Below, piece after piece: positions 1-64,000 of a DNA stretch of 64,000 nt; positions within the stretch are counted from its first letter, which is position 1; every line of letters starts with the position of its first letter. Where the stretch lies: assembly GCF_009730335.1 (NCBI RefSeq), contig NZ_CP046315.1, positions 1,116,001 through 1,180,000 of the forward strand. The letters run 5' to 3'. The notes under the pieces were generated by a model that had not been told where the DNA came from, made no database searches, and saw only the letters and a program-made list of their open reading frames with translations. A program made the translations under genes and the position numbers. Origin of the DNA: Schaalia odontolytica. GTDB taxonomy: Bacteria; Actinomycetota; Actinomycetes; Actinomycetales; Actinomycetaceae.

Positions 1-599
1 CGCTGCCGGGCCGAGACGGGCCCTCCGAGGAGCTGCTCGACGAGCTCGTGGAACTGGCGCAGGCCTCGGACGGTGGAATGCTTGCTCTGTTCGCGTCGCG
101 ACGCGGGGCGATGGCGGGAGCGCAGGCCCTGCGCGAGCGCACGGATCTGACCGTCTACCTGCAGGGCGAAGAGACCCTGGCGCAGCTGATCCAGCGGTTC
201 CGGGAGGAGCGCGACTCGTGCCTGGTGGGCACGATGTCCCTGTGGCAGGGCGTCGACGTCGCGGGGGCCGCATGTCGCCTCGTCGTCATCGACAAGATTC
301 CGTTCCCGCGCCCGGATGATCCCGTCTCGCGCGCCCGCTCGATGGACGTCGAGCGCCGGGGAGGGAATGGCTTCGTGTCGGTATCCCTCACGCACGCGGC
401 GCTCATGATGGCCCAGGGCGTGGGGCGCCTCCTGCGCTCGACCGACGACCGGGGAGTCGTCGCGATCCTCGATCCACGCGTGGTGACCAAGCGCTACGGT
501 GGCTTCATCATGCGTTCCCTACCCGCCATGTGGCCGACGACGGATCCGGAGGTTGTTCGCGGCGCCCTGCGACGCCTCGCGAAGGGTTCTGACCGGTAG
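1..599 (+). CDS. DinG/YoaA-family ATP-dependent DNA helicase, C-terminal part
   Basis: The reading frame is open from the left edge (codons begin at base 3) to a TAG at 597-599, so only the last ~199 codons are present. The visible part is the second RecA-like domain of an XPD/DinG-type superfamily 2 helicase. It has a FASRRGAM stretch, the motif V-like segment LVGTMSLWQGVDVAG, the segment IDKIPFPRPDDP, and a motif VI QGVGRLLRS whose arginine would act on ATP. These proteins unwind DNA in repair or replication-stress pathways. The N-terminal Walker A and any iron-sulphur domain lie outside the window, so DinG itself cannot be separated from other DinG-like helicases. The gene runs toward ldh with a separate promoter gap between them. 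Confidence 0.85.
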   Translation, partial: LPGRDGPSEELLDELVELAQASDGGMLALFASRRGAMAGAQALRERTDLTVYLQGEETLAQLIQRFREERDSCLVGTMSLWQGVDVAGAACRLVVIDKIPFPRPDDPVSRARSMDVERRGGNGFVSVSLTHAALMMAQGVGRLLRSTDDRGVVAILDPRVVTKRYGGFIMRSLPAMWPTTDPEVVRGALRRLAKGSDR

Positions 600-701
600 G
601 GACGAGCGCTCCGCGGGCACGTAAAACGTCGTGCAGATAACGGGCGAGGTTAGGTCTTTATCTGAGACAATGGGGGTGCCCGCAGACTCTAGGAGACACT
701 C

Positions 702-1691
702 GTGGAAAACCAAGCACAGACCCTGTACCCGTCAAAGTCCTCCGGACGTCCCTCGAAGATCGCCATCATCGGTGCCGGTGCCGTTGGTACGGCGGTCGCG
801 TACGCCTGTGCGATGCGCGGCGACGCCCGCTCGATCGTTCTTCAGGACATCAACAAGGCCAAGGTGGAGGCCGAGGCCCTCGACATGGCTCACGGCATCC
901 AGTTCACGCCCGCCGGCTCGATCGAAGGCTCGGACGACGTTGAGATCGTTCGTGGTTCCGACCTGATCGTCGTCACGGCTGGCGCGAAGCAGCAGCCCGG
1001 ACAGTCCCGCCTGGAGCTGGCTGGCTCAACCGTCAACCTCATGAAGAAGATCGTGCCGAACCTGCAGAACGTCGCGCCCGACGCTCACTTCATGTTCATC
1101 ACGAATCCTGTCGATGTCGTCACGTACGCCGCGCTGAAGATCACGGGCCTGCCCCGCAACCAGGTCTTCGGTTCGGGCACCGTGCTCGACACCTCCCGTC
1201 TGCGCTACCTGGTCTCGCGCGAGACCGGTGTCGCCACCCAGAACATCCACGCCTACGTGGCCGGCGAGCACGGTGACTCCGAGGTCGCCCTGTGGTCCAG
1301 CGCCGAGATCGGCAACGTCCCGCTGTCCCAGTGGGGTCCGACCCTATCCGGTGGCATCTTCGACTCCGCGCTGCGTAACTCCATTGCGCAGGAAGTCGTC
1401 CAGTCCGCCTACAAGATCATCGAGGGTAAGGGCGCGACGAACTACGCGATCGGCCTGGCCGCCTCGAAGATCGTGGGTGCGGTCCTGCGCGACGAGCAGC
1501 GTGTCCTCACCATCTCGACGCTGCTTGAGGATTGGGAGGGCATCTCTGACGTGGTCATGGCCGCCCCGACGATCGTCGGCCGCGACGGTGCCGGACGCGT
1601 CCTGCACCCGCCGCTCACGCTCAACGAGCGCGACGGCCTGACCGCATCGGCCCAGCGCCTGCGTCAGGTTGCCCGCGACCTGGGCTTCTGA
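702..1691 (+). CDS. ldh: L-lactate dehydrogenase
   Basis: This cytoplasmic NAD-dependent enzyme reduces pyruvate to L-lactate and regenerates NAD+ in fermentation. The 329-residue product has the usual LDH length. It shows a Rossmann GAGAVG at residues 24-29, the NAD-ribose aspartate at D49, the mobile-loop arginine in QSRLEL (R103), the DTSRLRYL segment (162-170) and the catalytic histidine in GEHGDS (H190). The start is GTG at 702, chosen because AGGAGA at 691-696 is well spaced and no ATG fits. The gene is monocistronic and is closed by a strong palindromic terminator shared with lexA. Malate dehydrogenase is less likely because the substrate loop has Gln at 98 (KQQPG), as in lactate enzymes. 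Confidence 0.95.
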   Translation: MENQAQTLYPSKSSGRPSKIAIIGAGAVGTAVAYACAMRGDARSIVLQDINKAKVEAEALDMAHGIQFTPAGSIEGSDDVEIVRGSDLIVVTAGAKQQPGQSRLELAGSTVNLMKKIVPNLQNVAPDAHFMFITNPVDVVTYAALKITGLPRNQVFGSGTVLDTSRLRYLVSRETGVATQNIHAYVAGEHGDSEVALWSSAEIGNVPLSQWGPTLSGGIFDSALRNSIAQEVVQSAYKIIEGKGATNYAIGLAASKIVGAVLRDEQRVLTISTLLEDWEGISDVVMAAPTIVGRDGAGRVLHPPLTLNERDGLTASAQRLRQVARDLGF

Positions 1692-1699
1692 GTCTCCTT

Positions 1700-1746
1700 C
1701 ACATAAGCGAGTGGCGCCACCCCGGGTGGCGCCACTCGCTTATGTG
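1700..1746. terminator. Bidirectional terminator between ldh and lexA
   Basis: Arms of 23 bases (1700-1722 and 1724-1746) are perfect reverse complements around a single central base, so the element is one 47-base palindrome. It lies between the converging ends of ldh and lexA and would work in both directions. A to T-rich bases flank the GC core within the stem itself. Confidence 0.85.
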
Positions 1747-1751
1747 GTGCG

Positions 1752-2432
1752 TCAGAGCGAACGAATGACGGTGACGACCTTGCCGAGGATGGTGGCTTCG
1801 TCGCCCGGGATGGGGGAGTAGTCCGCGTTGTGGGGCAGGAGCCAGACGTGACCGCCCGTGATGGACAGTTCCTTCACCGTCGCTTCGCCGTCGATCATGG
1901 CGGCGACAAACTCTCCGTTGCGGGCCTCGTTCTGCGAGCGGATGACAACGTAGTCCCCGTCGAAGATGCCCGCATCGACCATCGACTCGCCGCTCACCTC
2001 GAGCATGAATAGATCGCCGTGTCCGGTCATGGACGTGGGAAGACGGAAAACGTCCTCCACGTGCTGCTCAGCCGTGATGGGAGCACCCGCAGCGATGCGT
2101 CCAACGAGCGGAATCGCCGTTCCTTCCTCCTCGACGTGGGAGATGGGGACCTCGATGCGAACGACCTTCTCAGAAGGCTGCGTTGAGGGGGTGATGCCGA
2201 GCTCGGCGCGCGCCCGATCGGTGAGGTCGAGGGCGCGAGGCAGACCGGGCTCGCGGACCAGGTATCCGTCGGCCTCAAGTGCGTCAAGGTGATGCTTCAC
2301 CGTCGAGGGAGACGCCAAACCGACTGCAGATGCGATCTCGCGCACAGATGGAGGGAAGCCGCTGGATGCCAGCTTTTCGTTGATAACTCGCAAGATCGCG
2401 CGGTGTCGATCGCTGATCGAACGCTCGGTCAT
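1752..2432 (-). CDS. lexA: LexA SOS repressor
   Basis: LexA represses the SOS regulon and cleaves itself when RecA filaments form on damaged DNA. The product is 226 residues from the ATG at 2430-2432, which has an AAGGAG ribosome site. The frame stays open to 2672, but that extension does not match the family. A winged-helix DNA-binding domain spans about residues 5-70 (PSVREIASAVGLASPSTV is the recognition region). The cleavage site is Ala115-Gly116 in GRIAAG. The serine-lysine dyad is Ser150 (SGES) and Lys187 (TVKEL). It is divergent from a LysM-domain gene with SOS boxes between them, so it is probably autoregulated. Confidence 0.96.
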   Translation of the reverse strand: MTERSISDRHRAILRVINEKLASSGFPPSVREIASAVGLASPSTVKHHLDALEADGYLVREPGLPRALDLTDRARAELGITPSTQPSEKVVRIEVPISHVEEEGTAIPLVGRIAAGAPITAEQHVEDVFRLPTSMTGHGDLFMLEVSGESMVDAGIFDGDYVVIRSQNEARNGEFVAAMIDGEATVKELSITGGHVWLLPHNADYSPIPGDEATILGKVVTVIRSL

Positions 2433-2519
2433 GGCTCTCCTTCGCATCGGGGTGGACGCAAATGTGCATGGGTGGGCGTCCACTAGATACGTCAAGGATA
2501 AGCCGATTTCGCGCAAAAT

Positions 2520-2533
2520 GAAACATATGTTCG
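2520..2533. promoter_or_regulatory. Imperfect SOS box (LexA operator), lexA side
   Basis: The 14 bases keep the ATAT centre and the GTTCG right half-site. The left half reads GAAAC instead of CGAAC, two mismatches. The site is 88 bases upstream of the lexA start, so it probably serves lexA autorepression at lower affinity. Confidence 0.6.
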
Positions 2534-2541
2534 AGTGGGTC

Positions 2542-2570
2542 TCGACATTGGTCACGGAGCGTGCTATCGT
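2542..2570 (+). promoter_or_regulatory. Candidate promoter of the SOS LysM gene
   Basis: TCGACA (2542-2547) and TATCGT (2565-2570) are separated by 17 bases. Transcription would begin around 2577, just ahead of or within the strong SOS box, so LexA bound there would block initiation. Confidence 0.5.
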
Positions 2571-2582
2571 ACAAGTGTTCGA

Positions 2583-2596
2583 CGAACAGATGTTCG
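2583..2596. promoter_or_regulatory. Strong SOS box (LexA operator)
   Basis: CGAAC-N4-GTTCG is a perfect match to the Gram-positive SOS box (CGAACRNNNGTTYG). It lies 23 bases upstream of the LysM gene start. An extra GTTCG at 2577-2581 forms a second, outward-facing inverted repeat with the left half-site, separated by one base. Confidence 0.9.
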
Positions 2597-2618
2597 ATTT
2601 GTTTTTCTGGAGGTTCTC

Positions 2619-3083
2619 ATGAGTGTTCCCGTTGCAACGCAGACTGCCGTCTCGTTCCCCGCTCGCCGCCACCCGCTTCGCGCCGTGGAGGATGCGCCGC
2701 AGGCGACCGTTCGTGACATCTCTACCGCTCCGTCCGCGCGTCGTCGTCTCGATGCTCAGCGCGGCGATGATCCGTCGTTCCTGCGTGCTCCTGCTGCGCC
2801 GCGTCGTCGCACCCGCTCCTCTCGTCGCGGTATTATCGCCGGCGCACTTGCGACGGTCGTTCTCTCTGCGGGGGCCGGTGCCCTCGGTCTCGCCATCCAG
2901 CCCGCAGCCTACGATGGCCCGACGGTGACGAAGGCAGTTGTCAGCGGTGACTCCGTGTGGTCGCTGGCTCAGAATGTCAAGACGGATCGTTCGCTCGAGC
3001 AGGTTGTCGCTGACATTGAGCGCATGAATGATGTTCAGGGGGCCCTGCAGCCCGGGCAGCGGGTTGTCGTGCCCGTTCGCTGA
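2619..3083 (+). CDS. LysM-domain membrane protein, candidate SOS cell-division inhibitor (YneA/DivS/Rv2719c-like)
   Basis: The 154-residue product starts at ATG 2619 (ribosome site TGGAGG at 2608-2613). It has a basic, disordered cytoplasmic head of ~70 residues, one membrane helix (about 71-93) and an extracytoplasmic LysM domain (about 105-153, starting VVSGDSVWSLA). LysM binds peptidoglycan. The divergent arrangement with lexA, the perfect SOS box and nrdR downstream match the neighbourhood of known actinobacterial and Bacillus SOS division suppressors (Rv2719c, DivS, YneA). I infer that it delays septation after DNA damage. Sequence similarity in this family is low, so the assignment rests on architecture, promoter and position. 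Confidence 0.8.
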   Translation: MSVPVATQTAVSFPARRHPLRAVEDAPQATVRDISTAPSARRRLDAQRGDDPSFLRAPAAPRRRTRSSRRGIIAGALATVVLSAGAGALGLAIQPAAYDGPTVTKAVVSGDSVWSLAQNVKTDRSLEQVVADIERMNDVQGALQPGQRVVVPVR

Positions 3084-3139
3084 TGGTTGCGCGTGGGACT
3101 CCTGTGACAGATGGGGGTCTGAGCGTGTACCGTTGAGGG

Positions 3140-3727
3140 GTGCACTGCCCTTTCTGTCATAACCCGGATTCGCGCGTCGTTGATACGCGCATCGCGGACG
3201 ACGGTGCCTCGATCAGGCGTCGGCGTGAGTGCACGCACTGCAAGAAGCGTTTTACGACCCTCGAAACGTCCTCGTTCCAGGTCGTCAAGCGCTCCGGCGT
3301 CGTCGAGTCTTTCTCCCGTAACAAGGTTGTGTCGGGTGTCAAGAAGGCCTGTCAGGGGCGGCCGGTCTCGGATGATCAGCTCGCGATTCTTGCTCAGCAG
3401 GTTGAGGAGCAGCTGCGCTCAACCGGCGTCTCCAACGTGTCGACGAACGAAGTCGGCAAAGCCATCCTCCCGTTCCTGCGTGACCTCGACGTCATCGCAT
3501 ACCTGCGTTTCGCCTCCGTCTATCGTCAGTTCGACACCCTTGATGATTTCGAACAGGCCATTCAGGCGCTGCGTGAGCGTGCGCAGGGCGGTGACACGGT
3601 GTCTGAGGCCGGTGCCCACGCGGACGTCGAACCCGCGGCTCCCGCGCCCGCGAAGAAGCCTCGCAAGGCGCGTGCGGCGCGCAAGCGCTCCGTCTCCAAC
3701 GCCCCGACGCTGCTGGGAGACGACTAA
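3140..3727 (+). CDS. nrdR: Transcriptional regulator NrdR
   Basis: NrdR is a zinc- and nucleotide-binding repressor of ribonucleotide reductase genes. The N-terminal zinc ribbon has cysteines at 3, 6, 31 and 34 (MHCPFC and CTHC), followed by an ATP-cone domain at about 49-139. The start is GTG at 3140, giving the family's typical first residues; the ribosome site is weak (GAGGG directly ahead). The protein is 195 residues, longer than the usual ~150-160, because of an alanine- and lysine-rich tail after about residue 155 of no known function. It follows the LysM gene, a conserved actinobacterial order with lexA. A terminator follows at once. Confidence 0.94.
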
Positions 3728-3740
3728 TCGACGCGTGCGA

Positions 3741-3775
3741 ATGCTGCCCGGTCCCGCGAAGGGGCCGGGCAGCAT
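3741..3775. terminator. Terminator between nrdR and the acyl-CoA ligase gene
   Basis: A 15-bp stem (3741-3755 with 3761-3775, one G-T wobble) encloses a 5-base loop. It lies between converging genes and probably acts in both directions. Confidence 0.8.
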
Positions 3776-3797
3776 CGTTGTGACGGTGGTGGGACGA

Positions 3798-5705
3798 CTA
3801 CTCGTCGTCCGTCTCCTCGTGGCGCTGTGTCGGTGCGTCAGATGCATCGGTGGGCGCGGAAGACTGCTCGGAGGAGGATGCGCGAACCCCGGCGACGGCC
3901 TCGGCGACTGTCTCACGCGCACTAGCCATCGCCTCGGCGACAGAACCGCGTGCCTCGGCCACTGCCTCGGAGACGGCGCCGCGCGCACCCGCGACGGCCT
4001 CGCGCGCACCGGCAACCGCGTCGGTTGCGGCAGCCTGGGCGCCCATGATCTGCTCGCGGACCTTCTTGCGCATGACCTTGCCCAGCTGTGAGCGAGGCAG
4101 CTCCGTCATAACGACGATCTGCCGGGGGAGCGCGTAGTGGGCCAGGGACTTCTCCGCCCACTTGCGCAGGTCTGCGAGCGTCACGGAGGCGCCTGCCTCA
4201 AGGACGACGGCGGCGACGACGTCCTCGCCGGACTCGCCGGCCGGCACGCCGACGGCTGCGACGTCGAGAACACCCGGCATCGAACGTACGGCGTTCTCGA
4301 CCTGCGTGGGGTAGACGTTGAAGCCGGAGGAATTGATCATCTCCTTGCGCCGATCCGCCATGTAGATGAAGCCGTCGCGCACCTGAACGAGGTCGCCTGT
4401 GCGCAGCCAGTCATCCTCGGTGAACACGTCGGCGGTCTCATCGTCCTGGTTCCAATAGCCGGAGAAGACCTGCGGTCCGCGGGCAATGAGCTCACCGACC
4501 TCTCCATCGGCAACCTCGCGCGAGGGATTCTCTGGATCGACGATGCGCACCTGGGTGGAGGGGAAGGGGATACCGAGCGCCCCGCGTGCCCGAGAGGAGG
4601 CAAGGGGTGATCCCAAGATGATCGGGGAGGCCTCCGTCATGCCGTAGCCTTCGATCATGAGGCCGCCGGTGGCCTGCTCCCACTGGTCAGCCAGCTCAGC
4701 CGAGAGAGGCATAGCGCCCGAGAGTGAGAAGTGGATTGAGGACAGGTCCGCGTTCGTGCCCTGCGCCGCCGCGAGCAGGCGCTCGTACATGGGCGGAACA
4801 CCCAGGAAGAACGTGCACGGCAGTCGGCGCTGAGCGGCCAGCACCAGCGCGGTGTCGAATTTGGGGAACATGGCGATCGTCGCTCCCAGACGCAGACCTG
4901 CCAGGAAGCCAATCGTGAACCCGAAGGCGTGGAAGAGGGGCAGGATGCAGTAGAAGACCTCCGCGCCCTCGTGGAGGACGGGGACCCACGCGATCGATTC
5001 CTCGACGTTTGCCATGAGGTTGGCGTGCGTGAGAGCGGCGGCCTTCGGGACGCCGGTAGTGCCGCCCGTGTGAATGAGGAGAGCGACGTCCTCCATTGCT
5101 GACGGGCAGTCGCCGCGCCACGGGGTCGCGGTGCGCATGGCGCGCGTCCAGGAGCGAGCCCAGCTCGGGCGCGGGCTGGAGAGCTGTTCGCGCTTCTCGC
5201 GGGCCGCCTTGACGGGAAACTTGAGCGCCATGCGCGAGGCAACGGGAAGAGCCGTCGTCAGGTCCATGCAGAAGGTGGTGTGGCCGCGCCCGAGGAAGGT
5301 GAGTTTCTCCAGGGACTTCGACCAGGCGATGGTGACGCGAGCACCGTGGCGCTCGTACTCGCCTTCCAGCTCGCCCGCGGGGGCAAGCGGATTGTGTTCG
5401 ACGGCGACGGCTCCGAGGAGCATCGTGCCCAGGACGGCGACGGCGTGCTGCGGGCAGTTCGGCATGACGAGGGCGACGCGGTCTCCGGGGCGCACGCCCG
5501 CCTGATGGAGGGCCCCCGCGGCCTGACGCATCTCCTGAGCAAGTTCCGCGTATGTGAGCTGGCGCGCGAAAAAGTCAATCGCGGCGCGCTTGGGGTAGCG
5601 GGAGGCGACTTCCAGGACCATGTCCGGGATCGGACGGTCGGGAATCGCGATGTTGTAGGCGACTCCCGCTGCGTATAGCTCGCGCAGCTTCGTCGTGAGA
5701 TCCAT
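3798..5705 (-). CDS. Long-chain fatty acid-CoA ligase (AMP-forming) with an amphipathic repeat tail
   Basis: This ANL-superfamily enzyme activates fatty acids through an acyl-adenylate. The 635-residue product starts at ATG 5705 behind AAAGGAGG. It shows the P-loop TGGTTGVPK (213-221), YGMTEAS (354-360), the TGD motif (437-439) and a likely catalytic lysine at K543 (QLGKVMRK). The catalytic part ends near residue 553. After that comes an alanine-rich tail (about 554-612) made of 7- and 11-residue units such as AVAGARE and SVAEAMASARE, then an acidic end. Such tails form amphipathic helices in LEA and apolipoprotein-type proteins and may hold the enzyme at a membrane or lipid surface; that is inference. 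The exact chain-length preference cannot be read. Confidence 0.88.
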   Translation of the reverse strand: MDLTTKLRELYAAGVAYNIAIPDRPIPDMVLEVASRYPKRAAIDFFARQLTYAELAQEMRQAAGALHQAGVRPGDRVALVMPNCPQHAVAVLGTMLLGAVAVEHNPLAPAGELEGEYERHGARVTIAWSKSLEKLTFLGRGHTTFCMDLTTALPVASRMALKFPVKAAREKREQLSSPRPSWARSWTRAMRTATPWRGDCPSAMEDVALLIHTGGTTGVPKAAALTHANLMANVEESIAWVPVLHEGAEVFYCILPLFHAFGFTIGFLAGLRLGATIAMFPKFDTALVLAAQRRLPCTFFLGVPPMYERLLAAAQGTNADLSSIHFSLSGAMPLSAELADQWEQATGGLMIEGYGMTEASPIILGSPLASSRARGALGIPFPSTQVRIVDPENPSREVADGEVGELIARGPQVFSGYWNQDDETADVFTEDDWLRTGDLVQVRDGFIYMADRRKEMINSSGFNVYPTQVENAVRSMPGVLDVAAVGVPAGESGEDVVAAVVLEAGASVTLADLRKWAEKSLAHYALPRQIVVMTELPRSQLGKVMRKKVREQIMGAQAAATDAVAGAREAVAGARGAVSEAVAEARGSVAEAMASARETVAEAVAGVRASSSEQSSAPTDASDAPTQRHEETDDE

Positions 5706-5790
5706 CTGTCCTCCTTTGGGAACGATGCCCCTACGATACCGTAAGTTATGCCTCGGTTGACCAGCTGGGAACGCGATGAATGCGACAGTT

Positions 5791-6996
5791 CTACAGCGGC
5801 GTGGCGATCAGTCGGACAGTTTCGGGCAGGTGGCTCAGTTCCTCGAGCGCCTCGCGCCCCAGGCCCGCCGAAATGTCGGTGAGCACGTAGCCGACCTCGT
5901 CGACGGTGGCCAGGATCTGGGCGTCGACGTTGGCCTCGGAGGAGGCAAAGATCTGGTTGACGCGCGCCATGACGCCGGGCACGTTGCGGTGGATGAGGCG
6001 CACGCGGTAGCGCGAGCGCTTGCCGATGTTCATCGTCAAGTTCGGCAGGTTCACGCTCATGTCGGTCGAGCCGCTGGCCTGGTATTCGCCGATCTTGGCG
6101 GCCACGAAGCGACCGATGTCGTACTGCGCCTCCTCCGTCGAGCCGCCGATGTGGGGCGTGAGGATAACGTTGTCGAGAGTCGCCAGGGGCGAGTTGAAGG
6201 GGTCGCCGTTGGCGCGCGGCTCCTCCGGGAATACATCGATGGCTGCTCCGCCCAGGTGGCCCGAGACGAGCGCTGCGTGTAGCGCGTCGACGTCGACGAC
6301 GTGCCCGCGCGACAGGTTGATGAACAGGGCACCGGGCTTCATGAGCTCGAACTCGACGCGACCGATGAGGTTCGTGTTGGATTCCTGGCCGTCCACGTGC
6401 ACGGAGATGATGTCGGCCTCGCGCAGGACGGCCTCCATGGTCGGCATCTGCGTGGCGTTGCCCAGGGCGAGGCGCTCGGCGGCATCGTAGAAGATGACGT
6501 TGAGGCCCATGGCCTCGGCGAGAACCGACAGCTGGGTGCCGATGTTGCCGTAGCCGATGATGCCCAGGGTGTGCCCGCGCACCTCGTGGGCACCGTCCGC
6601 GCTCTTGTCCCACACGCCGCGGTGCAGACGCGAGTTTTTGACGGTGACGCGGCGCGAGAGGTCGATGATCTCACCGATCGCGAGCTCGACGACAGAGCGC
6701 GTGTTGGAGTAGGGGGCGTTGAACACGGCAACGCCCATCTCGGTAGCGGTGGCCAGGTCGATCTGGTTCGTGCCGATGCAGAAGGCTCCGATAGCCTTGA
6801 TCTCGGGGCGCGCGCGCAGCACTCGCTCGGTGACCTCGGTCTTGGACCGCAGGCCCAGGTAGTCCACGCCTTCGAGCGCGTCGATGAGGTCGTCCTCGGA
6901 CAGGGCGCCCGTCACGCGGGTCACCTCGATGCCGAACTTCGCGAAAATACCGTCGGCGACGTCGTGCGGGTTTTCCAGGAGCAGTGCGCGTGTCAT
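5791..6996 (-). CDS. serA: D-3-phosphoglycerate dehydrogenase
   Basis: The enzyme oxidises 3-phosphoglycerate to 3-phosphohydroxypyruvate, the first step of serine synthesis. From ATG 6996 the product has 401 residues, matching the short form. The NAD-binding motif GYGNIG is at 148-153. Catalytic residues are R230 (NLSRGHVVD), E259 and H282 (TPHIGG). An ACT domain (about 332-401) is expected to bind serine for feedback inhibition. The frame extends to 7032, but that start would add 12 residues without family support. The 6996 start has only a G-rich stretch ahead of it. It lies downstream of the HelD-like gene on the same strand with a 59-base gap. Confidence 0.93.
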   Translation of the reverse strand: MTRALLLENPHDVADGIFAKFGIEVTRVTGALSEDDLIDALEGVDYLGLRSKTEVTERVLRARPEIKAIGAFCIGTNQIDLATATEMGVAVFNAPYSNTRSVVELAIGEIIDLSRRVTVKNSRLHRGVWDKSADGAHEVRGHTLGIIGYGNIGTQLSVLAEAMGLNVIFYDAAERLALGNATQMPTMEAVLREADIISVHVDGQESNTNLIGRVEFELMKPGALFINLSRGHVVDVDALHAALVSGHLGGAAIDVFPEEPRANGDPFNSPLATLDNVILTPHIGGSTEEAQYDIGRFVAAKIGEYQASGSTDMSVNLPNLTMNIGKRSRYRVRLIHRNVPGVMARVNQIFASSEANVDAQILATVDEVGYVLTDISAGLGREALEELSHLPETVRLIATPL

Positions 6997-7055
6997 GCCC
7001 CCATCATGGCAGACGGGAGCGGAAAGGGACACAAGGTGTCAGGGTGTGGTCGCTC

Positions 7056-9332
7056 CTACCACTCTTCCATGCCGGCGGGCAGGGGAGCGCAGTGGACGAC
7101 ATGCACGTCGTGGGTAGCGCGCGTGAGGGCGACGAAGAGGTCGCCGACGCCGTCACCGAGGATTTCCGCGGGTTCGACGAGGATGACCGAGTCAAACTCG
7201 AGGCCCTTGGAGGCCATGGCTGACAGGAGGCAGACGCGCTCGGAGAGGGCCGTCTCGCCGTCCACGTCGGCTCCCCACGCGCGGGCACGCTCCTTGCCGA
7301 CAATGAGGGCGATGCGGCCGCGGGAGGTCCCCGCCTCGCGATCGAGTCGTTCCTCGGACTCGCCCTGGGCCTGGGCGACGGCGCGCCACAGGGGGCTGTT
7401 CTCCTTCGACGAGGAGGCCGGGGCGTCCTTGGGCGCATCCACGTGGGTGACGCGGTAGCAATCCTCGACGTCGCGCACGGCCGTCATCGGGTAGAGGACG
7501 GGGACGCCGGCGCGCGCGACGACGCCTTCGGCGAGGGTCGTGAGCGTGGCGGGCGTGCGGTAGGAGACGGTCAGTGCGTACTCGGCCGCGAGGGCGCGCG
7601 CCGCCGGTCCGAGTGCCTTCTCCCAGGTGGGTGGGCGCTTGGAGCCGCGACGCTGATCGAGGTCGCCGACCACCGTGAAGGAACGCGACGGGCAGCGGCG
7701 CAGCAGGGCGCGCCAGGCCATGGGGGAGAGCTCCTGGGCTTCGTCGACCACGATGTGGCCGTACGCCCACGTGCGGTCCTTTGCGGCGGTTTCGGACAGC
7801 GGCGTCCAGGTGTCCTGGCCGGCCACCTGCTCCGCGAGCATCTGGGCGGTGACGATGCCCCCGCCCAGGTTCTGGGCTTCGATCGCCTCGCGGGCGCGTT
7901 CGATTGCGCCCTCGTCGGCTTCGCGCGACGTCGTCGAGGACGACGGCATGGGGCCCAGCAGTTCCTCGCACTCGTCCAGGATGGGCACGTCGGACACCGT
8001 CCACGGGGCAGAACGGGGACGCACGAGGGCAGCGAGCTCGTCGGGACGCAGGGGGGAGCCGGCCTTGCGGTTTGCTGCCGCCAAGACCTCGGGGCGAGCG
8101 TAGAGGCGGCGCAGCAGCGTCTGTGCGCTCGTCGGCATCCACGCCGTGTTGATTGCACGTCGGCAGTCCACGGAATCGCGGATTTCGATGAGCCAGGAGC
8201 GCTTGACTTCGGGATCGACGCCGCCCTCGGAGTCCGCGTCCCCGGCCTCGCGCGCCAAGCGCAGGGCCAAAACGTCCATGAGTTCGCGCGCGAAGGACTC
8301 TCGCGCCACGTTGTGTGCGCGGCCCGAGCGCTTCGCCCGGCGCCTCGCCGTTTCCACGTCGGCGCGCGTGAGCGTGACCGATCGGTTCCACACGCGCAGA
8401 ACCTGGTCGCCGTCGGGGAGCTTGGCCAGCGCGCGCACGGCCTCCTTGACGATCTTCGCCCACGCGGGAAGACCCTTGATGTGGGCCACGGCCTCGTCAT
8501 CGCTGCCGCGCGCGTTCACGCCGGGCACCAGGTCGCCCAGCGTCACTGACACGACGCCGGTCTCGCCCAGGGAGGGAAGGACCTGCTCGATGTAGCGCAG
8601 GAACAGGCGCGAGGGGCCAACGAGGAGGACACCCGAACGCTCGAGGCGCTCGCGGTGGGCGTACAGGAGGTAGGCGATGCGGTGAAGCGCGACGGCGGTC
8701 TTGCCGGTGCCCGGGCCGCCCTGGACGACCAGGAGTCCCTTGTCGGAGGCGCGGATGATGCGGTCCTGCTCGGACTGGATCGTGGCGACGATGTCGCCCA
8801 TGCGTCCGTCACGCGCCTCGCTGAGGGCGTGCATGAGAGCGCCCTCGCCCTGGAGTTCGAGCCCGGATGCGCTCGAGGCGTCCAGCAGCTCGTCTTCGAG
8901 GCCGGTGACGCGTCGGTCGCGGGTGGAAATGTGGCGGCGGCGTACGACGCCGTCCGGCTCGGCTGACGTGGCCTGGTAGAAGGGGCGCGCGGCGGGTGCG
9001 CGCCAGTCAACGAGCAGGGGAGTGCCGTCCTCGTGAGACAGGGAGAGGCGACCCACGTGGCGGGTCGAACGGTCGGCCATGTCGAGGCGACCAAACACTA
9101 GACGCTCTTCGACGCCTTCGAGGCGGGCGGCCATTTCACCCAGGTGAGCGGACAGGGCCTCGCGCTCGGTCCATCCCTGAGCGTTGCCGACCCCGTGGGT
9201 GGAGTGAACGCGCCCCTGACGATCCCGGTAGGAGGCACGCAGTGCGTCCAGGCGCTCGTAGGCGCTGTCCACAAATTCCTGTTCCGGCAACGGAAGGTCG
9301 GTCGACGACTCGCGATGAGTGCTCGTGGCCAT
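7056..9332 (-). CDS. helD: HelD-like superfamily 1 ATPase (RNA polymerase recycling factor)
   Basis: HelD proteins are UvrD/Rep-related ATPases that pull stalled RNA polymerase off nucleic acid and recycle it. The 758-residue product has an N-terminal coiled region with conserved aromatic and basic residues (LVDWRAPAARPFYQA at about 107-121), Walker A GGPGTGKT (205-212), a Walker B-type VVDEAQELSPMAWR near residue 530, and a C-terminal UvrD-like domain ending LFVALTRATHDVHV. The split between motif blocks and the conserved DWRAP segment favour HelD over PcrA/UvrD. The start is ATG 9332 with GAGGAGG upstream. I saw no rifampicin-associated element in the 170-base divergent gap. Confidence 0.85.
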   Translation of the reverse strand: MATSTHRESSTDLPLPEQEFVDSAYERLDALRASYRDRQGRVHSTHGVGNAQGWTEREALSAHLGEMAARLEGVEERLVFGRLDMADRSTRHVGRLSLSHEDGTPLLVDWRAPAARPFYQATSAEPDGVVRRRHISTRDRRVTGLEDELLDASSASGLELQGEGALMHALSEARDGRMGDIVATIQSEQDRIIRASDKGLLVVQGGPGTGKTAVALHRIAYLLYAHRERLERSGVLLVGPSRLFLRYIEQVLPSLGETGVVSVTLGDLVPGVNARGSDDEAVAHIKGLPAWAKIVKEAVRALAKLPDGDQVLRVWNRSVTLTRADVETARRRAKRSGRAHNVARESFARELMDVLALRLAREAGDADSEGGVDPEVKRSWLIEIRDSVDCRRAINTAWMPTSAQTLLRRLYARPEVLAAANRKAGSPLRPDELAALVRPRSAPWTVSDVPILDECEELLGPMPSSSTTSREADEGAIERAREAIEAQNLGGGIVTAQMLAEQVAGQDTWTPLSETAAKDRTWAYGHIVVDEAQELSPMAWRALLRRCPSRSFTVVGDLDQRRGSKRPPTWEKALGPAARALAAEYALTVSYRTPATLTTLAEGVVARAGVPVLYPMTAVRDVEDCYRVTHVDAPKDAPASSSKENSPLWRAVAQAQGESEERLDREAGTSRGRIALIVGKERARAWGADVDGETALSERVCLLSAMASKGLEFDSVILVEPAEILGDGVGDLFVALTRATHDVHVVHCAPLPAGMEEW

Positions 9333-9440
9333 GGGTCCTCCTCGTTTATGGGCCTTCTATTGTTCCCTACTTTTGCCTCGCGTGCTGTGTCGTCTGCGGA
9401 GTGGGCGAACTTCGCCGCAAGCTCAAAACCATCTCCCGCG

Positions 9441-9469
9441 TGACGTGGCGGGCGTGTCCCGGGTACGTT
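9441..9469 (+). promoter_or_regulatory. Candidate promoter of the PAC2 gene
   Basis: TGACGT (9441-9446) and TACGTT (9464-9469) are separated by 17 bases, 37 bases ahead of the GTG start. This is the only good pair in the divergent gap. Confidence 0.4.
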
Positions 9470-9505
9470 AGACACGAGGCAGAAGAATCAGCGTGAGGAG
9501 GAGAC

Positions 9506-10582
9506 GTGAGTATCAACGCCACTGACCTGTATGCCGACGGTCCCGCCGCCGGCGCGAAGGCGAAGATTCTCCTCATCCACTTTGATGGGGCGATTGACGC
9601 CGGGGCCGCCGGACGTATAGCGATCGGCCAGCTCCTGCGTTCCCTGCACAACGAGCGGGTCGCGACCTTCGATGCGGATGCGCTCATGGACTACCGCTCG
9701 CACCGCCCGATCGCGACCGTCGATAACTGGGTGTCCTCCCCGGACATGGTGATGCCCGAAACTGTCCTTGACCTCGTCGAAGACGACATGGGCAACCCGA
9801 TCCTGGTCCTGCACGGCGCCGAACCCGACGCGCACTGGGAGTCGTTCACGAACGCGATCAACGAGCTGTGCGAGCGTGCCGGCGTCGAGATCACCTTCTC
9901 GCTGCACGGGGTGCCCTCGGGCGTGCCGCACACGCGACCGACGCCAGTGCACGTGCAGGCCACCGACGCGTCGCTGCTTCCCCCGGGGTCTGGCGCGATC
10001 TCGAATCACATGCAGTTCCCTTCCCCGCTGTCCACCTTCATGCAGATCCGCATGGGGCAACGAGGCATTGGCGGGCTGGCGCTGCTCGGCGCGGTCCCGT
10101 ATTACATGGCGGACACCGGCTACCCGGCGGCCTCCTCGGCCCTGCTCACCTCCTTCGCGAAGTTTGCTGACCTGTCTCTGCCCGTCGGTGATCTCGAACA
10201 GGGGGCCGCGCAGGACCAAGAGAACATCGCCAAGCTCGTGGAGGGAAACCCTGACATCTCGCACACGGTCTCCAACCTCGAGGAACACTTCGATGCGTGG
10301 ACCGGAGGGGAGGGTGCGATCCCTCTGCCCGGACTCGGTCAGCGCCCGTCTGCGGGCGGCGAGGAGAAGACCCCGAAGGATATCGGTGACGTCATCGAGG
10401 CCTACCTGGCGCAGGTCTCGCGCGCCCAGGACGAGGAGATCGAGTCCGTTCAGCGCGCCCCGCGCACCGAAGAATCCGAGGAACCTTCCAAGCCCGACAC
10501 GATCGAGGACGTGCTTGCACGCATCGAGGCGCGTCGCAATGGAAAGGGCCCGGGGCCCTCGGCTCCGCGTCACCGCGCCTGA
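9506..10582 (+). CDS. PAC2 (proteasome assembly chaperone) family protein
   Basis: The 358-residue product starts at GTG 9506 behind GAGGAGGAG. It has the actinobacterial PAC2 fold signatures: the first strand KILLIHFDGAIDAG, the central LVLHGAEPDAHWESF, a SLHGVPSGVPHTRP turn, and GLALLGAVPYYMADTGYPAAS. The last ~90 residues are charged and probably disordered. Actinobacterial PAC2 proteins occur near proteasome or DNA metabolism genes, but their biochemical role is not settled. No proteasome gene is in the window. It converges on the spermidine-synthase-like gene with 58 bases between them. Confidence 0.8.
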   Translation: MSINATDLYADGPAAGAKAKILLIHFDGAIDAGAAGRIAIGQLLRSLHNERVATFDADALMDYRSHRPIATVDNWVSSPDMVMPETVLDLVEDDMGNPILVLHGAEPDAHWESFTNAINELCERAGVEITFSLHGVPSGVPHTRPTPVHVQATDASLLPPGSGAISNHMQFPSPLSTFMQIRMGQRGIGGLALLGAVPYYMADTGYPAASSALLTSFAKFADLSLPVGDLEQGAAQDQENIAKLVEGNPDISHTVSNLEEHFDAWTGGEGAIPLPGLGQRPSAGGEEKTPKDIGDVIEAYLAQVSRAQDEEIESVQRAPRTEESEEPSKPDTIEDVLARIEARRNGKGPGPSAPRHRA

Positions 10583-10640
10583 GCTCTATCCACGTACCCG
10601 GGCTCGCCCGTGCGCGTGAATTCACCCGTGCGTTGGAGCG

Positions 10641-11462
10641 TCAGTCCGCCTGCGGATAGCCCACCAGCGAGTCTGTCAGCGCCCGCGTGCCTGCGACCCA
10701 GCGTGTCAGGTCTGCCGGCCTCGTAATGCGGGCCGGGAGAGCCAGCGTGCGCAGGGCCCGATCGATCTGATCAACGTCCACGACGTCGGCGGCACTCGCG
10801 AGGGTGACGACGTTGCCGCGCCGTCCCCCTCGCCCCACCTTTGGGTCCTGGATGGATGCCACGAAGGGGAACACCTCCTGCAGGGCGGCCACGTCCTGGC
10901 GCGCGTTGGCTGGGCCTCCGTGCGCGCAATTGACCAGGTACACCCCCGAGGCCGCCAGGGCGCGCCGTGCTCGATCGGCGCACTCCACCGTGCGCAGATG
11001 ATCGGGAGTCACGCCCGACGCGAACGCGTCGCGCACGATGACGTCGAAAGAACCCTCTCGTGCCCCGTCGAGGACCGCGCGCCCGTCACCAACGCGGATC
11101 TTGACCTGCGGGGCCCCCGGGATGGGGAAATGCTCACGCACCTGCTCGGCCAAAAGACGATCGATCTCAACGGCGACGTGGCGCGAATTCGGGCGAGACG
11201 AGGACCATGCGCAGGCGAGTGCGCAGGCCGCGCCGCCGACGTGGAGCGCACGGAAACGATCCTGGGGACCCCACAGCGAGGACACGACGGCGTCCATATG
11301 CTGCATGTACTCGAACTCCAAGTACGTGGGGTCCGACGTGTCGACCGCGGACGATTCGACGTCGCCCAGGAACAGCGTCGCGCGCGGACCGTCCCAGCGG
11401 ATCCGGGCCGAGCCGAAATCCGTGTCGAAGGAGATGTCGCGTGACGAAGATGAGCGTGCCAT
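10641..11462 (-). CDS. Spermidine synthase-like, SAM-binding-fold protein
   Basis: The ~273-residue product has a Rossmann fold like polyamine aminopropyltransferases. It shows YLEFEYMQHMDAVVSSLW, a first glycine loop ALHVGGAACALA, an acidic strand end (VEID), the segment FDVIVRDAFASG and the hairpin ASGVYLVNCAHGG. The Asp of the RDAF segment is where the aminopropyl catalytic aspartate would be. The glycine loop is degenerate (GGAACALA), so true spermidine synthase activity is doubtful; many actinobacterial relatives have no assigned substrate. I chose ATG 11462. In-frame ATGs at 11480 and 11516 also exist and none has a clear ribosome site. It is divergent from dinB. Confidence 0.7.
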   Translation of the reverse strand: MARSSSSRDISFDTDFGSARIRWDGPRATLFLGDVESSAVDTSDPTYLEFEYMQHMDAVVSSLWGPQDRFRALHVGGAACALACAWSSSRPNSRHVAVEIDRLLAEQVREHFPIPGAPQVKIRVGDGRAVLDGAREGSFDVIVRDAFASGVTPDHLRTVECADRARRALAASGVYLVNCAHGGPANARQDVAALQEVFPFVASIQDPKVGRGGRRGNVVTLASAADVVDVDQIDRALRTLALPARITRPADLTRWVAGTRALTDSLVGYPQAD

Positions 11463-11509
11463 GGTGGACACTGTAACCATGGATGACGCCCACGGGCACA
11501 GGAGGTGAC

Positions 11510-12853
11510 ATGTCAAACGCTCCCAGGGACGCGCGCGCCAAACGCGACTGGGGATCGGACGATAGCGCCACGCCGATTCTGCACGTCGACATGGACTCCT
11601 TCTTTGCGCAGGTTGAAATGCGCGAGGACCCGAGTCTTGTCGGCCGCCCCATCATCGTAGGCGGCACGTCCGGGCGCGGAGTCGTCACCTCCGCCACCTA
11701 TGAGGCCCGGGCCCTGGGCGTGCGTGCCGGCATGCCCACCTCGCGCGCCCGCGCCCTGTGCCCAGGCGCCGCATTCATCCCCGGAAACCACGGCCTCTAT
11801 CAACGCTATTCCCGCCAGGTGATGGCGATTCTCGCCACCGTCACCCCCGTCCTCGAGCAGGTCTCCATCGACGAAGCCTTCCTCGACGTCTCCGGGGCGC
11901 GCCGCAGGCTGGGATCGCCCACCCAGATCGCTCGACTCATCCGTGCGCGTATCCGCGAAGCCGTCGGGCTACCCGCATCCGTCGGAATCGCCGCCACCAA
12001 GTCGGTCGCCAAGATTGCCTCCTCGCACGCCAAGCCCGACGGCCTGCTCCTCATCCCGCAGGCGGCCACGGTCGACTTCCTCCACGGACTGCCCGTTGGA
12101 GCACTGTGGGGAGTTGGGGGAAAGACCGCGGCGATCCTCGATCGGGAAGGGATTGACATGATCGGGGACCTCGCCAACGCCCCACTCACGCGCCTCACTA
12201 AGCTCCTTGGCGTCGCTTCGGCCCACCACCTGCACGACCTGTCGTGGGGCAGAGACCCGCGTCCCGTCGCCCCCACACGCGCGGAGAAATCGGTCGGCAT
12301 GGAAAGAACCTTCGAGGAGGACGTGCGCTCACGGGCAGACATTGAAGAGTTCATCCTGGCGGCCTCGCACGACTGCGCCCGCAGGCTGCGCGCCGGAGGG
12401 GTCGTGGGGTGGACCGTGGGCATCAAGATGCGCGGCACTGATTTTCATACGATCACGCGCAGCGTGAGCCTCGTGGCCCCCACCGACACGGGGCGAGATA
12501 TTGCGCAGGCGGCACAGGGCCTGTTCGCCCGCGAGGACATACCGATCGGGGGAGTGCGGCTCTTCGGCGTGCGCGTGGAGGGGCTGCAGGCGCGCTCGGG
12601 CGGCGTCGCCGTCACACTCGACCGCGATGAGAGGCCCGCCGCCTCCGAGCGTGCGATGGATCAGATCCGTGACAAGTTCGGCGCGGGCGCGCTCGCCCCC
12701 GCCACGCTCCTGGGTAAGAAGGTGCCGGGCAGGCGCTCCTTTGGTGGGGATAGCGACGAGGCCGGGGCTTCTCCCGCCGGCCCCAGCGCTCAGGCGCACG
12801 GGCAGGGGAGTGACCCCGGCAACGAAGAGCCCACGCAGGGAACGCTCCTGTAA
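11510..12853 (+). CDS. dinB: DNA polymerase IV (Y-family translesion polymerase)
   Basis: Pol IV copies past DNA lesions. The start is ATG 11510 behind a near-perfect ribosome site (AGGAGGTGA, 11500-11508), giving 447 residues. Catalytic acids are D27 in ILHVDMDSFFAQVE and D121/E122 in SIDEAFLDVSG. The steric-gate region follows the DMDSFFA block, then come a helix-hairpin-helix thumb (VGGKTAAILDREGI) and the little-finger domain. The final five residues QGTLL resemble a C-terminal sliding-clamp peptide. I found no SOS box upstream although lexA is only 9 kb away, so SOS control is not supported by sequence. Confidence 0.93.
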   Translation: MSNAPRDARAKRDWGSDDSATPILHVDMDSFFAQVEMREDPSLVGRPIIVGGTSGRGVVTSATYEARALGVRAGMPTSRARALCPGAAFIPGNHGLYQRYSRQVMAILATVTPVLEQVSIDEAFLDVSGARRRLGSPTQIARLIRARIREAVGLPASVGIAATKSVAKIASSHAKPDGLLLIPQAATVDFLHGLPVGALWGVGGKTAAILDREGIDMIGDLANAPLTRLTKLLGVASAHHLHDLSWGRDPRPVAPTRAEKSVGMERTFEEDVRSRADIEEFILAASHDCARRLRAGGVVGWTVGIKMRGTDFHTITRSVSLVAPTDTGRDIAQAAQGLFAREDIPIGGVRLFGVRVEGLQARSGGVAVTLDRDERPAASERAMDQIRDKFGAGALAPATLLGKKVPGRRSFGGDSDEAGASPAGPSAQAHGQGSDPGNEEPTQGTLL

Positions 12854-12920
12854 GGCCAGTTCGTCTCCGGCATGTCACACGCGCTAAGCTGAGGACAACA
12901 CCGTCCGAAAGGGGCACCCA

Positions 12921-13337
12921 ATGGCTCTCACCGAGTACGAGAAGAAGATCCTCGAGCAGATGGAAGCATCCCTGCGCGAGGAAGACCCGGCGTTGGCCTC
13001 CCAGATGTCCGCCCCTGCGGTCGAAGAGGACCCCGAGCCGGCTCGCGGACCGCGCGCTCCGCGTCGCATCGCGCTGGGCCTGACCGGAGCGGTCCTGGGC
13101 ATGGTCGTCCTGGTCGCTGCTGTGTCGCTGGGATACTCAATCCTCTCGATCCTCCTGGGGGTCGCCGGTTTCGCGCTGACGGTCGCAGGTGTCCTCTACG
13201 CCATGTCGCGCCCGGGAGCATCGTCGTCAGAGTCGGCCGATGAATCGTCCGCGCGCGGCGCAGACAAGAGCAGCGGATGGAGTTCCTTCATTCAGGACCA
13301 GGAGCGCCGCTGGGACGACCGTCGAGACAACGACTAG
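12921..13337 (+). CDS. DUF3040 membrane protein
   Basis: The 138-residue product has the DUF3040 signature at its start (LTEYEKKILEQMEASLREEDPALA), a proline-rich linker, two adjacent membrane helices (about residues 52-94) and a charged tail. The family is restricted to actinobacteria and its function is unknown. The gene commonly lies next to dinB and upstream of mraZ, as here, so a link with envelope or division is possible but unproven. The start is ATG 12921 with GAAAGGGG ahead. A terminator and a tandem repeat follow. Confidence 0.85.
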   Translation: MALTEYEKKILEQMEASLREEDPALASQMSAPAVEEDPEPARGPRAPRRIALGLTGAVLGMVVLVAAVSLGYSILSILLGVAGFALTVAGVLYAMSRPGASSSESADESSARGADKSSGWSSFIQDQERRWDDRRDND

Positions 13338-13356
13338 GAGTTCCATACGACTGATG

Positions 13357-13393
13357 AAGCGGGGTGAGCCGGTTTAGTCGGCTCGCCCCGCTT
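13357..13393 (+). terminator. Terminator of the DUF3040 gene
   Basis: A 15-bp stem (13357-13371 with 13379-13393, one wobble) has a T-rich 7-base loop. Its right arm runs directly into the tandem repeat. Confidence 0.8.
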
Positions 13394-13394
13394 T

Positions 13395-13570
13395 ACTGCG
13401 CTCCCCACTGCGCTCCCCACTGCGCTCCCCACTGCGCTCCCCACTGCGCTCCCCACTGCGCTCCCCACTGCGCTCCCTACTGTGCTCCCCGGGATTCTCC
13501 ACCTCACTCCCCACTGCGCTCCCCACTGTGCTCCCCGGGATTCTCCACCTCACTCCCCACTGTCCTCCCC
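13395..13570. repeat. 12-bp tandem repeat with nested 22-bp interruptions
   Basis: Eight head-to-tail copies of a 12-base unit (ACTGCGCTCCCC and one-base variants) run from 13395 to 13490. A 22-base spacer (GGGATTCTCCACCTCACTCC plus CC, 13491-13512) is followed by two more units, an identical spacer (13537-13558) and a last unit (13559-13570). One frame reads CAPH repeats, but that frame has no ribosome site and no family match, so I do not call a gene. The array directly abuts the DUF3040 terminator. Confidence 0.95.
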
Positions 13571-13806
13571 GAGAGTGGCACCGGTGCCCTTTAAACGCTC
13601 CCATGCCTCGTGAAGATGCTGTAATAACAACGAATTACACCTGTTGTGCATCCCGTTATCGCCTCTGACAGCCGTCGTCCATGACGGCGCGACTTACCGA
13701 GTGTGTGCAAGATTTCCCCACTTTTCTCCACCTGATTTTTTCGCTGCAATTCCGCCATTTTTGGCTCGATGTATCTCGCGCCACGCCGTAAGTTCCCGCG
13801 TAAATA
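13571..13806. other. Non-coding upstream region of the dcw cluster
   Basis: About 236 bases with no supportable gene, clearly more AT-rich than the surroundings. It holds small inverted repeats (GTAAT at 13621-13625 with ATTAC at 13634-13638) and a -10-like TAAATA at 13801-13806 just ahead of the MraZ operator. I could not fix a -35 element. Confidence 0.5.
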
Positions 13807-13831
13807 TGGGGTCTGGTGGGTTAAAGTGGGG
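13807..13831 (+). promoter_or_regulatory. MraZ operator: three TGGGN repeats with 5-base spacers
   Basis: TGGGG (13807-13811), TGGGT (13817-13821) and TGGGG (13827-13831) are direct repeats separated by exactly 5 bases. This is the spacing known for MraZ binding in Escherichia coli. It lies 30 bases ahead of mraZ, so MraZ probably controls its own operon here. Confidence 0.85.
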
Positions 13832-13860
13832 GAAAGTTCCGAACAGGGGAGGGCGGTGAC

Positions 13861-14292
13861 ATGTTCCTCGGTACGTACGAGCCAAAGCTCGACGACAAGG
13901 GCCGCATGTTCCTGCCCGCGCGCTTTCGCGAGGACATGGAGGGCGGAATCGTCCTCACTCGCGGACAAGAGCACTGCATTTACGCATTCCCTGCGTCGGA
14001 GTTCGAGAACATGACCGCGGAACTGCGCCGCGCGCCCCTGTCGTCCAAGCAGGCGCGTGACTGGATCCGCGTGATGCTCTCGGGTGCCTATAAGGAGGTC
14101 CCGGACAAGCAGGGGCGCATAAGCGTCCCTGCAGACCTGCGTGCATACGCCGGTCTGGGTCGTGAGCTCGCCGTCATTGGCGCGGGCTCGCGAGCCGAAA
14201 TCTGGGATGCCTCGGCCTGGCGTGAATACCTCGCGGTCCAGGAGGAGGTCTTCTCCAATACAGCAGAAGAGATTATTCCCGGGATGTTCTGA
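13861..14292 (+). CDS. mraZ: MraZ transcriptional regulator
   Basis: MraZ is a DNA-binding protein with two AbrB/SpoVT-type folds that controls the division and wall cluster. The 143-residue product has the two DxKGR-type motifs, [15 protein letters not shown] (about 10-24) and [14 protein letters not shown] (about 81-94). The start is ATG 13861 behind GGGGAGGG. It is first in the dcw cluster and has its own three-repeat operator. A 111-base gap separates it from rsmH. Confidence 0.95.
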
Positions 14293-14403
14293 CCCGTACG
14301 TTCAGGTCTCCGCCCGCTGTTCCGACATCACTTCCCCGGTGGCGGAGCACGGTGGGGGACCTGGGTGGACGGATCGAGGCGATAAACGTAAAGGAGGCGC
14401 GAC

Positions 14404-15411
14404 ATGCGCGATGCATCGGAGCCGGTGCGCGATTCGTCGCGCCCCGCGAGCGAGCGTCACGTCCCCGTGCTGCTACGCGAGTGCCTCGACATGCTCGCCC
14501 CGGCGATCAAACGCCCCGGTGCTGTCCTCGTGGATGGAACCCTCGGCATGGGCGGTCACACCGAGGGAGCTCTCGAGCGTTTTGAGGGACTCACCGTCAT
14601 CGGCATTGACCGTGACCCCCAGGCCATCGAGCTGGCCTCGGCACGCCTCGAGCGCTTCGGGACACGTTTCCGCGCGGTCCACACCACCTACGACAACATT
14701 GATGTGGCCGTTGAGGAGCAGCTCGGTACGGGCGCTCGCGTGGACGGCGTTCTCATGGACCTGGGAGTGTCGTCCCTCCAGCTCGACGAGGCCGACCGCG
14801 GCTTCGCCTACTCGAAGGATGCTCCGCTCGACATGCGAATGGACGCGACGAGCGGGCAGAGCGCGGCGGACCTGCTGGCCACCTCCTCGGAGGGTGAACT
14901 AATCCGTATCCTGCGCACTTACGGCGAAGAGAAGTTTGCGCCCCGGATTGCCAGGCTCATCATCCGCCGCCGAGACGACGCGCCCATCACTCGCACCGGA
15001 GAGCTCGTGGACATCATTCGCGAGGCAATCCCGGCACCTGCGAGGCGCACGGGCGGCAACCCAGCGAAACGCACGTTCCAGGCGCTGCGCGTTGCGGTCA
15101 ACGACGAGCTGACCATCTTGGAGCGGGCGCTCCCGCGGGCGCTGTCCAGTCTGAGAGTTGGCGGGCGCCTTGTCGTGGAGTCCTACCAAAGCCTTGAAGA
15201 CCGAATAGTCAAAGATGTGCTGCGCTGCGGCTCCACGTCCGCAGCGCCTCCCGGACTGCCGGTCGTCCCCGACGAGATGGCTCCCAGCCTGCGCCTGCTG
15301 ACGAAGGGCGCAAACAAGGCCGACCAGGCCGAACAAGACCACAATCCCCGATCCGCTTCCGTGCGACTGCGCGGTGCGGAGCTCATCCGTGAATGGAAGG
15401 ACCTCGCATGA
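14404..15411 (+). CDS. rsmH: 16S rRNA (cytosine-1402 N4)-methyltransferase
   Basis: RsmH (MraW) methylates C1402 in the ribosomal P site using SAM. The 335-residue product carries HVPVLLRECLDML, the SAM loop VDGTLGMGGHTEG, the acidic strand IGIDRDPQA, a catalytic-region DLGVSSLQLDEADRGFAY, and NPAKRTFQALRVAVNDEL. The ribosome site AAAGGAGG at 14390-14397 supports ATG 14404. A variable N-terminal stretch of ~16 residues precedes the conserved start. Its TGA overlaps the ftsL ATG by four bases. Confidence 0.95.
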   Translation: MRDASEPVRDSSRPASERHVPVLLRECLDMLAPAIKRPGAVLVDGTLGMGGHTEGALERFEGLTVIGIDRDPQAIELASARLERFGTRFRAVHTTYDNIDVAVEEQLGTGARVDGVLMDLGVSSLQLDEADRGFAYSKDAPLDMRMDATSGQSAADLLATSSEGELIRILRTYGEEKFAPRIARLIIRRRDDAPITRTGELVDIIREAIPAPARRTGGNPAKRTFQALRVAVNDELTILERALPRALSSLRVGGRLVVESYQSLEDRIVKDVLRCGSTSAAPPGLPVVPDEMAPSLRLLTKGANKADQAEQDHNPRSASVRLRGAELIREWKDLA

Positions 15412-15800
15412 GTGCAGCAACCGCGAAGGCACGTCCCGCAGCACGCCCCGAGCTGCGCCGCGACGAGGTCCACGAGCTTCGTCTCGTCCAGGGCACCCGC
15501 CCGCGCCGTTCCCTGATGGCTATCGTGGCCCTCCTCGTCGTCGTCGCTCTGGCGTCTGTGGTGACCTCAATGGTGCTCAACACCCGCATGGCGCAGACCT
15601 CCTTTGAGATCCGCGAGCAGCAGCTCGCGCTCAACGAACTGGAGGCGCAGTCGTGGACCATGCGCGCTGAGCTGGATCGCAAAGCCTCGCCGACGGAACT
15701 GGAGAAGGCGGCCAAGGCGAACGGCATGGTGCCCGCCGGCAAGTCGGGTTTCATCACGCTTGAGACCGGCACTGTCGAGGCTGGAACCCCCGCGAAGTAA
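15408..15800 (+). CDS. ftsL: FtsL-like septum membrane protein
   Basis: The 130-residue product has a short basic cytoplasmic head, one membrane helix (about 39-60, LMAIVALLVVVALASVVTSMV) and a coiled-coil extracellular part rich in Glu and Leu (EIREQQLALNELEAQSW). This architecture and its place between rsmH and ftsI identify FtsL, which forms a complex with FtsQ and FtsB and activates FtsWI at the septum. FtsL sequences diverge widely, so position carries much of the weight. The start is ATG 15408 within the rsmH stop. Confidence 0.8.
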   Translation: MSAATAKARPAARPELRRDEVHELRLVQGTRPRRSLMAIVALLVVVALASVVTSMVLNTRMAQTSFEIREQQLALNELEAQSWTMRAELDRKASPTELEKAAKANGMVPAGKSGFITLETGTVEAGTPAK

Positions 15801-15817
15801 CTCGGAGGCGAGTGCCT

Positions 15818-17551
15818 ATGGATACCGTCATCACGCGTTCGCGCTGGGTCTTGGGATTCTTCATCTTTGCCCTGAGCATCTGCGCCGTGCGGCTCGTGCA
15901 GCTGCAGATCATTGAAGGCCCATCCCTGGCTGCTCAGGGGCAGCGTGTGCGCACATCGTCGACGGAAGTCGCAGCCGCGCGCGGAACGATCACCGACGCA
16001 ACCGGAGTGGTGCTGGCGAACTCGATCCAGACCTACGACATCGCCGTCAACCAGCTGAATATCCGCGCCTATGTGCACCGCGACGATGACGGCAACGAGG
16101 TCGGGCGTGGCCCCGCTGAGGCCGCTCGTCAGCTCGCCCCGCTCCTCGGCATGAACGAGGCGGAGCTGGGCGGCATGATGCTGGGCGACTCGACCTACGA
16201 GTACATCAAGCGAAACGTCGATGCGGTGACCTACCGTGAGATCCGTAAGCTCGACATCTACGGGATCGAGTGGGAGTCCGTCTTTGAACGCGAATACCCC
16301 AACGGCAACGTGGCGACCCCGGTCATCGGTACGGTGAACGCCGATGGGCAGGGCTCCTCGGGCATAGAGGCACAGTTCGATGCCTTTCTGACGGGTACCC
16401 CGGGCGCGCAGGCCTTTGAGATCGCCCCTAACGGCGCCGTCATGCCCGGCGGCAAGAAGACGACGGTGGAGCCCAAGAACGGTGGCAACGTCGAGCTGAC
16501 GATGCACGCTGACCTTCAGCACCAGGTGCAGGACCTCCTGGACGCGCGCGTCGCGAAGCACCATGCCGACTGGGGCGCGGTCGTCATCGAAGATGTTGCG
16601 ACGGGGCACGTCCTCGTCATGGCAGATTCGAACTCAACGGAACCCGACAACGCCAAGCCTCAGAAGGTGCACGCGGTGCAGGACACCTTCGAGCCGGGCT
16701 CGGTGGGCAAGCTCGTGACCGTGGGAGTGGCTCTCAACCAGGGGACGATCTCCCCGACGAGTGTCTTCCAGGTTCCCTACGCGCTGGATCTGCCCGATGC
16801 CGGTGGGCCGATCACGGACTTCCACGAGCACGATGGTGAGACTTTGACGGTGACGGGTGTGTTGGCGGAGTCCTCGAACACGGGAACGGTACTCATCGGT
16901 CAGACGGTGAGCGATGATCAGCGCTACTCCATGATGCGCGCCTTTGGCTTTGGCCAGGAGACCGGTATCGAGCTGCCTGGCGAATCTGCGGGTCTGCTGC
17001 GCAATGCCGACCAGTGGCAGGGGCGCGATCGCTACGTGACGATGTTCGGTCAGGCCTACGCGATTACGGCGATGCAGGAGGCTTCCGCTCTCGCGACGAT
17101 CGCGAACGGGGGAGTGCGCATTTCGCCGCACATCGTGAAGTCGTGGACGAACGCGAATGGAACGGTCGAGGTTCCCGATACCAGCCAGCCCGTGCAGGTC
17201 ATGGATGCGCAGGCTGCCTCGCAGCTGCTGACCATGATGGAATCCGTCGTTGAGGATGAGCGGGGTACCGCTGGCGCCGCGAAGGTCCCTGGCTACCGGG
17301 TCGGCGTGAAGACAGGTACCGCTGAGACCGTTATCGACGGTGCTGCGGGCCTCGTGTCGACCACTGCGGGTATTATCCCCGCGGACGCGCCGCGCCTGGC
17401 GATCGCCGTGGTTCTCTACAATCCGAAGGTGGCGTCGGTCTCATCTGATTCGTCAGCCCCGCTTTTTGGCGACATTGCGCGTACGGCGGTCGCCAACCTG
17501 GGTATCCCCGCGTCTACGGGGTCAGCTAACCTGTATCCGACGACCCCGTGA
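15818..17551 (+). CDS. ftsI: Septal penicillin-binding protein (FtsI/PBP3-type transpeptidase)
   Basis: This class B PBP cross-links septal peptidoglycan together with FtsW. From ATG 15818 it has 577 residues. GTG 15812 also fits the frame, but GGAGG at 15804-15808 is only three bases from it and nine from the ATG. It has a membrane anchor (about 10-30), a pedestal domain, and transpeptidase motifs SVGK (295-298, nucleophile Ser295), SSN (352-354) and KTG (498-500). No PASTA domain is visible. It is followed directly by murF; murE, usually next, is absent. Confidence 0.93.
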   Translation: MDTVITRSRWVLGFFIFALSICAVRLVQLQIIEGPSLAAQGQRVRTSSTEVAAARGTITDATGVVLANSIQTYDIAVNQLNIRAYVHRDDDGNEVGRGPAEAARQLAPLLGMNEAELGGMMLGDSTYEYIKRNVDAVTYREIRKLDIYGIEWESVFEREYPNGNVATPVIGTVNADGQGSSGIEAQFDAFLTGTPGAQAFEIAPNGAVMPGGKKTTVEPKNGGNVELTMHADLQHQVQDLLDARVAKHHADWGAVVIEDVATGHVLVMADSNSTEPDNAKPQKVHAVQDTFEPGSVGKLVTVGVALNQGTISPTSVFQVPYALDLPDAGGPITDFHEHDGETLTVTGVLAESSNTGTVLIGQTVSDDQRYSMMRAFGFGQETGIELPGESAGLLRNADQWQGRDRYVTMFGQAYAITAMQEASALATIANGGVRISPHIVKSWTNANGTVEVPDTSQPVQVMDAQAASQLLTMMESVVEDERGTAGAAKVPGYRVGVKTGTAETVIDGAAGLVSTTAGIIPADAPRLAIAVVLYNPKVASVSSDSSAPLFGDIARTAVANLGIPASTGSANLYPTTP

Positions 17552-17568
17552 GTCTGAAGGAGTAAAGC

Positions 17569-18966
17569 ATGCAGGCATCAGCCCAGTGGATCGCTGTGGC
17601 AGTGTCGGGTCGCCTCGTCGGGAACGATGTTCCCGTGACGGGGCCCGTGGTGACGGATTCCCGCGAGGCTCAGGCAGGGTCGCTCTACGTTGCGCGCCGC
17701 GGTGAGAGCGCCGACGGTCATGCGTTCGTGTCCGGTGCGGCCACGCGCGGCGCGGTCGCCGTCATCGTCGAGCACGAGGTCGACGAGGCCGTGACCCAGA
17801 TCGTCGTCGAGGATTCGACCGAGGCGTTGGGATCGCTGGCCCGCGCGCACGTCGAGAAGCTGCGCAGTGGCGGCGACCTGGATGTCATCGCGATGACCGG
17901 CTCCGTGGGTAAAACGACCACGAAGGACCTGCTGCTCCAGATCATGAGCGAGGACGGGCCTACGGTCGCCCCCAAGCTGTCTTTCAATAACGAGGTCGGC
18001 CTGCCCCTGACAGTGCTGCTGGCCGACGAGACGACGCGTCACCTCGTCCTTGAGATGGGCGCTTCAGGGCCCGGCCACATCACCTACCTGACGGACATTG
18101 TCGCCCCCGACGTGGCCATCGAGCTGTGCGTGGGCCACGCCCACGTGGGCGGCTTCGGTGGTTTTGAGGGCGTTGCGGCCGCGAAGGCCGAACTCATCAA
18201 GGGAACCCGCCCGGGCGGTCCGGTCATCCTCAATACGGACGACCCGAACGTCGAGGCCATGGCTCCTTTGGCAACCGGACGCGTGATCCGTTTCTCGGCC
18301 TCGGGCAACGAGCGTGCCGACGTCGTCGTGCGCGACGTGCGCCTCGACCGCGCCGACCGCGCATCTTTCACCCTGGTGACCCCCGAAGGAGAGGCCCCCG
18401 TCGAGCTGAAGATCGTGGGTCGCCACCACGTCGCGAACGCGCTGGCCGCCGCCGCCGGTGCGCTCACCCTCGGGGTTGGTCTTGAGACCGTGGCGAGTGT
18501 CCTCTCACGCGCTCGTGCGCTGAGCCCGCACCGCATGGACGTCCACGAGCTGCGCGTTGACGGGACGGACCTGACGCTGATCGATGACTCGTACAACGCG
18601 AACCTGGATTCGATGCGCGCGGGCATCGCTGCCCTCGCTTCGATTGGTCGCGACAGCCAGCGCATCGCCGTTCTCGGTGAGATGCTCGAGCTGGGCGAGG
18701 ACTCCCAGTCGCTCCACCAGCAGGTGGGCGCGTTGATCGCCGATGCGGGAGTCGACACACTCATTGGTCTTGGCGCAGATGCCCACTACTATCTAGAGGG
18801 AGCCCCCGAGGTGCCCCATCGTGAGGTTGCCGCGGATCCGCAGGATGCTGCGCGGCTCGCCTTGGAACACGCCGAGGACGGCGCAGTCGTCCTCGTCAAG
18901 GGTTCTTTCGGTTCACAATCGTGGCAGGTGGCTGACATCCTGCGGGAGAAGGGAACGACCCAGTGA
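17569..18966 (+). CDS. murF: UDP-MurNAc-tripeptide--D-Ala-D-Ala ligase
   Basis: MurF adds D-Ala-D-Ala to the UDP-MurNAc-tripeptide in the cytoplasm. The 465-residue product has the N-terminal substrate domain (VTDSREAQAGSLYVARRGE), the ATP loop GSVGKTTT (111-118), the conserved SFNNEVGLPLT, and the C-terminal ligase-domain motif DDSYNANLDSM. MurE was excluded because the N-terminal and SFNNEVG motifs are MurF-specific. The start is ATG 17569 behind AAGGAG. It ends in a 4-base overlap with mraY (GTGA). Confidence 0.95.
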   Translation: MQASAQWIAVAVSGRLVGNDVPVTGPVVTDSREAQAGSLYVARRGESADGHAFVSGAATRGAVAVIVEHEVDEAVTQIVVEDSTEALGSLARAHVEKLRSGGDLDVIAMTGSVGKTTTKDLLLQIMSEDGPTVAPKLSFNNEVGLPLTVLLADETTRHLVLEMGASGPGHITYLTDIVAPDVAIELCVGHAHVGGFGGFEGVAAAKAELIKGTRPGGPVILNTDDPNVEAMAPLATGRVIRFSASGNERADVVVRDVRLDRADRASFTLVTPEGEAPVELKIVGRHHVANALAAAAGALTLGVGLETVASVLSRARALSPHRMDVHELRVDGTDLTLIDDSYNANLDSMRAGIAALASIGRDSQRIAVLGEMLELGEDSQSLHQQVGALIADAGVDTLIGLGADAHYYLEGAPEVPHREVAADPQDAARLALEHAEDGAVVLVKGSFGSQSWQVADILREKGTTQ

Positions 18967-20048
18967 TTGGACTTATTGCCGCGTTTATTATCGCGATGGC
19001 CCTGTCCGTGACGGGCACGCCAATCCTCATCCGTTTCCTGGTCATGCACCAGTACGGACAGTTCATCCGCCAGGATGGGCCGACCCAGCACCTCACCAAG
19101 CGCGGCACGCCCACGATGGGCGGCGTCGTCATCATCCTCGCAACGGTCGTCGCGTGGTTGATCGGCTCTCTTGTCGCGGGTGCCGGGCCGTCGTGGTCCG
19201 GCTTGCTGCTGATCTTCCTATTCGTCGGCCTGGGCGTGATCGGCCTCCTCGACGACGGCATCAAGATCATGCGTCAGCGTTCTCTCGGCCTGCACCCCTC
19301 CGGCAAGATCATCGGACAGGTCGCCGTGGCCTCGCTCTTTGCCCTGGGCACGCTCATTAAACCTAACGAGTTCGATGAATACCCGGGCACCCTCGCGATT
19401 TCTTTCGCGCGTCCCACGGCCATGACCCTGGGCTTTGCGGGCCTCGGCCTGGGCATCGCCCTGTACCTCATCTGGACCAACCTCATCGTTACTGCCTGGT
19501 CGAACGCGACGAACCTGACGGATGGCCTCGACGGCCTGGCCGCGGGCGTCTCGATCTTCGTTTTCGGCGCGTACACGTTCATCACCTACTTCCAGCGCAT
19601 CCAGGCGTGTACGCAGCTTGGTGCGAACCAGGCGAACTGCTACTCGACGCGCGACCCGCTCGACCTGGCGATCTTCTGCGCCGCACTGATCGGTGCCCTC
19701 GCGGGCTTCCTGTGGTGGAATGCTTCGCCGGCTCAGATCTTCATGGGTGACACGGGTGCCCTCGCTCTCGGTGGAGCTGTCGCAGGCCTGTCGATCCTCA
19801 CCCAGACGCAGCTGCTCGCCATCGTCGTCGGTGGCCTCTTCGTCGCTGTCGTCCTCTCCGACGTCATCCAGATCAGCGTTTTTAAGGCCACCGGCAAGCG
19901 CGTCTTCCGCATGGCGCCGCTGCACCACCACTTCGAGCTGCTCGGGTGGAAGGAAGTGACGATCGTTATCCGCTTCTGGCTGATCGCTGCGATCATCGCG
20001 GTGGCCGGCGCGGGCCTGTTCTACGCGGAGTGGGTGTCCCTTCGATGA
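18963..20048 (+). CDS. mraY: Phospho-MurNAc-pentapeptide transferase
   Basis: MraY makes lipid I by moving phospho-MurNAc-pentapeptide onto undecaprenyl phosphate at the inner membrane. The 361-residue product has about ten membrane helices, the early RQDGPTQHLTKRGTPTMGG motif, the magnesium-binding LLDDGIKI, NLTDGLDGLAAG, and MAPLHHHFELLGW. The start is GTG 18963 overlapping the murF stop. The large loop around CTQLGANQANCYST carries two cysteines, a variable region in the family. Confidence 0.95.
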   Translation: MIGLIAAFIIAMALSVTGTPILIRFLVMHQYGQFIRQDGPTQHLTKRGTPTMGGVVIILATVVAWLIGSLVAGAGPSWSGLLLIFLFVGLGVIGLLDDGIKIMRQRSLGLHPSGKIIGQVAVASLFALGTLIKPNEFDEYPGTLAISFARPTAMTLGFAGLGLGIALYLIWTNLIVTAWSNATNLTDGLDGLAAGVSIFVFGAYTFITYFQRIQACTQLGANQANCYSTRDPLDLAIFCAALIGALAGFLWWNASPAQIFMGDTGALALGGAVAGLSILTQTQLLAIVVGGLFVAVVLSDVIQISVFKATGKRVFRMAPLHHHFELLGWKEVTIVIRFWLIAAIIAVAGAGLFYAEWVSLR

Positions 20049-21490
20049 GCCGTTTCGCTGCTGTCGTCGGCTGGGGCAAGTCCGGGCAGGGGGCCGCTGG
20101 CGCACTGCTCGCGCGCGACTGGCAGGTGCGTGCCTTCGACGCGCGTGGGGGACAATCCCTGTTGTTCGATGACGTCGCCGGCGTTGATGTTCACGTCGAC
20201 GATGATCCTGAGGCTCTCGCACGCGCGATCGTCGAGGCCAACCTCGACCTCGTCGTTGTCTCCCCCGGTGTTCCCGCACACCACCCGGTGTTCTCGGCCT
20301 GCGAGGCCGCCGGCATCGAGGTGTGGGGCGAGGTGGAACTCGCCTGGCGTCTGCAGGAGGAAGGCCCGCACGCGGGTCGCCCGTGGCTGGTCGTGACCGG
20401 AACGAACGGAAAGACGACGACTGTCGGCATGCTCGGCGAGATCCTGCGGTGCGCGGGCGCCAAGGCCGAAGAGGTCGGCAATATCGGGACGCCGATTACG
20501 CGGGCGATTGACTCTGACGCCGAGGTCTTCGCGGTGGAGCTGTCCAGCTTCCAGCTGCACACGGTACGCACCGTCTCGCCCCTGGCGTCGATCTGCCTGA
20601 ACGTGGATGCTGATCACCTGGACTGGCATGGCAGCGTGGAGGCGTATGCGGCCGATAAGGCGCGTGTCTACGAGAACACTATCCGCGCATGTGTCTACCC
20701 CGCGTCCGATCGACGGGTGGAGCAGATGGTGGAGAACGCCGACGTCGTGGAGGGGGCTCGCGCGATCGGGCTGACCCTCGGCTCGCCGAGTGTCTCTCAG
20801 TTCGGCATCGTCGAGGGCCTGCTGGTTGACCGCGCATTTGTGGAGGACCGCGCGCGTCACGCTGCCGCCCTCGCGCACATTTCTGACTTGGCGGGGGCGT
20901 ACGGCCCCCACCCGTCCGCCGCGGTCGTCTCGGATGCCCTGGCTGCTGCGGCTCTTGCCCGCGCCTACGGTGTTGAGCCCGAGGCAGTCGAGGCGGGTCT
21001 GCGCGCGTTCCGACCGGCCGGACACCGCCGCGCGATTATCGCCCACGCCGCGGACCTGACATGGGTGGACGATTCGAAGGCGACGAATGCGCACGCGGCG
21101 CGCGCCTCTCTCGCGGGACTGCCGCCGCGCAGCGCGATCTGGATCGTCGGTGGCGATGCGAAGGGACAGGACTTCACGGAACTGATCCGCCAGGTCGAGC
21201 CGACGCTGCGCGGTGTCGTCGTTATCGGTGAGGACCGCGCGCCTCTCGTGGAAGCGCTGCAGGCCGGTGCGCCTGACGTTCCCCGCGTCGAGGTTGATGG
21301 CCACGAGGACTGGATGTTCTCGGTCGTCAATGAGGCCGTGGCACTGTCCATGCCGGGCGACACCGTCGTGCTCGCCCCGGCCTGCGCGTCGTGGGATCAG
21401 TTCGATAACTACGGTCAGCGTGGCGACGCGTTTGCCGATGCTGTGTCGCGCCTGGCAGCCCAGTGGGGGAGTGCCGGTGGCGACGAATAA
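20045..21490 (+). CDS. murD: UDP-MurNAc-L-alanine--D-glutamate ligase
   Basis: MurD adds D-glutamate to UDP-MurNAc-L-alanine. The start is ATG 20045 inside the mraY stop (ATGA), giving 481 residues; the frame is open further upstream but that part overlaps mraY. Features are the Rossmann-like start VVGWGKSGQGAA, VVSPGVP (71-77), the ATP loop GTNGKTTT (119-126), NIGTPI, and VELSSFQLHTV. In the C-terminal domain VDDSKATNAHAA and WIVGGDAKGQDF are typical. Its last codons overlap the ftsW start. Confidence 0.95.
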   Translation: MSRFAAVVGWGKSGQGAAGALLARDWQVRAFDARGGQSLLFDDVAGVDVHVDDDPEALARAIVEANLDLVVVSPGVPAHHPVFSACEAAGIEVWGEVELAWRLQEEGPHAGRPWLVVTGTNGKTTTVGMLGEILRCAGAKAEEVGNIGTPITRAIDSDAEVFAVELSSFQLHTVRTVSPLASICLNVDADHLDWHGSVEAYAADKARVYENTIRACVYPASDRRVEQMVENADVVEGARAIGLTLGSPSVSQFGIVEGLLVDRAFVEDRARHAAALAHISDLAGAYGPHPSAAVVSDALAAAALARAYGVEPEAVEAGLRAFRPAGHRRAIIAHAADLTWVDDSKATNAHAARASLAGLPPRSAIWIVGGDAKGQDFTELIRQVEPTLRGVVVIGEDRAPLVEALQAGAPDVPRVEVDGHEDWMFSVVNEAVALSMPGDTVVLAPACASWDQFDNYGQRGDAFADAVSRLAAQWGSAGGDE

Positions 21491-22733
21491 GCGCGGCTGG
21501 CACATTCCGACGATCACGCTGCCTCGCATCCGATTCGGGTCGGGGCAGGAACGCAAGGATGATCCGGCGTTGACGTACTACCTCGTCATCGTGCCGGCTC
21601 TGCTGCTGTCGGTGTTCGGTCTCATCATGGGCTTCTCGGCGCAGACTGTGACGGCGATCGCGCAGGGGGAGAACCCCTACACGGCCTACGCTCGCCCGCT
21701 GATCATCATCCTCGTGTCGCTCGTAATTGCGACGATTGTCCTCCTCGTGCCTCAGCGGTGGCTGATGCACCTGGCCCCCGTCATGTTCGTGGGCGCGCTG
21801 GGCTTCCAATCCCTGGTTCTCAGCCCTCTGGGACGCTCGGAGGGTGGTAACGCGAACTGGGTGAAGGTGGGTCCGATCATGGCCCAGCCCTCCGAGTTCC
21901 TCAAGCTTGCGCTCATCGTGTTCCTGGCTTTTATGGTCTCGAAGTCGGCGTCGAAGCGCGGCGATTGGAAGGCGATGAGTCTGGCTGTCGGCCTGCCGAT
22001 CCTGACGGCGCTTGGCGCGGTCATGCTGGGCCGAGACATGGGCACGGCAATGGTTGTGGCTGTCGGCGCGCTGGGAGCGATGTGGGTGGCTGGTCTGCCC
22101 AAGCGCTGGTTCGGTGGCCTCGTCGTGCTCGCCGTCCCGACGATGGTGCTGCTCGTATTGTCGAACCCGACGCGTATCCGCCGTATCCTGGCGATTCTCC
22201 CGGGCACATCGAAGGGGCCGGATGAGTCTGCTCCCGAACAGATTGACCACTCTCTGTGGGCGCTGGGCTCGGGTGGCCTGACCGGCCTCGGGCCGGGAGC
22301 CTCGCGCGAGAAGTGGAACTACCTGCAGGCCGCGCACACGGACTTCATTTTTGCGATCGTCGGCGAGGAATTTGGCCTGCTCGGCACCCTTGGCGTGCTC
22401 TTGTGCCTGGGCCTGCTGATCTGGGGCATGTTCCGCGTGGCGCGCGAATCTTCGGATCTGTTCGTGACGATCGTGTCCTCGGGCGTGGCTTCGTGGATCG
22501 GCATCCAGACGGTCATCAACGTCCTGTCCGTGACGGGACTGGGACCGGTTATCGGCGTGCCTCTGCCGCTCGTGTCCTACGGCGGTTCGTCGTTCCTGTT
22601 TACGATCACCGCGATCGCCGTCGTTGCCTCGTTTGCTCGAGCACGCGCGGGTATTTGGATGATCGGCCGCCCCGACGAGGCCTCGGCTGGGCGTGATCCC
22701 CGCCTCGCCCCTCGCCGTCGCTCGGCGCGCTGA
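21477..22733 (+). CDS. ftsW: Septal peptidoglycan polymerase FtsW
   Basis: FtsW is the SEDS-family glycosyltransferase that polymerises lipid II at the septum with FtsI. From GTG 21477 the product has 418 residues and about ten membrane helices. The SEDS signatures are GGNANWVKVGPIMAQPSEFLKL, the periplasmic loop with AHTDFIFAIVGEEFGLLG, and GVPLPLVSYGGSSF. GTG 21471 is also in frame, but GGGGGA at 21465-21470 fits 21477 better. The gene overlaps the end of murD. A promoter-like TACACT lies between it and murG. Confidence 0.93.
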   Translation: MATNKRGWHIPTITLPRIRFGSGQERKDDPALTYYLVIVPALLLSVFGLIMGFSAQTVTAIAQGENPYTAYARPLIIILVSLVIATIVLLVPQRWLMHLAPVMFVGALGFQSLVLSPLGRSEGGNANWVKVGPIMAQPSEFLKLALIVFLAFMVSKSASKRGDWKAMSLAVGLPILTALGAVMLGRDMGTAMVVAVGALGAMWVAGLPKRWFGGLVVLAVPTMVLLVLSNPTRIRRILAILPGTSKGPDESAPEQIDHSLWALGSGGLTGLGPGASREKWNYLQAAHTDFIFAIVGEEFGLLGTLGVLLCLGLLIWGMFRVARESSDLFVTIVSSGVASWIGIQTVINVLSVTGLGPVIGVPLPLVSYGGSSFLFTITAIAVVASFARARAGIWMIGRPDEASAGRDPRLAPRRRSAR

Positions 22734-22805
22734 GGTGCCCGCGGCACCTGCTGGCCTGCGCGGCTCGCTACACTGGTGTCACGCACACGCGTAAAGGAGA
22801 CGCAT

Positions 22806-23930
22806 ATGGTCAAGGTTGTGATGGCTGGCGGCGGCACCGCCGGTCACGTGAATCCTCTGCTGGCGACGGCGGCGCAGCTGCGCGAGAGTGGAGCTGAGGT
22901 TGTCGTCCTGGGGACGAAGGCTGGTTTGGAGGCGGATCTGGTTCCCGCCGCAGGATTCTCGCTCGTAGCAATCCCCCGCGTTCCATTGCCGAGGCGTCCC
23001 TCCCTGGCGTTCTTCACTCTTCCCAGTCGTTTCGCGGACGCCGTGAAGCGCTGCGCTCAGGCGCTTCAAGGCGCTGATGTGCTCGTTGGTTTTGGTGGCT
23101 ACGTGTCGACGCCCGCGTACATTGCGGCGAAGCGCGTGGGCGTGCCTATCGTCGTTCACGAGCAGAATGCGCGACCCGGCCTGGCGAACAAGGTGGGCGC
23201 GCGCAATGCAGCGGTCGTCGCCCTGACGTTCCCTTCCTCTCCGCTGAAGGCGCGCAACGGTCACACGGTTGTGACCGGCCTACCCCTGCGTGCGGCGATC
23301 GCCGAGCTTGCTGACCGCCGCGCAGACGCTGAGGGTGCTGGCCAGGCGCGCTGCGAGGCAGCCGAGCGTCTCGGCATCAATGCGGATGCGCCGACGCTGC
23401 TGGTGACGGGCGGCTCCCTGGGTGCTTTGCATGTCAACGAGTCGGTGACCGCTGCCGCCGATGCGCTTCCGGAGCGTGCCCAGGTTGTGCACCTGACCGG
23501 CCGGGGCAAGGATGAGCCCGTGCGCGCCGCCGTTGAGGCAGCAGGTCTGTCGGATCGTTGGCACGTCATTGATTACTTGACGACGATGGAGGACGCGCTG
23601 GCCGTCGCAGACCTCGTCGTGTGTCGGTCGGGGGCGGGAACAGTGGCCGAGATGGAGGCCCTGGGCCTGCCCTGCATCTACGTGCCGCTGCCGATTGGTA
23701 ACGGTGAGCAGCGTCTGAACGCGGCGGACCACGTGGCCGCCGGCGGTGCCCAGCTCGTTGACGACAAGGACTTCACGGCCGACTTCGTGCGCCGTAACGT
23801 CTTCCCTCTGCTGGGCTCGACCCGCCTGGCGGACATGGCGGCCGCATCGCAGTCGCTGGGCCGCGCGGGGGCTGCCCGTGCGCTGGCGGATCTGGCTTTG
23901 GAACAGGTGAAGGAGGGTGACCATGAGTGA
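22806..23930 (+). CDS. murG: UDP-GlcNAc--lipid I GlcNAc transferase
   Basis: MurG converts lipid I to lipid II on the cytoplasmic face of the membrane. The start is ATG 22806 with AAAGGAG at 22793-22799, giving 374 residues of GT-B fold. The first glycine loop is GGGTAGH (8-14), then VGFGGYVSTP and HEQNARPG. The second loop is TGGSLGALHVN, and the UDP-GlcNAc site is CRSGAGTVAEMEALGLP. It overlaps murC by eight bases. TACACT at 22769-22774 may be the -10 of an internal promoter. Confidence 0.95.
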   Translation: MVKVVMAGGGTAGHVNPLLATAAQLRESGAEVVVLGTKAGLEADLVPAAGFSLVAIPRVPLPRRPSLAFFTLPSRFADAVKRCAQALQGADVLVGFGGYVSTPAYIAAKRVGVPIVVHEQNARPGLANKVGARNAAVVALTFPSSPLKARNGHTVVTGLPLRAAIAELADRRADAEGAGQARCEAAERLGINADAPTLLVTGGSLGALHVNESVTAAADALPERAQVVHLTGRGKDEPVRAAVEAAGLSDRWHVIDYLTTMEDALAVADLVVCRSGAGTVAEMEALGLPCIYVPLPIGNGEQRLNAADHVAAGGAQLVDDKDFTADFVRRNVFPLLGSTRLADMAAASQSLGRAGAARALADLALEQVKEGDHE

Positions 23931-25314
23931 GCCGACGCTGCAGGATCGTTTTCATCTGATTGGTATCGGCGGCGCGGGCATGAGTGTCGTCGCTGAGCTG
24001 CTGGCTTCTCGGGGCGCCACGGTCGAAGGCTCTGACCGAGAGGAATCCGCCGTTCTCGAGCACCTGCGCTCGGTGGGCGTTCGCGCTTTCGTCGGGCACG
24101 AGGCCTCGCACGTGGACCCGAGCTCCGTGGTCGTGGTCTCGACTGCTATCCGCGAGGACAACCCGGAGCTGGCGATTGCGCACGAGCGCGGCCAGCGCGT
24201 CATTCACCGCTCGCAGGCTCTTGCTCTCGCGGCCTCGGGCATGCGCTTTGTCGGCGTCGCCGGCGCGCACGGGAAGACGACGACGTCGGGCATGCTCGCG
24301 ATCGGCCTGTCGGCCTGTGGGCGGGACCCGTCGGTGGCCGTGGGCGGTGTGCTGCCCCAGCTGGGTACCGGCGCACACCTCGGCGGTGGGGACGTGTTCG
24401 TCGCCGAGGCCGATGAGTCGGACGGATCGTTCCTGAACTACACCCCGGCGATCGAGATCGTCACCAACGTCGAGCCCGATCACCTGGATCGGTACCACTC
24501 CCGCGAGGAGTTCGAGGGGATTTTCGTCGAGTTCGCGCGCCGTATGGTCCCCGGGGGCCTGCTGGTGACCTGCGCCGAGGACGAGGGCGCTGTTCGGCTG
24601 GCGCAATCGGCGCGCGCGGAAGGGCTGCGAGTCGTTACCTACGGTCGCCGCGAGCGTTCGCTGTGCACCCCCGACGTGGTGATCGCTGACGTGCGCGTGG
24701 AAGCGCAAGGGGCTGGCGCGTCGCTGACGTGGGGCGAACTCAGCGCGTCGCTGGCGCTGAGCGTCCCCGGTGAGCACAACGTGCTCAATGCGGCTGCCGC
24801 GTGGGTGGCAGGCATCGAATGCGGCTTGTCGCCTCAGGCGATTGCGGATGGCCTGGGCGAGTTTACCGGCGCGGCACGTCGGTTTGAGGCGCGCGGCCAG
24901 GTCGGCTCGCGTCGCCTGTTCGATGACTACGCCCACCACCCGACGGAGGTGGAGGCCGCGATCCGGGAGGCGCATGTCGTGGCAGGCGAGGGTGATGTGA
25001 CCGTCGTGTTCCAGCCGCACCTCTACTCGCGCACGCGTATCTTCGCGGAGCGTTTCGCCCAGGCGCTGTCGGGCGCGGACCACGTCGTGCTCGCCGGCAT
25101 CTACGGCGCCCGGGAGGATCCCGAGCCGGGAGTCGACTCGTCCCTCATTTCGTCGCGCATTGAGGGTGCGTTCTACGTCGAGGACATGCACGAGGCCGCC
25201 CGCCTGGCCGCTTCGCTGACCCCCGAGGGCGGCGTGTGCCTGACGATGGGCGCTGGATCGATCACTCGCTGTGCGTCCGACGTACTCGATGAATGGAAGC
25301 GGATGGAGGCATGA
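23923..25314 (+). CDS. murC: UDP-MurNAc--L-alanine ligase
   Basis: MurC adds the first amino acid, L-alanine, to UDP-MurNAc. AGGAGG at 23911-23916 fixes the start at ATG 23923 (463 residues), inside the end of murG. Motifs are GIGGAGMSVVAELL, the ATP loop GAHGKTTTSGM, EADESDGSFLNYTP, and the C-terminal DDYAHHPTEVEA. FQPHLYSRTR confirms MurC rather than Mpl. The stop overlaps the ftsQ start, so the two are probably coupled. Confidence 0.95.
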   Translation: MSEPTLQDRFHLIGIGGAGMSVVAELLASRGATVEGSDREESAVLEHLRSVGVRAFVGHEASHVDPSSVVVVSTAIREDNPELAIAHERGQRVIHRSQALALAASGMRFVGVAGAHGKTTTSGMLAIGLSACGRDPSVAVGGVLPQLGTGAHLGGGDVFVAEADESDGSFLNYTPAIEIVTNVEPDHLDRYHSREEFEGIFVEFARRMVPGGLLVTCAEDEGAVRLAQSARAEGLRVVTYGRRERSLCTPDVVIADVRVEAQGAGASLTWGELSASLALSVPGEHNVLNAAAAWVAGIECGLSPQAIADGLGEFTGAARRFEARGQVGSRRLFDDYAHHPTEVEAAIREAHVVAGEGDVTVVFQPHLYSRTRIFAERFAQALSGADHVVLAGIYGAREDPEPGVDSSLISSRIEGAFYVEDMHEAARLAASLTPEGGVCLTMGAGSITRCASDVLDEWKRMEA

Positions 25315-26261
25315 GGCCACCGTCGCCGAGGCGCCCGGGAGGAGCTCGCTCCCCCGAGGAAGAGTCGTCGCGCGTGGAGGAGGCCGCCTCGTCTTTTGAT
25401 GAGATCGTGTCCCCGTCTGCGGATGAGGACGCGCAGGAGCCGAAGCGTCGTTCCTCCTCGCTCACGCAGCGCCGCCGCGCGCGCACGACCGTGGACCGTC
25501 CCATGCCCGTCGCCGATGCCGCATCCCTGCTGGGCGGCGAGGAGGCGACGGATCTGGGGGATCGCCTGCGTGAGCGCACCCGCGCGCGTCGTTTTCTCCT
25601 CGCTCGTCGTATCGCGCTCACATTTGTGACGCTCGCGCTCGCGGCGGGAGTCGTGTGGGGCGCGTTCTTCTCGCCCGTTTTCGCGTTCTCGTCGTCCGCG
25701 GTCGTCGTTTCCGGCGAGGACGGCACGCTGGTGACGGCGGATTCCGTGCGCTCGTCAATTGCCTCCTTCGAGGGGGTTCCGCTCACGCGCCTGAATACGC
25801 AGGCGGTGGCACGCGCGGTGGAGTCGAATGTGGCGGTGCGCTCGGCGAGTGTGTCGCGTCGATGGCCTGCCAGCCTGCGCGTGTCGGTGACGATGCGAAC
25901 GGGCATGGCTGTTGAGGCCGCGTCGGGTGGCTACTGGCTGGTGGACGATCAGGGTGTCGCCTTCCAGCAGGTGCCCTCGGCGGGGGATTACCCGCTCGTG
26001 ACACTCCCGGAGGACCGGGCGACTGGCGCGGCAGATATTGCCTCCGTGCTGGGGGCGCTGGACGAGGCGACGCGCGCGCAGGTGTCGGCCGTGACGTCGA
26101 CGGGAACTCAGGTGAACTTCACGCTGCGCGGTGGTCAGACCGTCAAGTGGGGAACCCGCGGAGATGCGCCGCAAAAGGCGCGGGTGTTGGCGACTCTACT
26201 GGCTAATGTTCAGGCGAGCACCTACGACGTGTCGTCGCCGAATCACCCTGTGACCAGTTAA
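25311..26261 (+). CDS. ftsQ: Cell division protein FtsQ/DivIB
   Basis: FtsQ is a bitopic septum protein that bridges to FtsL and FtsB. From ATG 25311 (overlapping the murC TGA) it has 316 residues. A long charged cytoplasmic head (about 1-95) precedes one membrane helix (about 100-122), a POTRA domain (VVVSGEDG through VTMRTGMAV) and a beta domain. ATG 25293 is in frame and possible, but would lie deep inside murC. The acidic, Ser-rich cytoplasmic head is longer than in E. coli and typical of actinobacteria. It is followed by a promoter gap before ftsZ. Confidence 0.9.
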   Translation: MRPPSPRRPGGARSPEEESSRVEEAASSFDEIVSPSADEDAQEPKRRSSSLTQRRRARTTVDRPMPVADAASLLGGEEATDLGDRLRERTRARRFLLARRIALTFVTLALAAGVVWGAFFSPVFAFSSSAVVVSGEDGTLVTADSVRSSIASFEGVPLTRLNTQAVARAVESNVAVRSASVSRRWPASLRVSVTMRTGMAVEAASGGYWLVDDQGVAFQQVPSAGDYPLVTLPEDRATGAADIASVLGALDEATRAQVSAVTSTGTQVNFTLRGGQTVKWGTRGDAPQKARVLATLLANVQASTYDVSSPNHPVTS

Positions 26262-26287
26262 GCCTTTTCTTTTGTCCGCGTGTTGGC

Positions 26288-26316
26288 TTGAAGGATTGCC
26301 CGCGGACCCCTAGGTT
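26288..26316 (+). promoter_or_regulatory. Candidate ftsZ promoter
   Basis: TTGAAG (26288-26293) and TAGGTT (26311-26316) are separated by exactly 17 bases. Transcription would start around 26323, giving a leader of ~66 bases that contains the hairpin. Confidence 0.6.
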
Positions 26317-26340
26317 CTTTCCGACACGAAGCACGTAAAA

Positions 26341-26374
26341 CATCAACCTTCAACTAGAGGTTGAGGGTCTGATG
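26341..26374 (+). promoter_or_regulatory. Hairpin in the ftsZ leader next to the ribosome site
   Basis: CATCA (26341-26345) pairs with TGATG (26370-26374), and ACCTTCAAC (26346-26354) pairs with GTTGAGGGT (26360-26368, one wobble). The result is a 14-bp stem with one bulged base and a 5-base loop. It ends 1 base ahead of the AAGGGAG ribosome site, so its folding could alter ftsZ translation. Confidence 0.7.
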
Positions 26375-26388
26375 CAAGGGAGACATCC

Positions 26389-27642
26389 ATGGCGACACCG
26401 CAAAACCACCTGGCAGTGATCAAGGTCGTCGGCGTCGGCGGCGGCGGAGTTAACGCCGTGAACCGAATGATCGAGGTCGGCCTCAAGGGCGTTGAGTTCA
26501 TTGCCGTCAACACTGACGCGCAGGCTCTGCTCATGTCCGATGCCGAGACCAAGCTCGACATCGGCCGCGAACTGACGCACGGCCTGGGCGCCGGCGCGGA
26601 TCCGGCCGTCGGCCGTAAGGCTGCGGAGGATCACATCGACGAGATCACCGCCGCACTCGAGGGTGCAGACATGGTGTTCGTGACCGCCGGTGAGGGGGGT
26701 GGTACCGGTACCGGTGCGGCCCCCGTTGTCGCCAAGATCGCCCGCGATGCTGGCGCTCTGACGGTCGGCGTTGTGACCCGTCCCTTCTCGTTCGAGGGTA
26801 ACCGTCGTGCGGCTCAGGCTGAGGGTGGCGTGACGACCCTGCGCGAAGAGGTCGACACCCTGATCGTCATCCCGAACGACCGTCTCCTGGAGATCTCCGA
26901 CGCGAACATTTCCGTGCTCGACGCTTTCCGAGCTGCCGACCAGGTGCTCCTCTCGGGTGTCCAGGGCATCACCGAACTGATCACCACCCCCGGCCTTATC
27001 AACGTGGACTTCAACGACGTCAAGTCGGTCATGAAGGACGCCGGTTCGGCCCTCATGGGTATCGGTGCGGCGACCGGTGAGGATCGTGCGCTGCGCGCCG
27101 TCGAGAGCGCCATCTCCTCCCCGCTGCTGGAAGCCTCGATCGACGGCGCCCACGGCGTGCTCATGTTCTTCCAGGGTGGCTCCGACCTCAGCCTGCAAGA
27201 GGTCTACAGCTCTTCGCAGCTCGTGCGCGAGGCCGCCCACCCCGAGGCGAACATCATCTTCGGTAACGTCATCGACGATGCCCTGGGTGACGAGATCCGC
27301 GTGACGGTCATCGCCGCCGGTTTCGACGAGGCCACGGATGCGGCCCTGTCGCGCCCGAACGTTGCCCGCGTGTCCGCTCCGGTGGCTCAGCAGCGTCCTG
27401 CCGCTCCCGAGGCCAAGGCTCCGGCCACCGAGACCACCCGCATCACTCAGCTGTCGACGCGTCGCCCGCAGCACCGCGCTGATGTTGCGGCTCCCGTGCG
27501 TGTGGCCGCTCCGGCCCCCGTCGAGACGCCCGCTGCCGCTGAGTACGAGGAGTCCGAGTCCGAGCACTCCTTCGAGGTTCCTCGCGTCTACCCCGAGGCG
27601 CCCGAGAAGGAAGAGCTGGATATTCCTCCCTTCCTGCGCTGA
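26389..27642 (+). CDS. ftsZ: Cell division GTPase FtsZ
   Basis: FtsZ polymerises into the Z-ring. The 417-residue product shows [14 protein letters not shown], the tubulin signature GGGTGTG (103-109), NDRLLEI, and the T7-loop region [12 protein letters not shown] variable linker (about 320-405, Ala/Pro-rich) ends in the conserved C-terminal peptide DIPPFLR (411-417), the docking site for SepF and other partners. The start is ATG 26389 after AAGGGAG. No ftsA is present, as usual in actinobacteria. Its TGA shares its last base with the pgeF ATG. Confidence 0.98.
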
Positions 27643-28400
27643 TGAGTGACAAGCTCTGGGCCGGTGCCCGGGTCCACCTCACCGAGGTGGACCCGGGCAC
27701 CGGAGCGCTATGCGGCAATGTTGGCCTGCATGTGGGTGACCAGGAATCGCTCGTGCGTGAGCGCAGACGTTCCCTGGCGGCGACGCTCGGACGCGATATT
27801 GTTTGGATGGATCAGACTCATTCAACCCGGGTAGAACTCATCGTTCGATGCGAGAGCGCGCCCACTATGGCGGCTTCCCGAGAGGCGCTCGGTAAGCCTG
27901 CGACGGGGGAGTGGGGGCCCGTCGACGCCGACGGCATCATCGTCGACGCCCGTGGCTGGCAGGGAGCTCCTGCCCTCGCCGTGCAGACCGCGGATTGCCT
28001 GCCTGTCGTGTTCTCCGCCGCCTCCGGTCAGATCGTCGCAGCCGTGCACGCGGGTCGTCGCGGCCTTCTCGGCGGGATCCTTGACAAGACCGTTGCCCGC
28101 ATCCGTAGCCTCGACGGCGGCCCGATCGACACGTTGATCGGCCCGGCGATCTGCGGGCGCTGCTACGAGGTGCCCGCCGACATGGCCGATGAGAGCGAAG
28201 AACTCATGCCCGGCATCCGTTCTGTCACGTCGTGGGATACCCCCGCACTTGACCTTCCCCGCGCTGCAGCCTCGACTCTGGGAGCGCGGGGCGTGCGAGT
28301 GGATATCGACGAGCGCTGCACCCTCGAGGATGCCGACCTCTTCTCGTATCGCGCCGACTCGTTCTGCGGTCGCCAGGCGCTCATCATCGTTCCCGCCTGA
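27642..28400 (+). CDS. pgeF: Multicopper-oxidase-like YfiH/PgeF family protein
   Basis: The 252-residue product belongs to the YfiH/LACC1 family. E. coli YfiH (PgeF) removes wrongly incorporated L-serine from UDP-MurNAc; related proteins act on purine nucleosides. Probable metal and catalytic residues are H60 (QTHS), C119 (TADCLPV) and H136 (HAGRRG), followed by IGPAICGRCYEV. A place directly after ftsZ, downstream of murC, fits a peptidoglycan-editing role. The PLP-binding YggS gene that often follows in this cluster is missing. The start codon shares one base with the ftsZ stop. Confidence 0.87.
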   Translation: MSDKLWAGARVHLTEVDPGTGALCGNVGLHVGDQESLVRERRRSLAATLGRDIVWMDQTHSTRVELIVRCESAPTMAASREALGKPATGEWGPVDADGIIVDARGWQGAPALAVQTADCLPVVFSAASGQIVAAVHAGRRGLLGGILDKTVARIRSLDGGPIDTLIGPAICGRCYEVPADMADESEELMPGIRSVTSWDTPALDLPRAAASTLGARGVRVDIDERCTLEDADLFSYRADSFCGRQALIIVPA

Positions 28401-28507
28401 CTGGGGCCTACACCTCCGAATGGGCCGCGGGTCGGCGGCTTTCCCGCGCCATGGTTTCGACGCGGAAACGCCCCGTGACGAGGCTCGCCGGCGCGGTCCT
28501 TGCGACG

Positions 28508-28528
28508 CGCCGAGCACCCTGCTCGGCG
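28508..28528 (+). terminator. Hairpin between pgeF and sepF
   Basis: A perfect 9-bp stem (28508-28516 with 28520-28528) has a CCC loop. No T-run follows, so it may be a weak terminator, a processing site or a protein-binding hairpin. It lies 53 bases ahead of sepF. Confidence 0.5.
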
Positions 28529-28580
28529 ATGCCGCTCGGTAACTGTAGCTTGTGGCTATGCATCGGCTGAAGGAGGAACA

Positions 28581-29033
28581 ATGAGCGAGTCGTTCGGTGC
28601 ACGCGCACGTAAGTTCATGGGCTGGTACTCACCGGAGGAGCCCATCGATGAATTCGATGAATTCGACGAGGTGGAAGAGGTAGCTCCCGTGGCCGACATT
28701 ACTCCCGTGTCCCGTCCGACCCTGACCAGCATTCGCCGTGACGAGCCGGCCGAGGATCTCACTCGCATTGTGACGATCCACCCCACCGCCTACTCTGACG
28801 CCGTCACGATCGGTGAGGCGTTCCGTGATGGTACGCCCGTCATCATCAACCTCACCGACATGGGTGAGGAAGAAGCGCGTCGACTGGTTGACTTCGCAGC
28901 CGGCCTGTCCTTCGGCCTGCACGGCGTCATCGAGCGCGTCACCAACCGTGTCTTCCTTCTGTCGCCGGCCACGGTTGAGGTTGCGGGTGATAACACTTCC
29001 GGCCGTCGCGGCTCCCTCTACAACCAGGGCTGA
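28581..29033 (+). CDS. sepF: Cell division protein SepF
   Basis: SepF tethers FtsZ filaments to the membrane and binds the FtsZ C-terminal peptide. From ATG 28581 (AGGAGGAA ahead) it has 150 residues. An amphipathic N-terminal membrane-binding helix is followed by an acidic linker ([12 protein letters not shown]) and the SepF domain (about 57-140, with [21 protein letters not shown]). In organisms without FtsA this is the main Z-ring anchor. Confidence 0.95.
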
Positions 29034-29041
29034 GGTCGCTC

Positions 29042-29353
29042 GTGGCCATTCTTGGCTGGATCGGGTGGGGACTGAGCGTTCTCATCAACCTCTACATGAT
29101 GGTGCTGTTCGCACGCGTCATTCTGGACTGGGTTCAGTTTTTCGCGCGCGGATGGCGCCCGAGTGGCATTCTGCTGGTCCTCGCGAATGTTCTCTACGCG
29201 CTGACTGATCCTCCGATTCGTTGGATCGGGCGCTTCGTTCCGCCCCTGCGCCTGGGTGGAGGCATGGCAATCGATGTCGGTTTCATGCTCTTATTCCTGG
29301 TGCTTATCGTTGGGCAGCGCTTCGCTACTTTCCTGTACTTTTTAAGCCTGTAG
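29042..29353 (+). CDS. YggT-family membrane protein
   Basis: The 103-residue protein has two membrane-spanning halves typical of YggT, with the conserved LYALTDPPIRWIGRFVPPLRLGG segment between them. The family is linked to division or osmotic tolerance by its constant position between sepF and divIVA; a molecular function is not established. The start is GTG 29042, eight bases after sepF, so it is probably cotranscribed. Confidence 0.88.
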   Translation: MAILGWIGWGLSVLINLYMMVLFARVILDWVQFFARGWRPSGILLVLANVLYALTDPPIRWIGRFVPPLRLGGGMAIDVGFMLLFLVLIVGQRFATFLYFLSL

Positions 29354-29410
29354 CGCCCAAAAAGGGGGATGAGAGGTCCCACAAAAACGTCCCTCACCTC
29401 GTGATGGATG

Positions 29411-29438
29411 TTGCTAGTGTGACAATTTCAGTTATTAT
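29411..29438 (+). promoter_or_regulatory. Candidate divIVA promoter
   Basis: TTGCTA (29411-29416) and TATTAT (29433-29438) are separated by 16 bases, in an AT-rich stretch 88 bases ahead of divIVA. The -10 matches the consensus at five of six bases, unusually strong for this genome. Confidence 0.55.
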
Positions 29439-29525
29439 TTTCGTGACGTGATAGCGGGCGGCCTTCCCGGTCGTCCAGGCGTGCGGCTTCCGCGCGTCCA
29501 ATCGAAACGACCGAGAGGCGAAGAA

Positions 29526-30098
29526 ATGGCCCTGCTCACCACCGAGGATGTCCTCAATAAGAAGTTCCAGTACGTCAAGTTCCGCGAGGGATACGACCAG
29601 GACGAGGTTGATGAGTTCCTCGACGAGGTTGTCTCCACCATCTACTCCCTGCAGATGGAGAACCAGGATCTGAAGGAAAAGCTCGAGGCCGCTGAGCGCC
29701 GCATTGCCGAGCTGTCCAACTCTGACTACACGCCGGCCGAGAACCCCGCCCCCGTGGCAGCCCCGGTCGTCGAGACCCCGGCCCCGGCCCTCACCGGCCC
29801 GCAGGATGCGGAGTCCGCCACCTCCATGCTGGCCCTCGCCCAGCGCGTCCACGACGAGTACGTGCGCGACGGCGAAGAGCAGTCCGCGAAGATTATCGCC
29901 GAGGCCAATGCCCAGCGCGACGCGATCATCGCCGACGCCCAGAAGCAGAAGGACTCGCTGCTCTCCCAGCTCGACCAGGAGCGCGAGCTGCTCGAGAACA
30001 AGATCAACGGTCTGCGTACCTTCGAGGCCGAGTACCGTTCGAATCTGCGCAACCACCTCGAGACCCTCCTCAAAGAGGTCGACAACGGCGAGAACTGA
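29526..30098 (+). CDS. divIVA: DivIVA/Wag31 polar growth protein
   Basis: DivIVA recognises curved membrane and organises polar growth and septum placement. The 190-residue product has the DivIVA head (about 1-40, with VKFREGYDQDEVDEFLDEV), a first coiled coil, a proline-rich linker (about 75-100) and a second long coiled coil (about 105-185). The start is ATG 29526 within GAGGCGAAGAAATG. It has its own promoter and a strong terminator, and is the last gene of the division block. Confidence 0.93.
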   Translation: MALLTTEDVLNKKFQYVKFREGYDQDEVDEFLDEVVSTIYSLQMENQDLKEKLEAAERRIAELSNSDYTPAENPAPVAAPVVETPAPALTGPQDAESATSMLALAQRVHDEYVRDGEEQSAKIIAEANAQRDAIIADAQKQKDSLLSQLDQERELLENKINGLRTFEAEYRSNLRNHLETLLKEVDNGEN

Positions 30099-30114
30099 TC
30101 GCAAGCGCTCTGAC

Positions 30115-30148
30115 CGGCGGCGGTGCACTTCGTGGTGCGCCGCCGCCG
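30115..30148 (+). terminator. Terminator after divIVA
   Basis: A 14-bp GC-rich stem (30115-30128 with 30135-30148, one wobble) with a 6-base loop is followed by CTCGTTT. Confidence 0.85.
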
Positions 30149-30168
30149 CTCGTTTAAGATAGGGAACC

Positions 30169-30672
30169 ATGGCTGACTCCTCTCACCCGACCCATACCCG
30201 CGCGACGTGGATGTACGCGGGCCTCGTGTTCGCTGCCGCTATTGCCACCGATCAGGTGTCAAAGATGTGGGCGCGGACCGTCCTTGACGGCCAGGGGCCG
30301 CGCCCGCTCATCGGGCAGTGGCTGTCGCTGTCCCTCGTGCACAATTCGGGTGCCGCGTTCTCCTTCGCCGCCGGCAAGACGTGGATTCTGACGATCTTCA
30401 CCGTCGTCATCATCGGCGTGCTGGTCGTGATGGCGCGTCGCGTCCACCGTGCCTCGACCCTGCTGGCGATCGCGCTGCTGGCGGGGGGTGCCGTTGGAAA
30501 CCTGATCGACCGACTGACTGCCGAGCCCGGCTTCGGCGTCGGTCATGTCACCGACTTCATCGCCTACGGTAACTGGTTCGTCGGCAATGTTGCAGACATT
30601 TGGATCGTCCTCGGGGCGCCTTTGCTTGCCCTCGCGCTCTCTCGTGAACCATCGAAGGAGGACGCTCAGTGA
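30169..30672 (+). CDS. lspA: Lipoprotein signal peptidase (signal peptidase II)
   Basis: LspA cleaves the signal peptide of diacylated prolipoproteins. The 167-residue product has four membrane helices and the catalytic aspartates D114 (GNLIDRL) and D143 (NVADIWI). The NSGAAFSF motif follows the second strand. TAAGAT at 30155-30160 may be its -10. The stop overlaps the rluD start (GTGA), the usual lspA-rlu pairing. Confidence 0.95.
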
Positions 30673-31586
30673 GTTCCCGTATGCTTCCCGTCCCCGACGC
30701 CCTCGTGGGTGAGAGGGTCGACGCCGCTCTGGCCCGCATGCTCGGCCTGTCGCGCTCGCGCTGCGCGGAGCTGGCGGGGGACGGGCACGTTCTCGTCAAC
30801 GGCGTTGCCGCCGGCAAATCCGATCGCCTCGGGGCCCTCGACATCATCGAGGTCACCATTCCGGAACCGGAGAGCAAGCCGACGCCGGTCACCGACATGG
30901 CGATCCTCTACGACGACGAGGATATCGTCGTTGTCGATAAGCCTGTTGGCGTCGCCGCCCACACGGGCCCCGGATGGGAGGGGCCCACGGTCCTGGGGAA
31001 CTTGGAGGCGGCGGGATACCGCATCACCAGCTACGGCCCTCCCGAGCGCCAGGGCATCGTGCACCGGCTCGACGTGGGCACCTCGGGTGCGATGATGGTC
31101 GCCAAGTCCGAGCTCGCATACACCGTCATGAAGCGCGCGTTCAAAGAACGCACGATCGAAAAGGTGTACCACGCCGTCGTGGCCGGTCACCTCGACCCGG
31201 CCTCGGGCACGATCGACGCTCCGATCGGTCGACATCCCTCGCGCGAGTGGCGCATGGCCGTCATCGACGGTGGCAAGCGCGCCGTCACCCACTACGACAC
31301 GCTCGAACTCATGGCGGGTGCTCAGCTCACCGAGGTGCACCTGGAGACGGGACGCACCCACCAGATCCGCGTGCACATGGCCGCCGTCGGGCACCCCTGC
31401 GTGGGTGACACGTTCTACGGCGCGGACCCGACCCAGGCGGAGCGCCTGGGTCTCACACGCCAGTGGCTGCACGCCGTTCGACTTGGATTCGCCCACCCCC
31501 GAACGGGCATGCCGATGAGTGTGTCCAGTCCCTATCCGGATGATCTCGCCGATGCTCTCGAGGAGCTGCGCCACCCGCGCAACTAA
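30669..31586 (+). CDS. rluD: RluA/RluD-family 23S rRNA pseudouridine synthase
   Basis: The enzyme isomerises uridines in ribosomal RNA. The 305-residue product has an N-terminal S4 RNA-binding domain (about 15-60) and the synthase domain with [14 protein letters not shown], catalytic D135. [17 protein letters not shown] is the second family motif. RluD targets helix 69 in E. coli, but which sites this copy modifies cannot be told. The start is GTG 30669 inside lspA. Confidence 0.9.
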
Positions 31587-31703
31587 CCACCGTTGGTGAG
31601 GCTTCCGCGCTTCCCGGCCCCGGTCTCGTCGCGGCCGTCACGCCGTGAGATGAACGACCGCACCGCTCGGGGCGTTCAGCGTGGGTGCGTGGGCCTCGGA
31701 CAG

Positions 31704-31716
31704 TAGAATCGACGCA
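31704..31716 (+). promoter_or_regulatory. -10 element placing dnaE on a leaderless transcript
   Basis: TAGAAT (31704-31709) ends six bases before the dnaE ATG at 31716, and no ribosome site lies between. Transcription would therefore begin at or next to the start codon. Confidence 0.6.
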
Positions 31717-34700
31717 TGGCTGATTCCTTCGTGCACCTCCACAACCACTCCGAGTATTCGATGCTCGACGGAGCGGCGAAGACGAAAGCGATGGCGGAGG
31801 AGGCCGCCCGTCTCGGGCAGCCCGCGATCGGCCTGACGGATCACGGTTATCTCTTCGGTGCCTTCGACTTCTACACGAACTGCAAGAACGCGGGCGTCAA
31901 GCCGATCATCGGCCTTGAGGCGTACGTGACTCCGGGGACCTCGCGCTTCGATCGCCAGAAGGTCCTGTGGGGCGAGCCGTGGCAGCGTGCCGACGACGTG
32001 AGCGCCGGCGGCTCCTACAACCACCTGACCCTGGTCGCCTACAACACGACGGGCATGCACAACCTTTTCCGTCTGGGGTCCTACGCCTCGACGGACGGCC
32101 AGTTCGGCAAGTGGCCGCGTGCCGACAAGGAGCTGCTCAGCCAGTTCCACGAGGGCCTCATCGTGTTCACGGGCTGCCCCTCGGGTGCCGTGCAGACGCG
32201 TCTGCGCCTGGGGCAGTGGGACGAGGCCGTGGCTGAGGCCGCGGAGCTGCGCGATATTTTCGGGGCGGAGAACTTCTACGTCGAGGTCATGGACCACGGC
32301 ATCGACATCGAGCGGCGCACCCACCAGCAGGTCCTCGAGATCGCTAAGCTCATGAACGCGCCCCTCGTGGCGACCAACGACGCGCACTACGTCAAGCGTG
32401 AGGACCGCAAGATCCAGGACGCACTCCTGTGCATCAACTCGGGCTCGCGCATCAACGACCCCGACCGATTCAAGTTCGACGGCGACGGCTACTACATCCG
32501 CTCCTCGGACGAGATGCGTGCGCTGTGGAGCGAGCTGCCCGGCGCCTGCGACTCAACCCTCGAGATCGCCGAGCGCTGCGACGTGCACTTCACGACCACG
32601 AAGGAGGGCGCCAACTACATGCCCGACTTCCCGGTCCCCGAGGGTGAAGACAAGACCTCCTGGTTCATCAAGGAGGTTGAGCGAGGCCTGCGCGATCGCT
32701 TCCCGAATGGCATTCCGGACGACGTGCGCAAGCAGGCCCAGTACGAGGAAGACGTCATCATCAAGATGGGCTTCCCCGGCTACTTCCTCACGGTTGCCGA
32801 CTACATCAACTGGGCGAAGTCCCAGGGGATCCGCGTGGGACCGGGCCGTGGCTCGGGCGCGGGTTCGATGGTTGCCTACGCCCTGAAGATCACCGAGCTC
32901 AACCCCCTCGAGCACGGCCTGATTTTCGAGCGATTCCTCAACCCCGAGCGAATCTCGATGCCCGACTTCGACGTCGACTTCGACGAACGCAGGCGCGACG
33001 AGGTCATCGCCTACGTCAAGCGCAAGTACGGCGAGGACCGCATCAGCCAGGTCGTCACCTACGGCACGATTAAGACCAAGCAGGCTCTGAAGGACTCCGC
33101 GCGCATCCTCGGCAAGGACTTCAAGGTCGGTGAGCAGCTCACCAAGGCGCTGCCCCCGGCGATCATGGGCAAGGACATCACGGTCCACGGCATCTTCGAC
33201 GAGAAGGACAAGCGCTACGCCGAGGCCTCGGAGTTCCGTAAGTTCTACGAGGAGAACCCCGATACGCACGAGGTCGTCCAGTACGCGCTCGGCCTGGAGG
33301 GCCTGACGCGCCAGTGGGGTGTGCACGCGTGTGCGGTCATCATGAGCTCCCACACGCTCACCGACATCATCCCGATCATGAAGCGCCCGCAGGACGGCGC
33401 GATCATCACGCAGTTCGACTATCCGACGTGCGAGACGCTGGGCCTGCTGAAGATGGACTTCCTGGGGCTGCGTAACCTGACCGTCGTGTCCGATGCGCTT
33501 GAGAACATTGCGCTCAACGGTAAGCCGGACCCGGACCTCGACCACCTGACCTTCGACGACAAGAAGACCTATGAGCTGCTGGGACGAGGCGACACCCTTG
33601 GCGTCTTCCAGCTGGATGGTGGCGGTATGCGCGACCTCCTCAAGCTCATGAAGCCCGACAACTTCGAAGACATCTCGGCCGTCGGCGCCCTGTACCGTCC
33701 CGGCCCGATGGGTGCGAACTCCCACACGAACTACGCGCTGCGTAAGAACGGGCGTCAGGAGATCACGCCCATCCACCCGGAGCTGGCGGAGCCGCTCGAG
33801 GACATCCTGGGAACGACCTTCGGTCTGATCGTGTACCAGGAGCAGGTCATGCAGATCGCCCAGAAGCTGGCGGGCTACTCGCTCGGCCAGGCAGACATTC
33901 TGCGTAAGGCCATGGGTAAGAAGAAGAAGGAGGTTCTGGACCAGCAGTTCAAGGGCTTCCGCCAGGGCATGGTGGCTAACGGCTACTCCGAGGAGTCGAT
34001 TAAGGCCCTGTGGGACGTCGTCGTTCCCTTCTCCGCCTACGCCTTCAACAAGGCCCACTCGGCCGCATACGGCCTCGTCTCCTACTGGACGGCCTTCCTC
34101 AAGGCGAACTTCCCGACGGAGTACATGGCAGCCCTGCTGACCTCGACGAAGGACAACAAGGATCGTCGAGCCCTGTACCTGGCGGAGTGCCGCCACATGG
34201 ACATTACGGTCCTGCCCCCGGACGTGAACGCGTCGATGGGTAACTTTGCGCCTGACGGTGAGGCGATCCGCTTCGGCTTGAACGCCATCCAGAACGTGGG
34301 CGGCCCTGTCGTCGACGCGATTGTGGAAACCCGCGCCGAGAAGGGGCGTTTCGCCTCGTTCCAGGACTTCCTGGACAAGGTGCCTCAGGTGGTGTGCAAC
34401 AAGCGCACGATCCAGTCTCTCATCCGCGCCGGCGCTTTCGACTCGATGGGTCACACGCGCCGCGCCCTCCTCGCGCGCTGCGACGAGGCCGTGGACGCGA
34501 TCATCGACGTTAAGCGTAACGAGGCGATCGGACAGTTCGACCTGTTCGGCGCGCTGGGGGAGGACGAAGACACGGGCTCGGGGCTGACGATCGATATCCC
34601 GGACCTGCCCGAGTTCGACCGCAAGACGAAGCTGGCGGCCGAGCGCGAGATGCTCGGTCTATACGTCTCCGACCACCCGCTGCGTGGGGTGGAGGCGGCG

Positions 34701-35258
34701 CTGGCTCGCCACCAGGACTACGAGATCGCGCAGGTTGTCGGCTCGGACGGGGCGATGGCGGATCGAATCGTGAAGATTGCGGGCCTCATTTCGGGCGTCA
34801 CGACGAAGGTGACGAAGCAGGGCAACGCCTGGGCGATCGCGACAATCGAGGACATGTCGGGTTCGGTGGATGTGCTCTTCTTCCCGCGCTCCTACGAGTC
34901 GATTCAGACCTACCTCGCGCAGGACATCATCGTCCAGATTGAGGGCAAGGTGAACGTGCGTGAGGAGGGCATGACCATCTACGGCCAGTCGATGACTCTC
35001 CTGGATCTGTCGGGCGGGGCGGACCTGCCCCTCGACCTGCGCCTGCCGGCGGCCCGGTGTACGCCCGAGCTGCTCACCGACCTGCGCGGCGTCCTAGAGT
35101 CCTACCCGGGTGGCTCCCCGGTGCGCCTGCACCTGACGGAGCCGGGGCGTACCACGGTTGTCGAGCTGGATCCAAAGCTGCGCGTCGAACAGACGAGCGC
35201 CTTCTTCAGTCACATCAAGGCCGTTGTCGGCGCGGGCGGCGTCGTCACCTCGTCCTAA
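31716..35258 (+). CDS. dnaE: DNA polymerase III alpha subunit
   Basis: This is the replicative polymerase catalytic subunit, 1180 residues, normal for DnaE1. The N-terminal PHP domain starts HLHNHSEYSMLDGA. The polymerase active site is PDFDVDFDERR, with D417 and D419 as metal ligands. GPGRGSGAGS, a helix-hairpin-helix region (CNKRTIQSLIRAGAFDSMG) and an OB-fold (about 1000-1080) follow. QFDLFGALG near residue 939 is a probable sliding-clamp peptide. It lacks the mutagenic DnaE2 features. It appears leaderless and is closed by a strong terminator. Confidence 0.97.
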   Translation: MADSFVHLHNHSEYSMLDGAAKTKAMAEEAARLGQPAIGLTDHGYLFGAFDFYTNCKNAGVKPIIGLEAYVTPGTSRFDRQKVLWGEPWQRADDVSAGGSYNHLTLVAYNTTGMHNLFRLGSYASTDGQFGKWPRADKELLSQFHEGLIVFTGCPSGAVQTRLRLGQWDEAVAEAAELRDIFGAENFYVEVMDHGIDIERRTHQQVLEIAKLMNAPLVATNDAHYVKREDRKIQDALLCINSGSRINDPDRFKFDGDGYYIRSSDEMRALWSELPGACDSTLEIAERCDVHFTTTKEGANYMPDFPVPEGEDKTSWFIKEVERGLRDRFPNGIPDDVRKQAQYEEDVIIKMGFPGYFLTVADYINWAKSQGIRVGPGRGSGAGSMVAYALKITELNPLEHGLIFERFLNPERISMPDFDVDFDERRRDEVIAYVKRKYGEDRISQVVTYGTIKTKQALKDSARILGKDFKVGEQLTKALPPAIMGKDITVHGIFDEKDKRYAEASEFRKFYEENPDTHEVVQYALGLEGLTRQWGVHACAVIMSSHTLTDIIPIMKRPQDGAIITQFDYPTCETLGLLKMDFLGLRNLTVVSDALENIALNGKPDPDLDHLTFDDKKTYELLGRGDTLGVFQLDGGGMRDLLKLMKPDNFEDISAVGALYRPGPMGANSHTNYALRKNGRQEITPIHPELAEPLEDILGTTFGLIVYQEQVMQIAQKLAGYSLGQADILRKAMGKKKKEVLDQQFKGFRQGMVANGYSEESIKALWDVVVPFSAYAFNKAHSAAYGLVSYWTAFLKANFPTEYMAALLTSTKDNKDRRALYLAECRHMDITVLPPDVNASMGNFAPDGEAIRFGLNAIQNVGGPVVDAIVETRAEKGRFASFQDFLDKVPQVVCNKRTIQSLIRAGAFDSMGHTRRALLARCDEAVDAIIDVKRNEAIGQFDLFGALGEDEDTGSGLTIDIPDLPEFDRKTKLAAEREMLGLYVSDHPLRGVEAALARHQDYEIAQVVGSDGAMADRIVKIAGLISGVTTKVTKQGNAWAIATIEDMSGSVDVLFFPRSYESIQTYLAQDIIVQIEGKVNVREEGMTIYGQSMTLLDLSGGADLPLDLRLPAARCTPELLTDLRGVLESYPGGSPVRLHLTEPGRTTVVELDPKLRVEQTSAFFSHIKAVVGAGGVVTSS

Positions 35259-35261
35259 CAT

Positions 35262-35298
35262 GATGCGAGCCGGGTCCCGGTGGGACTCGGCTCGCATC
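35262..35298. terminator. Bidirectional terminator between dnaE and the S4 gene
   Basis: A 17-bp stem (35262-35278 with 35282-35298, one wobble) encloses a 3-base loop between converging genes. Confidence 0.85.
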
Positions 35299-35312
35299 GT
35301 CGACGGGCGTGC

Positions 35313-35543
35313 TCAGGAGGCGGATCCGACAATCGCAGCGGCCTTGCCCCAGGGGGCGTCGACCTCGACGATGTCGCCGGCACTCAGGTGATGGCCGCGG
35401 CGCGTCTCCACCTCGCCGTTAACGGTCACGTCGCCGGCCTGGATGAGTTCGCGGGCCTGCGCGCCGTCTTCCGCGAGGGATGCGAGCTTGACGAATTGGC
35501 CGAGCTTGATCTCCCCGCGCACGGGGATCGTCGGTGTGCTCAT
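35313..35543 (-). CDS. Small S4-domain RNA-binding protein
   Basis: The 76-residue product is a single S4 domain (VRGEIKLGQFVKLASLAEDGAQARELIQAGDV...), like YbcJ/RlbA-type proteins. It should bind structured RNA; YaaA-like relatives join ribosome assembly or quality control. The start is ATG 35543 behind AAAGGATT. The frame continues upstream to 35687, but that part has no similarity. It converges on dnaE and is divergent from the next gene. Confidence 0.82.
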   Translation of the reverse strand: MSTPTIPVRGEIKLGQFVKLASLAEDGAQARELIQAGDVTVNGEVETRRGHHLSAGDIVEVDAPWGKAAAIVGSAS

Positions 35544-35635
35544 GGTGAATCCTTTCGCTGGTGGAGAGCGCATCACGCGCGAGGGCGTAGATGAACAGTA
35601 TCCTTGGGTAGAGACACACAGTATAAGGAGGAGCG

Positions 35636-36283
35636 GTGAGCGCTCACAACGACGATATTGACGCGGAGTTCCAGTCGCTGGTTGCATCGCTGGGATCGAC
35701 GCCCGCCGCGGGCGATTCTCTGCCGTCCCTCGATCCGGACGACACTCCCGTTGACGAGTCCCTGCACCTGGAGGGTGGTCGCCTGTCGGTTGCTCTCGTG
35801 CTCGCCCCGATTTCTTACCCGGAGGCGCTGCACTCGCTGCTTGCGCTGACGGGTGTGCGCGAGTCGATCGTGCGTCTCAAGCCGTGGACCGCTGTGTGGC
35901 TGCGTGTGGAGACGACTCCGACCGACGAGGAGGAACTCGACACGCTGCTGACCGGCCAGCGTCCGATGCCTGACGCGGTGGATCGTGTCGCCCGGGCTGT
36001 CTCAAACCTGTCGAAGTACGGGGCGGTCGCCCTCATGAGCTGGCTTGTGGAAGGTGACGGCGTGGAGCCGGGTGTCTCGGGTCGTATCTCCGCCCAGCGC
36101 TACGTGGGTGGTGAGCCCGAGGAGACGATTCCCGCGGGTCTGCTGCTGGGTGCGATGCCCGCGGCGACGGAGGACCTCCTGCTGGGACGTACGACGCCCG
36201 CCGACTATAAGGATTCCGTGGCCGCCGACGGCAGCTGCCAGGGCGGCGGCCCCTTCGGTTGGCTGCGACGCAAGCAATCATGA
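35636..36283 (+). CDS. Hypothetical actinobacterial protein
   Basis: The 215-residue soluble product starts at GTG 35636 behind TAAGGAGGAG. I do not recognise a named domain. It has an acidic, Ser/Pro-rich head (about 1-45), then an alpha/beta-looking core (SVALVLAPISYPEALHSLLALTG, then KPWTAVWLRVETT). It ends in a glycine-rich stretch SCQGGGPFGWLRRKQS. It is coupled to the next gene by a 4-base overlap, as is the gene after that, so the three form an operon. Codon use is like its neighbours. Confidence 0.75.
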   Translation: MSAHNDDIDAEFQSLVASLGSTPAAGDSLPSLDPDDTPVDESLHLEGGRLSVALVLAPISYPEALHSLLALTGVRESIVRLKPWTAVWLRVETTPTDEEELDTLLTGQRPMPDAVDRVARAVSNLSKYGAVALMSWLVEGDGVEPGVSGRISAQRYVGGEPEETIPAGLLLGAMPAATEDLLLGRTTPADYKDSVAADGSCQGGGPFGWLRRKQS

Positions 36284-37005
36284 CAATCCTCGAACTGCTG
36301 CCCGCGATCGACGTGACGGGCGGGCAGGCCGTGCGCCTGTCCTCGGGGGTGATCGACGAGGGATCCTGGGGCAGCCCGATCGATGTGGCCCGTTCGTTTG
36401 ACGAGGCCGGGGCTCGCTGGGTGCACCTCGTGGACCTGGACCTGGCGTTTGGTCGCGGCGAGAACTCTGAGCTGCTCGCCCGGGTGATCCGCGAGGTTCC
36501 CGTGCGCGTCGAGCTGTCGGGAGGCATCACGAGCCGAGCGGCCGTCGAGGCCGGGCTCGCGATGGGACCCGAGCGAGTCAACATTGCGACGCAAGCCCTC
36601 GATGACATCGACGCCGTGTGCGAGGCCGTTGATACTTTCGGTGAGCGCATCGCCGTGTGCCTGGACGTGCGCGGCGATAGCCTGGCCGCGCGTGGCGGAA
36701 GCGGCGAGGGCGGCAACGTCTGGGTGGCTCTGCGCGTCCTGAACGAGGCGGGGGTGGCCCGCCTCGTCGTCACAGACGTGACTCGTGATGGTCAGATGAA
36801 CGGTTCCAATCGAGAACTGTTGGCCCGCGTCGCGGACCAGACTCCCGCATGCATCATCGCCTCGGGTGGGGTGAACTCCCTGGCCGACATCGAAGCCCTG
36901 CGTGCCCTCGGCATCGAGGGCGCGATCGTCGGAAAGGCCCTGTACCAGGGCGCATTCACTCTGGCCGACGCGCTGGACGTTGCCGGATACGAGGAACTCT
37001 CATGA
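36280..37005 (+). CDS. priA: PriA/HisA-like phosphoribosyl isomerase
   Basis: PriA is the actinobacterial (beta-alpha)8 isomerase serving both histidine (ProFAR) and tryptophan (PRA) synthesis. The 241-residue product keeps the acid/base aspartates D11 (PAIDV) and D166 (VVTDVTRDG) and both phosphate loops (SGG 80-82; ASGGV). In the specificity loop it reads AARGG at 136-140. R138 matches the PriA loop arginine, but glycine stands where Mycobacterium tuberculosis PriA has Trp145. No other his or trp gene is nearby. Actinomycetaceae PriA homologues are known to be narrowed or degraded where pathways are lost, so activity should not be assumed. The start overlaps the previous gene. Confidence 0.82.
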   Translation: MTILELLPAIDVTGGQAVRLSSGVIDEGSWGSPIDVARSFDEAGARWVHLVDLDLAFGRGENSELLARVIREVPVRVELSGGITSRAAVEAGLAMGPERVNIATQALDDIDAVCEAVDTFGERIAVCLDVRGDSLAARGGSGEGGNVWVALRVLNEAGVARLVVTDVTRDGQMNGSNRELLARVADQTPACIIASGGVNSLADIEALRALGIEGAIVGKALYQGAFTLADALDVAGYEELS

Positions 37006-37769
37006 CTCCCACGCCACCTTCTCTCACCGAGGAACAGAAGAACCGACTGGCGCAGCGCCTGTCGATGATGAGCCACGACCGCGCAGACGTGGGACAGGGG
37101 CTTCCTCGGACCGCCCGGGCGCTCGCGTTGGGGCAGGGGAGCGACGGGGGAGCGGCCCGGCTTGAGGCCCTCGTTGATGCTCTCGTTTTCGAGCGCGTGA
37201 TCGTTCCCATCGACGTTGAGCCCGACCCGCGCGTGACGGGCGTTCACGCTGGGGAAAACGGACACAACCCGATCGACTTCGTGCGCGCTCAGACTCCTGC
37301 TGGAGAGGCACTCGCCATCTATTCTTCGGCGCAGGCGCTGTCCGCTCACCGCCCCGGTGACCGCCCGATGGCCCTGGACTTCCGCACAATCGGGCTCACC
37401 GCCCTCGTGGAGACGGGCGGGCGCATCGTCGTCAACCCGGGTACCGATGCGGTGCTGCTGCCGCGCCCCGCCGTGGCCGCGCTCGCGCAGGGGGATGAGT
37501 GGCTGCCCGCCTGGCGCGACGAGGCTCTGCGCGAGCTCCTGCTCGCCGAGGCCATCGCAGCGTGCCCGGCCATCGTCGATGTTGAGATTGCCTACGCGGG
37601 CGACGGTCTCACGCGCGTCGTCGTGTCCGTGGACCGCGCGTCTTTCGCCCAGGGGGCCGATGCCTCGGCAATAAAAGAAACCCTGTCGGCCGCCCTCAAC
37701 GCCCTGGGAGCGAACCCTCGCCTCATCACCTCAGCCGACCGGGTCGAGATTGCGCCCGTCCTGCGCTGA
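37002..37769 (+). CDS. SseB-like N-terminal domain protein
   Basis: The 255-residue product starts in a 4-base overlap with priA. It carries an SseB N-terminal-type domain, with VFERVIVPIDVEP, AIYSSAQALSAHRP and a C-terminal half ending SADRVEIAPVLR. Such proteins often sit next to hisA or infC in actinobacteria and have no known activity. No signal peptide or membrane helix is visible. Coupling to priA may be positional only. Confidence 0.75.
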   Translation: MTPTPPSLTEEQKNRLAQRLSMMSHDRADVGQGLPRTARALALGQGSDGGAARLEALVDALVFERVIVPIDVEPDPRVTGVHAGENGHNPIDFVRAQTPAGEALAIYSSAQALSAHRPGDRPMALDFRTIGLTALVETGGRIVVNPGTDAVLLPRPAVAALAQGDEWLPAWRDEALRELLLAEAIAACPAIVDVEIAYAGDGLTRVVVSVDRASFAQGADASAIKETLSAALNALGANPRLITSADRVEIAPVLR

Positions 37770-37821
37770 ACAGGCATCGAACGCTCCCAGTAAAGCGTGA
37801 GGCGCGCAATGATTGCTGATC

Positions 37822-37850
37822 TGGCGACCTCTCCTCATTTCTGGTACAGT
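37822..37850 (+). promoter_or_regulatory. Candidate promoter of the infC operon
   Basis: TGGCGA (37822-37827) and TACAGT (37845-37850) are separated by 17 bases. The start would fall near 37857, exactly where the structured leader begins. Confidence 0.5.
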
Positions 37851-37856
37851 TGATAC

Positions 37857-38030
37857 GACCGTCTGGGCGAAAGCCCGGAACGCAAGCGGAGAAATCCCAC
37901 CTGGATACCCGCCTCTCGACAGAGAGGATGCCGCCCATCAGGGGCGCCGCGCAGGGGATCGGGTACGACGGTCAACACCCGTGTGTGTTGACCTATGGAA
38001 GCCTCCGTGCGCGTCGCGTAACGGAGGCTT
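37857..38030 (+). ncRNA. Structured infC leader RNA with transcription attenuator
   Basis: The ~174-base leader contains a GNRA hairpin (37862-37868 with 37873-37879, loop GAAA) and a 6-bp hairpin (37912-37917 with 37922-37927). It also has a 9-bp hairpin (37970-37978 with 37985-37993) and a terminator at its end. A 7-bp helix (37857-37863 with 37967-37973) could close the whole domain. Because some helices share bases, two alternative folds are possible. Leaders of infC-rpmI-rplT operons in other phyla mediate feedback by L20 or IF3. I cannot match this one to a named family. Confidence 0.65.
37999..38030 (+). terminator. Intrinsic terminator (attenuator) ahead of infC
   Basis: A perfect 10-bp stem (37999-38008 with 38021-38030) runs into TTTTCGTTT. 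It lies 39 bases before the infC start and after the promoter, so it should stop transcription within the leader unless relieved. Confidence 0.85.
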
Positions 38031-38069
38031 TTCGTTTCGCGCATAAGGATTCTGTGGAAGGAGCCGCTC

Positions 38070-38708
38070 ATCAGCGAGACTCGCATCAATGAGCGTATTC
38101 GAGTCTCCGAGGTTCGCCTCGTGGGACCCGGAGGTGAACAGGTCGGCGTCGTCCGAGTTGAGGACGCGCTGCGTCTGGCCGAAGAGGCCGGGCTCGACCT
38201 GGTTGAGGTTGCGCCGAACGCCAAGCCGCCCGTCGCAAAGCTCATGGATTACGGCAAGTACAAGTACGAAGCCGCCCAGAAGGCCCGCGATGCTCGCCGC
38301 AACCAGGCGAACACGCAGCTGAAGGAAATCCGCTTCCGACTGAAGATCGACGATCACGACTTCGGCGTCAAGAAGGGCCACGTTGAGCGCTTCCTGTCCG
38401 CCGGCGACAAGGTCAAGGTCATGATCATGTTCCGCGGTCGAGAGCAGTCTCGCCCCGAGGCTGGCGTTCGCCTCCTGCAGCGCCTCGCCGAGGAGATTGG
38501 TGACCTTGCCACCGTCGAGTCGATGCCCCGTCAGGACGGGCGCAACATGACGATGGTGCTGGCCCCCACCAAGCGCAAGGCTGACGCCCTGACTGAGCAG
38601 CGCAAGCGCCGCGAGGCCGAGCGCGCTGAGCGCCGGGGCAAGCGCGCGGAGCGCGCCAGCAAGGACCAGGCCCGAGTGGCAGCCGACAAGGCTGACGAAC
38701 AGGACTGA
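38070..38708 (+). CDS. infC: Translation initiation factor IF-3 (AUC start)
   Basis: IF-3 binds the 30S subunit and checks start codons. No ATG, GTG or TTG in this frame covers the conserved N-terminus; the first such codon (GTG 38121) would remove it. Reading from ATC 38070 gives [19 protein letters not shown], the family start, and AAGGAG (38058-38063) sits six bases before it. A rare AUU or AUC start is the known basis of IF-3 self-control. The 212-residue product has both domains (linker near [12 protein letters not shown]) and a charged C-terminal tail of ~35 residues beyond MVLAPTKRK. Confidence 0.92.
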
Positions 38709-38744
38709 CGGCGATACCCATCGCCTCACAACGAAGGAATAGAA

Positions 38745-38939
38745 ATGCCGAAGAACAAGACTCATTCCGGTGCTAAGAAGCGCTTCCGCACGACCGGCTC
38801 GGGCAAGATCATGCGCGAGCAGGCCGGCGCCCGCCACCTGCTGGAGCACAAGTCCAGCCGTAAGACCCGCCGTCTGGCGACCGACCAGGTCCTGGAGACC
38901 GCTGACGTCAAGCGCGTCAAGCGCATGCTGGGCATCTGA
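38745..38939 (+). CDS. rpmI: Ribosomal protein bL35
   Basis: The 64-residue basic protein reads [20 protein letters not shown] at its start, with the [14 protein letters not shown] core of L35, part of the 50S subunit. ATG 38745 follows GAAGGAAT. It lies between infC and rplT, the universal order, and shares the infC leader control. Confidence 0.97.
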
Positions 38940-38966
38940 GCTCGAGTAAGAGGAGAACAGTAGAAA

Positions 38967-39347
38967 ATGGCACGTGTTAAGCGTTCTGTCAACGCCAAGA
39001 AGAAGCGTCGTACCGTACTCGAGCAGGCCTCCGGCTACCGTGGCCAGCGCTCGCGCATGTACCGCAAGGCCAAGGAGCAGGTCACTCACTCCTTCGTCTA
39101 CTCCTACCGCGACCGCAAGGCCAAGAAGGGTGACTTCCGTCGTCTGTGGATCCAGCGCATCAACGCTGCTTCCCGCGCCCAGGGCCTGACCTACAACCGC
39201 CTCATCCAGGGCCTGAACCTGGCTGGTGTCGAGGTCGACCGTCGCATGCTGGCCGAGCTGGCAGTGGGCGACATCAACGCGTTCAACGCCCTGGTGAAGG
39301 TCGCCAAGGACGCGCTGCCCGCCGACATCAACGCGCCCAAGGCCTGA
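38967..39347 (+). CDS. rplT: Ribosomal protein bL20
   Basis: The 126-residue product begins [20 protein letters not shown] and has the long basic N-terminal extension and the globular domain [21 protein letters not shown]20 is an early 50S assembly protein and in several bacteria represses its own operon by binding the leader. AGAGGAGA precedes ATG 38967. Confidence 0.97.
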
Positions 39348-39350
39348 TAG

Positions 39351-40199
39351 GTGAGCTTTTCCGCCGAGCGCCTGACGGTCCTCGATAATCCCCGCGCCGA
39401 TCGCGTGCGCAGGGTGTCGGGTCTGGTCGGGCGCTCGGCGCGTTCGCGTTCGGGCCTCATGCTCGTTGAGGGGCCTCAGGCCGTGCGTGAACTTGCCGCG
39501 CACCGACCGGATGCGGTGCGCGACGTGTACGTGAGGGAGGACGCGTGGGAGACGCACGCGGACGTCGTGGACGTGGCCCGGCGCGCGACGCGCTGGGTGC
39601 ACCCGGTGACCGCCGAGGTGTCTGCGGCCCTGTCGGGGGACTCACAGGGCATCTGCGCAGTCGCCTCCCTGGATGCGCTGTCGCGTGAACTACCGGAGCC
39701 GAGTGTTGGCGAAACGATCGTCGTGCTCGCTCAGGGGCGCGACCCCGGCAACGTTGGCACGATCATTCGCACGGCCGACGCATTCGGTGCGGTCGGTGTC
39801 GTGGCCGTCGCGGGCACGGTAGATGCCGCGAGCCCGAAGGTTGTGCGCTCGAGCGCTGGCTCCGTCTTCCACATTCCCGTGTGCGTGGTCCCTTCCTTTG
39901 CTGACGCCCGCGCACTGATTCACGGCCGCAGTGCGGCCCTGCTGGGTACCAGCGGCGGCGCCGCTTCGATCAGCCTCTCCGATCTCCTCGTGCAGGGAGT
40001 GTCGGCCCGCTCGCGCCTGTCCCAGTCGCACGCGTGGGTGTTCGGCAACGAGGCACGCGGCCTGTCGGGCGACGAGATGCGCCTGTGCGATGGGCTCGTG
40101 TCTATCCCGATGACGGGTGATGCTGAATCTCTGAACGTGGCCAGCGCGGCCGCGACCTGCCTCTTTGCCTCCCAGACCGTGCGAGGCGTCGAAAACTGA
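39351..40199 (+). CDS. TrmH-family (SPOUT) RNA 2'-O-methyltransferase
   Basis: The 282-residue product has an N-terminal substrate-binding domain (to about 100) and a SPOUT knot with motif 1 LAQGRDPGNVGTIIRTADA, motif 2 FGNEARGLSGDEM and motif 3 IPMTGDAESLNVASAAA. It is expected to methylate a ribose in 23S rRNA or tRNA; the target cannot be read. GTG 39351 starts three bases after rplT, so it is transcribed with the ribosomal genes. Confidence 0.88.
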   Translation: MSFSAERLTVLDNPRADRVRRVSGLVGRSARSRSGLMLVEGPQAVRELAAHRPDAVRDVYVREDAWETHADVVDVARRATRWVHPVTAEVSAALSGDSQGICAVASLDALSRELPEPSVGETIVVLAQGRDPGNVGTIIRTADAFGAVGVVAVAGTVDAASPKVVRSSAGSVFHIPVCVVPSFADARALIHGRSAALLGTSGGAASISLSDLLVQGVSARSRLSQSHAWVFGNEARGLSGDEMRLCDGLVSIPMTGDAESLNVASAAATCLFASQTVRGVEN

Positions 40200-40245
40200 G
40201 GTGCCTTCGCGGCGCGGTGCTGCGCCCGCGACTAGTCTGGTTCCT

Positions 40246-41241
40246 ATGAAGTTAGCTGAGCTGTCCGAGGCACAGTTGGTGTCTCATTTCCGCGAGTCTT
40301 TCCCGCGCGGCGAGCGCACGATGATCGGCATTGGCGACGACTGTGCCCAGGTCGCGGCTCCCGAAGGATCGTTCATCGTGACGACGGACGTCATGGTGGA
40401 GGACCAGCATTTCCACCTGTCGTGGTCGACCGGTTACGAGGTCGGTGCCCGCGTTGCCGCTCAAAACCTCGCGGATATCGATGCGATGGGAGGACGTCCC
40501 TCGGCGCTCGTTGCCTCGGTGGTGGCGCCGCGCGACATGGACTCGGACGTTTTCCTGGATGTTGTCCGAGGCCTGGGGGACCGCGCGCGCGAGGTTGGAG
40601 CCGGTGTGGTCGGTGGAGATCTGAGTGCGGGGGAGAAGCTCGTCATTTCGATCACGGCCTTCGGCTATTGCCCGGGCCCGGTGGTGCGCCGTGACGGCGC
40701 GCGCCCCGGAGATGTCGTCGCGGTCAGCGGCACCCTCGGGTACTCCTACGCCGGCCTCGATCTCCTGGAAGGTGGGTACGTCGATCCCTCCTCGCGAGGA
40801 GTTGAGCAGCTGGGCGAGCTGGCGCCCTTCATTGAGACGTACCGTGCGCCGAGGCCTCCGCTGGGCTCCGGCGTGGCCGCTGCGGCTGCGGGCGCTCGCG
40901 CCATGATGGACCTGTCGGATGGGCCAGCGACGGATGCAGGGCGCATCGCTCAGGCCTCGGGCGTTGTCGTCGAGTTCAATCGAGATGCCATCGAGGCGGA
41001 GGCGAGCCAGCTGGCTCCCGCCGCCCGCGTCTGCGCGGTCGATCCCGTGCGGTGGGTCCTGCAAGGGGGAGAGGAACACGGAATGATCGCCGTTTTTCCG
41101 CCGGATGCACTGCTGCCCGACGGCTTCCGCGTTGTCGGCGGGGTGCGAGCGTGCCGGCCAGATGAGGAACCGCAGGCGATGATGGATGGGGCGGTCCTGC
41201 GCGGGGCGTGGGATCATTTCTCGGCAGATTCCGTAGACTAG
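40246..41241 (+). CDS. thiL: Thiamine-monophosphate kinase
   Basis: ThiL phosphorylates thiamine monophosphate to the active diphosphate. The 331-residue product shows the metal-binding IGIGDDCAQV (about 26-35), TTDVMVEDQHFHLSW, NLADIDAMGGRP and the GGDLS segment, all typical of the PurM-like ThiL fold. ATG 40246 lies seven bases after a possible -10 TAGTCT (40233-40238) with no ribosome site, so it may be leaderless. No other thiamine gene is in the window. Confidence 0.92.
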   Translation: MKLAELSEAQLVSHFRESFPRGERTMIGIGDDCAQVAAPEGSFIVTTDVMVEDQHFHLSWSTGYEVGARVAAQNLADIDAMGGRPSALVASVVAPRDMDSDVFLDVVRGLGDRAREVGAGVVGGDLSAGEKLVISITAFGYCPGPVVRRDGARPGDVVAVSGTLGYSYAGLDLLEGGYVDPSSRGVEQLGELAPFIETYRAPRPPLGSGVAAAAAGARAMMDLSDGPATDAGRIAQASGVVVEFNRDAIEAEASQLAPAARVCAVDPVRWVLQGGEEHGMIAVFPPDALLPDGFRVVGGVRACRPDEEPQAMMDGAVLRGAWDHFSADSVD

Positions 41242-41321
41242 TGTGATGTGGGCCGCTGGAGTCTTTGTTGATAGATGGGGAAGTGAAGCGGCGTGACGAC
41301 CAACGATTGGAGTACATCAGG

Positions 41322-41513
41322 ATGACCGCGTTGACTGAGGGCACCCCGGCCTCGTCTCGACCGATGTCGCGCGTGGCGCGCAAGCTCGCGGAGTCGTCGG
41401 AGGAGATTCCGGCGACCGCCGGACTGTCCTTGCCCGCGCTGCAGGGTGACGCCTGCGTTCCGCCGACGAAGGCCCTGCCCGTCGTCGATGCGCAGACTGA
41501 CGTTGACGCCTGA
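41322..41513 (+). CDS. Small hypothetical protein
   Basis: A 63-codon frame from ATG 41322 with strongly GC-biased third positions, as in real genes here, but a poor ribosome site (CAGGATG). The peptide (MTALTEGTPASSRPMSRVAR...) is hydrophilic, with no signal peptide or membrane helix, and I recognise no family. It lies between thiL and a membrane-protein gene, 34 bases before the next start. Confidence 0.45.
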   Translation: MTALTEGTPASSRPMSRVARKLAESSEEIPATAGLSLPALQGDACVPPTKALPVVDAQTDVDA

Positions 41514-41547
41514 CGTCGGTCAGCGTCTTGCCTCACTGGGAGGCAGT

Positions 41548-42270
41548 ATGTGGGCACGTCGTGTGGGAGTCGAAGGGACGCCCGTCGGAGGGTGGTCGTC
41601 GGCTCCGCCGCCCGTGATTACGCAACAACAAGGCAAGGCTGATGCCAAGGTTCGAGTAATTGCCGCCATCATCATCGGCGTGATCGTGTTCGGCATCGTT
41701 TACCTGGTGGATATGCCTCGGGCGAATCCCAAGGATGCTGTGCGCCAATACCTGACGTACCTTGCCGACGCCGACGCCGAGTCGGCGCTCGGGATGCAGA
41801 CGATGACGCTATCCGACCGCGAGAAGCGCTTCCTGACGAACGACGTGCTGTGCGCGTCCGACTCCCGTATCGTCGTCGAATCGGTGGAGGGTAAGACCGG
41901 CAGGTGGCGCGTCGGAGAATTCGCGAGGGTCGAGGCAACGATGAGCGTGAATGGCGAACGCGTGACGCACGAATTCCTCGTCTATCATAGGAAACCGACG
42001 AAGGACAATCTCGCGGAATGGTACCTGAGCGATGGCCTCTTGGTGCGCGTGGCGGTGACGGGCAACGGGGTTCCCGGTTTTTCCGTACGTGGCGATTCCG
42101 CCGGCGTCGAGCCACTGTCGAAGAGCTGGCAGGAGTACTACTTCTTCCCCGGCGTTTATACCCTGACGCCTGAGGGCCGGAGCGACGGAGGCACTGTGGA
42201 TTCTCAGACGGTCGTCGTTGTCGACGGAAGCGGTACAGCTGCCACCGAGAACACGACGGTTCGCTTCTAG
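41548..42270 (+). CDS. Membrane-anchored protein of unknown function, short paralogue
   Basis: From ATG 41548 (GGGAGG at 41538-41543) the product has 240 residues: a short cytoplasmic head, one membrane helix (about 38-58, VIAAIIIGVIVFGIVYLVDM) and an extracytoplasmic part. It is a paralogue of the next gene: AVRQYLTYLADADAESAL matches QVRQYLDLLADGKASAAT, and FFPGVYTLTPEG matches LYPGVYTFTPEE. It ends just after that motif, so it lacks the last ~115 residues of its partner. The repeated folds resemble membrane-anchored TcaA-type proteins, but that likeness is weak. Function unknown. Confidence 0.7.
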   Translation: MWARRVGVEGTPVGGWSSAPPPVITQQQGKADAKVRVIAAIIIGVIVFGIVYLVDMPRANPKDAVRQYLTYLADADAESALGMQTMTLSDREKRFLTNDVLCASDSRIVVESVEGKTGRWRVGEFARVEATMSVNGERVTHEFLVYHRKPTKDNLAEWYLSDGLLVRVAVTGNGVPGFSVRGDSAGVEPLSKSWQEYYFFPGVYTLTPEGRSDGGTVDSQTVVVVDGSGTAATENTTVRF

Positions 42271-42329
42271 TGCTCTCCGATAGCCTGTGCGGCGCGAGCG
42301 TCCAGCATATGGCGGCCGCAATTGTTTAT

Positions 42330-42358
42330 TTGATGAAGAAAATACCGTGTGAGAAAAT
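42330..42358 (+). promoter_or_regulatory. Candidate promoter of the long paralogue
   Basis: TTGATG (42330-42335) and GAAAAT (42353-42358) are 17 bases apart in a markedly AT-rich patch of the 169-base gap between the paralogues. Confidence 0.4.
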
Positions 42359-42439
42359 TTAGCGGTTTCGGTGTGGCCAACCTCGTCAGCGGCACCGCAG
42401 CGCCTGCCCATCGGCGCGCACAACAGTGAGGATTGAGAG

Positions 42440-43597
42440 ATGTCTGAGCAGCACTACGATGCGAATCAGGGTGCGGTGCCCCCGCCCCCGGCCCCTTCCC
42501 AGAGCCCGACGCCTCCGCCCCCTCCGAGCCCCCAGAATGTGGTTGCTCCGGCTGTTGCAGTCCCGCAGGCGGGCGTGACCTTTACGCCGATGTCGGAGAA
42601 GAGCCGCCGTCGCATCAAGCGCATCGTCGTGGGTGTTGTGGCCCTTGTTGTGCTCGGGGTTGTCGCAACCGTCGCCTTGGCGATCGCCAACTGGACGCGC
42701 ACCCCCGAGGCGCAGGTTCGCCAGTATCTTGATCTGCTCGCGGACGGCAAGGCCAGCGCTGCGACGGCGATGGTTGATCCGGGGCTGCCCAACGATCAGC
42801 GCGGTTTCCTCTCCGACGAGGTCATGGCCTCGTCGAGCGCCCGCATCGAGGTTGAGGACGTGACCGTGGACGATGCGGAGCACTCGAAGGAACGGGTGGT
42901 GACGGCGACGATGCGCCTCGACGGCGAACGCTTCACCCGTTCGTTCCGCGTCAGTGAAGCGAAGAAGACCTTTGGTCTGCTGAAGAACTGGAAGATCCAG
43001 GATGCGATGGTCTCTCGTGTGGATGTGCGGGCAGACAATGTCACGCACTTCTCGATCGGCGGCGAAAAGATGTCGGTCGCGACGTTGAAGGAAGCCCCGA
43101 GTAGCTCCATCGTGCTCTACCCGGGCGTCTACACGTTCACCCCGGAGGAGACGGGTGAGTACATCGACGCTGCCCCCAAGACCATTTCGGTCAAGGCGGC
43201 AACGGGTTACGACAGCTCCTACTACGGTGGAACGGTCGAGCTGAAGGGCACTTACAACGACAAGATGGCTGCCGCCGCGCTCGAGGCTGCGGCTGCGCTC
43301 ACGAACTCGTGCGCGACCGTCCCGGGCAACATCGACACGGCATGCCCGAGCGCGGTTCAGTCCCGGACCCTGGCCCTGCTGCAGGTCAAGACGATGCCCA
43401 CGGCCATGAAGGCGACGACGGATGAAGGCGGTGTCTATACCGGCGAGGCAACGTTCACGATCCAGGGCATGGAGAGCTGGGAGAAACAGCATGACGTGAC
43501 GTCCCGGGTGACGGCGACCGTGAAGACCGACAAGGATGGCAAGCTCGAGTTGGATGCTTCGGGCGAGCCGCAGTTCGAGGTTCGATTCGCCTACTAA
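42440..43597 (+). CDS. Membrane-anchored protein of unknown function, long paralogue
   Basis: The 385-residue product has a Pro-rich cytoplasmic head (about 10-40, runs of PPPPP), one membrane helix (about 60-84) and a ~300-residue extracytoplasmic region of beta-rich modules. Module 1 (about 93-250) is shared with the preceding gene; the last ~115 residues are unique to this copy and contain two cysteines (C290, C301 region) that may form a disulphide. The arrangement (disordered head, helix, repeated outer modules) is common in actinobacterial envelope proteins. No enzyme motif is visible. Confidence 0.75.
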   Translation: MSEQHYDANQGAVPPPPAPSQSPTPPPPPSPQNVVAPAVAVPQAGVTFTPMSEKSRRRIKRIVVGVVALVVLGVVATVALAIANWTRTPEAQVRQYLDLLADGKASAATAMVDPGLPNDQRGFLSDEVMASSSARIEVEDVTVDDAEHSKERVVTATMRLDGERFTRSFRVSEAKKTFGLLKNWKIQDAMVSRVDVRADNVTHFSIGGEKMSVATLKEAPSSSIVLYPGVYTFTPEETGEYIDAAPKTISVKAATGYDSSYYGGTVELKGTYNDKMAAAALEAAAALTNSCATVPGNIDTACPSAVQSRTLALLQVKTMPTAMKATTDEGGVYTGEATFTIQGMESWEKQHDVTSRVTATVKTDKDGKLELDASGEPQFEVRFAY

Positions 43598-43620
43598 GGC
43601 CTCGAATCACGCCATTGATG

Positions 43621-43664
43621 CACCGGGTATACGGACTCGACGAAAGAAGTTCACATACCCGGTG
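43621..43664. promoter_or_regulatory. Inverted repeat overlapping the tetR promoter (candidate operator)
   Basis: CACCGGGTAT (43621-43630) and ATACCCGGTG (43655-43664) are perfect 10-bp inverted repeats 24 bases apart. The right arm lies where the -35 of TATGAT (43685-43690) would be, so the regulator itself may bind here. It could also fold as a weak terminator for the upstream gene. Confidence 0.5.
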
Positions 43665-43733
43665 GCGTCTAAGCGGTTGCACGCTATGATGGGTTGTTGG
43701 TAACTCTCTCACACCGAACATGGAGCAGCCCGC

Positions 43734-44381
43734 ATGAGCAACGATGCTAAGGCAACGAGCACCCGTCGGCCCGGCCGTCCGAAAGCCGGTAGTGAGGACA
43801 AGAAGGCGCGCATCCTGTCGGAGGCACTTACCCTTTTCTCGACACAGGGCTACGTGGCAACCTCGCTTGCAGACATCGCGCGTGCCTCCGATATCTCGAA
43901 GGCGGGGCTCCTGCATCACTACTCCTCGAAGGATCAGCTGCTCGCGGCCGTCCTGGACGAGCGTGATCGTCGCATCGTCAGCCGACTCCCGCGCCCCGAA
44001 GAGGGGGCCGAGGCCGCGCTGGATGCTTGGGCGAACATGGTGGCACACAACCAGCGCCATCCCGACGGCGTGGCGCTCTACACGGCGATGTCGGCGGCCG
44101 TCATCGACTCGAAGCATCAGGCGCACCCGTGGTTCCGCGAGCACCTGATCGGTGCTATTTCCTACCTCGTTGATGCTTTCGAGCATGGCAAGACCACGGG
44201 CGAGGTACGTGAGGACGCTCCGAGTGAGCAGATCGCGCGCCGCCTCGTTGCGATATCGGACGGGCTTCAGGTCCAGTGGCTCTGCGCGCGCGCGGACGGT
44301 GGTCGTACGCTCAACATGCACGAGGTCATGGCTGGCGTCGCCGTTGACATGAAGGAGCGGTGGCTCGTTCACCCCGAGTGA
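43734..44381 (+). CDS. TetR/AcrR-family transcriptional regulator
   Basis: The 215-residue product has a typical N-terminal helix-turn-helix (KARILSEALTLFSTQGYVATSLADIARASDISKAGLLHHYSSKDQ trimmed; about 24-66). A ligand domain follows in which the effector cannot be predicted. The head (about 5-18) is basic, TSTRRPGRPKAGSE. Start ATG 43734 follows GGAG. It precedes putA with a 268-base gap and may regulate it or itself; no DNA-binding domain is present in PutA, which makes an external regulator likely. Confidence 0.85.
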   Translation: MSNDAKATSTRRPGRPKAGSEDKKARILSEALTLFSTQGYVATSLADIARASDISKAGLLHHYSSKDQLLAAVLDERDRRIVSRLPRPEEGAEAALDAWANMVAHNQRHPDGVALYTAMSAAVIDSKHQAHPWFREHLIGAISYLVDAFEHGKTTGEVREDAPSEQIARRLVAISDGLQVQWLCARADGGRTLNMHEVMAGVAVDMKERWLVHPE

Positions 44382-44649
44382 GGCGGGGTGTCGCCGCGTA
44401 GGCAACGGACCTTATGTGAGAAGCAACACTTGCGATCGGGCATTGTGAGTGTTTAGCGAGATTCGGGGCTTAGGTCCCTTGCTTGATTGTCGCGTCGTCA
44501 TGCGATGCCCGCACAGGTGAGCCTTATACGCGTTACGATGGACAAACTAGCATGCTTCACAACGTCGGGAGTTTTGCCGAGCGTGTCCAGCGTTGACGCT
44601 CCGCGCGAGGCTGAGAATCCGTCGCTCATCCACGTCTGGAGGTCTACGC
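44382..44649. other. Intergenic region between tetR and putA
   Basis: A 268-base gap with no gene. A small inverted repeat (AACACT 44425-44430 with AGTGTT 44448-44453) and a -10-like TACGAT (44533-44538) are present, but I could not fix a full promoter. Confidence 0.4.
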
Positions 44650-47600
44650 ATGGCGAACGCCGCTGTTCCCACCCCGTCCCACCACGATGCCAGCGCTCGA
44701 CGCTGCCCCGATGACCTATGGGCCTTGGGGGAGCGGGCGATTATTCGGGCCCGCCGCTGGGCCGACGAGTCGGCCCATGAGCCTACCCCCCAATCGGCCA
44801 AACTCCTGTCTCGTATCCTTGCCGATCCGGAGGGACTCACCTTCACGACCCGATTCGTCGATGACGTCGTGCGCCCCGCGGACCTGGACGTAGCCAGCGC
44901 AGCCATGAAGCGCCTGTCGGCCGGCCGCAAGAACTTCCTGCCCCCGGCCCTGGCTGCGGCGATGGGCCTCGGCTCGACAGCATCGCTCCTCGCCCCGCGC
45001 ACGGTGACGGCGGTGGCCCGTCGTGTATTCCGCGAGATCGTCGGCGACCTCGTCGTCGATGCAACCGACAAGGGCCTGGGGCCCGCGCTCGCCCGCCTGC
45101 GTCAGGGCGGCCACCGCTTGAACGTGAACCTCCTCGGCGAGGCTGTCCTCGGTGAGAAGGAAGCGTCTCATCGCCTGGCCGAGGTCTCGCGCCTCGTGAC
45201 CCGCGAGGATGTCGACTACGTGTCCATCAAGGTCTCTGCGGTGACAGGCCCCCACAACCCGTGGGGCTTCGAGGAGGTTGTCGACCATGGCGTTCGCGCG
45301 CTCCTACCCCTCTACCGCCTCGCTCGCGACAACGGGACCTTCCTCAACCTCGACATGGAGGACTACAAGGACCTCGACCTGACGATCGCGGTGTTCACCG
45401 CCATCCTCGACCAGCCGGATATGCGTGGCTACGAGGCCGGCATCGTCCTCCAGGCCTACCTGCCCGATTCGCTCGGTGCGCTCCAGCGTCTCCAGGAGTG
45501 GGCGCGGGCACGCCTGGACGCGGGTGGCTCGCGCATCAAGGTTCGCATCGTGAAGGGTGCGAACCTGTCCATGGAGAAGGTGGACGCCGAGATTCACGGC
45601 TGGGAGCTGACGACCTGGCCGTCCAAGCAGGCCACCGACACCAACTACAAGCGCATGCTGAACTGGGCGATGACGCCCGAGCGGACCCGGGCGATTCGCT
45701 TGGGAGTGGCCGGACAGAACGTCTTCGATATTGCGTTCGCCTACGAGCTGCGGGCAGCGCGCGGCGTCGAGGACAGCGTCGAGTTCGAGATGCTTTCCGG
45801 CATGGCCACAGGCATTCAAGAGGTCGTGCGTCGCGATGTCGGCTCCCTGCTCCTGTACGTCCCGGTCGTCAACCCCCGAGAGTTTGATGTCGCCATTTCC
45901 TACCTGGTGCGCCGACTTGAGGAGAACGCCGCACCTGAGAACTTCATGTCCGGGGTCTTCGACATCGCCACGAATGAGGACATCTTCGCCCGGGAACGCG
46001 ACCGTTTCCTCGCGGCTTTGTCCGACGTTGATCCGGACGCCCCCTTGCCGGTTCCCAACCGCGTCCAGGATCGTCTGGCCGAGCGTAAGGCCGGGGTTCC
46101 GGCTGAGCAGGGGAGCCTCGCCGAGCGCGCGCGTCGTCCCTTTGTCTCCGAACCGGATTCAGATCCCGCCCTGGCGGCCAACCGCCAGTGGGCCCGTGAG
46201 ATTGCTGCGGCCATCCCTGCCTCGACGCGAGGTGTGGAGGCCGTGCGTGCCGGCGCGCAGGCTCTGGATACACACGAGGCGGTCGACGCCCTCGTCGAGG
46301 CAAGCACCAAGGCGGCGCACGCCTGGCAGGCCCTGGACCCCGAGGAGCGCGCAGCCGCGCTGCATCGCGTCGGCGATGTCCTCGCCGCGCGCCGGGGCGA
46401 GCTCATCGAGGTCGCCGGATCTGAGGCAGGCAAGACCATTGATCAGGCCGATCCCGAGGTGAGCGAAGCGGTTGACTTCTGTCATCACTACGCGGAGGCC
46501 TCGTTGCAGCTCTCCGATGAGACCTATATGGCGGGTGCCCGATTCGTGCCGGTGAACGTCACCGTCGTTGCCTCGCCCTGGAACTTCCCCGTGGCCATTC
46601 CCGTGGGTGGCGTCGCCGCTGCTCTGGCGGCGGGCAGCGCGGTGATCCTCAAGCCGGCCCCGCCGGCCAAGCGTTGCGCCGCGGAACTCGTCGCGGCTTT
46701 CCACGAGGCCGGGATCCCCCGCGAGCTGGTCGCACTCGCCCCGCTTGAGGACGGCGACGTATCACGCTACCTGGTGACGCATGAGGGTGTTGATCGCGTT
46801 GTCCTGACGGGCTCGTACGACACGGCTCGCCTCTTCCGTTCGTGGAAGCCCGACATGCACCTGCTGGGCGAGACGAGCGGCAAGAATGCCATTATCGTCA
46901 CGCCGTCCGCTGACCCTGATCTGGCGGTGCGCGACATCGTTCATTCAGCCTTCGCGCACGCGGGACAAAAGTGCTCGGCGTCCTCCCTGCTGATCCTTGT
47001 CGGATCTGCGGGGCGCTCGGGCCGCATCGCTCGCCAGCTCGTGGATGCGGCCGCCTCGCTGCGCGTGGGCCTGCCGGCATCCCTGGACTCGCAGGTTGGC
47101 CCGGTTGTCGTCCCCGACGACGAGAAGGCCGTGCGAGGCCTGACCACCCTGGGAGAGGGTGAGCACTGGGTGCTCAAGCCCCGGTACCTGGGTGATGGGC
47201 TGTGGACCCCGGGCATCCGCGCGGGCGTGGAGCCCGGCAGCGAGTTCCACCTGACCGAGTACTTCGCGCCCGTCCTTGGCGTCATGCGCGTCGACACCCT
47301 CGAGGACGCGATCGAGGCCGTCAACGAGGTTGACTACGGACTGACCTCCGGCCTCCATACTCTCGACACCGGTGAGTTGGCGACCTGGCTGGAGGGCATC
47401 GAGGCCGGCAATCTCTACGTCAACCGTGGGATTACCGGCGCGATCGTTCGCCGTCAGCCTTTCGGCGGCTGGAAGCGCTCCGCCATCGGGTCAACGACGA
47501 AGGCTGGCGGTCCCTCTTACCTGCTGGGTCTGGGCGAGGTCGAGCCCGACCGCGATGCGATGGCGGGGGAGTCCAGTCATTTCGTGGAGACGCTCGATTC

Positions 47601-48213
47601 GAGTGTGCTCGCCCTGTGTCGTGCGGCCGGTCCTCACCTGAGCGCGGATGATGCGGCCGAACTGAGCCGTGCCGTCGCTGCCGATGGCGCTGCCTGGGCA
47701 TCCGATTACGGAGCCAACCGCGACGTTACCGGCATGGCCTGCGAACGCAATGTCCTGCGCTACCGTTCCACGCCGGTCCTCGTGCGCGCCGGGAGCGGGA
47801 CTGCCCTCGCCGACACCGTGCGTGTGCTGGCAGCGGGCATCCTCGCTGGTGGCCCGATCGGGCTATCCGTTGCCGATGAGCTTCCGGCTACCATCCGGGA
47901 GCTGCTGGAGGGATGGGATATCGAGGTGACGGTCGAAGACGCGCACTCGTGGGATTCTCGCCTGGCGATGGTGGCGAACTCCGGCGGCCTGGGCATGCGA
48001 GTGCGTGTCCTGGGGCCGCGCGATGAAAGCTCGCAGCAGCGCTGGGCGGACGCAACCCGCGCGAGCAGTGGCAGCCCTGATGTTGCCCTGTACACGGGTG
48101 CCGTCACGGCCTGGCCGCACTCGGAGCTGCTGCCATTCCTGCGCGAACAGGCGGTCTCGATTACGAACCACCGTTTTGGAACCCCGCTCGATCTGGCCGC
48201 GGATCTGCTCTGA
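44650..48213 (+). CDS. putA: Bifunctional proline dehydrogenase / glutamate-semialdehyde dehydrogenase
   Basis: PutA oxidises proline to pyrroline-5-carboxylate on FAD and then to glutamate with NAD+. From ATG 44650 (TGGAGG at 44637-44642) it has 1187 residues. The proline dehydrogenase barrel covers about 90-470 (LNLDMEDYKDLDLT, RIVKGANLSMEK, RAAR). The aldehyde dehydrogenase domain covers about 500-1000, with GETSGKNAIIV and catalytic Cys775 in AGQKCSASS. The last ~180 residues form the C-terminal domain seen in long PutAs. It lacks the N-terminal ribbon-helix-helix of E. coli PutA, so it is not a DNA-binding repressor. The frame extends to 44593 without support. Confidence 0.93.
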   Translation: MANAAVPTPSHHDASARRCPDDLWALGERAIIRARRWADESAHEPTPQSAKLLSRILADPEGLTFTTRFVDDVVRPADLDVASAAMKRLSAGRKNFLPPALAAAMGLGSTASLLAPRTVTAVARRVFREIVGDLVVDATDKGLGPALARLRQGGHRLNVNLLGEAVLGEKEASHRLAEVSRLVTREDVDYVSIKVSAVTGPHNPWGFEEVVDHGVRALLPLYRLARDNGTFLNLDMEDYKDLDLTIAVFTAILDQPDMRGYEAGIVLQAYLPDSLGALQRLQEWARARLDAGGSRIKVRIVKGANLSMEKVDAEIHGWELTTWPSKQATDTNYKRMLNWAMTPERTRAIRLGVAGQNVFDIAFAYELRAARGVEDSVEFEMLSGMATGIQEVVRRDVGSLLLYVPVVNPREFDVAISYLVRRLEENAAPENFMSGVFDIATNEDIFARERDRFLAALSDVDPDAPLPVPNRVQDRLAERKAGVPAEQGSLAERARRPFVSEPDSDPALAANRQWAREIAAAIPASTRGVEAVRAGAQALDTHEAVDALVEASTKAAHAWQALDPEERAAALHRVGDVLAARRGELIEVAGSEAGKTIDQADPEVSEAVDFCHHYAEASLQLSDETYMAGARFVPVNVTVVASPWNFPVAIPVGGVAAALAAGSAVILKPAPPAKRCAAELVAAFHEAGIPRELVALAPLEDGDVSRYLVTHEGVDRVVLTGSYDTARLFRSWKPDMHLLGETSGKNAIIVTPSADPDLAVRDIVHSAFAHAGQKCSASSLLILVGSAGRSGRIARQLVDAAASLRVGLPASLDSQVGPVVVPDDEKAVRGLTTLGEGEHWVLKPRYLGDGLWTPGIRAGVEPGSEFHLTEYFAPVLGVMRVDTLEDAIEAVNEVDYGLTSGLHTLDTGELATWLEGIEAGNLYVNRGITGAIVRRQPFGGWKRSAIGSTTKAGGPSYLLGLGEVEPDRDAMAGESSHFVETLDSSVLALCRAAGPHLSADDAAELSRAVAADGAAWASDYGANRDVTGMACERNVLRYRSTPVLVRAGSGTALADTVRVLAAGILAGGPIGLSVADELPATIRELLEGWDIEVTVEDAHSWDSRLAMVANSGGLGMRVRVLGPRDESSQQRWADATRASSGSPDVALYTGAVTAWPHSELLPFLREQAVSITNHRFGTPLDLAADLL

Positions 48214-48260
48214 GCTTCGCCTCCTGAGAGCGGATGGGGAATCCAGACACACAAGGTACA

Positions 48261-48297
48261 GGTCAGCGCCTGCAACTTCTCGTCGCGGGCGCTGACC
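48261..48297 (+). terminator. Hairpin after putA (candidate terminator)
   Basis: A perfect 10-bp stem (48261-48270 with 48288-48297) has a 17-base loop and no T-run. It lies 48 bases after the putA stop. Confidence 0.5.
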
Positions 48298-48340
48298 CGT
48301 ACACGCGCGGGGCGCAAGTAATGGGGGAGTAGATGAGATA

Positions 48341-48382
48341 AACGCCGGAGGGGCGATCCTTTTGGCTTGCCCCTCCGGCGTT
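48341..48382. terminator. Terminator of rpmB
   Basis: A perfect 14-bp stem (48341-48354 with 48369-48382) encloses a 14-base loop containing TTTT, with T-rich ends on the rpmB-downstream side. It probably also stops putA read-through. Confidence 0.8.
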
Positions 48383-48396
48383 ACGTCAGTGTCGAC

Positions 48397-48588
48397 TCAG
48401 ATCGCGCGGGCGACCTTGTCGGACTTCAGGCACTTGGTGCAGACGTTCAGGCGCTTGGGCGTCCCATTGACAAGGGCGCGAACGCGCTGAATGTTCGGAT
48501 TCCACCGGCGGTTGGTGCGAACGTGCGAGTGCGACACGCTCTTGCCGAAGCCGGGTCCCTTACCGCACACGTCACAAACGGCAGCCAC
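48397..48588 (-). CDS. rpmB: Ribosomal protein bL28, zinc-binding form
   Basis: The 63-residue product ([20 protein letters not shown]...) is L28 of the 50S subunit. Cysteines 5, 8, 50 and 53 form a zinc ribbon, so it is the C+ form. A cysteine-free copy that would be switched on in zinc limitation is not in the window. The start is ATG 48588 with GAGGAGAA upstream. It is divergent from the DAK2 gene, the usual actinobacterial order. Confidence 0.96.
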
Positions 48589-48789
48589 GATGTTCTCCTC
48601 GGTATGTCTTCCAGTTCAGTCTTTATCTCCGCGCTTGCGGAGAACGCATCCTTCGGTGCTTGAACCGAAGGCAACCATGACAGAATAGCGGACGAACCAC
48701 GCTTTCAACAAGTCGCAGCCGATCTGGGTCGTGTCAGGTCGCACACACCGATCCGCGCAGGGACAATGGGAGGGGCTGAAAGGGGAGTC

Positions 48790-50403
48790 ATGGATCTGAA
48801 TGCATCTGTCATTATCGAGGCGTGTCGCGCCGGGGCTGAGGAGGCCGCCAGGCTCGCGCCTTTCCTTGATGACCTGGACGGATGGGATGGGGCGGACTGT
48901 GACACGGGGTCGAATGGTGCAGCGACGATGGCTGCGCTCGAGGCCGCTATGGACTCCCTGGACCCGCGTGCTCACCTGCGCGACGCGCTCGAAGCGGCCG
49001 TGGAGACGATTATCCGCCGCGGCCTTGGGCACAGCGGCATGGCCCTCGGAGCTCTTTTCGAGGCGTGGGCCGGTGCTCTCGGGGACGAGCATCATGTCAC
49101 GCCTGTCGTGCTGCGCCGCATGATCGCCGCATCCCTGAGCCCCGTGGCCTCCTCCATCGAGTGGTCCGATGCCCTCGCGGAAATGCTCGGCGGGGCGGTG
49201 CGCGAAATTCAGGGCCTGGGTGCGACGCTCCCGGAGGTCGAAGACGTTTTCTCTCGTTTCTCTTCCCAGGCGCAGATCGGCCTCGTTGAGGCGACGAACG
49301 AGGCGACGGGGCGTATCGACCCCGGTGGCGCCTTCGTCGCCCTGGTCTTGGCCTGTATCGACGCTTCGATGCGGGGTGACGCCGGAATCCTTCAGTCGTT
49401 TACTGCGATGCTGGCCGACCTCGCGGAGCGCCATTCGCGTGCGCCCGAGGCTGCCCCCCCTCCGCCCGGCCGCGACTTCACGGTCGACATCATCTTGGAG
49501 GGGACGCAGGAGGACCTGGACGCGCTGCTCGCTCGCCTCGGTGGCCTGGGGGCGCGACTGTCCTACGTGGGCAGGGTTGATCTCTTTGGCATGGGGGAGT
49601 GGAGGCTGCACGTCGACACCTCCGCGCCGCTGGCCGCGCATCCCACCTCGGGGCAGGTTATTCGCTTCCAGGTCTGCGACGCACGCCCGGACGCGCAGAT
49701 CGGTATCGATGAGCTGGCCGACGAGGGCCTGAGCCACCGCGGTGTGCGCCTGCTGCAGCGCCGACCTATGCGCCGCGTTGAGCGTGCCCGCGTCATTGCT
49801 TGCACCAGTGCCCCCGGCCTTGTCGAAGATCTCGCACGCGCAGGAGCGGTGGTGTTCTTGGACCTGAGCTCTGGGGATGCCGCGGGCATCGTGTCGGCGG
49901 CGACCTCGCGCACGGGCGTGACTCTCGTAGCCACGTGCGACGAGGCCAGTGCCTCCCTGGTCGGTACCGTGGCCTCGGTGCTGCCCTCGCCTGCCCCGGG
50001 TGTTCCGGCGATCTTGCGTGCGGGTAGTCGCGATGACCTCGACGTCCTCGCGGTCGCCCGAGCCTGCGCCCCGCTGTTCGTGCCCCAGCCGGGTGGTGTT
50101 GAGGCCGCTCCGACGCTGGCACGCATGCTGCGCGACGGCGCACACGACGCTCTCGCCTCGTGCGCGAGCGCCCCGCTGCCTCCTGGCGGCGACCCGGAGG
50201 GCATCGCCGAGGCCCTGGCCGAAGCCTCACGCAGTGGTGGTGATTCCTGGCGCCTCCTTATTTCGCGCGACGACGACGGCCCCTACACCGTGGCCACCGT
50301 TCGCCAGCTGCTCTCCACGCGCGACGCGTCGTCGACGATCGACCTGGAGACCTGGGACGGCGGGCAGAGCGGGCCAAGCCTGGTCGCGGGGTGCGCCTCG
50401 TGA
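48790..50403 (+). CDS. Divergent DAK2-domain protein (FakA/YloV-like)
   Basis: Place (between rpmB and recG) and fold match the DAK2-domain kinase FakA, which phosphorylates fatty acids bound to FakB. The 537-residue product keeps the metal-binding D36 and D38 of DCDTGSN, but the preceding NVFPVPDG stretch is replaced. The later NSG motif is weak (LGHSGMALG). A GGAF segment (IDPGG) and a C-terminal YloV-like region remain. Kinase activity is therefore uncertain. No fakB-like gene is in the window. The start is ATG 48790 (AGGGGAG ahead). Its TGA overlaps the recG GTG. Confidence 0.75.
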   Translation: MDLNASVIIEACRAGAEEAARLAPFLDDLDGWDGADCDTGSNGAATMAALEAAMDSLDPRAHLRDALEAAVETIIRRGLGHSGMALGALFEAWAGALGDEHHVTPVVLRRMIAASLSPVASSIEWSDALAEMLGGAVREIQGLGATLPEVEDVFSRFSSQAQIGLVEATNEATGRIDPGGAFVALVLACIDASMRGDAGILQSFTAMLADLAERHSRAPEAAPPPPGRDFTVDIILEGTQEDLDALLARLGGLGARLSYVGRVDLFGMGEWRLHVDTSAPLAAHPTSGQVIRFQVCDARPDAQIGIDELADEGLSHRGVRLLQRRPMRRVERARVIACTSAPGLVEDLARAGAVVFLDLSSGDAAGIVSAATSRTGVTLVATCDEASASLVGTVASVLPSPAPGVPAILRAGSRDDLDVLAVARACAPLFVPQPGGVEAAPTLARMLRDGAHDALASCASAPLPPGGDPEGIAEALAEASRSGGDSWRLLISRDDDGPYTVATVRQLLSTRDASSTIDLETWDGGQSGPSLVAGCAS

Positions 50404-52538
50404 GCGCACTCGACGTCCCCCTGTCCCTGCGCTTGCCGAAAAAGACGGCGAAGGCTCTTGAGGGGGCGGGTGTGGCGACGGTTGGCGACCTGCTGCTGGT
50501 TGCGCCGCGGCGCTACTACCACTGGGGTCGCCTCACGCCGCTGTCTTCCCTGCGCGAAGGCGAGGACGTGACGATCCTCGCCGAGGTCGCAGGCGCACAC
50601 CTGGTCGCCAACCGATCCAGCTCGGGCGTGCGCTTGGAAGTCACTCTCACCGACGGCGTTCAGTTCCTGTCGGCGACCTTCTTCGCGAAGAACCAGTACA
50701 AGCTCGCCCCCATTGAGCGTCTCCTGACGCCGGGGCAGTCCTTCCTCTTCGCCGGCAAGGTCGGGGCCTACCGCGGCAAGCTGCAACTCACCCATCCCTC
50801 CTTTGAGGGTGTGGACGGGGAGGACATCGAGCGTATCGCGTCGCGCCCCATCCCGATCTACCCGGCGACCGGATCGCTGGCCTCGTGGGCGATCGCCCGA
50901 GCAATTGGCATGGTGCTGGACCACCTGGACGACGCTCATGTGCCCGACCCGGTTCCCGCTGACGTCCGCGAGCGCGCTGGCTTCGCCTCCCACGCCGACT
51001 GCCTGCGCGCCCTTCATCAGCCGGAGACGGACGAGGACTATCAGCAGGCGCGTAAGGCCCTGGCCTTCGCCGAGGCGTTCGTCCTCCAGGTGGGGCTGGC
51101 CGCGCAGCGCCGGGGCGCTCGGGCCGTGGCGGCGCTGGCCTCGCCGATCGACGCGCCGCTGTGCGAGCGTTTCCGCTCGTCCTTGCCTTTTGAACTCACA
51201 GACTCCCAGCGCGAGGCCGTTGCCCAGATCGGGGCCGACCTGGCCGGCGAGGTGCCGATGCAGCGGCTCCTACAGGGAGACGTGGGATCGGGGAAGACCG
51301 TTGTCGCGCTGAGCGCGCTGCTCCAGGTGGTTGCCGCCGGTCACCAGGGGGCGTTCGTCGCGCCGACCGAGGTCCTGGCGGAGCAGCACGCCGCCTCCCT
51401 GCGGGCACTCCTGGAGCCCCTGGGGGCGGACGCCCCGGACGTTCGCCTGCTGACGGGCTCGACGACGCCAGCCGCCCGCCGTGAGATTCAAAGCGCGATG
51501 AACGCGGCAGAGCCGCTCATCGTCGCGGGAACCCACGCTCTCTTCCAGGAGAGCGTGCGTTTCGCGGACCTGGCTCTCGTCGTCGTCGACGAGCAGCATC
51601 GCTTCGGCGTCGAGCAGCGAGCCGCGCTGCGCGGGGCGCGTGAGGACGGGCGCGCGGTTCACGAGCTCGTTATGACCGCGACTCCGATTCCGCGAACGAT
51701 CGCCATGACGGTCTTCGGAGATCTCGACGACACGCGTATGAGCGGCATGCCCTCGGGGCGCACCCCCGTAGCCACCTACCTCGCCGACAGTGCGAACGCG
51801 GCGTGGGTGGAGCGCACGTGGGCGCGGGCCGCAGAGGAGATCGCCCAGGGGCGTCGCGTCTACGTCGTGTGCCCGCGCATCGACGCCTCCGACGACGTCG
51901 CCGACGCCGAGGAAGAAGGCGCACGACCGTTGGCATCGGTCGAGGAGGTCACCGCGTACCTTCGCTCCCACCCGGCCCTGTCCGGCATCGCCATCCACGA
52001 GCTGACGGGACGCACTCCCTCACCGGTGAAGGCGCAGATCATGGAGGATTTCTCCACCGGGCGCGCCCCCCTCCTCGTCGCCACAACCGTCATCGAGGTC
52101 GGCGTCGACGTGTCGGAGGCGACCCTCATGGTTATCCTCGACGCCCAACAATTCGGCCTCGCCCAGCTCCATCAGCTGCGAGGCCGCGTCGGACGCTCCT
52201 CCCTGCCCTCGCTGTGCATCGCCATGCATCGACACGAACTCACGGACTCGGGCAGAGCACGCCTGCAGGCCTTCGCGGACACGACCGACGGTTTCGAGCT
52301 CGCCGAGGCCGACCTGCGCCTACGCAAGGAAGGCGACGTGCTTGGAGCCGGCCAGTCGGGCACGGCCACCCACCTGCGTTTCCTGTCGGTGCGCCGCGAC
52401 GAGGCGCTCATCCGCCGTGCGAAAGGCGAAGCCGAAACACTCCTGGAACAGGACCCGATGCTGGCGCGCCACCCGGACCTCGCCCGGGCGCTGCGCGCCG
52501 CATCGGACGGACAGATCGAGTGGATGCAACGCTCCTGA
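50400..52538 (+). CDS. recG: ATP-dependent DNA helicase RecG
   Basis: RecG remodels stalled forks and branched DNA. From GTG 50400, inside the DAK2 stop, it has 712 residues. The N-terminal wedge (OB-fold, about 50-150) includes YYHWGRLTPLSSLREGEDV. Walker A is GSGKT (296-300) in QGDVGSGKT, Walker B is VVDEQHRFGVEQR, and ATPIPRT, SGMPSGRTPV and QLHQLRGRVGRSS complete the helicase core. GTG 50391 is in frame but lacks a ribosome site. Confidence 0.94.
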   Translation: MSALDVPLSLRLPKKTAKALEGAGVATVGDLLLVAPRRYYHWGRLTPLSSLREGEDVTILAEVAGAHLVANRSSSGVRLEVTLTDGVQFLSATFFAKNQYKLAPIERLLTPGQSFLFAGKVGAYRGKLQLTHPSFEGVDGEDIERIASRPIPIYPATGSLASWAIARAIGMVLDHLDDAHVPDPVPADVRERAGFASHADCLRALHQPETDEDYQQARKALAFAEAFVLQVGLAAQRRGARAVAALASPIDAPLCERFRSSLPFELTDSQREAVAQIGADLAGEVPMQRLLQGDVGSGKTVVALSALLQVVAAGHQGAFVAPTEVLAEQHAASLRALLEPLGADAPDVRLLTGSTTPAARREIQSAMNAAEPLIVAGTHALFQESVRFADLALVVVDEQHRFGVEQRAALRGAREDGRAVHELVMTATPIPRTIAMTVFGDLDDTRMSGMPSGRTPVATYLADSANAAWVERTWARAAEEIAQGRRVYVVCPRIDASDDVADAEEEGARPLASVEEVTAYLRSHPALSGIAIHELTGRTPSPVKAQIMEDFSTGRAPLLVATTVIEVGVDVSEATLMVILDAQQFGLAQLHQLRGRVGRSSLPSLCIAMHRHELTDSGRARLQAFADTTDGFELAEADLRLRKEGDVLGAGQSGTATHLRFLSVRRDEALIRRAKGEAETLLEQDPMLARHPDLARALRAASDGQIEWMQRS

Positions 52539-52549
52539 GGTGCGCCCGG

Positions 52550-52562
52550 TAGGGTAGGGGTA
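52550..52562 (+). promoter_or_regulatory. -10-like element directly ahead of rsmD
   Basis: TAGGGT (52550-52555) ends six bases before the rsmD ATG at 52562. No ribosome site fits in the gap, so a leaderless transcript is possible. Confidence 0.4.
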
Positions 52563-53200
52563 TGACCAGAATCGTCGCAGGCAGCGCCAAGGGACGTACC
52601 CTCGCCGTGCCCAAGTCCGGCACGCGTCCCACCTCCGAGCGGGTTCGCGAGGCCCTCTTTTCGCGCCTGGACCACATGAACGTGCTGGACGGCGCGACCG
52701 TCCTCGACCTCTACGCCGGAACGGGCGCCCTCGGACTCGAAGCTATGTCGCGCGGAGGCGCCCACGCCACCCTCGTCGAAAAGGCCTCGGCCGCCGCCCG
52801 CGTCGCCTCTGCGAACGTTCGCTCGACGGGGCTGCCAGCCCGCGTCGTCACCGCCGACGCGCGCACCTACCTGGGAGCGCGCAACGGGGAAGCGCTCGCG
52901 GGAGACATCGACCTGGTCTTTATCGACCCGCCCTACGACATCGCCGAAGAGGACATGACGACGGTGCTGGCCTCCCTTGGCCCCTGGATTGTTCCCGATG
53001 CCCTCGTCGTCGTCGAACGCTCTACGCGCGCGCCCGCTCCCACGTGGCCGGATTTCCTCGTCCTCGAGGACCAGCGCACCTGGGGCGAAACCGTCGCCTA
53101 CTTTGCCGGTCCGCCCCTGCCTAAGGATGAAACCGCCGACGGTGCGCAGTCCCTCGAGGACGCACAGGCCTCGTCGAGCGAGGAGGAGGAAGACCGATGA
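52562..53200 (+). CDS. rsmD: 16S rRNA (guanine-966 N2)-methyltransferase
   Basis: RsmD methylates G966 in the small ribosomal subunit. The 212-residue product has a SAM loop LYAGTGALG (50-58), the acidic strand VEKASAA, and the catalytic motif DPPYD (122-126). The N-terminal IVAGSAKGRTL and PTSERVREALF are family signatures. It is followed by coaD with a 4-base overlap, the conserved rsmD-coaD pair. Confidence 0.95.
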   Translation: MTRIVAGSAKGRTLAVPKSGTRPTSERVREALFSRLDHMNVLDGATVLDLYAGTGALGLEAMSRGGAHATLVEKASAAARVASANVRSTGLPARVVTADARTYLGARNGEALAGDIDLVFIDPPYDIAEEDMTTVLASLGPWIVPDALVVVERSTRAPAPTWPDFLVLEDQRTWGETVAYFAGPPLPKDETADGAQSLEDAQASSSEEEEDR

Positions 53201-53667
53201 TCGCGCTGTTCCCCGGTTCTTTTGACCCCTTCACGAACGGGCACCTCGACGTCGCCGAGCGTGTCTGCGCCATCGCCGACCGACTCATCATCGGCGTCGG
53301 AGCGAACCCCGCCAAGCGCGGCCTGATCGCCCCCGAAGAGCGCGTCAGGCTCATCCGGGAAGCCACCGGCCACCTCGGCGGCGTTGAGGTCATCCTCCTG
53401 CAGGGCGCGACCATGGACGAGGCCTCGCGCCTGGGAGCCACGCTTATCGTCAAGGGCGTGCGCTCCTCAATCGACGTGGACTACGAGGCCCCCCAGGCGG
53501 TCTTCAACCGTGAGATCGGGGGTGTTGACACCTGGTGGATTCCGACCCGTCCGACCCTCGCACACGTCTCCTCGAGCGCCGTGCGCGAACTCGTGGGTCT
53601 GAAAAAGGATATTTCTCGGTATGTCCCTCCAGCGATTGAGCGATTTTTGACCGACAATAGAAGCTGA
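53197..53667 (+). CDS. coaD: Phosphopantetheine adenylyltransferase
   Basis: CoaD makes dephospho-CoA from ATP and 4'-phosphopantetheine. The 156-residue product has FPGSFDPFTNGHLDV, containing the nucleotidyl-transfer TxGH motif, and THVSSSAVRELVGLKKDI, the C-terminal ATP-binding segment. ATG 53197 overlaps rsmD. Confidence 0.96.
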   Translation: MIALFPGSFDPFTNGHLDVAERVCAIADRLIIGVGANPAKRGLIAPEERVRLIREATGHLGGVEVILLQGATMDEASRLGATLIVKGVRSSIDVDYEAPQAVFNREIGGVDTWWIPTRPTLAHVSSSAVRELVGLKKDISRYVPPAIERFLTDNRS

Positions 53668-53697
53668 ATAATGCCCGGTGGGACGCAGGAGGCAGCC

Positions 53698-54408
53698 ATG
53701 GCTGACACGACCGACAACCAGACTCAGGACGAGTGGAACGAGGAAACCGTCTACGGTCCCTCCACCGTGATCGCCGCCCTCGACCAGATTGAGGACCTCG
53801 TCGAGTCCTCGCGCGCGGTGCCCCTGTCGGCCTCGATCATGGTCAACAAGGCCGAGATCCTCGACCTGCTTGACCAAGCCCGCGAGGCTCTGCCGGAGGA
53901 CCTCGTGGCCGCCGATGCCGTTGTCGCCGACGCGGACGCCGTCCTGGGACGCGCCGATTCAGCCGCCGAGACCCGCATCGCCGAGGCAAATTCGCGCGCC
54001 TCCTCGATCCTCGATCAGGCCAACGAGCGCGCGGCTCAGATCCTCGCCGACGCCGAGGAAGAAGCCGAGCGCACCCGCTCGCGCGCAAACGACGAGGCCA
54101 CCGCGCTCGTCTCGCAGGCCCGCTCGGATGCCGAGGCCACGATCGCCGACGCGAACGCCCAGGCCGCCCGCATCATCTCCACCGAGAACATCGTGCGCAT
54201 GGCCGAGGATCGCGCCCGCGAGATCGTTTCCGAGGCCAAGCGCTCGGCAGCCTCCCTGTGTGAAGGCGCCGACGACTACGTGGCCTCCTCGTTGGATGAG
54301 CTTGCCCACCTCATCTCCGACCTCGCGCGTCGCACCGACGCTGGACGTCGCACGATCGCGGAGCGCCGCGGCGTCGACGTCACCGATGTGGATCTGACCA
54401 ATGAGTGA
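53698..54408 (+). CDS. SepIVA-like DivIVA-type coiled-coil protein
   Basis: From ATG 53698 (AGGAGG at 53687-53692) the product has 236 residues. A conserved head (DEWNEETVYGPSTVIAALDQIEDLVESS...) precedes a long alanine- and glutamate-rich coiled coil (about 80-190). Position before yceD and rnc matches Rv2927c, the mycobacterial septum-and-pole factor SepIVA. I infer a role in division or envelope organisation. An ATP-synthase-B-like match would be trivial coiled-coil similarity. It is the second DivIVA-type protein in the window. Confidence 0.78.
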   Translation: MADTTDNQTQDEWNEETVYGPSTVIAALDQIEDLVESSRAVPLSASIMVNKAEILDLLDQAREALPEDLVAADAVVADADAVLGRADSAAETRIAEANSRASSILDQANERAAQILADAEEEAERTRSRANDEATALVSQARSDAEATIADANAQAARIISTENIVRMAEDRAREIVSEAKRSAASLCEGADDYVASSLDELAHLISDLARRTDAGRRTIAERRGVDVTDVDLTNE

Positions 54409-54967
54409 CAATTCCCTGACCCTGTCCCTGGCGCGCCTGCCGCGCGCCCTGGGATCGACGCTGCACCAGGACCTCGTGTGGGTGACCCCCGACGACCTGG
54501 GTACCCCCTCCATGTCGGCCGTCCCCGGCGTCCCCCTGGACGTGTCCGTGGACTTCACCAGCGTTGAGGACGGCGTGCTCGTCCAGCTTGCCACCTCCGT
54601 GGATCTCATCGGGGAGTGCGTGCGCTGCCTCGACGAGGTGCGCGACCATCACGACGTCTCCAGCGCGGAGGTCTACTTCGAGGCTGACGCGCCCGCCCTG
54701 ACCCCCTCCGAGGACGATGAGGAGGTCGAGGACCTGTTCGTCATCGGCGAGCGCGACACCGTCGACATCGAGACGCAGCTGCGCGATGCGATCGTTCCCC
54801 TCGTGGATCCGCGCCCGCTGTGCAGTGAGGACTGCGCGGGCCTGTGTGACGTCTGCGGCGAGAAGTGGGCTGATCTGCCTTCCGACCATGAGCACTTTGT
54901 CGTCGACCCGCGCTTGGCCTCCCTGGCCTCCCTGCTGGGCAACGACGCCGAGCCGGGGCGATCCTGA
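54401..54967 (+). CDS. yceD: YceD/DUF177 ribosome-related protein
   Basis: The 188-residue acidic protein carries the DUF177 core (VDLIGECVRCLDEV with two cysteines). A second pair of cysteines lies in LCSEDCAGLCDVCGEKW. Members are needed for normal 23S rRNA accumulation and usually precede rpmF. Here rpmF is missing: the TGA at 54965-54967 overlaps the rnc ATG by one base. ATG 54401 lies inside the end of the coiled-coil gene. Confidence 0.87.
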   Translation: MSDNSLTLSLARLPRALGSTLHQDLVWVTPDDLGTPSMSAVPGVPLDVSVDFTSVEDGVLVQLATSVDLIGECVRCLDEVRDHHDVSSAEVYFEADAPALTPSEDDEEVEDLFVIGERDTVDIETQLRDAIVPLVDPRPLCSEDCAGLCDVCGEKWADLPSDHEHFVVDPRLASLASLLGNDAEPGRS

Positions 54968-55689
54968 TGAGTCGTGCCAAGCACCTGACCGTTCCTCCGC
55001 GTACCGACACGGAGGCGCTGGTGGAGGCGTGGGGGACCCGCATCGACGCCCCGCTCCTGCAGTTGGCGCTCGTGCACCGCTCCTACGCGAACGAGGCCGG
55101 GGGCATCGCGAATAACGAGCGCCTCGAGTTTCTGGGTGACTCGGTCCTGTCGATCGTGATCGCGCAGAAGCTCTACGAACAGTACCCGGACGTGGCCGAG
55201 TCGGACCTGTCGCGCATGCGTGCCGCGACCGTTTCCCAGCAGCCCCTGGCTGCCGCCGCCCGCCGGATCGGCCTGGGTGACTTCGTGTTCCTGGGCAAGG
55301 GCGAGTCGATGCACGGGGGACGCGACAAGGATTCGATCCTGTCCGACACCTTCGAGGCTCTCATCGGCGCGACCTATCTGACCAGCGGCCTGGAAGAGGC
55401 GCGCCGGGTCATCCTTGAGCGCCTGAGCTTCCTCCTCGTGGATGCCCCCTCGCGCGGCCAGCACCAGGATTGGAAGACGATCCTTATCGAATACTCGCAG
55501 GCTCAGGGCCTGGGCGAGGTCTCCTATGAGGTCGAGGGGGAGGGGCCGGACCACCAGCGCGTGTTCACGGCCCGCGCTTTCGTCTCCGAGCGCCCCGATC
55601 CGATCGGCTCGGGGCAGGCCTCGTCGAAGAAGCACGCGGAGAACGCGGCCGCGCAGGATGCGATGAGCCGCCTGTCTCCCGAGAAGTAG
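54967..55689 (+). CDS. rnc: Ribonuclease III
   Basis: RNase III cuts double-stranded RNA in rRNA processing. The 240-residue product has the signature NNERLEFLGDSVLS (50-63), with catalytic Glu54 and Asp58, a second acidic pair near DTFEALIGATYL, and a C-terminal double-stranded RNA-binding domain (about 170-238). mutM and smc, which follow rnc in many actinobacteria, are not here; a two-component regulator follows. Confidence 0.95.
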   Translation: MSRAKHLTVPPRTDTEALVEAWGTRIDAPLLQLALVHRSYANEAGGIANNERLEFLGDSVLSIVIAQKLYEQYPDVAESDLSRMRAATVSQQPLAAAARRIGLGDFVFLGKGESMHGGRDKDSILSDTFEALIGATYLTSGLEEARRVILERLSFLLVDAPSRGQHQDWKTILIEYSQAQGLGEVSYEVEGEGPDHQRVFTARAFVSERPDPIGSGQASSKKHAENAAAQDAMSRLSPEK

Positions 55690-55698
55690 TAAGTACAC

Positions 55699-55714
55699 GA
55701 GGGCTTTTGCCCTC
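55699..55714 (+). terminator. Short hairpin after rnc (candidate terminator)
   Basis: GAGGGC (55699-55704) and GCCCTC (55709-55714) close a TTTT loop directly after rnc and directly before the regulator's -10 element. Confidence 0.4.
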
Positions 55715-55722
55715 CCGACGGT

Positions 55723-55735
55723 TAGAATCAACACG
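55723..55735 (+). promoter_or_regulatory. -10 element placing the response regulator on a leaderless transcript
   Basis: TAGAAT (55723-55728) ends six bases before the GTG start at 55735, with no ribosome site between. This is the same arrangement as at dnaE. Confidence 0.5.
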
Positions 55736-56382
55736 TGAGTGAAAATACGTCCGCGCGTACGCGCGTCATGATCATTGACGACCACGAGATCGTTCGACGT
55801 GGCATTGCCGAGATCGTCGACCGCGACGACGCCCTCGAGGTTGTCGCCGAGGCCGGATCCGTTGCTGATGCCGTGCGTCGCGCCGACCTGGTGCGTCCCG
55901 ACGTGATCCTGGTGGACCTGCAGCTGCCCGACGGCACCGGCATCGACATCATGAATCGACTGCGTTCCTCCCACCCGCAGATCCTCCCCGTCGTGCTCAC
56001 CTCCTTCGATGACGATGAGGCCCTGGCTGAGTCCCTCGAAGCGGGTGCACGCGCGTACATCCTCAAGACCGTGCGTGGCGCGGAAATCACCGACGTGATC
56101 AAGGCGGTCGCCGACGGTCGCGTGCTGCTCGATGAGCGTACTCTGACGCGTCGCCGCGTCGATCACGAGGATCCGACCGCCGACCTGACGCCGTCGGAGC
56201 GCAAGGTCCTAGACCTGATTGGCGATGGCCTGTCGAACCGTGAGATCGGAGAGAAGCTGGGTGTCGCGGAAAAGACCGTGAAGAACCACATCACCTCTCT
56301 CCTGTCGAAGATGGGCCTGCAGCGCCGCACGCAGGTGGCCGCGTGGGTGGCCGGGCAGAGGGCGGCGTCCTGGCGTAACTGA
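55735..56382 (+). CDS. DosR/NarL-type response regulator
   Basis: The 215-residue product has a receiver domain (phosphate acceptor D61 in LVDLQLPDGTG, acidic pair D15/D16, LTS at 88-90, K111) and a LuxR/NarL-type helix-turn-helix (LTPSERKVLDLIGDGLSNRE...) near 150-200. The receiver and linker resemble Mycobacterium tuberculosis DosR (GSVADAVRRADLVRPDV). I see no DosR-box motif (GGGACTTNNGTCCC) nearby. Its probable kinase lies 4.5 kb away on the other strand, with the fucosidase gene between. Confidence 0.9.
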   Translation: MSENTSARTRVMIIDDHEIVRRGIAEIVDRDDALEVVAEAGSVADAVRRADLVRPDVILVDLQLPDGTGIDIMNRLRSSHPQILPVVLTSFDDDEALAESLEAGARAYILKTVRGAEITDVIKAVADGRVLLDERTLTRRRVDHEDPTADLTPSERKVLDLIGDGLSNREIGEKLGVAEKTVKNHITSLLSKMGLQRRTQVAAWVAGQRAASWRN

Positions 56383-56637
56383 GCCACTGCCTCGTTCCGG
56401 AAGGAGCGAGACGAACATGAGCGGGTCGGAATTATCCGGCCCGCCTGGCTTGTATGTGCGCCCGTCGTCGTATTTATCCTGCGGGTTAAGTTGTCCACTA
56501 ATCAGGGGAATCCTCGATTTATGAGAAAGCTACTATCAAACTGGTTTATGAAAAAGCCCTATGGGGTAACGTTCGCCTCATCCTCACCGTAGAGGACGGA
56601 CACTGTCGTCCACCATCACCCCTTGAAAGGACACCCC
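56383..56637. other. AT-rich upstream region of the fucosidase gene
   Basis: A 255-base gap, lower in GC than its flanks. It holds a 13-base direct repeat (12 of 13 identical), TTTATGAGAAAGC (56518-56530) and TTTATGAAAAAGC (56545-56557), 27 bases apart, plus TACTAT (56531-56536), a possible -10. The repeats could bind a regulator of fucosidase expression. Confidence 0.5.
56518..56557 (+). repeat. 13-base direct repeat upstream of the fucosidase
   Basis: Two copies differing at one position start 27 bases apart. No inverted partner is present. The spacing is about two and a half helical turns. Confidence 0.6.
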
Positions 56638-59600
56638 GTGAACCTCAAGCGAATGCTTGCCGGTTGTGCGGTCGCTACGGCACTGGTGCTCGCACCCATG
56701 AGCGCCCCCAGTTTTGCCGACGCAGCACCAGCGCCTACCGGCGTCCCCGCAGCGGTACCACTGAGCTCCACCCCCAAGATCGCCAAGTGGCAAGAACTCC
56801 AGTACGGCATGTTCATGCACTTCGGCGTCTACTCCGTCTACGGCGGCTACTACAACGGACACCGCCAGGGCATGGGCTACCCCGAGCAGATCAAGGCCTG
56901 GGAGAACATCCCCACCGACGACTACCTGCTCAAGGCCAAGGACCTAGCCGCAAACTTCGACGCCTCCGCCATCTGCAAGACGGTCCACGACTCGGGTATG
57001 AAGTACCTGATGATCACGTCGAAGCACCACGACGGCTTCGCCATGTGGGACACGAAGACGACCGACTACAATATCGTCAAGCAGTCCAACTACGGCAAGG
57101 ATCCGATGAAGGAGCTGTCCACCGAGTGCAACAAGCTCGGCGTCAAGCTCGCCTTCTACTTTTCGATCATCGACTGGACCAAGCAGACCCCCGAGCCCTA
57201 CGGCAACGTCAACCCCATCGATGAAGATCTGATGACGACCGTCATCAAGCCCCAGCTGACCGAGCTCCTCACCAACTACGGCCCGATCGCCGAGCTGTGG
57301 TTCGACATGGGCGGCCCCACCGCCGAGCAGTCTCAGCGCATGGCTCAGTGGGTCCACGAGCTCCAGCCCGAGACGATGGTCAACTCGCGCGTGTGGAACA
57401 AGGCAGGCGACTTCGAGGTCGGCGGCGACAACTCGGTGACCACGGACTTCCACATGGGTCCCTGGGAGTCGATTCGCTCGATCTACCCGGCATGCTGGGG
57501 ATACTGCTCGTGGGCGAACCGCGACGATAGCGCGAAGAGCTACAAGGAACGCGAGCTGGTCAACAACCTCATTGGCACGGTCGCCTCGGGCGGCCAGTTC
57601 GCCTACAACATCGGTCCCAAGGGCGACGGCACGATCGACGCCTTCGACGCCGGCGTCGTCACCGAGGTGGGCCAGTGGATGGCGCGTCACCCCGATGCCA
57701 TTACGGGAGCTCGCCCGACGTGGTACCCCGCCCCCGCCTGGGGCAAGGTGATGACTAAGGGAAACGATCTGTACTTCTTCCCCGAGCTGTGGAGCCCCGG
57801 CAAGACGCTGACGCTTCCCAGCGTCGGCGGCCACGTCACCGCCGTCACCGTGGACGGCACCGACCGTTCCCTCGAGTTCGCCCAGGATGACACCACGCTC
57901 ACGGTGACCATGTCGGGTGAGAACCCGGAGCCGAACCTGCGCCCCGTCGTCAAGGTCACCTTCGATGCCGCCCCCACCTACGTGCCCACGCAGACGGTCA
58001 CCGCCGTCGACGGTGCGACCATCTCCTCCGAGCAGTTCTTCGGACGAGCCTCCGCACTGCGCTACTCCGGCGCGCAGGCCTACGACGCCTACCTGGTGAA
58101 CAAGACGGACAAGGCCATCACCGACCTGACCCTGAAGTTCTCGGGCAACTTCGACGCCTCCACGACCTACAAGATCACCCTCGGTGCTACCTCTATCGAG
58201 GTGACCGGCGCGCAGATTCAGGCCGGTGAAGTCGGCGAGGGCCTCAGCCTCGAGCCCGGCAAGGTCACGCCCCTGCGCCTCGAACTGGCACACCCCTCCT
58301 ACTACGCCAACTCGATCGGCCTGCGCTCCGTGAGCGCGACCCTGCACGTCTACGGGGAGAACGCGGCCACCCAGCCACCCGTCATCGCCACGGACCCATC
58401 CTCTGTCTCCGTCAAGGCGGGGGAGAGCGCCACCTTCACCGTCGTCGCCTCGGGCCGACCGGCCGCCACCATCCAGTGGTACCGCGTCCCCAAGGGGGCA
58501 AGCGAAGGAACGGCGATTCCGGACGCTACGAACGGCATGTACACCCTGACGACGACCTTCGAGGATGACGGCGCGCAGTTCTACGCCGTCGCCACGAACG
58601 CCAACGGCTCCGCGACCTCCCAGCGCGCGACCCTGACCGTCTCCAAGGGCAGAGACAACCTCGCACTCAACAAGACGGCCACCATGTCCTCGACCGGCTG
58701 GGGAGGCACCGCCTCGCGCGCCGTGGACGGCAACACGGACGGCGTGTGGGACAACGGCTCGGTCGCCCACACCGGCAAGCAGGCCAACCCCTGGTGGGAG
58801 GTCGACCTCGGCGAAACCCACCCCCTGGGCGTCGTCAACGTCTGGAACCGCTCCTCCTCCGACAACTGCCAGGGAATCTCCTGCGACCAGCGCCTGCACG
58901 ACTTCTGGGTCGTCGCCTCCGAGACGCGCCTCGATGCTTCCTTTAATCCCGCCACGGCCGGCGCTGTTGACGGCGTTCACATGATCAAGGTCGATGGAGT
59001 TGGCGGCCGCCCGAGCGCGGTCGACTTCGAGGGCTTCGATGCTCGCTTCATTCGCGTCATCCAGCCCACCGAGTTCGGCGAGTTCGCGCTCGCGGAGGTC
59101 GAGGCCTTCGCGGCTGCTGCCACCACCCCGGACCCCGGCGATCAGGAGCCCCCGGTCATCAAGCCGCTGACCGTCACCGCCAACCCCGCTGAAGACGCGC
59201 AGATCTCCGGTGACGGCGCCTTCCGCACCGTGACGGCGAAGGAAGGCACGCAGGTCACGATCAAGGTCGAGGCGAGCGGCAAGCCCACCCCGACTCTGTT
59301 CTGGCAGATCAAGCGCGAGGGCACCGATTCGTGGGCCATCGTCGAAGAGGAGAACGGCCCCGAGCTGAGCCTCACGATCGACGGCGAGAACAACGGCTCG
59401 GTCATCCGCGTCATGGCCATGAACGAGGCCGGGTTCGCTGAATCGGGTCTTGTGGCCCTCGCCCTGGCCGAGGAGCCGGCACCCGAGCCCGAGCCCAGCC
59501 CCGATCCGACTCCGGACCCCGCACCGACGCCTGATCCGACTCCGGACCCGGCGCCCGCTCCCGATCATACGGTGGGCACCTGGATGAACGACGGAGCGGG

Positions 59601-60186
59601 CTGGTGGTGGAAGATCAGCGCCGGCGGGTACGCCAAGAACGAGACCCTCACGCTCGGTGGCAACGTGTACCGCTTCGACCAGAACGGCTACATGCTCACC
59701 GGCTGGGTCTACTGGGATGGCGTGTGGCGCTACCACAACGGCGCCGGAGCGCAGGTCACCGGCTGGGTCAACCTGGGTGGCTCGTGGTTCTACCTGACGC
59801 CAGAGACCGGCGCGATGGTCACCGGCTGGCAGATGGTGGGAGACAAGTGGTTCTTCTTCGCCTCTAACGGTGTCATGATGACCGGCTGGCTCTACACGAG
59901 CGGCACGTGGTACTACCTGGATCCGTCCGGTGCGATGCACACCGGCTGGCTTCAGATGGGCTCTCACTGGTACCTGATGAGCGACAGCGGCGCCATGACG
60001 ATCGGATGGAAGCCGCTGGGAAGCACCTGGTACTACTTCGGTGCCTCGGGCCAGATGGCCACCGGCTGGCAGCAGATCGGCGGCGCCTGGTACTACTTCG
60101 GGACAGGAGGCGACATGTACACGGGCGGCCACTGGATTGGGTGGCGCTGGTACACCTTCGGCAGTGACGGACGCTGGCTGGGCTGA
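56638..60186 (+). CDS. Secreted alpha-L-fucosidase (GH29) with wall-binding repeats
   Basis: From GTG 56638 (AAAGGA at 56626-56631) the product has 1182 residues. A signal peptide (about 1-29, ending SFADA) precedes a GH29 domain (about 50-390, nucleophile Asp223 in LWFDMGG, with KHHDGFAMW at 129-137). An Ig-like domain starts near residue 581 and an F5/8-type C (discoidin) domain near 672. A second Ig-like domain starts near 838, followed by a Pro-rich linker (about 945-977) and about eight ~20-residue choline-binding-type repeats (981-1182, TGW...WYY). There is no LPXTG motif. It should release fucose from host glycans while held on the cell surface. It stands between the regulator and kinase genes. 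Confidence 0.9.
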   Translation: MNLKRMLAGCAVATALVLAPMSAPSFADAAPAPTGVPAAVPLSSTPKIAKWQELQYGMFMHFGVYSVYGGYYNGHRQGMGYPEQIKAWENIPTDDYLLKAKDLAANFDASAICKTVHDSGMKYLMITSKHHDGFAMWDTKTTDYNIVKQSNYGKDPMKELSTECNKLGVKLAFYFSIIDWTKQTPEPYGNVNPIDEDLMTTVIKPQLTELLTNYGPIAELWFDMGGPTAEQSQRMAQWVHELQPETMVNSRVWNKAGDFEVGGDNSVTTDFHMGPWESIRSIYPACWGYCSWANRDDSAKSYKERELVNNLIGTVASGGQFAYNIGPKGDGTIDAFDAGVVTEVGQWMARHPDAITGARPTWYPAPAWGKVMTKGNDLYFFPELWSPGKTLTLPSVGGHVTAVTVDGTDRSLEFAQDDTTLTVTMSGENPEPNLRPVVKVTFDAAPTYVPTQTVTAVDGATISSEQFFGRASALRYSGAQAYDAYLVNKTDKAITDLTLKFSGNFDASTTYKITLGATSIEVTGAQIQAGEVGEGLSLEPGKVTPLRLELAHPSYYANSIGLRSVSATLHVYGENAATQPPVIATDPSSVSVKAGESATFTVVASGRPAATIQWYRVPKGASEGTAIPDATNGMYTLTTTFEDDGAQFYAVATNANGSATSQRATLTVSKGRDNLALNKTATMSSTGWGGTASRAVDGNTDGVWDNGSVAHTGKQANPWWEVDLGETHPLGVVNVWNRSSSDNCQGISCDQRLHDFWVVASETRLDASFNPATAGAVDGVHMIKVDGVGGRPSAVDFEGFDARFIRVIQPTEFGEFALAEVEAFAAAATTPDPGDQEPPVIKPLTVTANPAEDAQISGDGAFRTVTAKEGTQVTIKVEASGKPTPTLFWQIKREGTDSWAIVEEENGPELSLTIDGENNGSVIRVMAMNEAGFAESGLVALALAEEPAPEPEPSPDPTPDPAPTPDPTPDPAPAPDHTVGTWMNDGAGWWWKISAGGYAKNETLTLGGNVYRFDQNGYMLTGWVYWDGVWRYHNGAGAQVTGWVNLGGSWFYLTPETGAMVTGWQMVGDKWFFFASNGVMMTGWLYTSGTWYYLDPSGAMHTGWLQMGSHWYLMSDSGAMTIGWKPLGSTWYYFGASGQMATGWQQIGGAWYYFGTGGDMYTGGHWIGWRWYTFGSDGRWLG

Positions 60187-60292
60187 TGCTCAGCTGAGAG
60201 CGGGGAGATAACAACTCCCGTCCCTAGGCGGTGGGGGTGGGGTTCCAATCGGAACGTCCACCCCCACCGTCGTGTTGTGCGTGTGCGTCTGG

Positions 60293-61939
60293 TCAGCCCT
60301 CAAGCGGAGCGATCCACCGGATCTGGGTGCCCACCCCGCCCTCGCCGCTGCCCGCATCGAACGCGCCGCGGTGTCGTCGTGCACGTTCCGCCATGTTCGC
60401 CAAGCCGGAGTTTCGGGTACGCGATGGGTCGATGCCACGACCGTCGTCGGTGATCGTGATGCGCACGCGCCCCGATTTGCCACGCCCCGACACATCGACG
60501 CACACGGCCGCTGCGGTCGCGTGGGCGTGGCGGGCGATATTAGACAGGCCTTCACGCACGATAGCCACGACATCATCGGACAGGTCTGGGTCGACGCGCC
60601 CGTCGAACTCGTCGATGACGACGAGCTCGTTATCCAGGTCCGAGTTGATGGCGTTGCCGTCAAGCGTGATGAGCAGCGAGGGCGCAAAACCGAGGGCTGA
60701 ACGTGTCAGCGACGATTCGCGGCGGATTCTCTCCACCAGGCCGACGGCCTTGTCGCGCTCGCGTAGGTTGTGCACGATCGTGCGGATCTGACGCACGGCC
60801 TCGTCGATGGAAGCGAGCGAAGAATCGATGAGGGACTCGAGGGCAGCCGGGTCCGTCTGGCCTGCAGCGACCTTCTGCTTGGCTGCATCCAGGGCCATGC
60901 CGGTCGCAAACAGCTGCTGAATGGCAAAGTCGTGGAGGTCGCGCCCGATGCGGTCGCGCTCGTCCAGCAGTGCGGCCACGTCCTGAGCGTGGCGAGCCGA
61001 TGCAAGCTCAAGGGCAAGCGTGGCCTGGGAAGCGAGGGATTCCGCGAGCGAAAGCTCGGAGCTGTCGAACTCGGGTGCGCCGATCTGACGGAGCAGAATG
61101 AGGACACCGGACGACACGCCACGCGAACGCAGTGGCGCGTACAGGGCCGATCCGAAGGCAGCCAGCTGGGGGACACGCATCGTCTGCGCGCGCGACATCG
61201 AGTCCACGATCATGCCGGTACCCTCGTGCAACACGCTCATCGCGCGGCCTTCGGGCGGGAAAGTCAAACCCAGCAGGCTGGAGGCGTTCTTGCCGTCGAC
61301 GATTTCGGCAGCCCACGTGTCGCCCACGGACTGCAGGACGATGATGGCGGTGTCCGCGTGGGACACTTCGCGCACGGTCTTGGCAATGAGCTCGAGCGCC
61401 TCCTCCTCATCGGCGCCCTCCAGCATGGTGGTCGTCAGCGACTGAGAGGCGCTGATCCACCGCTCGGTGCGCTTGGAGTCCGCGTACAGGTGCGCGTTTT
61501 CAACGGCGATGCCAGCGGCGGGTGCGAGCGCGCTGAGGACAGCGGCATCGGCGGACGAATACCCGCCCGCCTTCCCGCACAGGTACAGGCGTCCGTAGAC
61601 CTGCTCGTGTACGAGGATCGAGACACCCAGGAACGGGGGAGTGGAAGCGGGCAGATCGAGGTCGGGTGCATCCGACGGAGAGTTGACGAGGAGAGGCACA
61701 CTCGCGGGGATTGCCGTCATGAGAGACTCGGGGACCTCGGGGACTGGACCGTCCTCGTGGAACTCAAGTTGCAGGGTGGTGGCCCCCCACGTGTCCAGGA
61801 CTGAGAGCGTAGCGTGCGGAGAGGACGTCAAGGCGCAGGCCTGGTCCACGAAGTTCTGCAGGCCCGCCTTCAAGTCCAGGGAACTGGTGAGGTCCAGGGC
61901 AGCTTGCAGCAGCGTGAAGTCAGTGGAGTCGGTGCTCAT
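60293..61939 (-). CDS. DosS-like GAF sensor histidine kinase
   Basis: From ATG 61939 (AGGAGG ahead) the product has 548 residues: GAF domain 1 (about 20-150), GAF domain 2 (about 175-310), a HisKA_3 dimerisation domain with phospho-acceptor H336 (GRDLHDF) and an ATPase domain (DDGRGIDPSRTRNSG). No membrane helix is present, so it is cytoplasmic, as DosS is. The first GAF domain matches the DosS fold (FLGVSILVHEQVYGRLYL) but has STPP where DosS has HHPP, so the heme-ligand histidine is missing. It overlaps cydC by four bases and is last in that operon. Confidence 0.88.
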   Translation of the reverse strand: MSTDSTDFTLLQAALDLTSSLDLKAGLQNFVDQACALTSSPHATLSVLDTWGATTLQLEFHEDGPVPEVPESLMTAIPASVPLLVNSPSDAPDLDLPASTPPFLGVSILVHEQVYGRLYLCGKAGGYSSADAAVLSALAPAAGIAVENAHLYADSKRTERWISASQSLTTTMLEGADEEEALELIAKTVREVSHADTAIIVLQSVGDTWAAEIVDGKNASSLLGLTFPPEGRAMSVLHEGTGMIVDSMSRAQTMRVPQLAAFGSALYAPLRSRGVSSGVLILLRQIGAPEFDSSELSLAESLASQATLALELASARHAQDVAALLDERDRIGRDLHDFAIQQLFATGMALDAAKQKVAAGQTDPAALESLIDSSLASIDEAVRQIRTIVHNLRERDKAVGLVERIRRESSLTRSALGFAPSLLITLDGNAINSDLDNELVVIDEFDGRVDPDLSDDVVAIVREGLSNIARHAHATAAAVCVDVSGRGKSGRVRITITDDGRGIDPSRTRNSGLANMAERARRHRGAFDAGSGEGGVGTQIRWIAPLEG

Positions 61940-63690
61940 TGTTCCTCCTGGTCGAGGGCCCAGCGGTAGGCGGGGAGGGCCTGCAGGACCTCGTCGTGTG
62001 TGCCGCGCGCGGCGATCGTCGCGCACTGGCCGGGCTCGGGCGCAGCCAAGACGATGACGTGGTCGGCCTGGTCCAGGGCGCTCAAGCGGTGGGTGACCAC
62101 CAGGGTAGCCCGCTCGGGTGAGCGCGTCAGGAGCGTTTCCATGAGGCGGTCGGCCGTCGCCGCATCAAGGTGCTCGGAGGCCTCGTCGAGAGCCATGATC
62201 GGAGCGGGCGCGGCGAGTGCCCTGGCCATGAGCAGGCGGCGGCGCTCGCCGCCGGACACGGTTGTGCCTCCGGAGCCGATCACGGTGTCGAGGCCGTCGG
62301 GCAGGGACTGAACCCACTGCACGAGGCCGGCTCGGGACAGCAGTTCCGAGGCCTCGTCGCGGGTAAGGGATGCGCGCGCGACCCGCAGGTTTTCGTAGAT
62401 GGTGGTGGCGAAGACGTGTGCGTCCTCCGCCGTCATCGTGATGCGTGAGGTGAGTTGGTCGCGATCGGCTCCCCATGCGGGAACGCCGTTGATCAGAGAA
62501 CTGCCCGACTTGGGTGGGATGATGCCCGTGAGGGTCGCTAGCAGCGTCGTCTTGCCGATGCCCGAGGGCCCGACGATCGCGAGGGACGATCCCGGGCGTA
62601 GCGTCAGCGAAATACCCGTTGCCAGCGTTGGCCCGCCCGGCCAACCGATGGCGAGATCGCGTGCCTCGATGACGGTGGCTCCCTCCGGAATGTCGTGGGG
62701 CTGCGCCGGTGTTTCCTCGTCCAGGAGCGAACAGATGCGCGTCGCGGCCTGGGCGCTGCGCACGAGCTGGGCGGCGGCGGGCGTCAGCTCGGCGACTCCC
62801 TCGAAGGCGGATAGTGGGACGAGGACGATGACGGCCAGGAGGACCTGTACGAGGACCCCCGAGGTCGTCTGTGGGATCCCGATCAGGAGGGCGCCGATCA
62901 CCGCAACGCCCATTGCGCATACGTCAAGGCCGCGCGCGAACGCGGACAGGCGCGCCGAGCGGGCCAGAGCGGCGCTCAGGGCAGCCTCGGACTCGCTGAG
63001 AGAGCGGCGCGCGCGCTCCAGCGTGCCCGCCATGGACAGCTCGGTGGCACCCTCGAGGATCGCGAGCGAGGTCGCCGCGATGTCGGTGCGCGCATCGGCT
63101 CCCTGGCTCTCGGCCAGGCGCCCCGAGCGGGCGATGAGGGCCGGGGCGATGACGCCCGAGACGACGAGGCTGATCGCGAGGATGATGCCGGCCGCCGGAG
63201 AGATGATCGTGATGACACCGACCGTACCCACGCCGACGATCGCCGCGACAAGACCTGGCAGGAGAGTCTTGACGACGACGTTGCCGACCTCATCAACGTC
63301 GGCTCCCGCGCGGGTCATGAGATCGCCTCGGCGCAGCGTGGAAAGCTTCGTTCCGGGGGCCGCAGCCAACTCGTCGTAGAGGTTGTTGCGCAGGCTATCC
63401 ATGCCCGTTAGCGCCAGCTTGTGGGAAGCGAGGCGTGACAGGTAGCGTGCGAGGGCACGCGAGACACCAAAGAGGCGAACCGAGGTCGCAGCGACCGTCA
63501 GGTAGAGCACCGGGGGTTGCTGGGACGCGCGTGCGATGAGCCAGGCGGCGGTGCCGCCGAGAGCGATTGTGGCGCTGAGGGAGGTGACGCCGAGAAGCAA
63601 CGACAGAGCGAAACCCGAGCGCGAGACGTCGAGCATGGAGATGCATCGGCGCAGCGCAGCGGATTCAGCGCGGGTGAGAAAGAGCTTCAT
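61936..63690 (-). CDS. cydC: CydC, heterodimeric thiol ABC exporter subunit
   Basis: CydDC exports glutathione or cysteine and is needed to assemble cytochrome bd. The 584-residue product has six membrane helices (to about 330), Walker A GPSGIGKTT, the signature VSGGERRRLLMARAL and a DEASEHLD Walker B. It starts at ATG 63690 in a 4-base overlap with cydD and overlaps the histidine kinase by four bases, so the three genes are translationally coupled. Confidence 0.92.
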   Translation of the reverse strand: MKLFLTRAESAALRRCISMLDVSRSGFALSLLLGVTSLSATIALGGTAAWLIARASQQPPVLYLTVAATSVRLFGVSRALARYLSRLASHKLALTGMDSLRNNLYDELAAAPGTKLSTLRRGDLMTRAGADVDEVGNVVVKTLLPGLVAAIVGVGTVGVITIISPAAGIILAISLVVSGVIAPALIARSGRLAESQGADARTDIAATSLAILEGATELSMAGTLERARRSLSESEAALSAALARSARLSAFARGLDVCAMGVAVIGALLIGIPQTTSGVLVQVLLAVIVLVPLSAFEGVAELTPAAAQLVRSAQAATRICSLLDEETPAQPHDIPEGATVIEARDLAIGWPGGPTLATGISLTLRPGSSLAIVGPSGIGKTTLLATLTGIIPPKSGSSLINGVPAWGADRDQLTSRITMTAEDAHVFATTIYENLRVARASLTRDEASELLSRAGLVQWVQSLPDGLDTVIGSGGTTVSGGERRRLLMARALAAPAPIMALDEASEHLDAATADRLMETLLTRSPERATLVVTHRLSALDQADHVIVLAAPEPGQCATIAARGTHDEVLQALPAYRWALDQEEQ

Positions 63691-64000
63691 GCGCGTGCCT
63701 CCTCGTCAGCGGCCGGGCGAACGTCGATGACAGCATCAGCTGCCTCCATCATGGCTGCGCGGTGCGCGATGACGATGACGGTGCGTCCCGCGTCCCGCAT
63801 CGCGTCGATAGCCCGCACGACGGTCTCTTCGCTGACGGCATCGAGGTGTGCTGTGGGCTCGTCGAGGATAACGACCTGGGAGTGTGCGGCGAGGGCTCGC
63901 GTGAGGGCGAGGCGCTGGCGCTGCCCAACGGACAGGCCGACGCCGCCGGAGCCGATGACGGTATTCCACCCGTCGGGGGCACTGGCCAAGACATCATCGA
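63687..64000 (-). CDS. cydD: CydD, thiol ABC exporter subunit, C-terminal part
   Basis: The last ~104 residues of an ABC ATPase: the signature LSVGQRQRLALTRAL, Walker B VVILDEPTAHLD and the switch histidine (VIVIAHRAAMM). The frame leaves the window at base 64000. Order (cydD then cydC) and overlap identify CydD. cydA and cydB may lie beyond the right edge. Confidence 0.85.
   Translation of the reverse strand, partial: DDVLASAPDGWNTVIGSGGVGLSVGQRQRLALTRALAAHSQVVILDEPTAHLDAVSEETVVRAIDAMRDAGRTVIVIAHRAAMMEAADAVIDVRPAADEEARA

What the first reader, a model, noticed from the sequence alone, without database searches (positions are those of the whole stretch)
37857..38072. Structured infC leader with attenuator, followed by an AUC start
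Seen: two clear hairpins, a 9-bp hairpin, a 7-bp closing helix, two mutually exclusive 5-bp helices (37894-37898 with 37955-37959, and 37906-37910 with 37961-37965) and an intrinsic terminator 39 bases before the start codon. infC then starts at ATC. Leader attenuation and IF-3 start-codon feedback are known separately in other phyla; here they appear stacked. I cannot assign the leader to a known RNA class.
Basis: partly seen in the sequence, partly recalled or inferred. Interest (0 to 1): 0.75.

Follow-up and report, generated by a model that had tools for sequence, protein, structure and literature searches.

The report
Class-wide RNA switch before infC
The RNA just ahead of the gene for translation initiation factor IF3 carries a conserved structure, shared by many actinobacteria and apparently undescribed, that looks like an on/off switch which either ends transcription early or hides the ribosome-binding site.

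Summary
A covariance model of its core (R1) has one match in the host genome at E<=1 and matches just upstream of infC in 72 of 80 named actinobacterial loci. Another alternative pairing does: ACGCAAGCGGAG (37880-37891) with CUCCGUGCGCGU (38003-38014) in the terminator's 5' arm. A leader's own strand pairs better downstream than strands swapped in from other taxa in 43 of 53, 20 of 31 and 41 of 50 loci; control segments show nothing. Some same-family genera show no terminator, and the strand faces the Shine-Dalgarno sequence instead. Rfam has no match. Best reading: a new autoregulatory leader of infC-rpmI-rplT, working like the Bacillus L20 attenuator with another structure; L20 as ligand is inferred. 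Five mycobacteria-like leaders lack the antiterminator signal. The AUC start is real but ordinary; B. subtilis also combines an attenuator with an ATT start.

The parts
37845..37850 (+). -10 element TACAGT (TANNNT); places the transcript start next to P1
   Evidence: TANNNT lies 6-7 nt before a P1-like RAYY in 34 of 35 genus leaders and 10 nt before it in the other; shuffled regions give a gap of 4-12 nt in 7%. The sigma-70 consensus scan found no promoter here
37857..37861 (+). P1 5' strand GACCG, pairs with 37969-37973 (weak support)
   Evidence: 75.6% of cells paired in the genus, 2 of 5 pairs with double changes
37862..37879 (+). P2 hairpin with GAAA loop
   Evidence: 5 of 6 model pairs with double changes in A2; 6 of 6 in A3
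37880..37891 (+). ACGCAAGCGGAG: 5' strand of the antiterminator / anti-sequestor; its GGA also forms P3
   Evidence: own-versus-swapped duplex tests, control segments
37888..37897 (+). P3 GGA-loop-UCC
   Evidence: paired in all 26 rows and in all usable cells of the 99 rows but almost invariant, so no covariation evidence
37899..37964 (+). P4: ACCUG / CGGGU plus a bulged G and a covarying inner stem, with a variable inner region
   Evidence: 4 of 10 pairs with double changes in A2, 7 of 10 in A3
37969..37973 (+). P1 3' strand CGGUC; overlaps the next hairpin
37970..37993 (+). P5 hairpin GGUCAACAC/GUGUUGACC
   Evidence: an overlapping hairpin of 6 bp or more was found in 9 of 35 genus leaders
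37999..38032 (+). intrinsic-terminator-like hairpin AAGCCUCCGU...ACGGAGGCUU then UUUU
   Evidence: local fold -24.0 kcal/mol; the same type of hairpin in other family members
38003..38014 (+). CUCCGUGCGCGU: 3' strand of the antiterminator, in the 5' arm and loop of the terminator
   Evidence: best downstream partner of 37880-37891 (row L001)
38056..38063 (+). Shine-Dalgarno GGAAGGAG
38070..38708 (+). infC (IF3), ATC start
   Evidence: Pfam IF3_N and IF3_C; start-codon tally
38745..38939 (+). rpmI (L35)
   Evidence: Pfam PF01632
38967..39347 (+). rplT (L20)
   Evidence: Pfam PF00453

Best explanation
[quoted passage not shown] Shown by comparison: a conserved core (P2, P3 and P4 around GCAAGYGGAG...UCCCACCYGG...CGGGU) lies right upstream of infC in many families of class Actinomycetes, and the same GCAAGYGGAG strand has a covarying alternative partner in the 5' arm of the downstream terminator. 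Inferred mechanism: without ligand, the strand pairs with CUCCGYGCGC as soon as that is transcribed, forming an antiterminator, and RNA polymerase reads on. When a product of the operon, most likely free L20, binds the core, the strand is held in P3 and the terminator forms. In genera without a terminator, the released CUCC strand covers the Shine-Dalgarno sequence instead, so the same core and strand appear to control translation. The ATC start adds the usual IF3-sensitive start and is not special to this locus.
For: Core: 96.6% of cells paired and covariation score 0.394 against 0.142 shuffled (0 of 500 shuffles) on 26 leaders; 0.409 against 0.132 on 99 CM-aligned rows. R1 hits the window at 63.7 bits and, at E<=0.1, 72 of 80 named loci just upstream of infC. 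Of 80 hits at E<=1e-3 in 197 class genomes, 62 are next to infC, 1 is elsewhere, and 17 could not be judged because their infC place was not listed. Antiterminator: own strand better than the swapped mean in 43 of 53 (p 6e-7) and 20 of 31 (p 0.04), and in 41 of 50 named loci (p 1e-6); 18 control segments give p 0.07 to 0.98, the lowest in the opposite direction. Examples of both-side change: GCACA.GUGGAG/CUCCAC.UGUGC (L200, L221) and ACGA.AGAGGAG/CUCCUCU.UCGU (L231). Two platforms. Folding: just before the terminator is complete the antiterminator form is 5 kcal/mol better than the P2-P5 form; afterwards the terminator form is 10 better. infC-rpmI-rplT order kept within 1 kb in 168 of 170 loci.
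Against: No ligand evidence: the operon order is nearly constant, so it cannot separate L20, L35 and IF3, and no sequence likeness to the host 23S rRNA locus was found. Five tested leaders that look mycobacterial (family f8) keep the core but show no such antiterminator (z -1.1 to 0.6), and the class-wide test is weaker than the family one: only 10 of 31 (class), 30 of 53 (family) and 20 of 50 (named) have z below -2 against shuffled downstream regions. 14 in-class loci without the anchor motif could not be tested. P3 is nearly invariant, so its pairing is not proved. P1 is weak. The terminator U-tract is short and interrupted and the simple scan did not list the hairpin. Sequences are related, so p values overstate independence.
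Confidence: 0.66

Rival explanations
1. The same switch, but its ligand is IF3, the first gene's product, so IF3 would control both early termination and initiation at its own AUC codon.
For: 62 of 63 assessable strong hits in the class lie next to infC, and an ATC/ATT start is usual (163 of 177 loci).
Against: Known regulators of this gene cluster answer to L20 (B. subtilis, and E. coli for rpmI-rplT: passages); in E. coli infC itself is regulated by IF3. No IF3-bound leader attenuator came up in the papers searched.
Confidence: 0.17
2. The same switch, driven by a small molecule, ion, temperature or the speed of transcription rather than a protein of the operon.
For: A very conserved stretch (GCAAGYGGAG) and two expression platforms, as in riboswitches.
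Against: One match in the host genome at E<=1, and 62 of 63 assessable strong hits in the class lie next to infC. The conserved stretch is largely explained by its double pairing role.
Confidence: 0.1
3. A constitutive structured leader that sets mRNA stability or processing, with no regulated switching.
For: Structure alone could protect an mRNA 5' end; no expression data were examined for this genus.
Against: A second, mutually exclusive helix covaries with the terminator arm or the anti-Shine-Dalgarno strand.
Confidence: 0.07
4. One reading: 37894-37898/37955-37959 against 37906-37910/37961-37965.
For: Both helices can be drawn in the window.
Against: No double changes and no more pairing than shuffles in 32 genus leaders; the outermost pair of each is missing in 21 of 32 and 29 of 31.
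Confidence: 0.02

Closest known systems
L20 leader of Bacillus (Rfam RF00558; Choonee 2007, recalled and as cited in others; Babina 2018, passages seen)
   Same: Same operon infC-rpmI-rplT, leader upstream of infC, transcription attenuation by an intrinsic terminator, non-AUG infC start.
   Different: RF00558 finds nothing in the host genome at E<=10. The Bacillus RNA is described as limited to Firmicutes. Here some same-family members carry what looks like a translational platform.
L20 translational operator of E. coli (pseudoknot near the rpmI start)
   Same: Regulates genes of the same cluster.
   Different: That one acts on rpmI and rplT and leaves infC out (passages); this one lies before infC.
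Long infC 5' UTR of M. tuberculosis (Arnvig 2011, PMC3207917, passages seen)
   Same: A 326-nt leader of the same gene with more reads than the coding region (ratio 2.6 exponential, 4.9 stationary), likened by its authors to L20 control.
   Different: No structure class or covariation in the passages seen; the authors point to homology with the infA 5' UTR. The five mycobacteria-like leaders tested here keep the core but lack the antiterminator signal.

Membership tests
Rfam RF00558 L20_leader | match to the family covariance model | tested here: not met
   0 matches in the host genome at E<=10; the control run was over the cut-off in 2 of 14 control genomes
Rfam RF00558 L20_leader | leader upstream of infC-rpmI-rplT | tested here: met
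   order infC-L35-L20 within 1 kb in 168 of 170 loci
Rfam RF00558 L20_leader | intrinsic terminator that competes with an alternative fold | tested here: met
   by comparison and folding only; the consensus terminator scan was negative
Rfam RF00558 L20_leader | binds ribosomal protein L20 | not testable with these tools
   needs binding assays
E. coli L20 operator | pseudoknot at the rpmI start | not tested
   the conserved element found here lies before infC; the infC-rpmI gap was not studied
Any described RNA family (Rfam 15) | match at the gathering score | tested here: not met
   0 in the window, 0 in 20 related loci; the 4 permissive matches are far below their cut-offs
Autogenous r-protein leader (general kind) | conserved structured leader limited to its own operon | tested here: met
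Autogenous r-protein leader (general kind) | repression by a protein of the operon | not testable with these tools
   inferred from the operon content

The most novel reading that the evidence does not exclude
An undescribed RNA family, present across much of class Actinomycetes, in which one sensor core and one switch strand work with two exchangeable platforms (terminator or Shine-Dalgarno cover), and which answers to IF3 itself, so that IF3 would tune both transcription and start-codon choice of its own operon.
Probability: 0.15. Interest if true: 0.85.

Novelty: new variant of a known kind. Interest (0 to 1): 0.68.

Why it matters
It would give the actinobacteria, including Cellulomonas, Brevibacterium, Curtobacterium and Saccharomonospora (names, hits), a regulator for the operon of IF3, L35 and L20. 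Bacillus and E. coli have different solutions for the same gene cluster. It would add a case of convergent ribosomal-protein control, and a natural series in which the same switch strand serves a transcriptional or a translational platform in genera of one family. The covarying pairs make it directly testable by mutation and compensation.

Tried and rejected
My own early idea that the two helices form an H-type pseudoknot (note) was dropped once P4 was seen to be nested and covarying. Known Rfam classes and RF00558 do not match. Primary-sequence mimicry of the host 23S rRNA: the best local score of the core against the rRNA locus (L180, flanks included) is no better than shuffles (85 of 100 at least as high). 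P1/P5 exclusivity as the main switch: an overlapping hairpin was found in only 9 of 35 genus leaders. Presence outside the class: R1 found nothing next to infC in the 73 other-class genomes among 80 phylum genomes. A shorter look-alike in L143 and L147 was left undecided. No plasmid match. A first B:G permutation test with a crude site rule gave a weaker signal (outer pairs 186 of 312 against a mean of 164.9; 31 of 5000 shuffles as high); 30 loci had no site by its rule and some of its sites were clearly misassigned. In one search my explicit terminator pair list was off by a few bases, so the two 'T' energies there are not used. In one search the P2 constraint was wrong, so its constrained energies are not used. 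The automatic platform typing is rough: family 22 terminator, 10 other hairpin, 21 SD of 53; class 5, 13, 10 and 3 none of 31; named 15, 24, 10 and 1 none of 50. Whole-segment folds call some obvious terminators 'SD' (for example L104, L118).

Full report
What is there. infC (38070-38708, ATC start), rpmI and rplT follow the leader, then a SpoU-family rRNA methylase gene. The leader folds better than all 200 shuffles (z -3.2). A -10-like TANNNT sits 6-7 nt before a P1-like RAYY in 34 of 35 genus members (10 nt in the other), against 7% of shuffled regions with a gap of 4-12 nt, so transcription probably starts at the edge of the structure. The sigma-70 consensus scan found no promoter.

Conservation. 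A DNA search with the leader plus the start of infC matched 35 of 35 genus genomes, some only in the coding part; the leader anchor AAGYGGAG followed by CCCACC was then found in all 35. Across all loci fetched by then it was found upstream of infC in 141 of 178. Of the 37 misses, 23 are among the 26 other-class loci and 14 are in the class, one of them cut short upstream. An alignment of 26 compact leaders gives three helices. P2 covaries. P3 (GGA with UCC) never varies. P4 has an invariant outer part (ACC with GGU) and a covarying inner part behind a bulged base. 96.6% of cells pair, with 61 double-change cells against 17.1 shuffled; covariation score 0.394 against 0.142, and no sliding control comes near. 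On 99 rows aligned to the model the values are 93.8%, 282 against 81.4, and 0.409 against 0.132. That alignment is fitted to the model and holds one off-target row (L059 875-950).

Reach. Model R1 hits the window at 37848-37976 with 63.7 bits and has no other match in the host genome at E<=1. In 197 class genomes 141 have a match at E<=1, many of them weak. Of the 80 matches at E<=1e-3, 62 are within 700 nt of infC, one is elsewhere, and 17 could not be judged. In 100 hand-picked loci 98 match at E<=0.05, among them those the model was built from. In 80 named loci chosen by infC similarity 72 match at E<=0.1, all on the infC strand just upstream; L232 has one extra match on the other strand; L228, L234, L238, L240, L243, L244, L252 and L254 have none, and L254 holds only 25 nt upstream. 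Some of these loci overlap the species used to build the model. Among 80 phylum genomes the matches in other classes are weak and not at infC.

The switch. They compete with P3 and P4. A different alternative helix stands out: 37880-37891 with 38003-38014, ten pairs around a two-by-two mismatch, in the 5' arm and loop of the terminator. For each leader I computed the best duplex of its own 12-nt strand with its own downstream region, and the mean for the same region with strands from other taxa. Own is better in 43 of 53 family-level loci (-13.98 against -11.94 kcal/mol) and in 20 of 31 class-level loci (-13.19 against -11.99). In 50 named loci it is better in 41 (-13.60 against -11.17, Wilcoxon p 1e-6). 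Nine other 12-nt segments of the same leaders, in each of the first two groups, show nothing (p 0.07 to 0.98; the 0.07 case runs the other way). Against shuffled downstream regions single loci are less striking: z below -2 in 30 of 53, 10 of 31 and 20 of 50. Single cases show change on both sides: CAGC with GCUG (L052, L113), GUGC with GCAC (L020, L097, L101), GUGGAG with CUCCAC (L200, L221), AGAGGAG with CUCCUCU (L231), CAAGAGG with CCUCUUG (L227). Related sequences inflate all these p values; the control segments share that relatedness and stay flat.

Two platforms. In many leaders the partner strand is the 5' arm of a hairpin followed by a T-run. In several genera of the same family (for example L055, L111, L115, L126) I see no such hairpin; the partner lies about 40 nt before the start and pairs with the GGAG of the Shine-Dalgarno sequence. 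The automatic tally is rough (see Tried and rejected). CUCCGYGCGC or a close form of it is kept in both settings although its downstream partner differs, which is expected if its other partner is the upstream strand.

Order of folding. With the transcript ending at 38014 the antiterminator form (-73.6) beats the P2-P5 form (-68.4); with the terminator complete (38034) the terminator form wins (-85.8 against -75.4). Forcing P1 costs stability at both points (-60.0 and -80.2). These are equilibrium estimates without ligand or pseudoknots.

Ligand. Not shown. L35 and L20 follow infC on the same strand within 1 kb in 168 of 170 loci; L241 has a wider gap and L074 no L35 match, so gene order cannot tell L20 from L35 or IF3. 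L20 is favoured because it controls this cluster in B. subtilis and E. coli (passages). The host 23S rRNA locus gives no sequence likeness.

Against. The five tested leaders that look mycobacterial (L061, L083, L086, L148, L152, family f8; the name is my inference) keep the core but have no such antiterminator. P1 is weak. M. tuberculosis data in print show a 326-nt infC leader with more reads than the gene (Arnvig 2011, PMC3207917, passages), which fits attenuation but says nothing on this structure.

Start codon. By a mechanical rule 143 of 177 loci start infC at ATC, 20 at ATT, 8 at ATA, 6 undecided. This is ordinary, and B. subtilis has the same pairing of attenuator and ATT start (Babina 2018, PMC6097659, passages). 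The stacking is therefore not new.

Print. I found no description of this RNA class in the listings of ten paper searches (one search was rejected), nor in passages of PMC2965389, PMC6429828 and PMC2864571. Only openly licensed papers are held.

Noticed in passing
   Followed up: no
L143 and L147, upstream of infC: A shorter look-alike (AAGUGGGG...CCCACCCGG...CCGGGU) before infC in a family of another class of the phylum; R1 does not find it at infC.
   Followed up: partly
L123, P3 loop: A 31-nt stretch that looks self-complementary replaces the short P3 loop.
   Followed up: no
L061, L083, L086, L148, L152: Mycobacteria-like leaders keep the core but show no match to the switch strand; several have a GGGCCCUGC-type terminator instead. 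They may switch differently.
   Followed up: partly
window 39351-40199: A SpoU-family rRNA methylase gene follows rplT almost without a gap and may belong to the operon.
   Followed up: no
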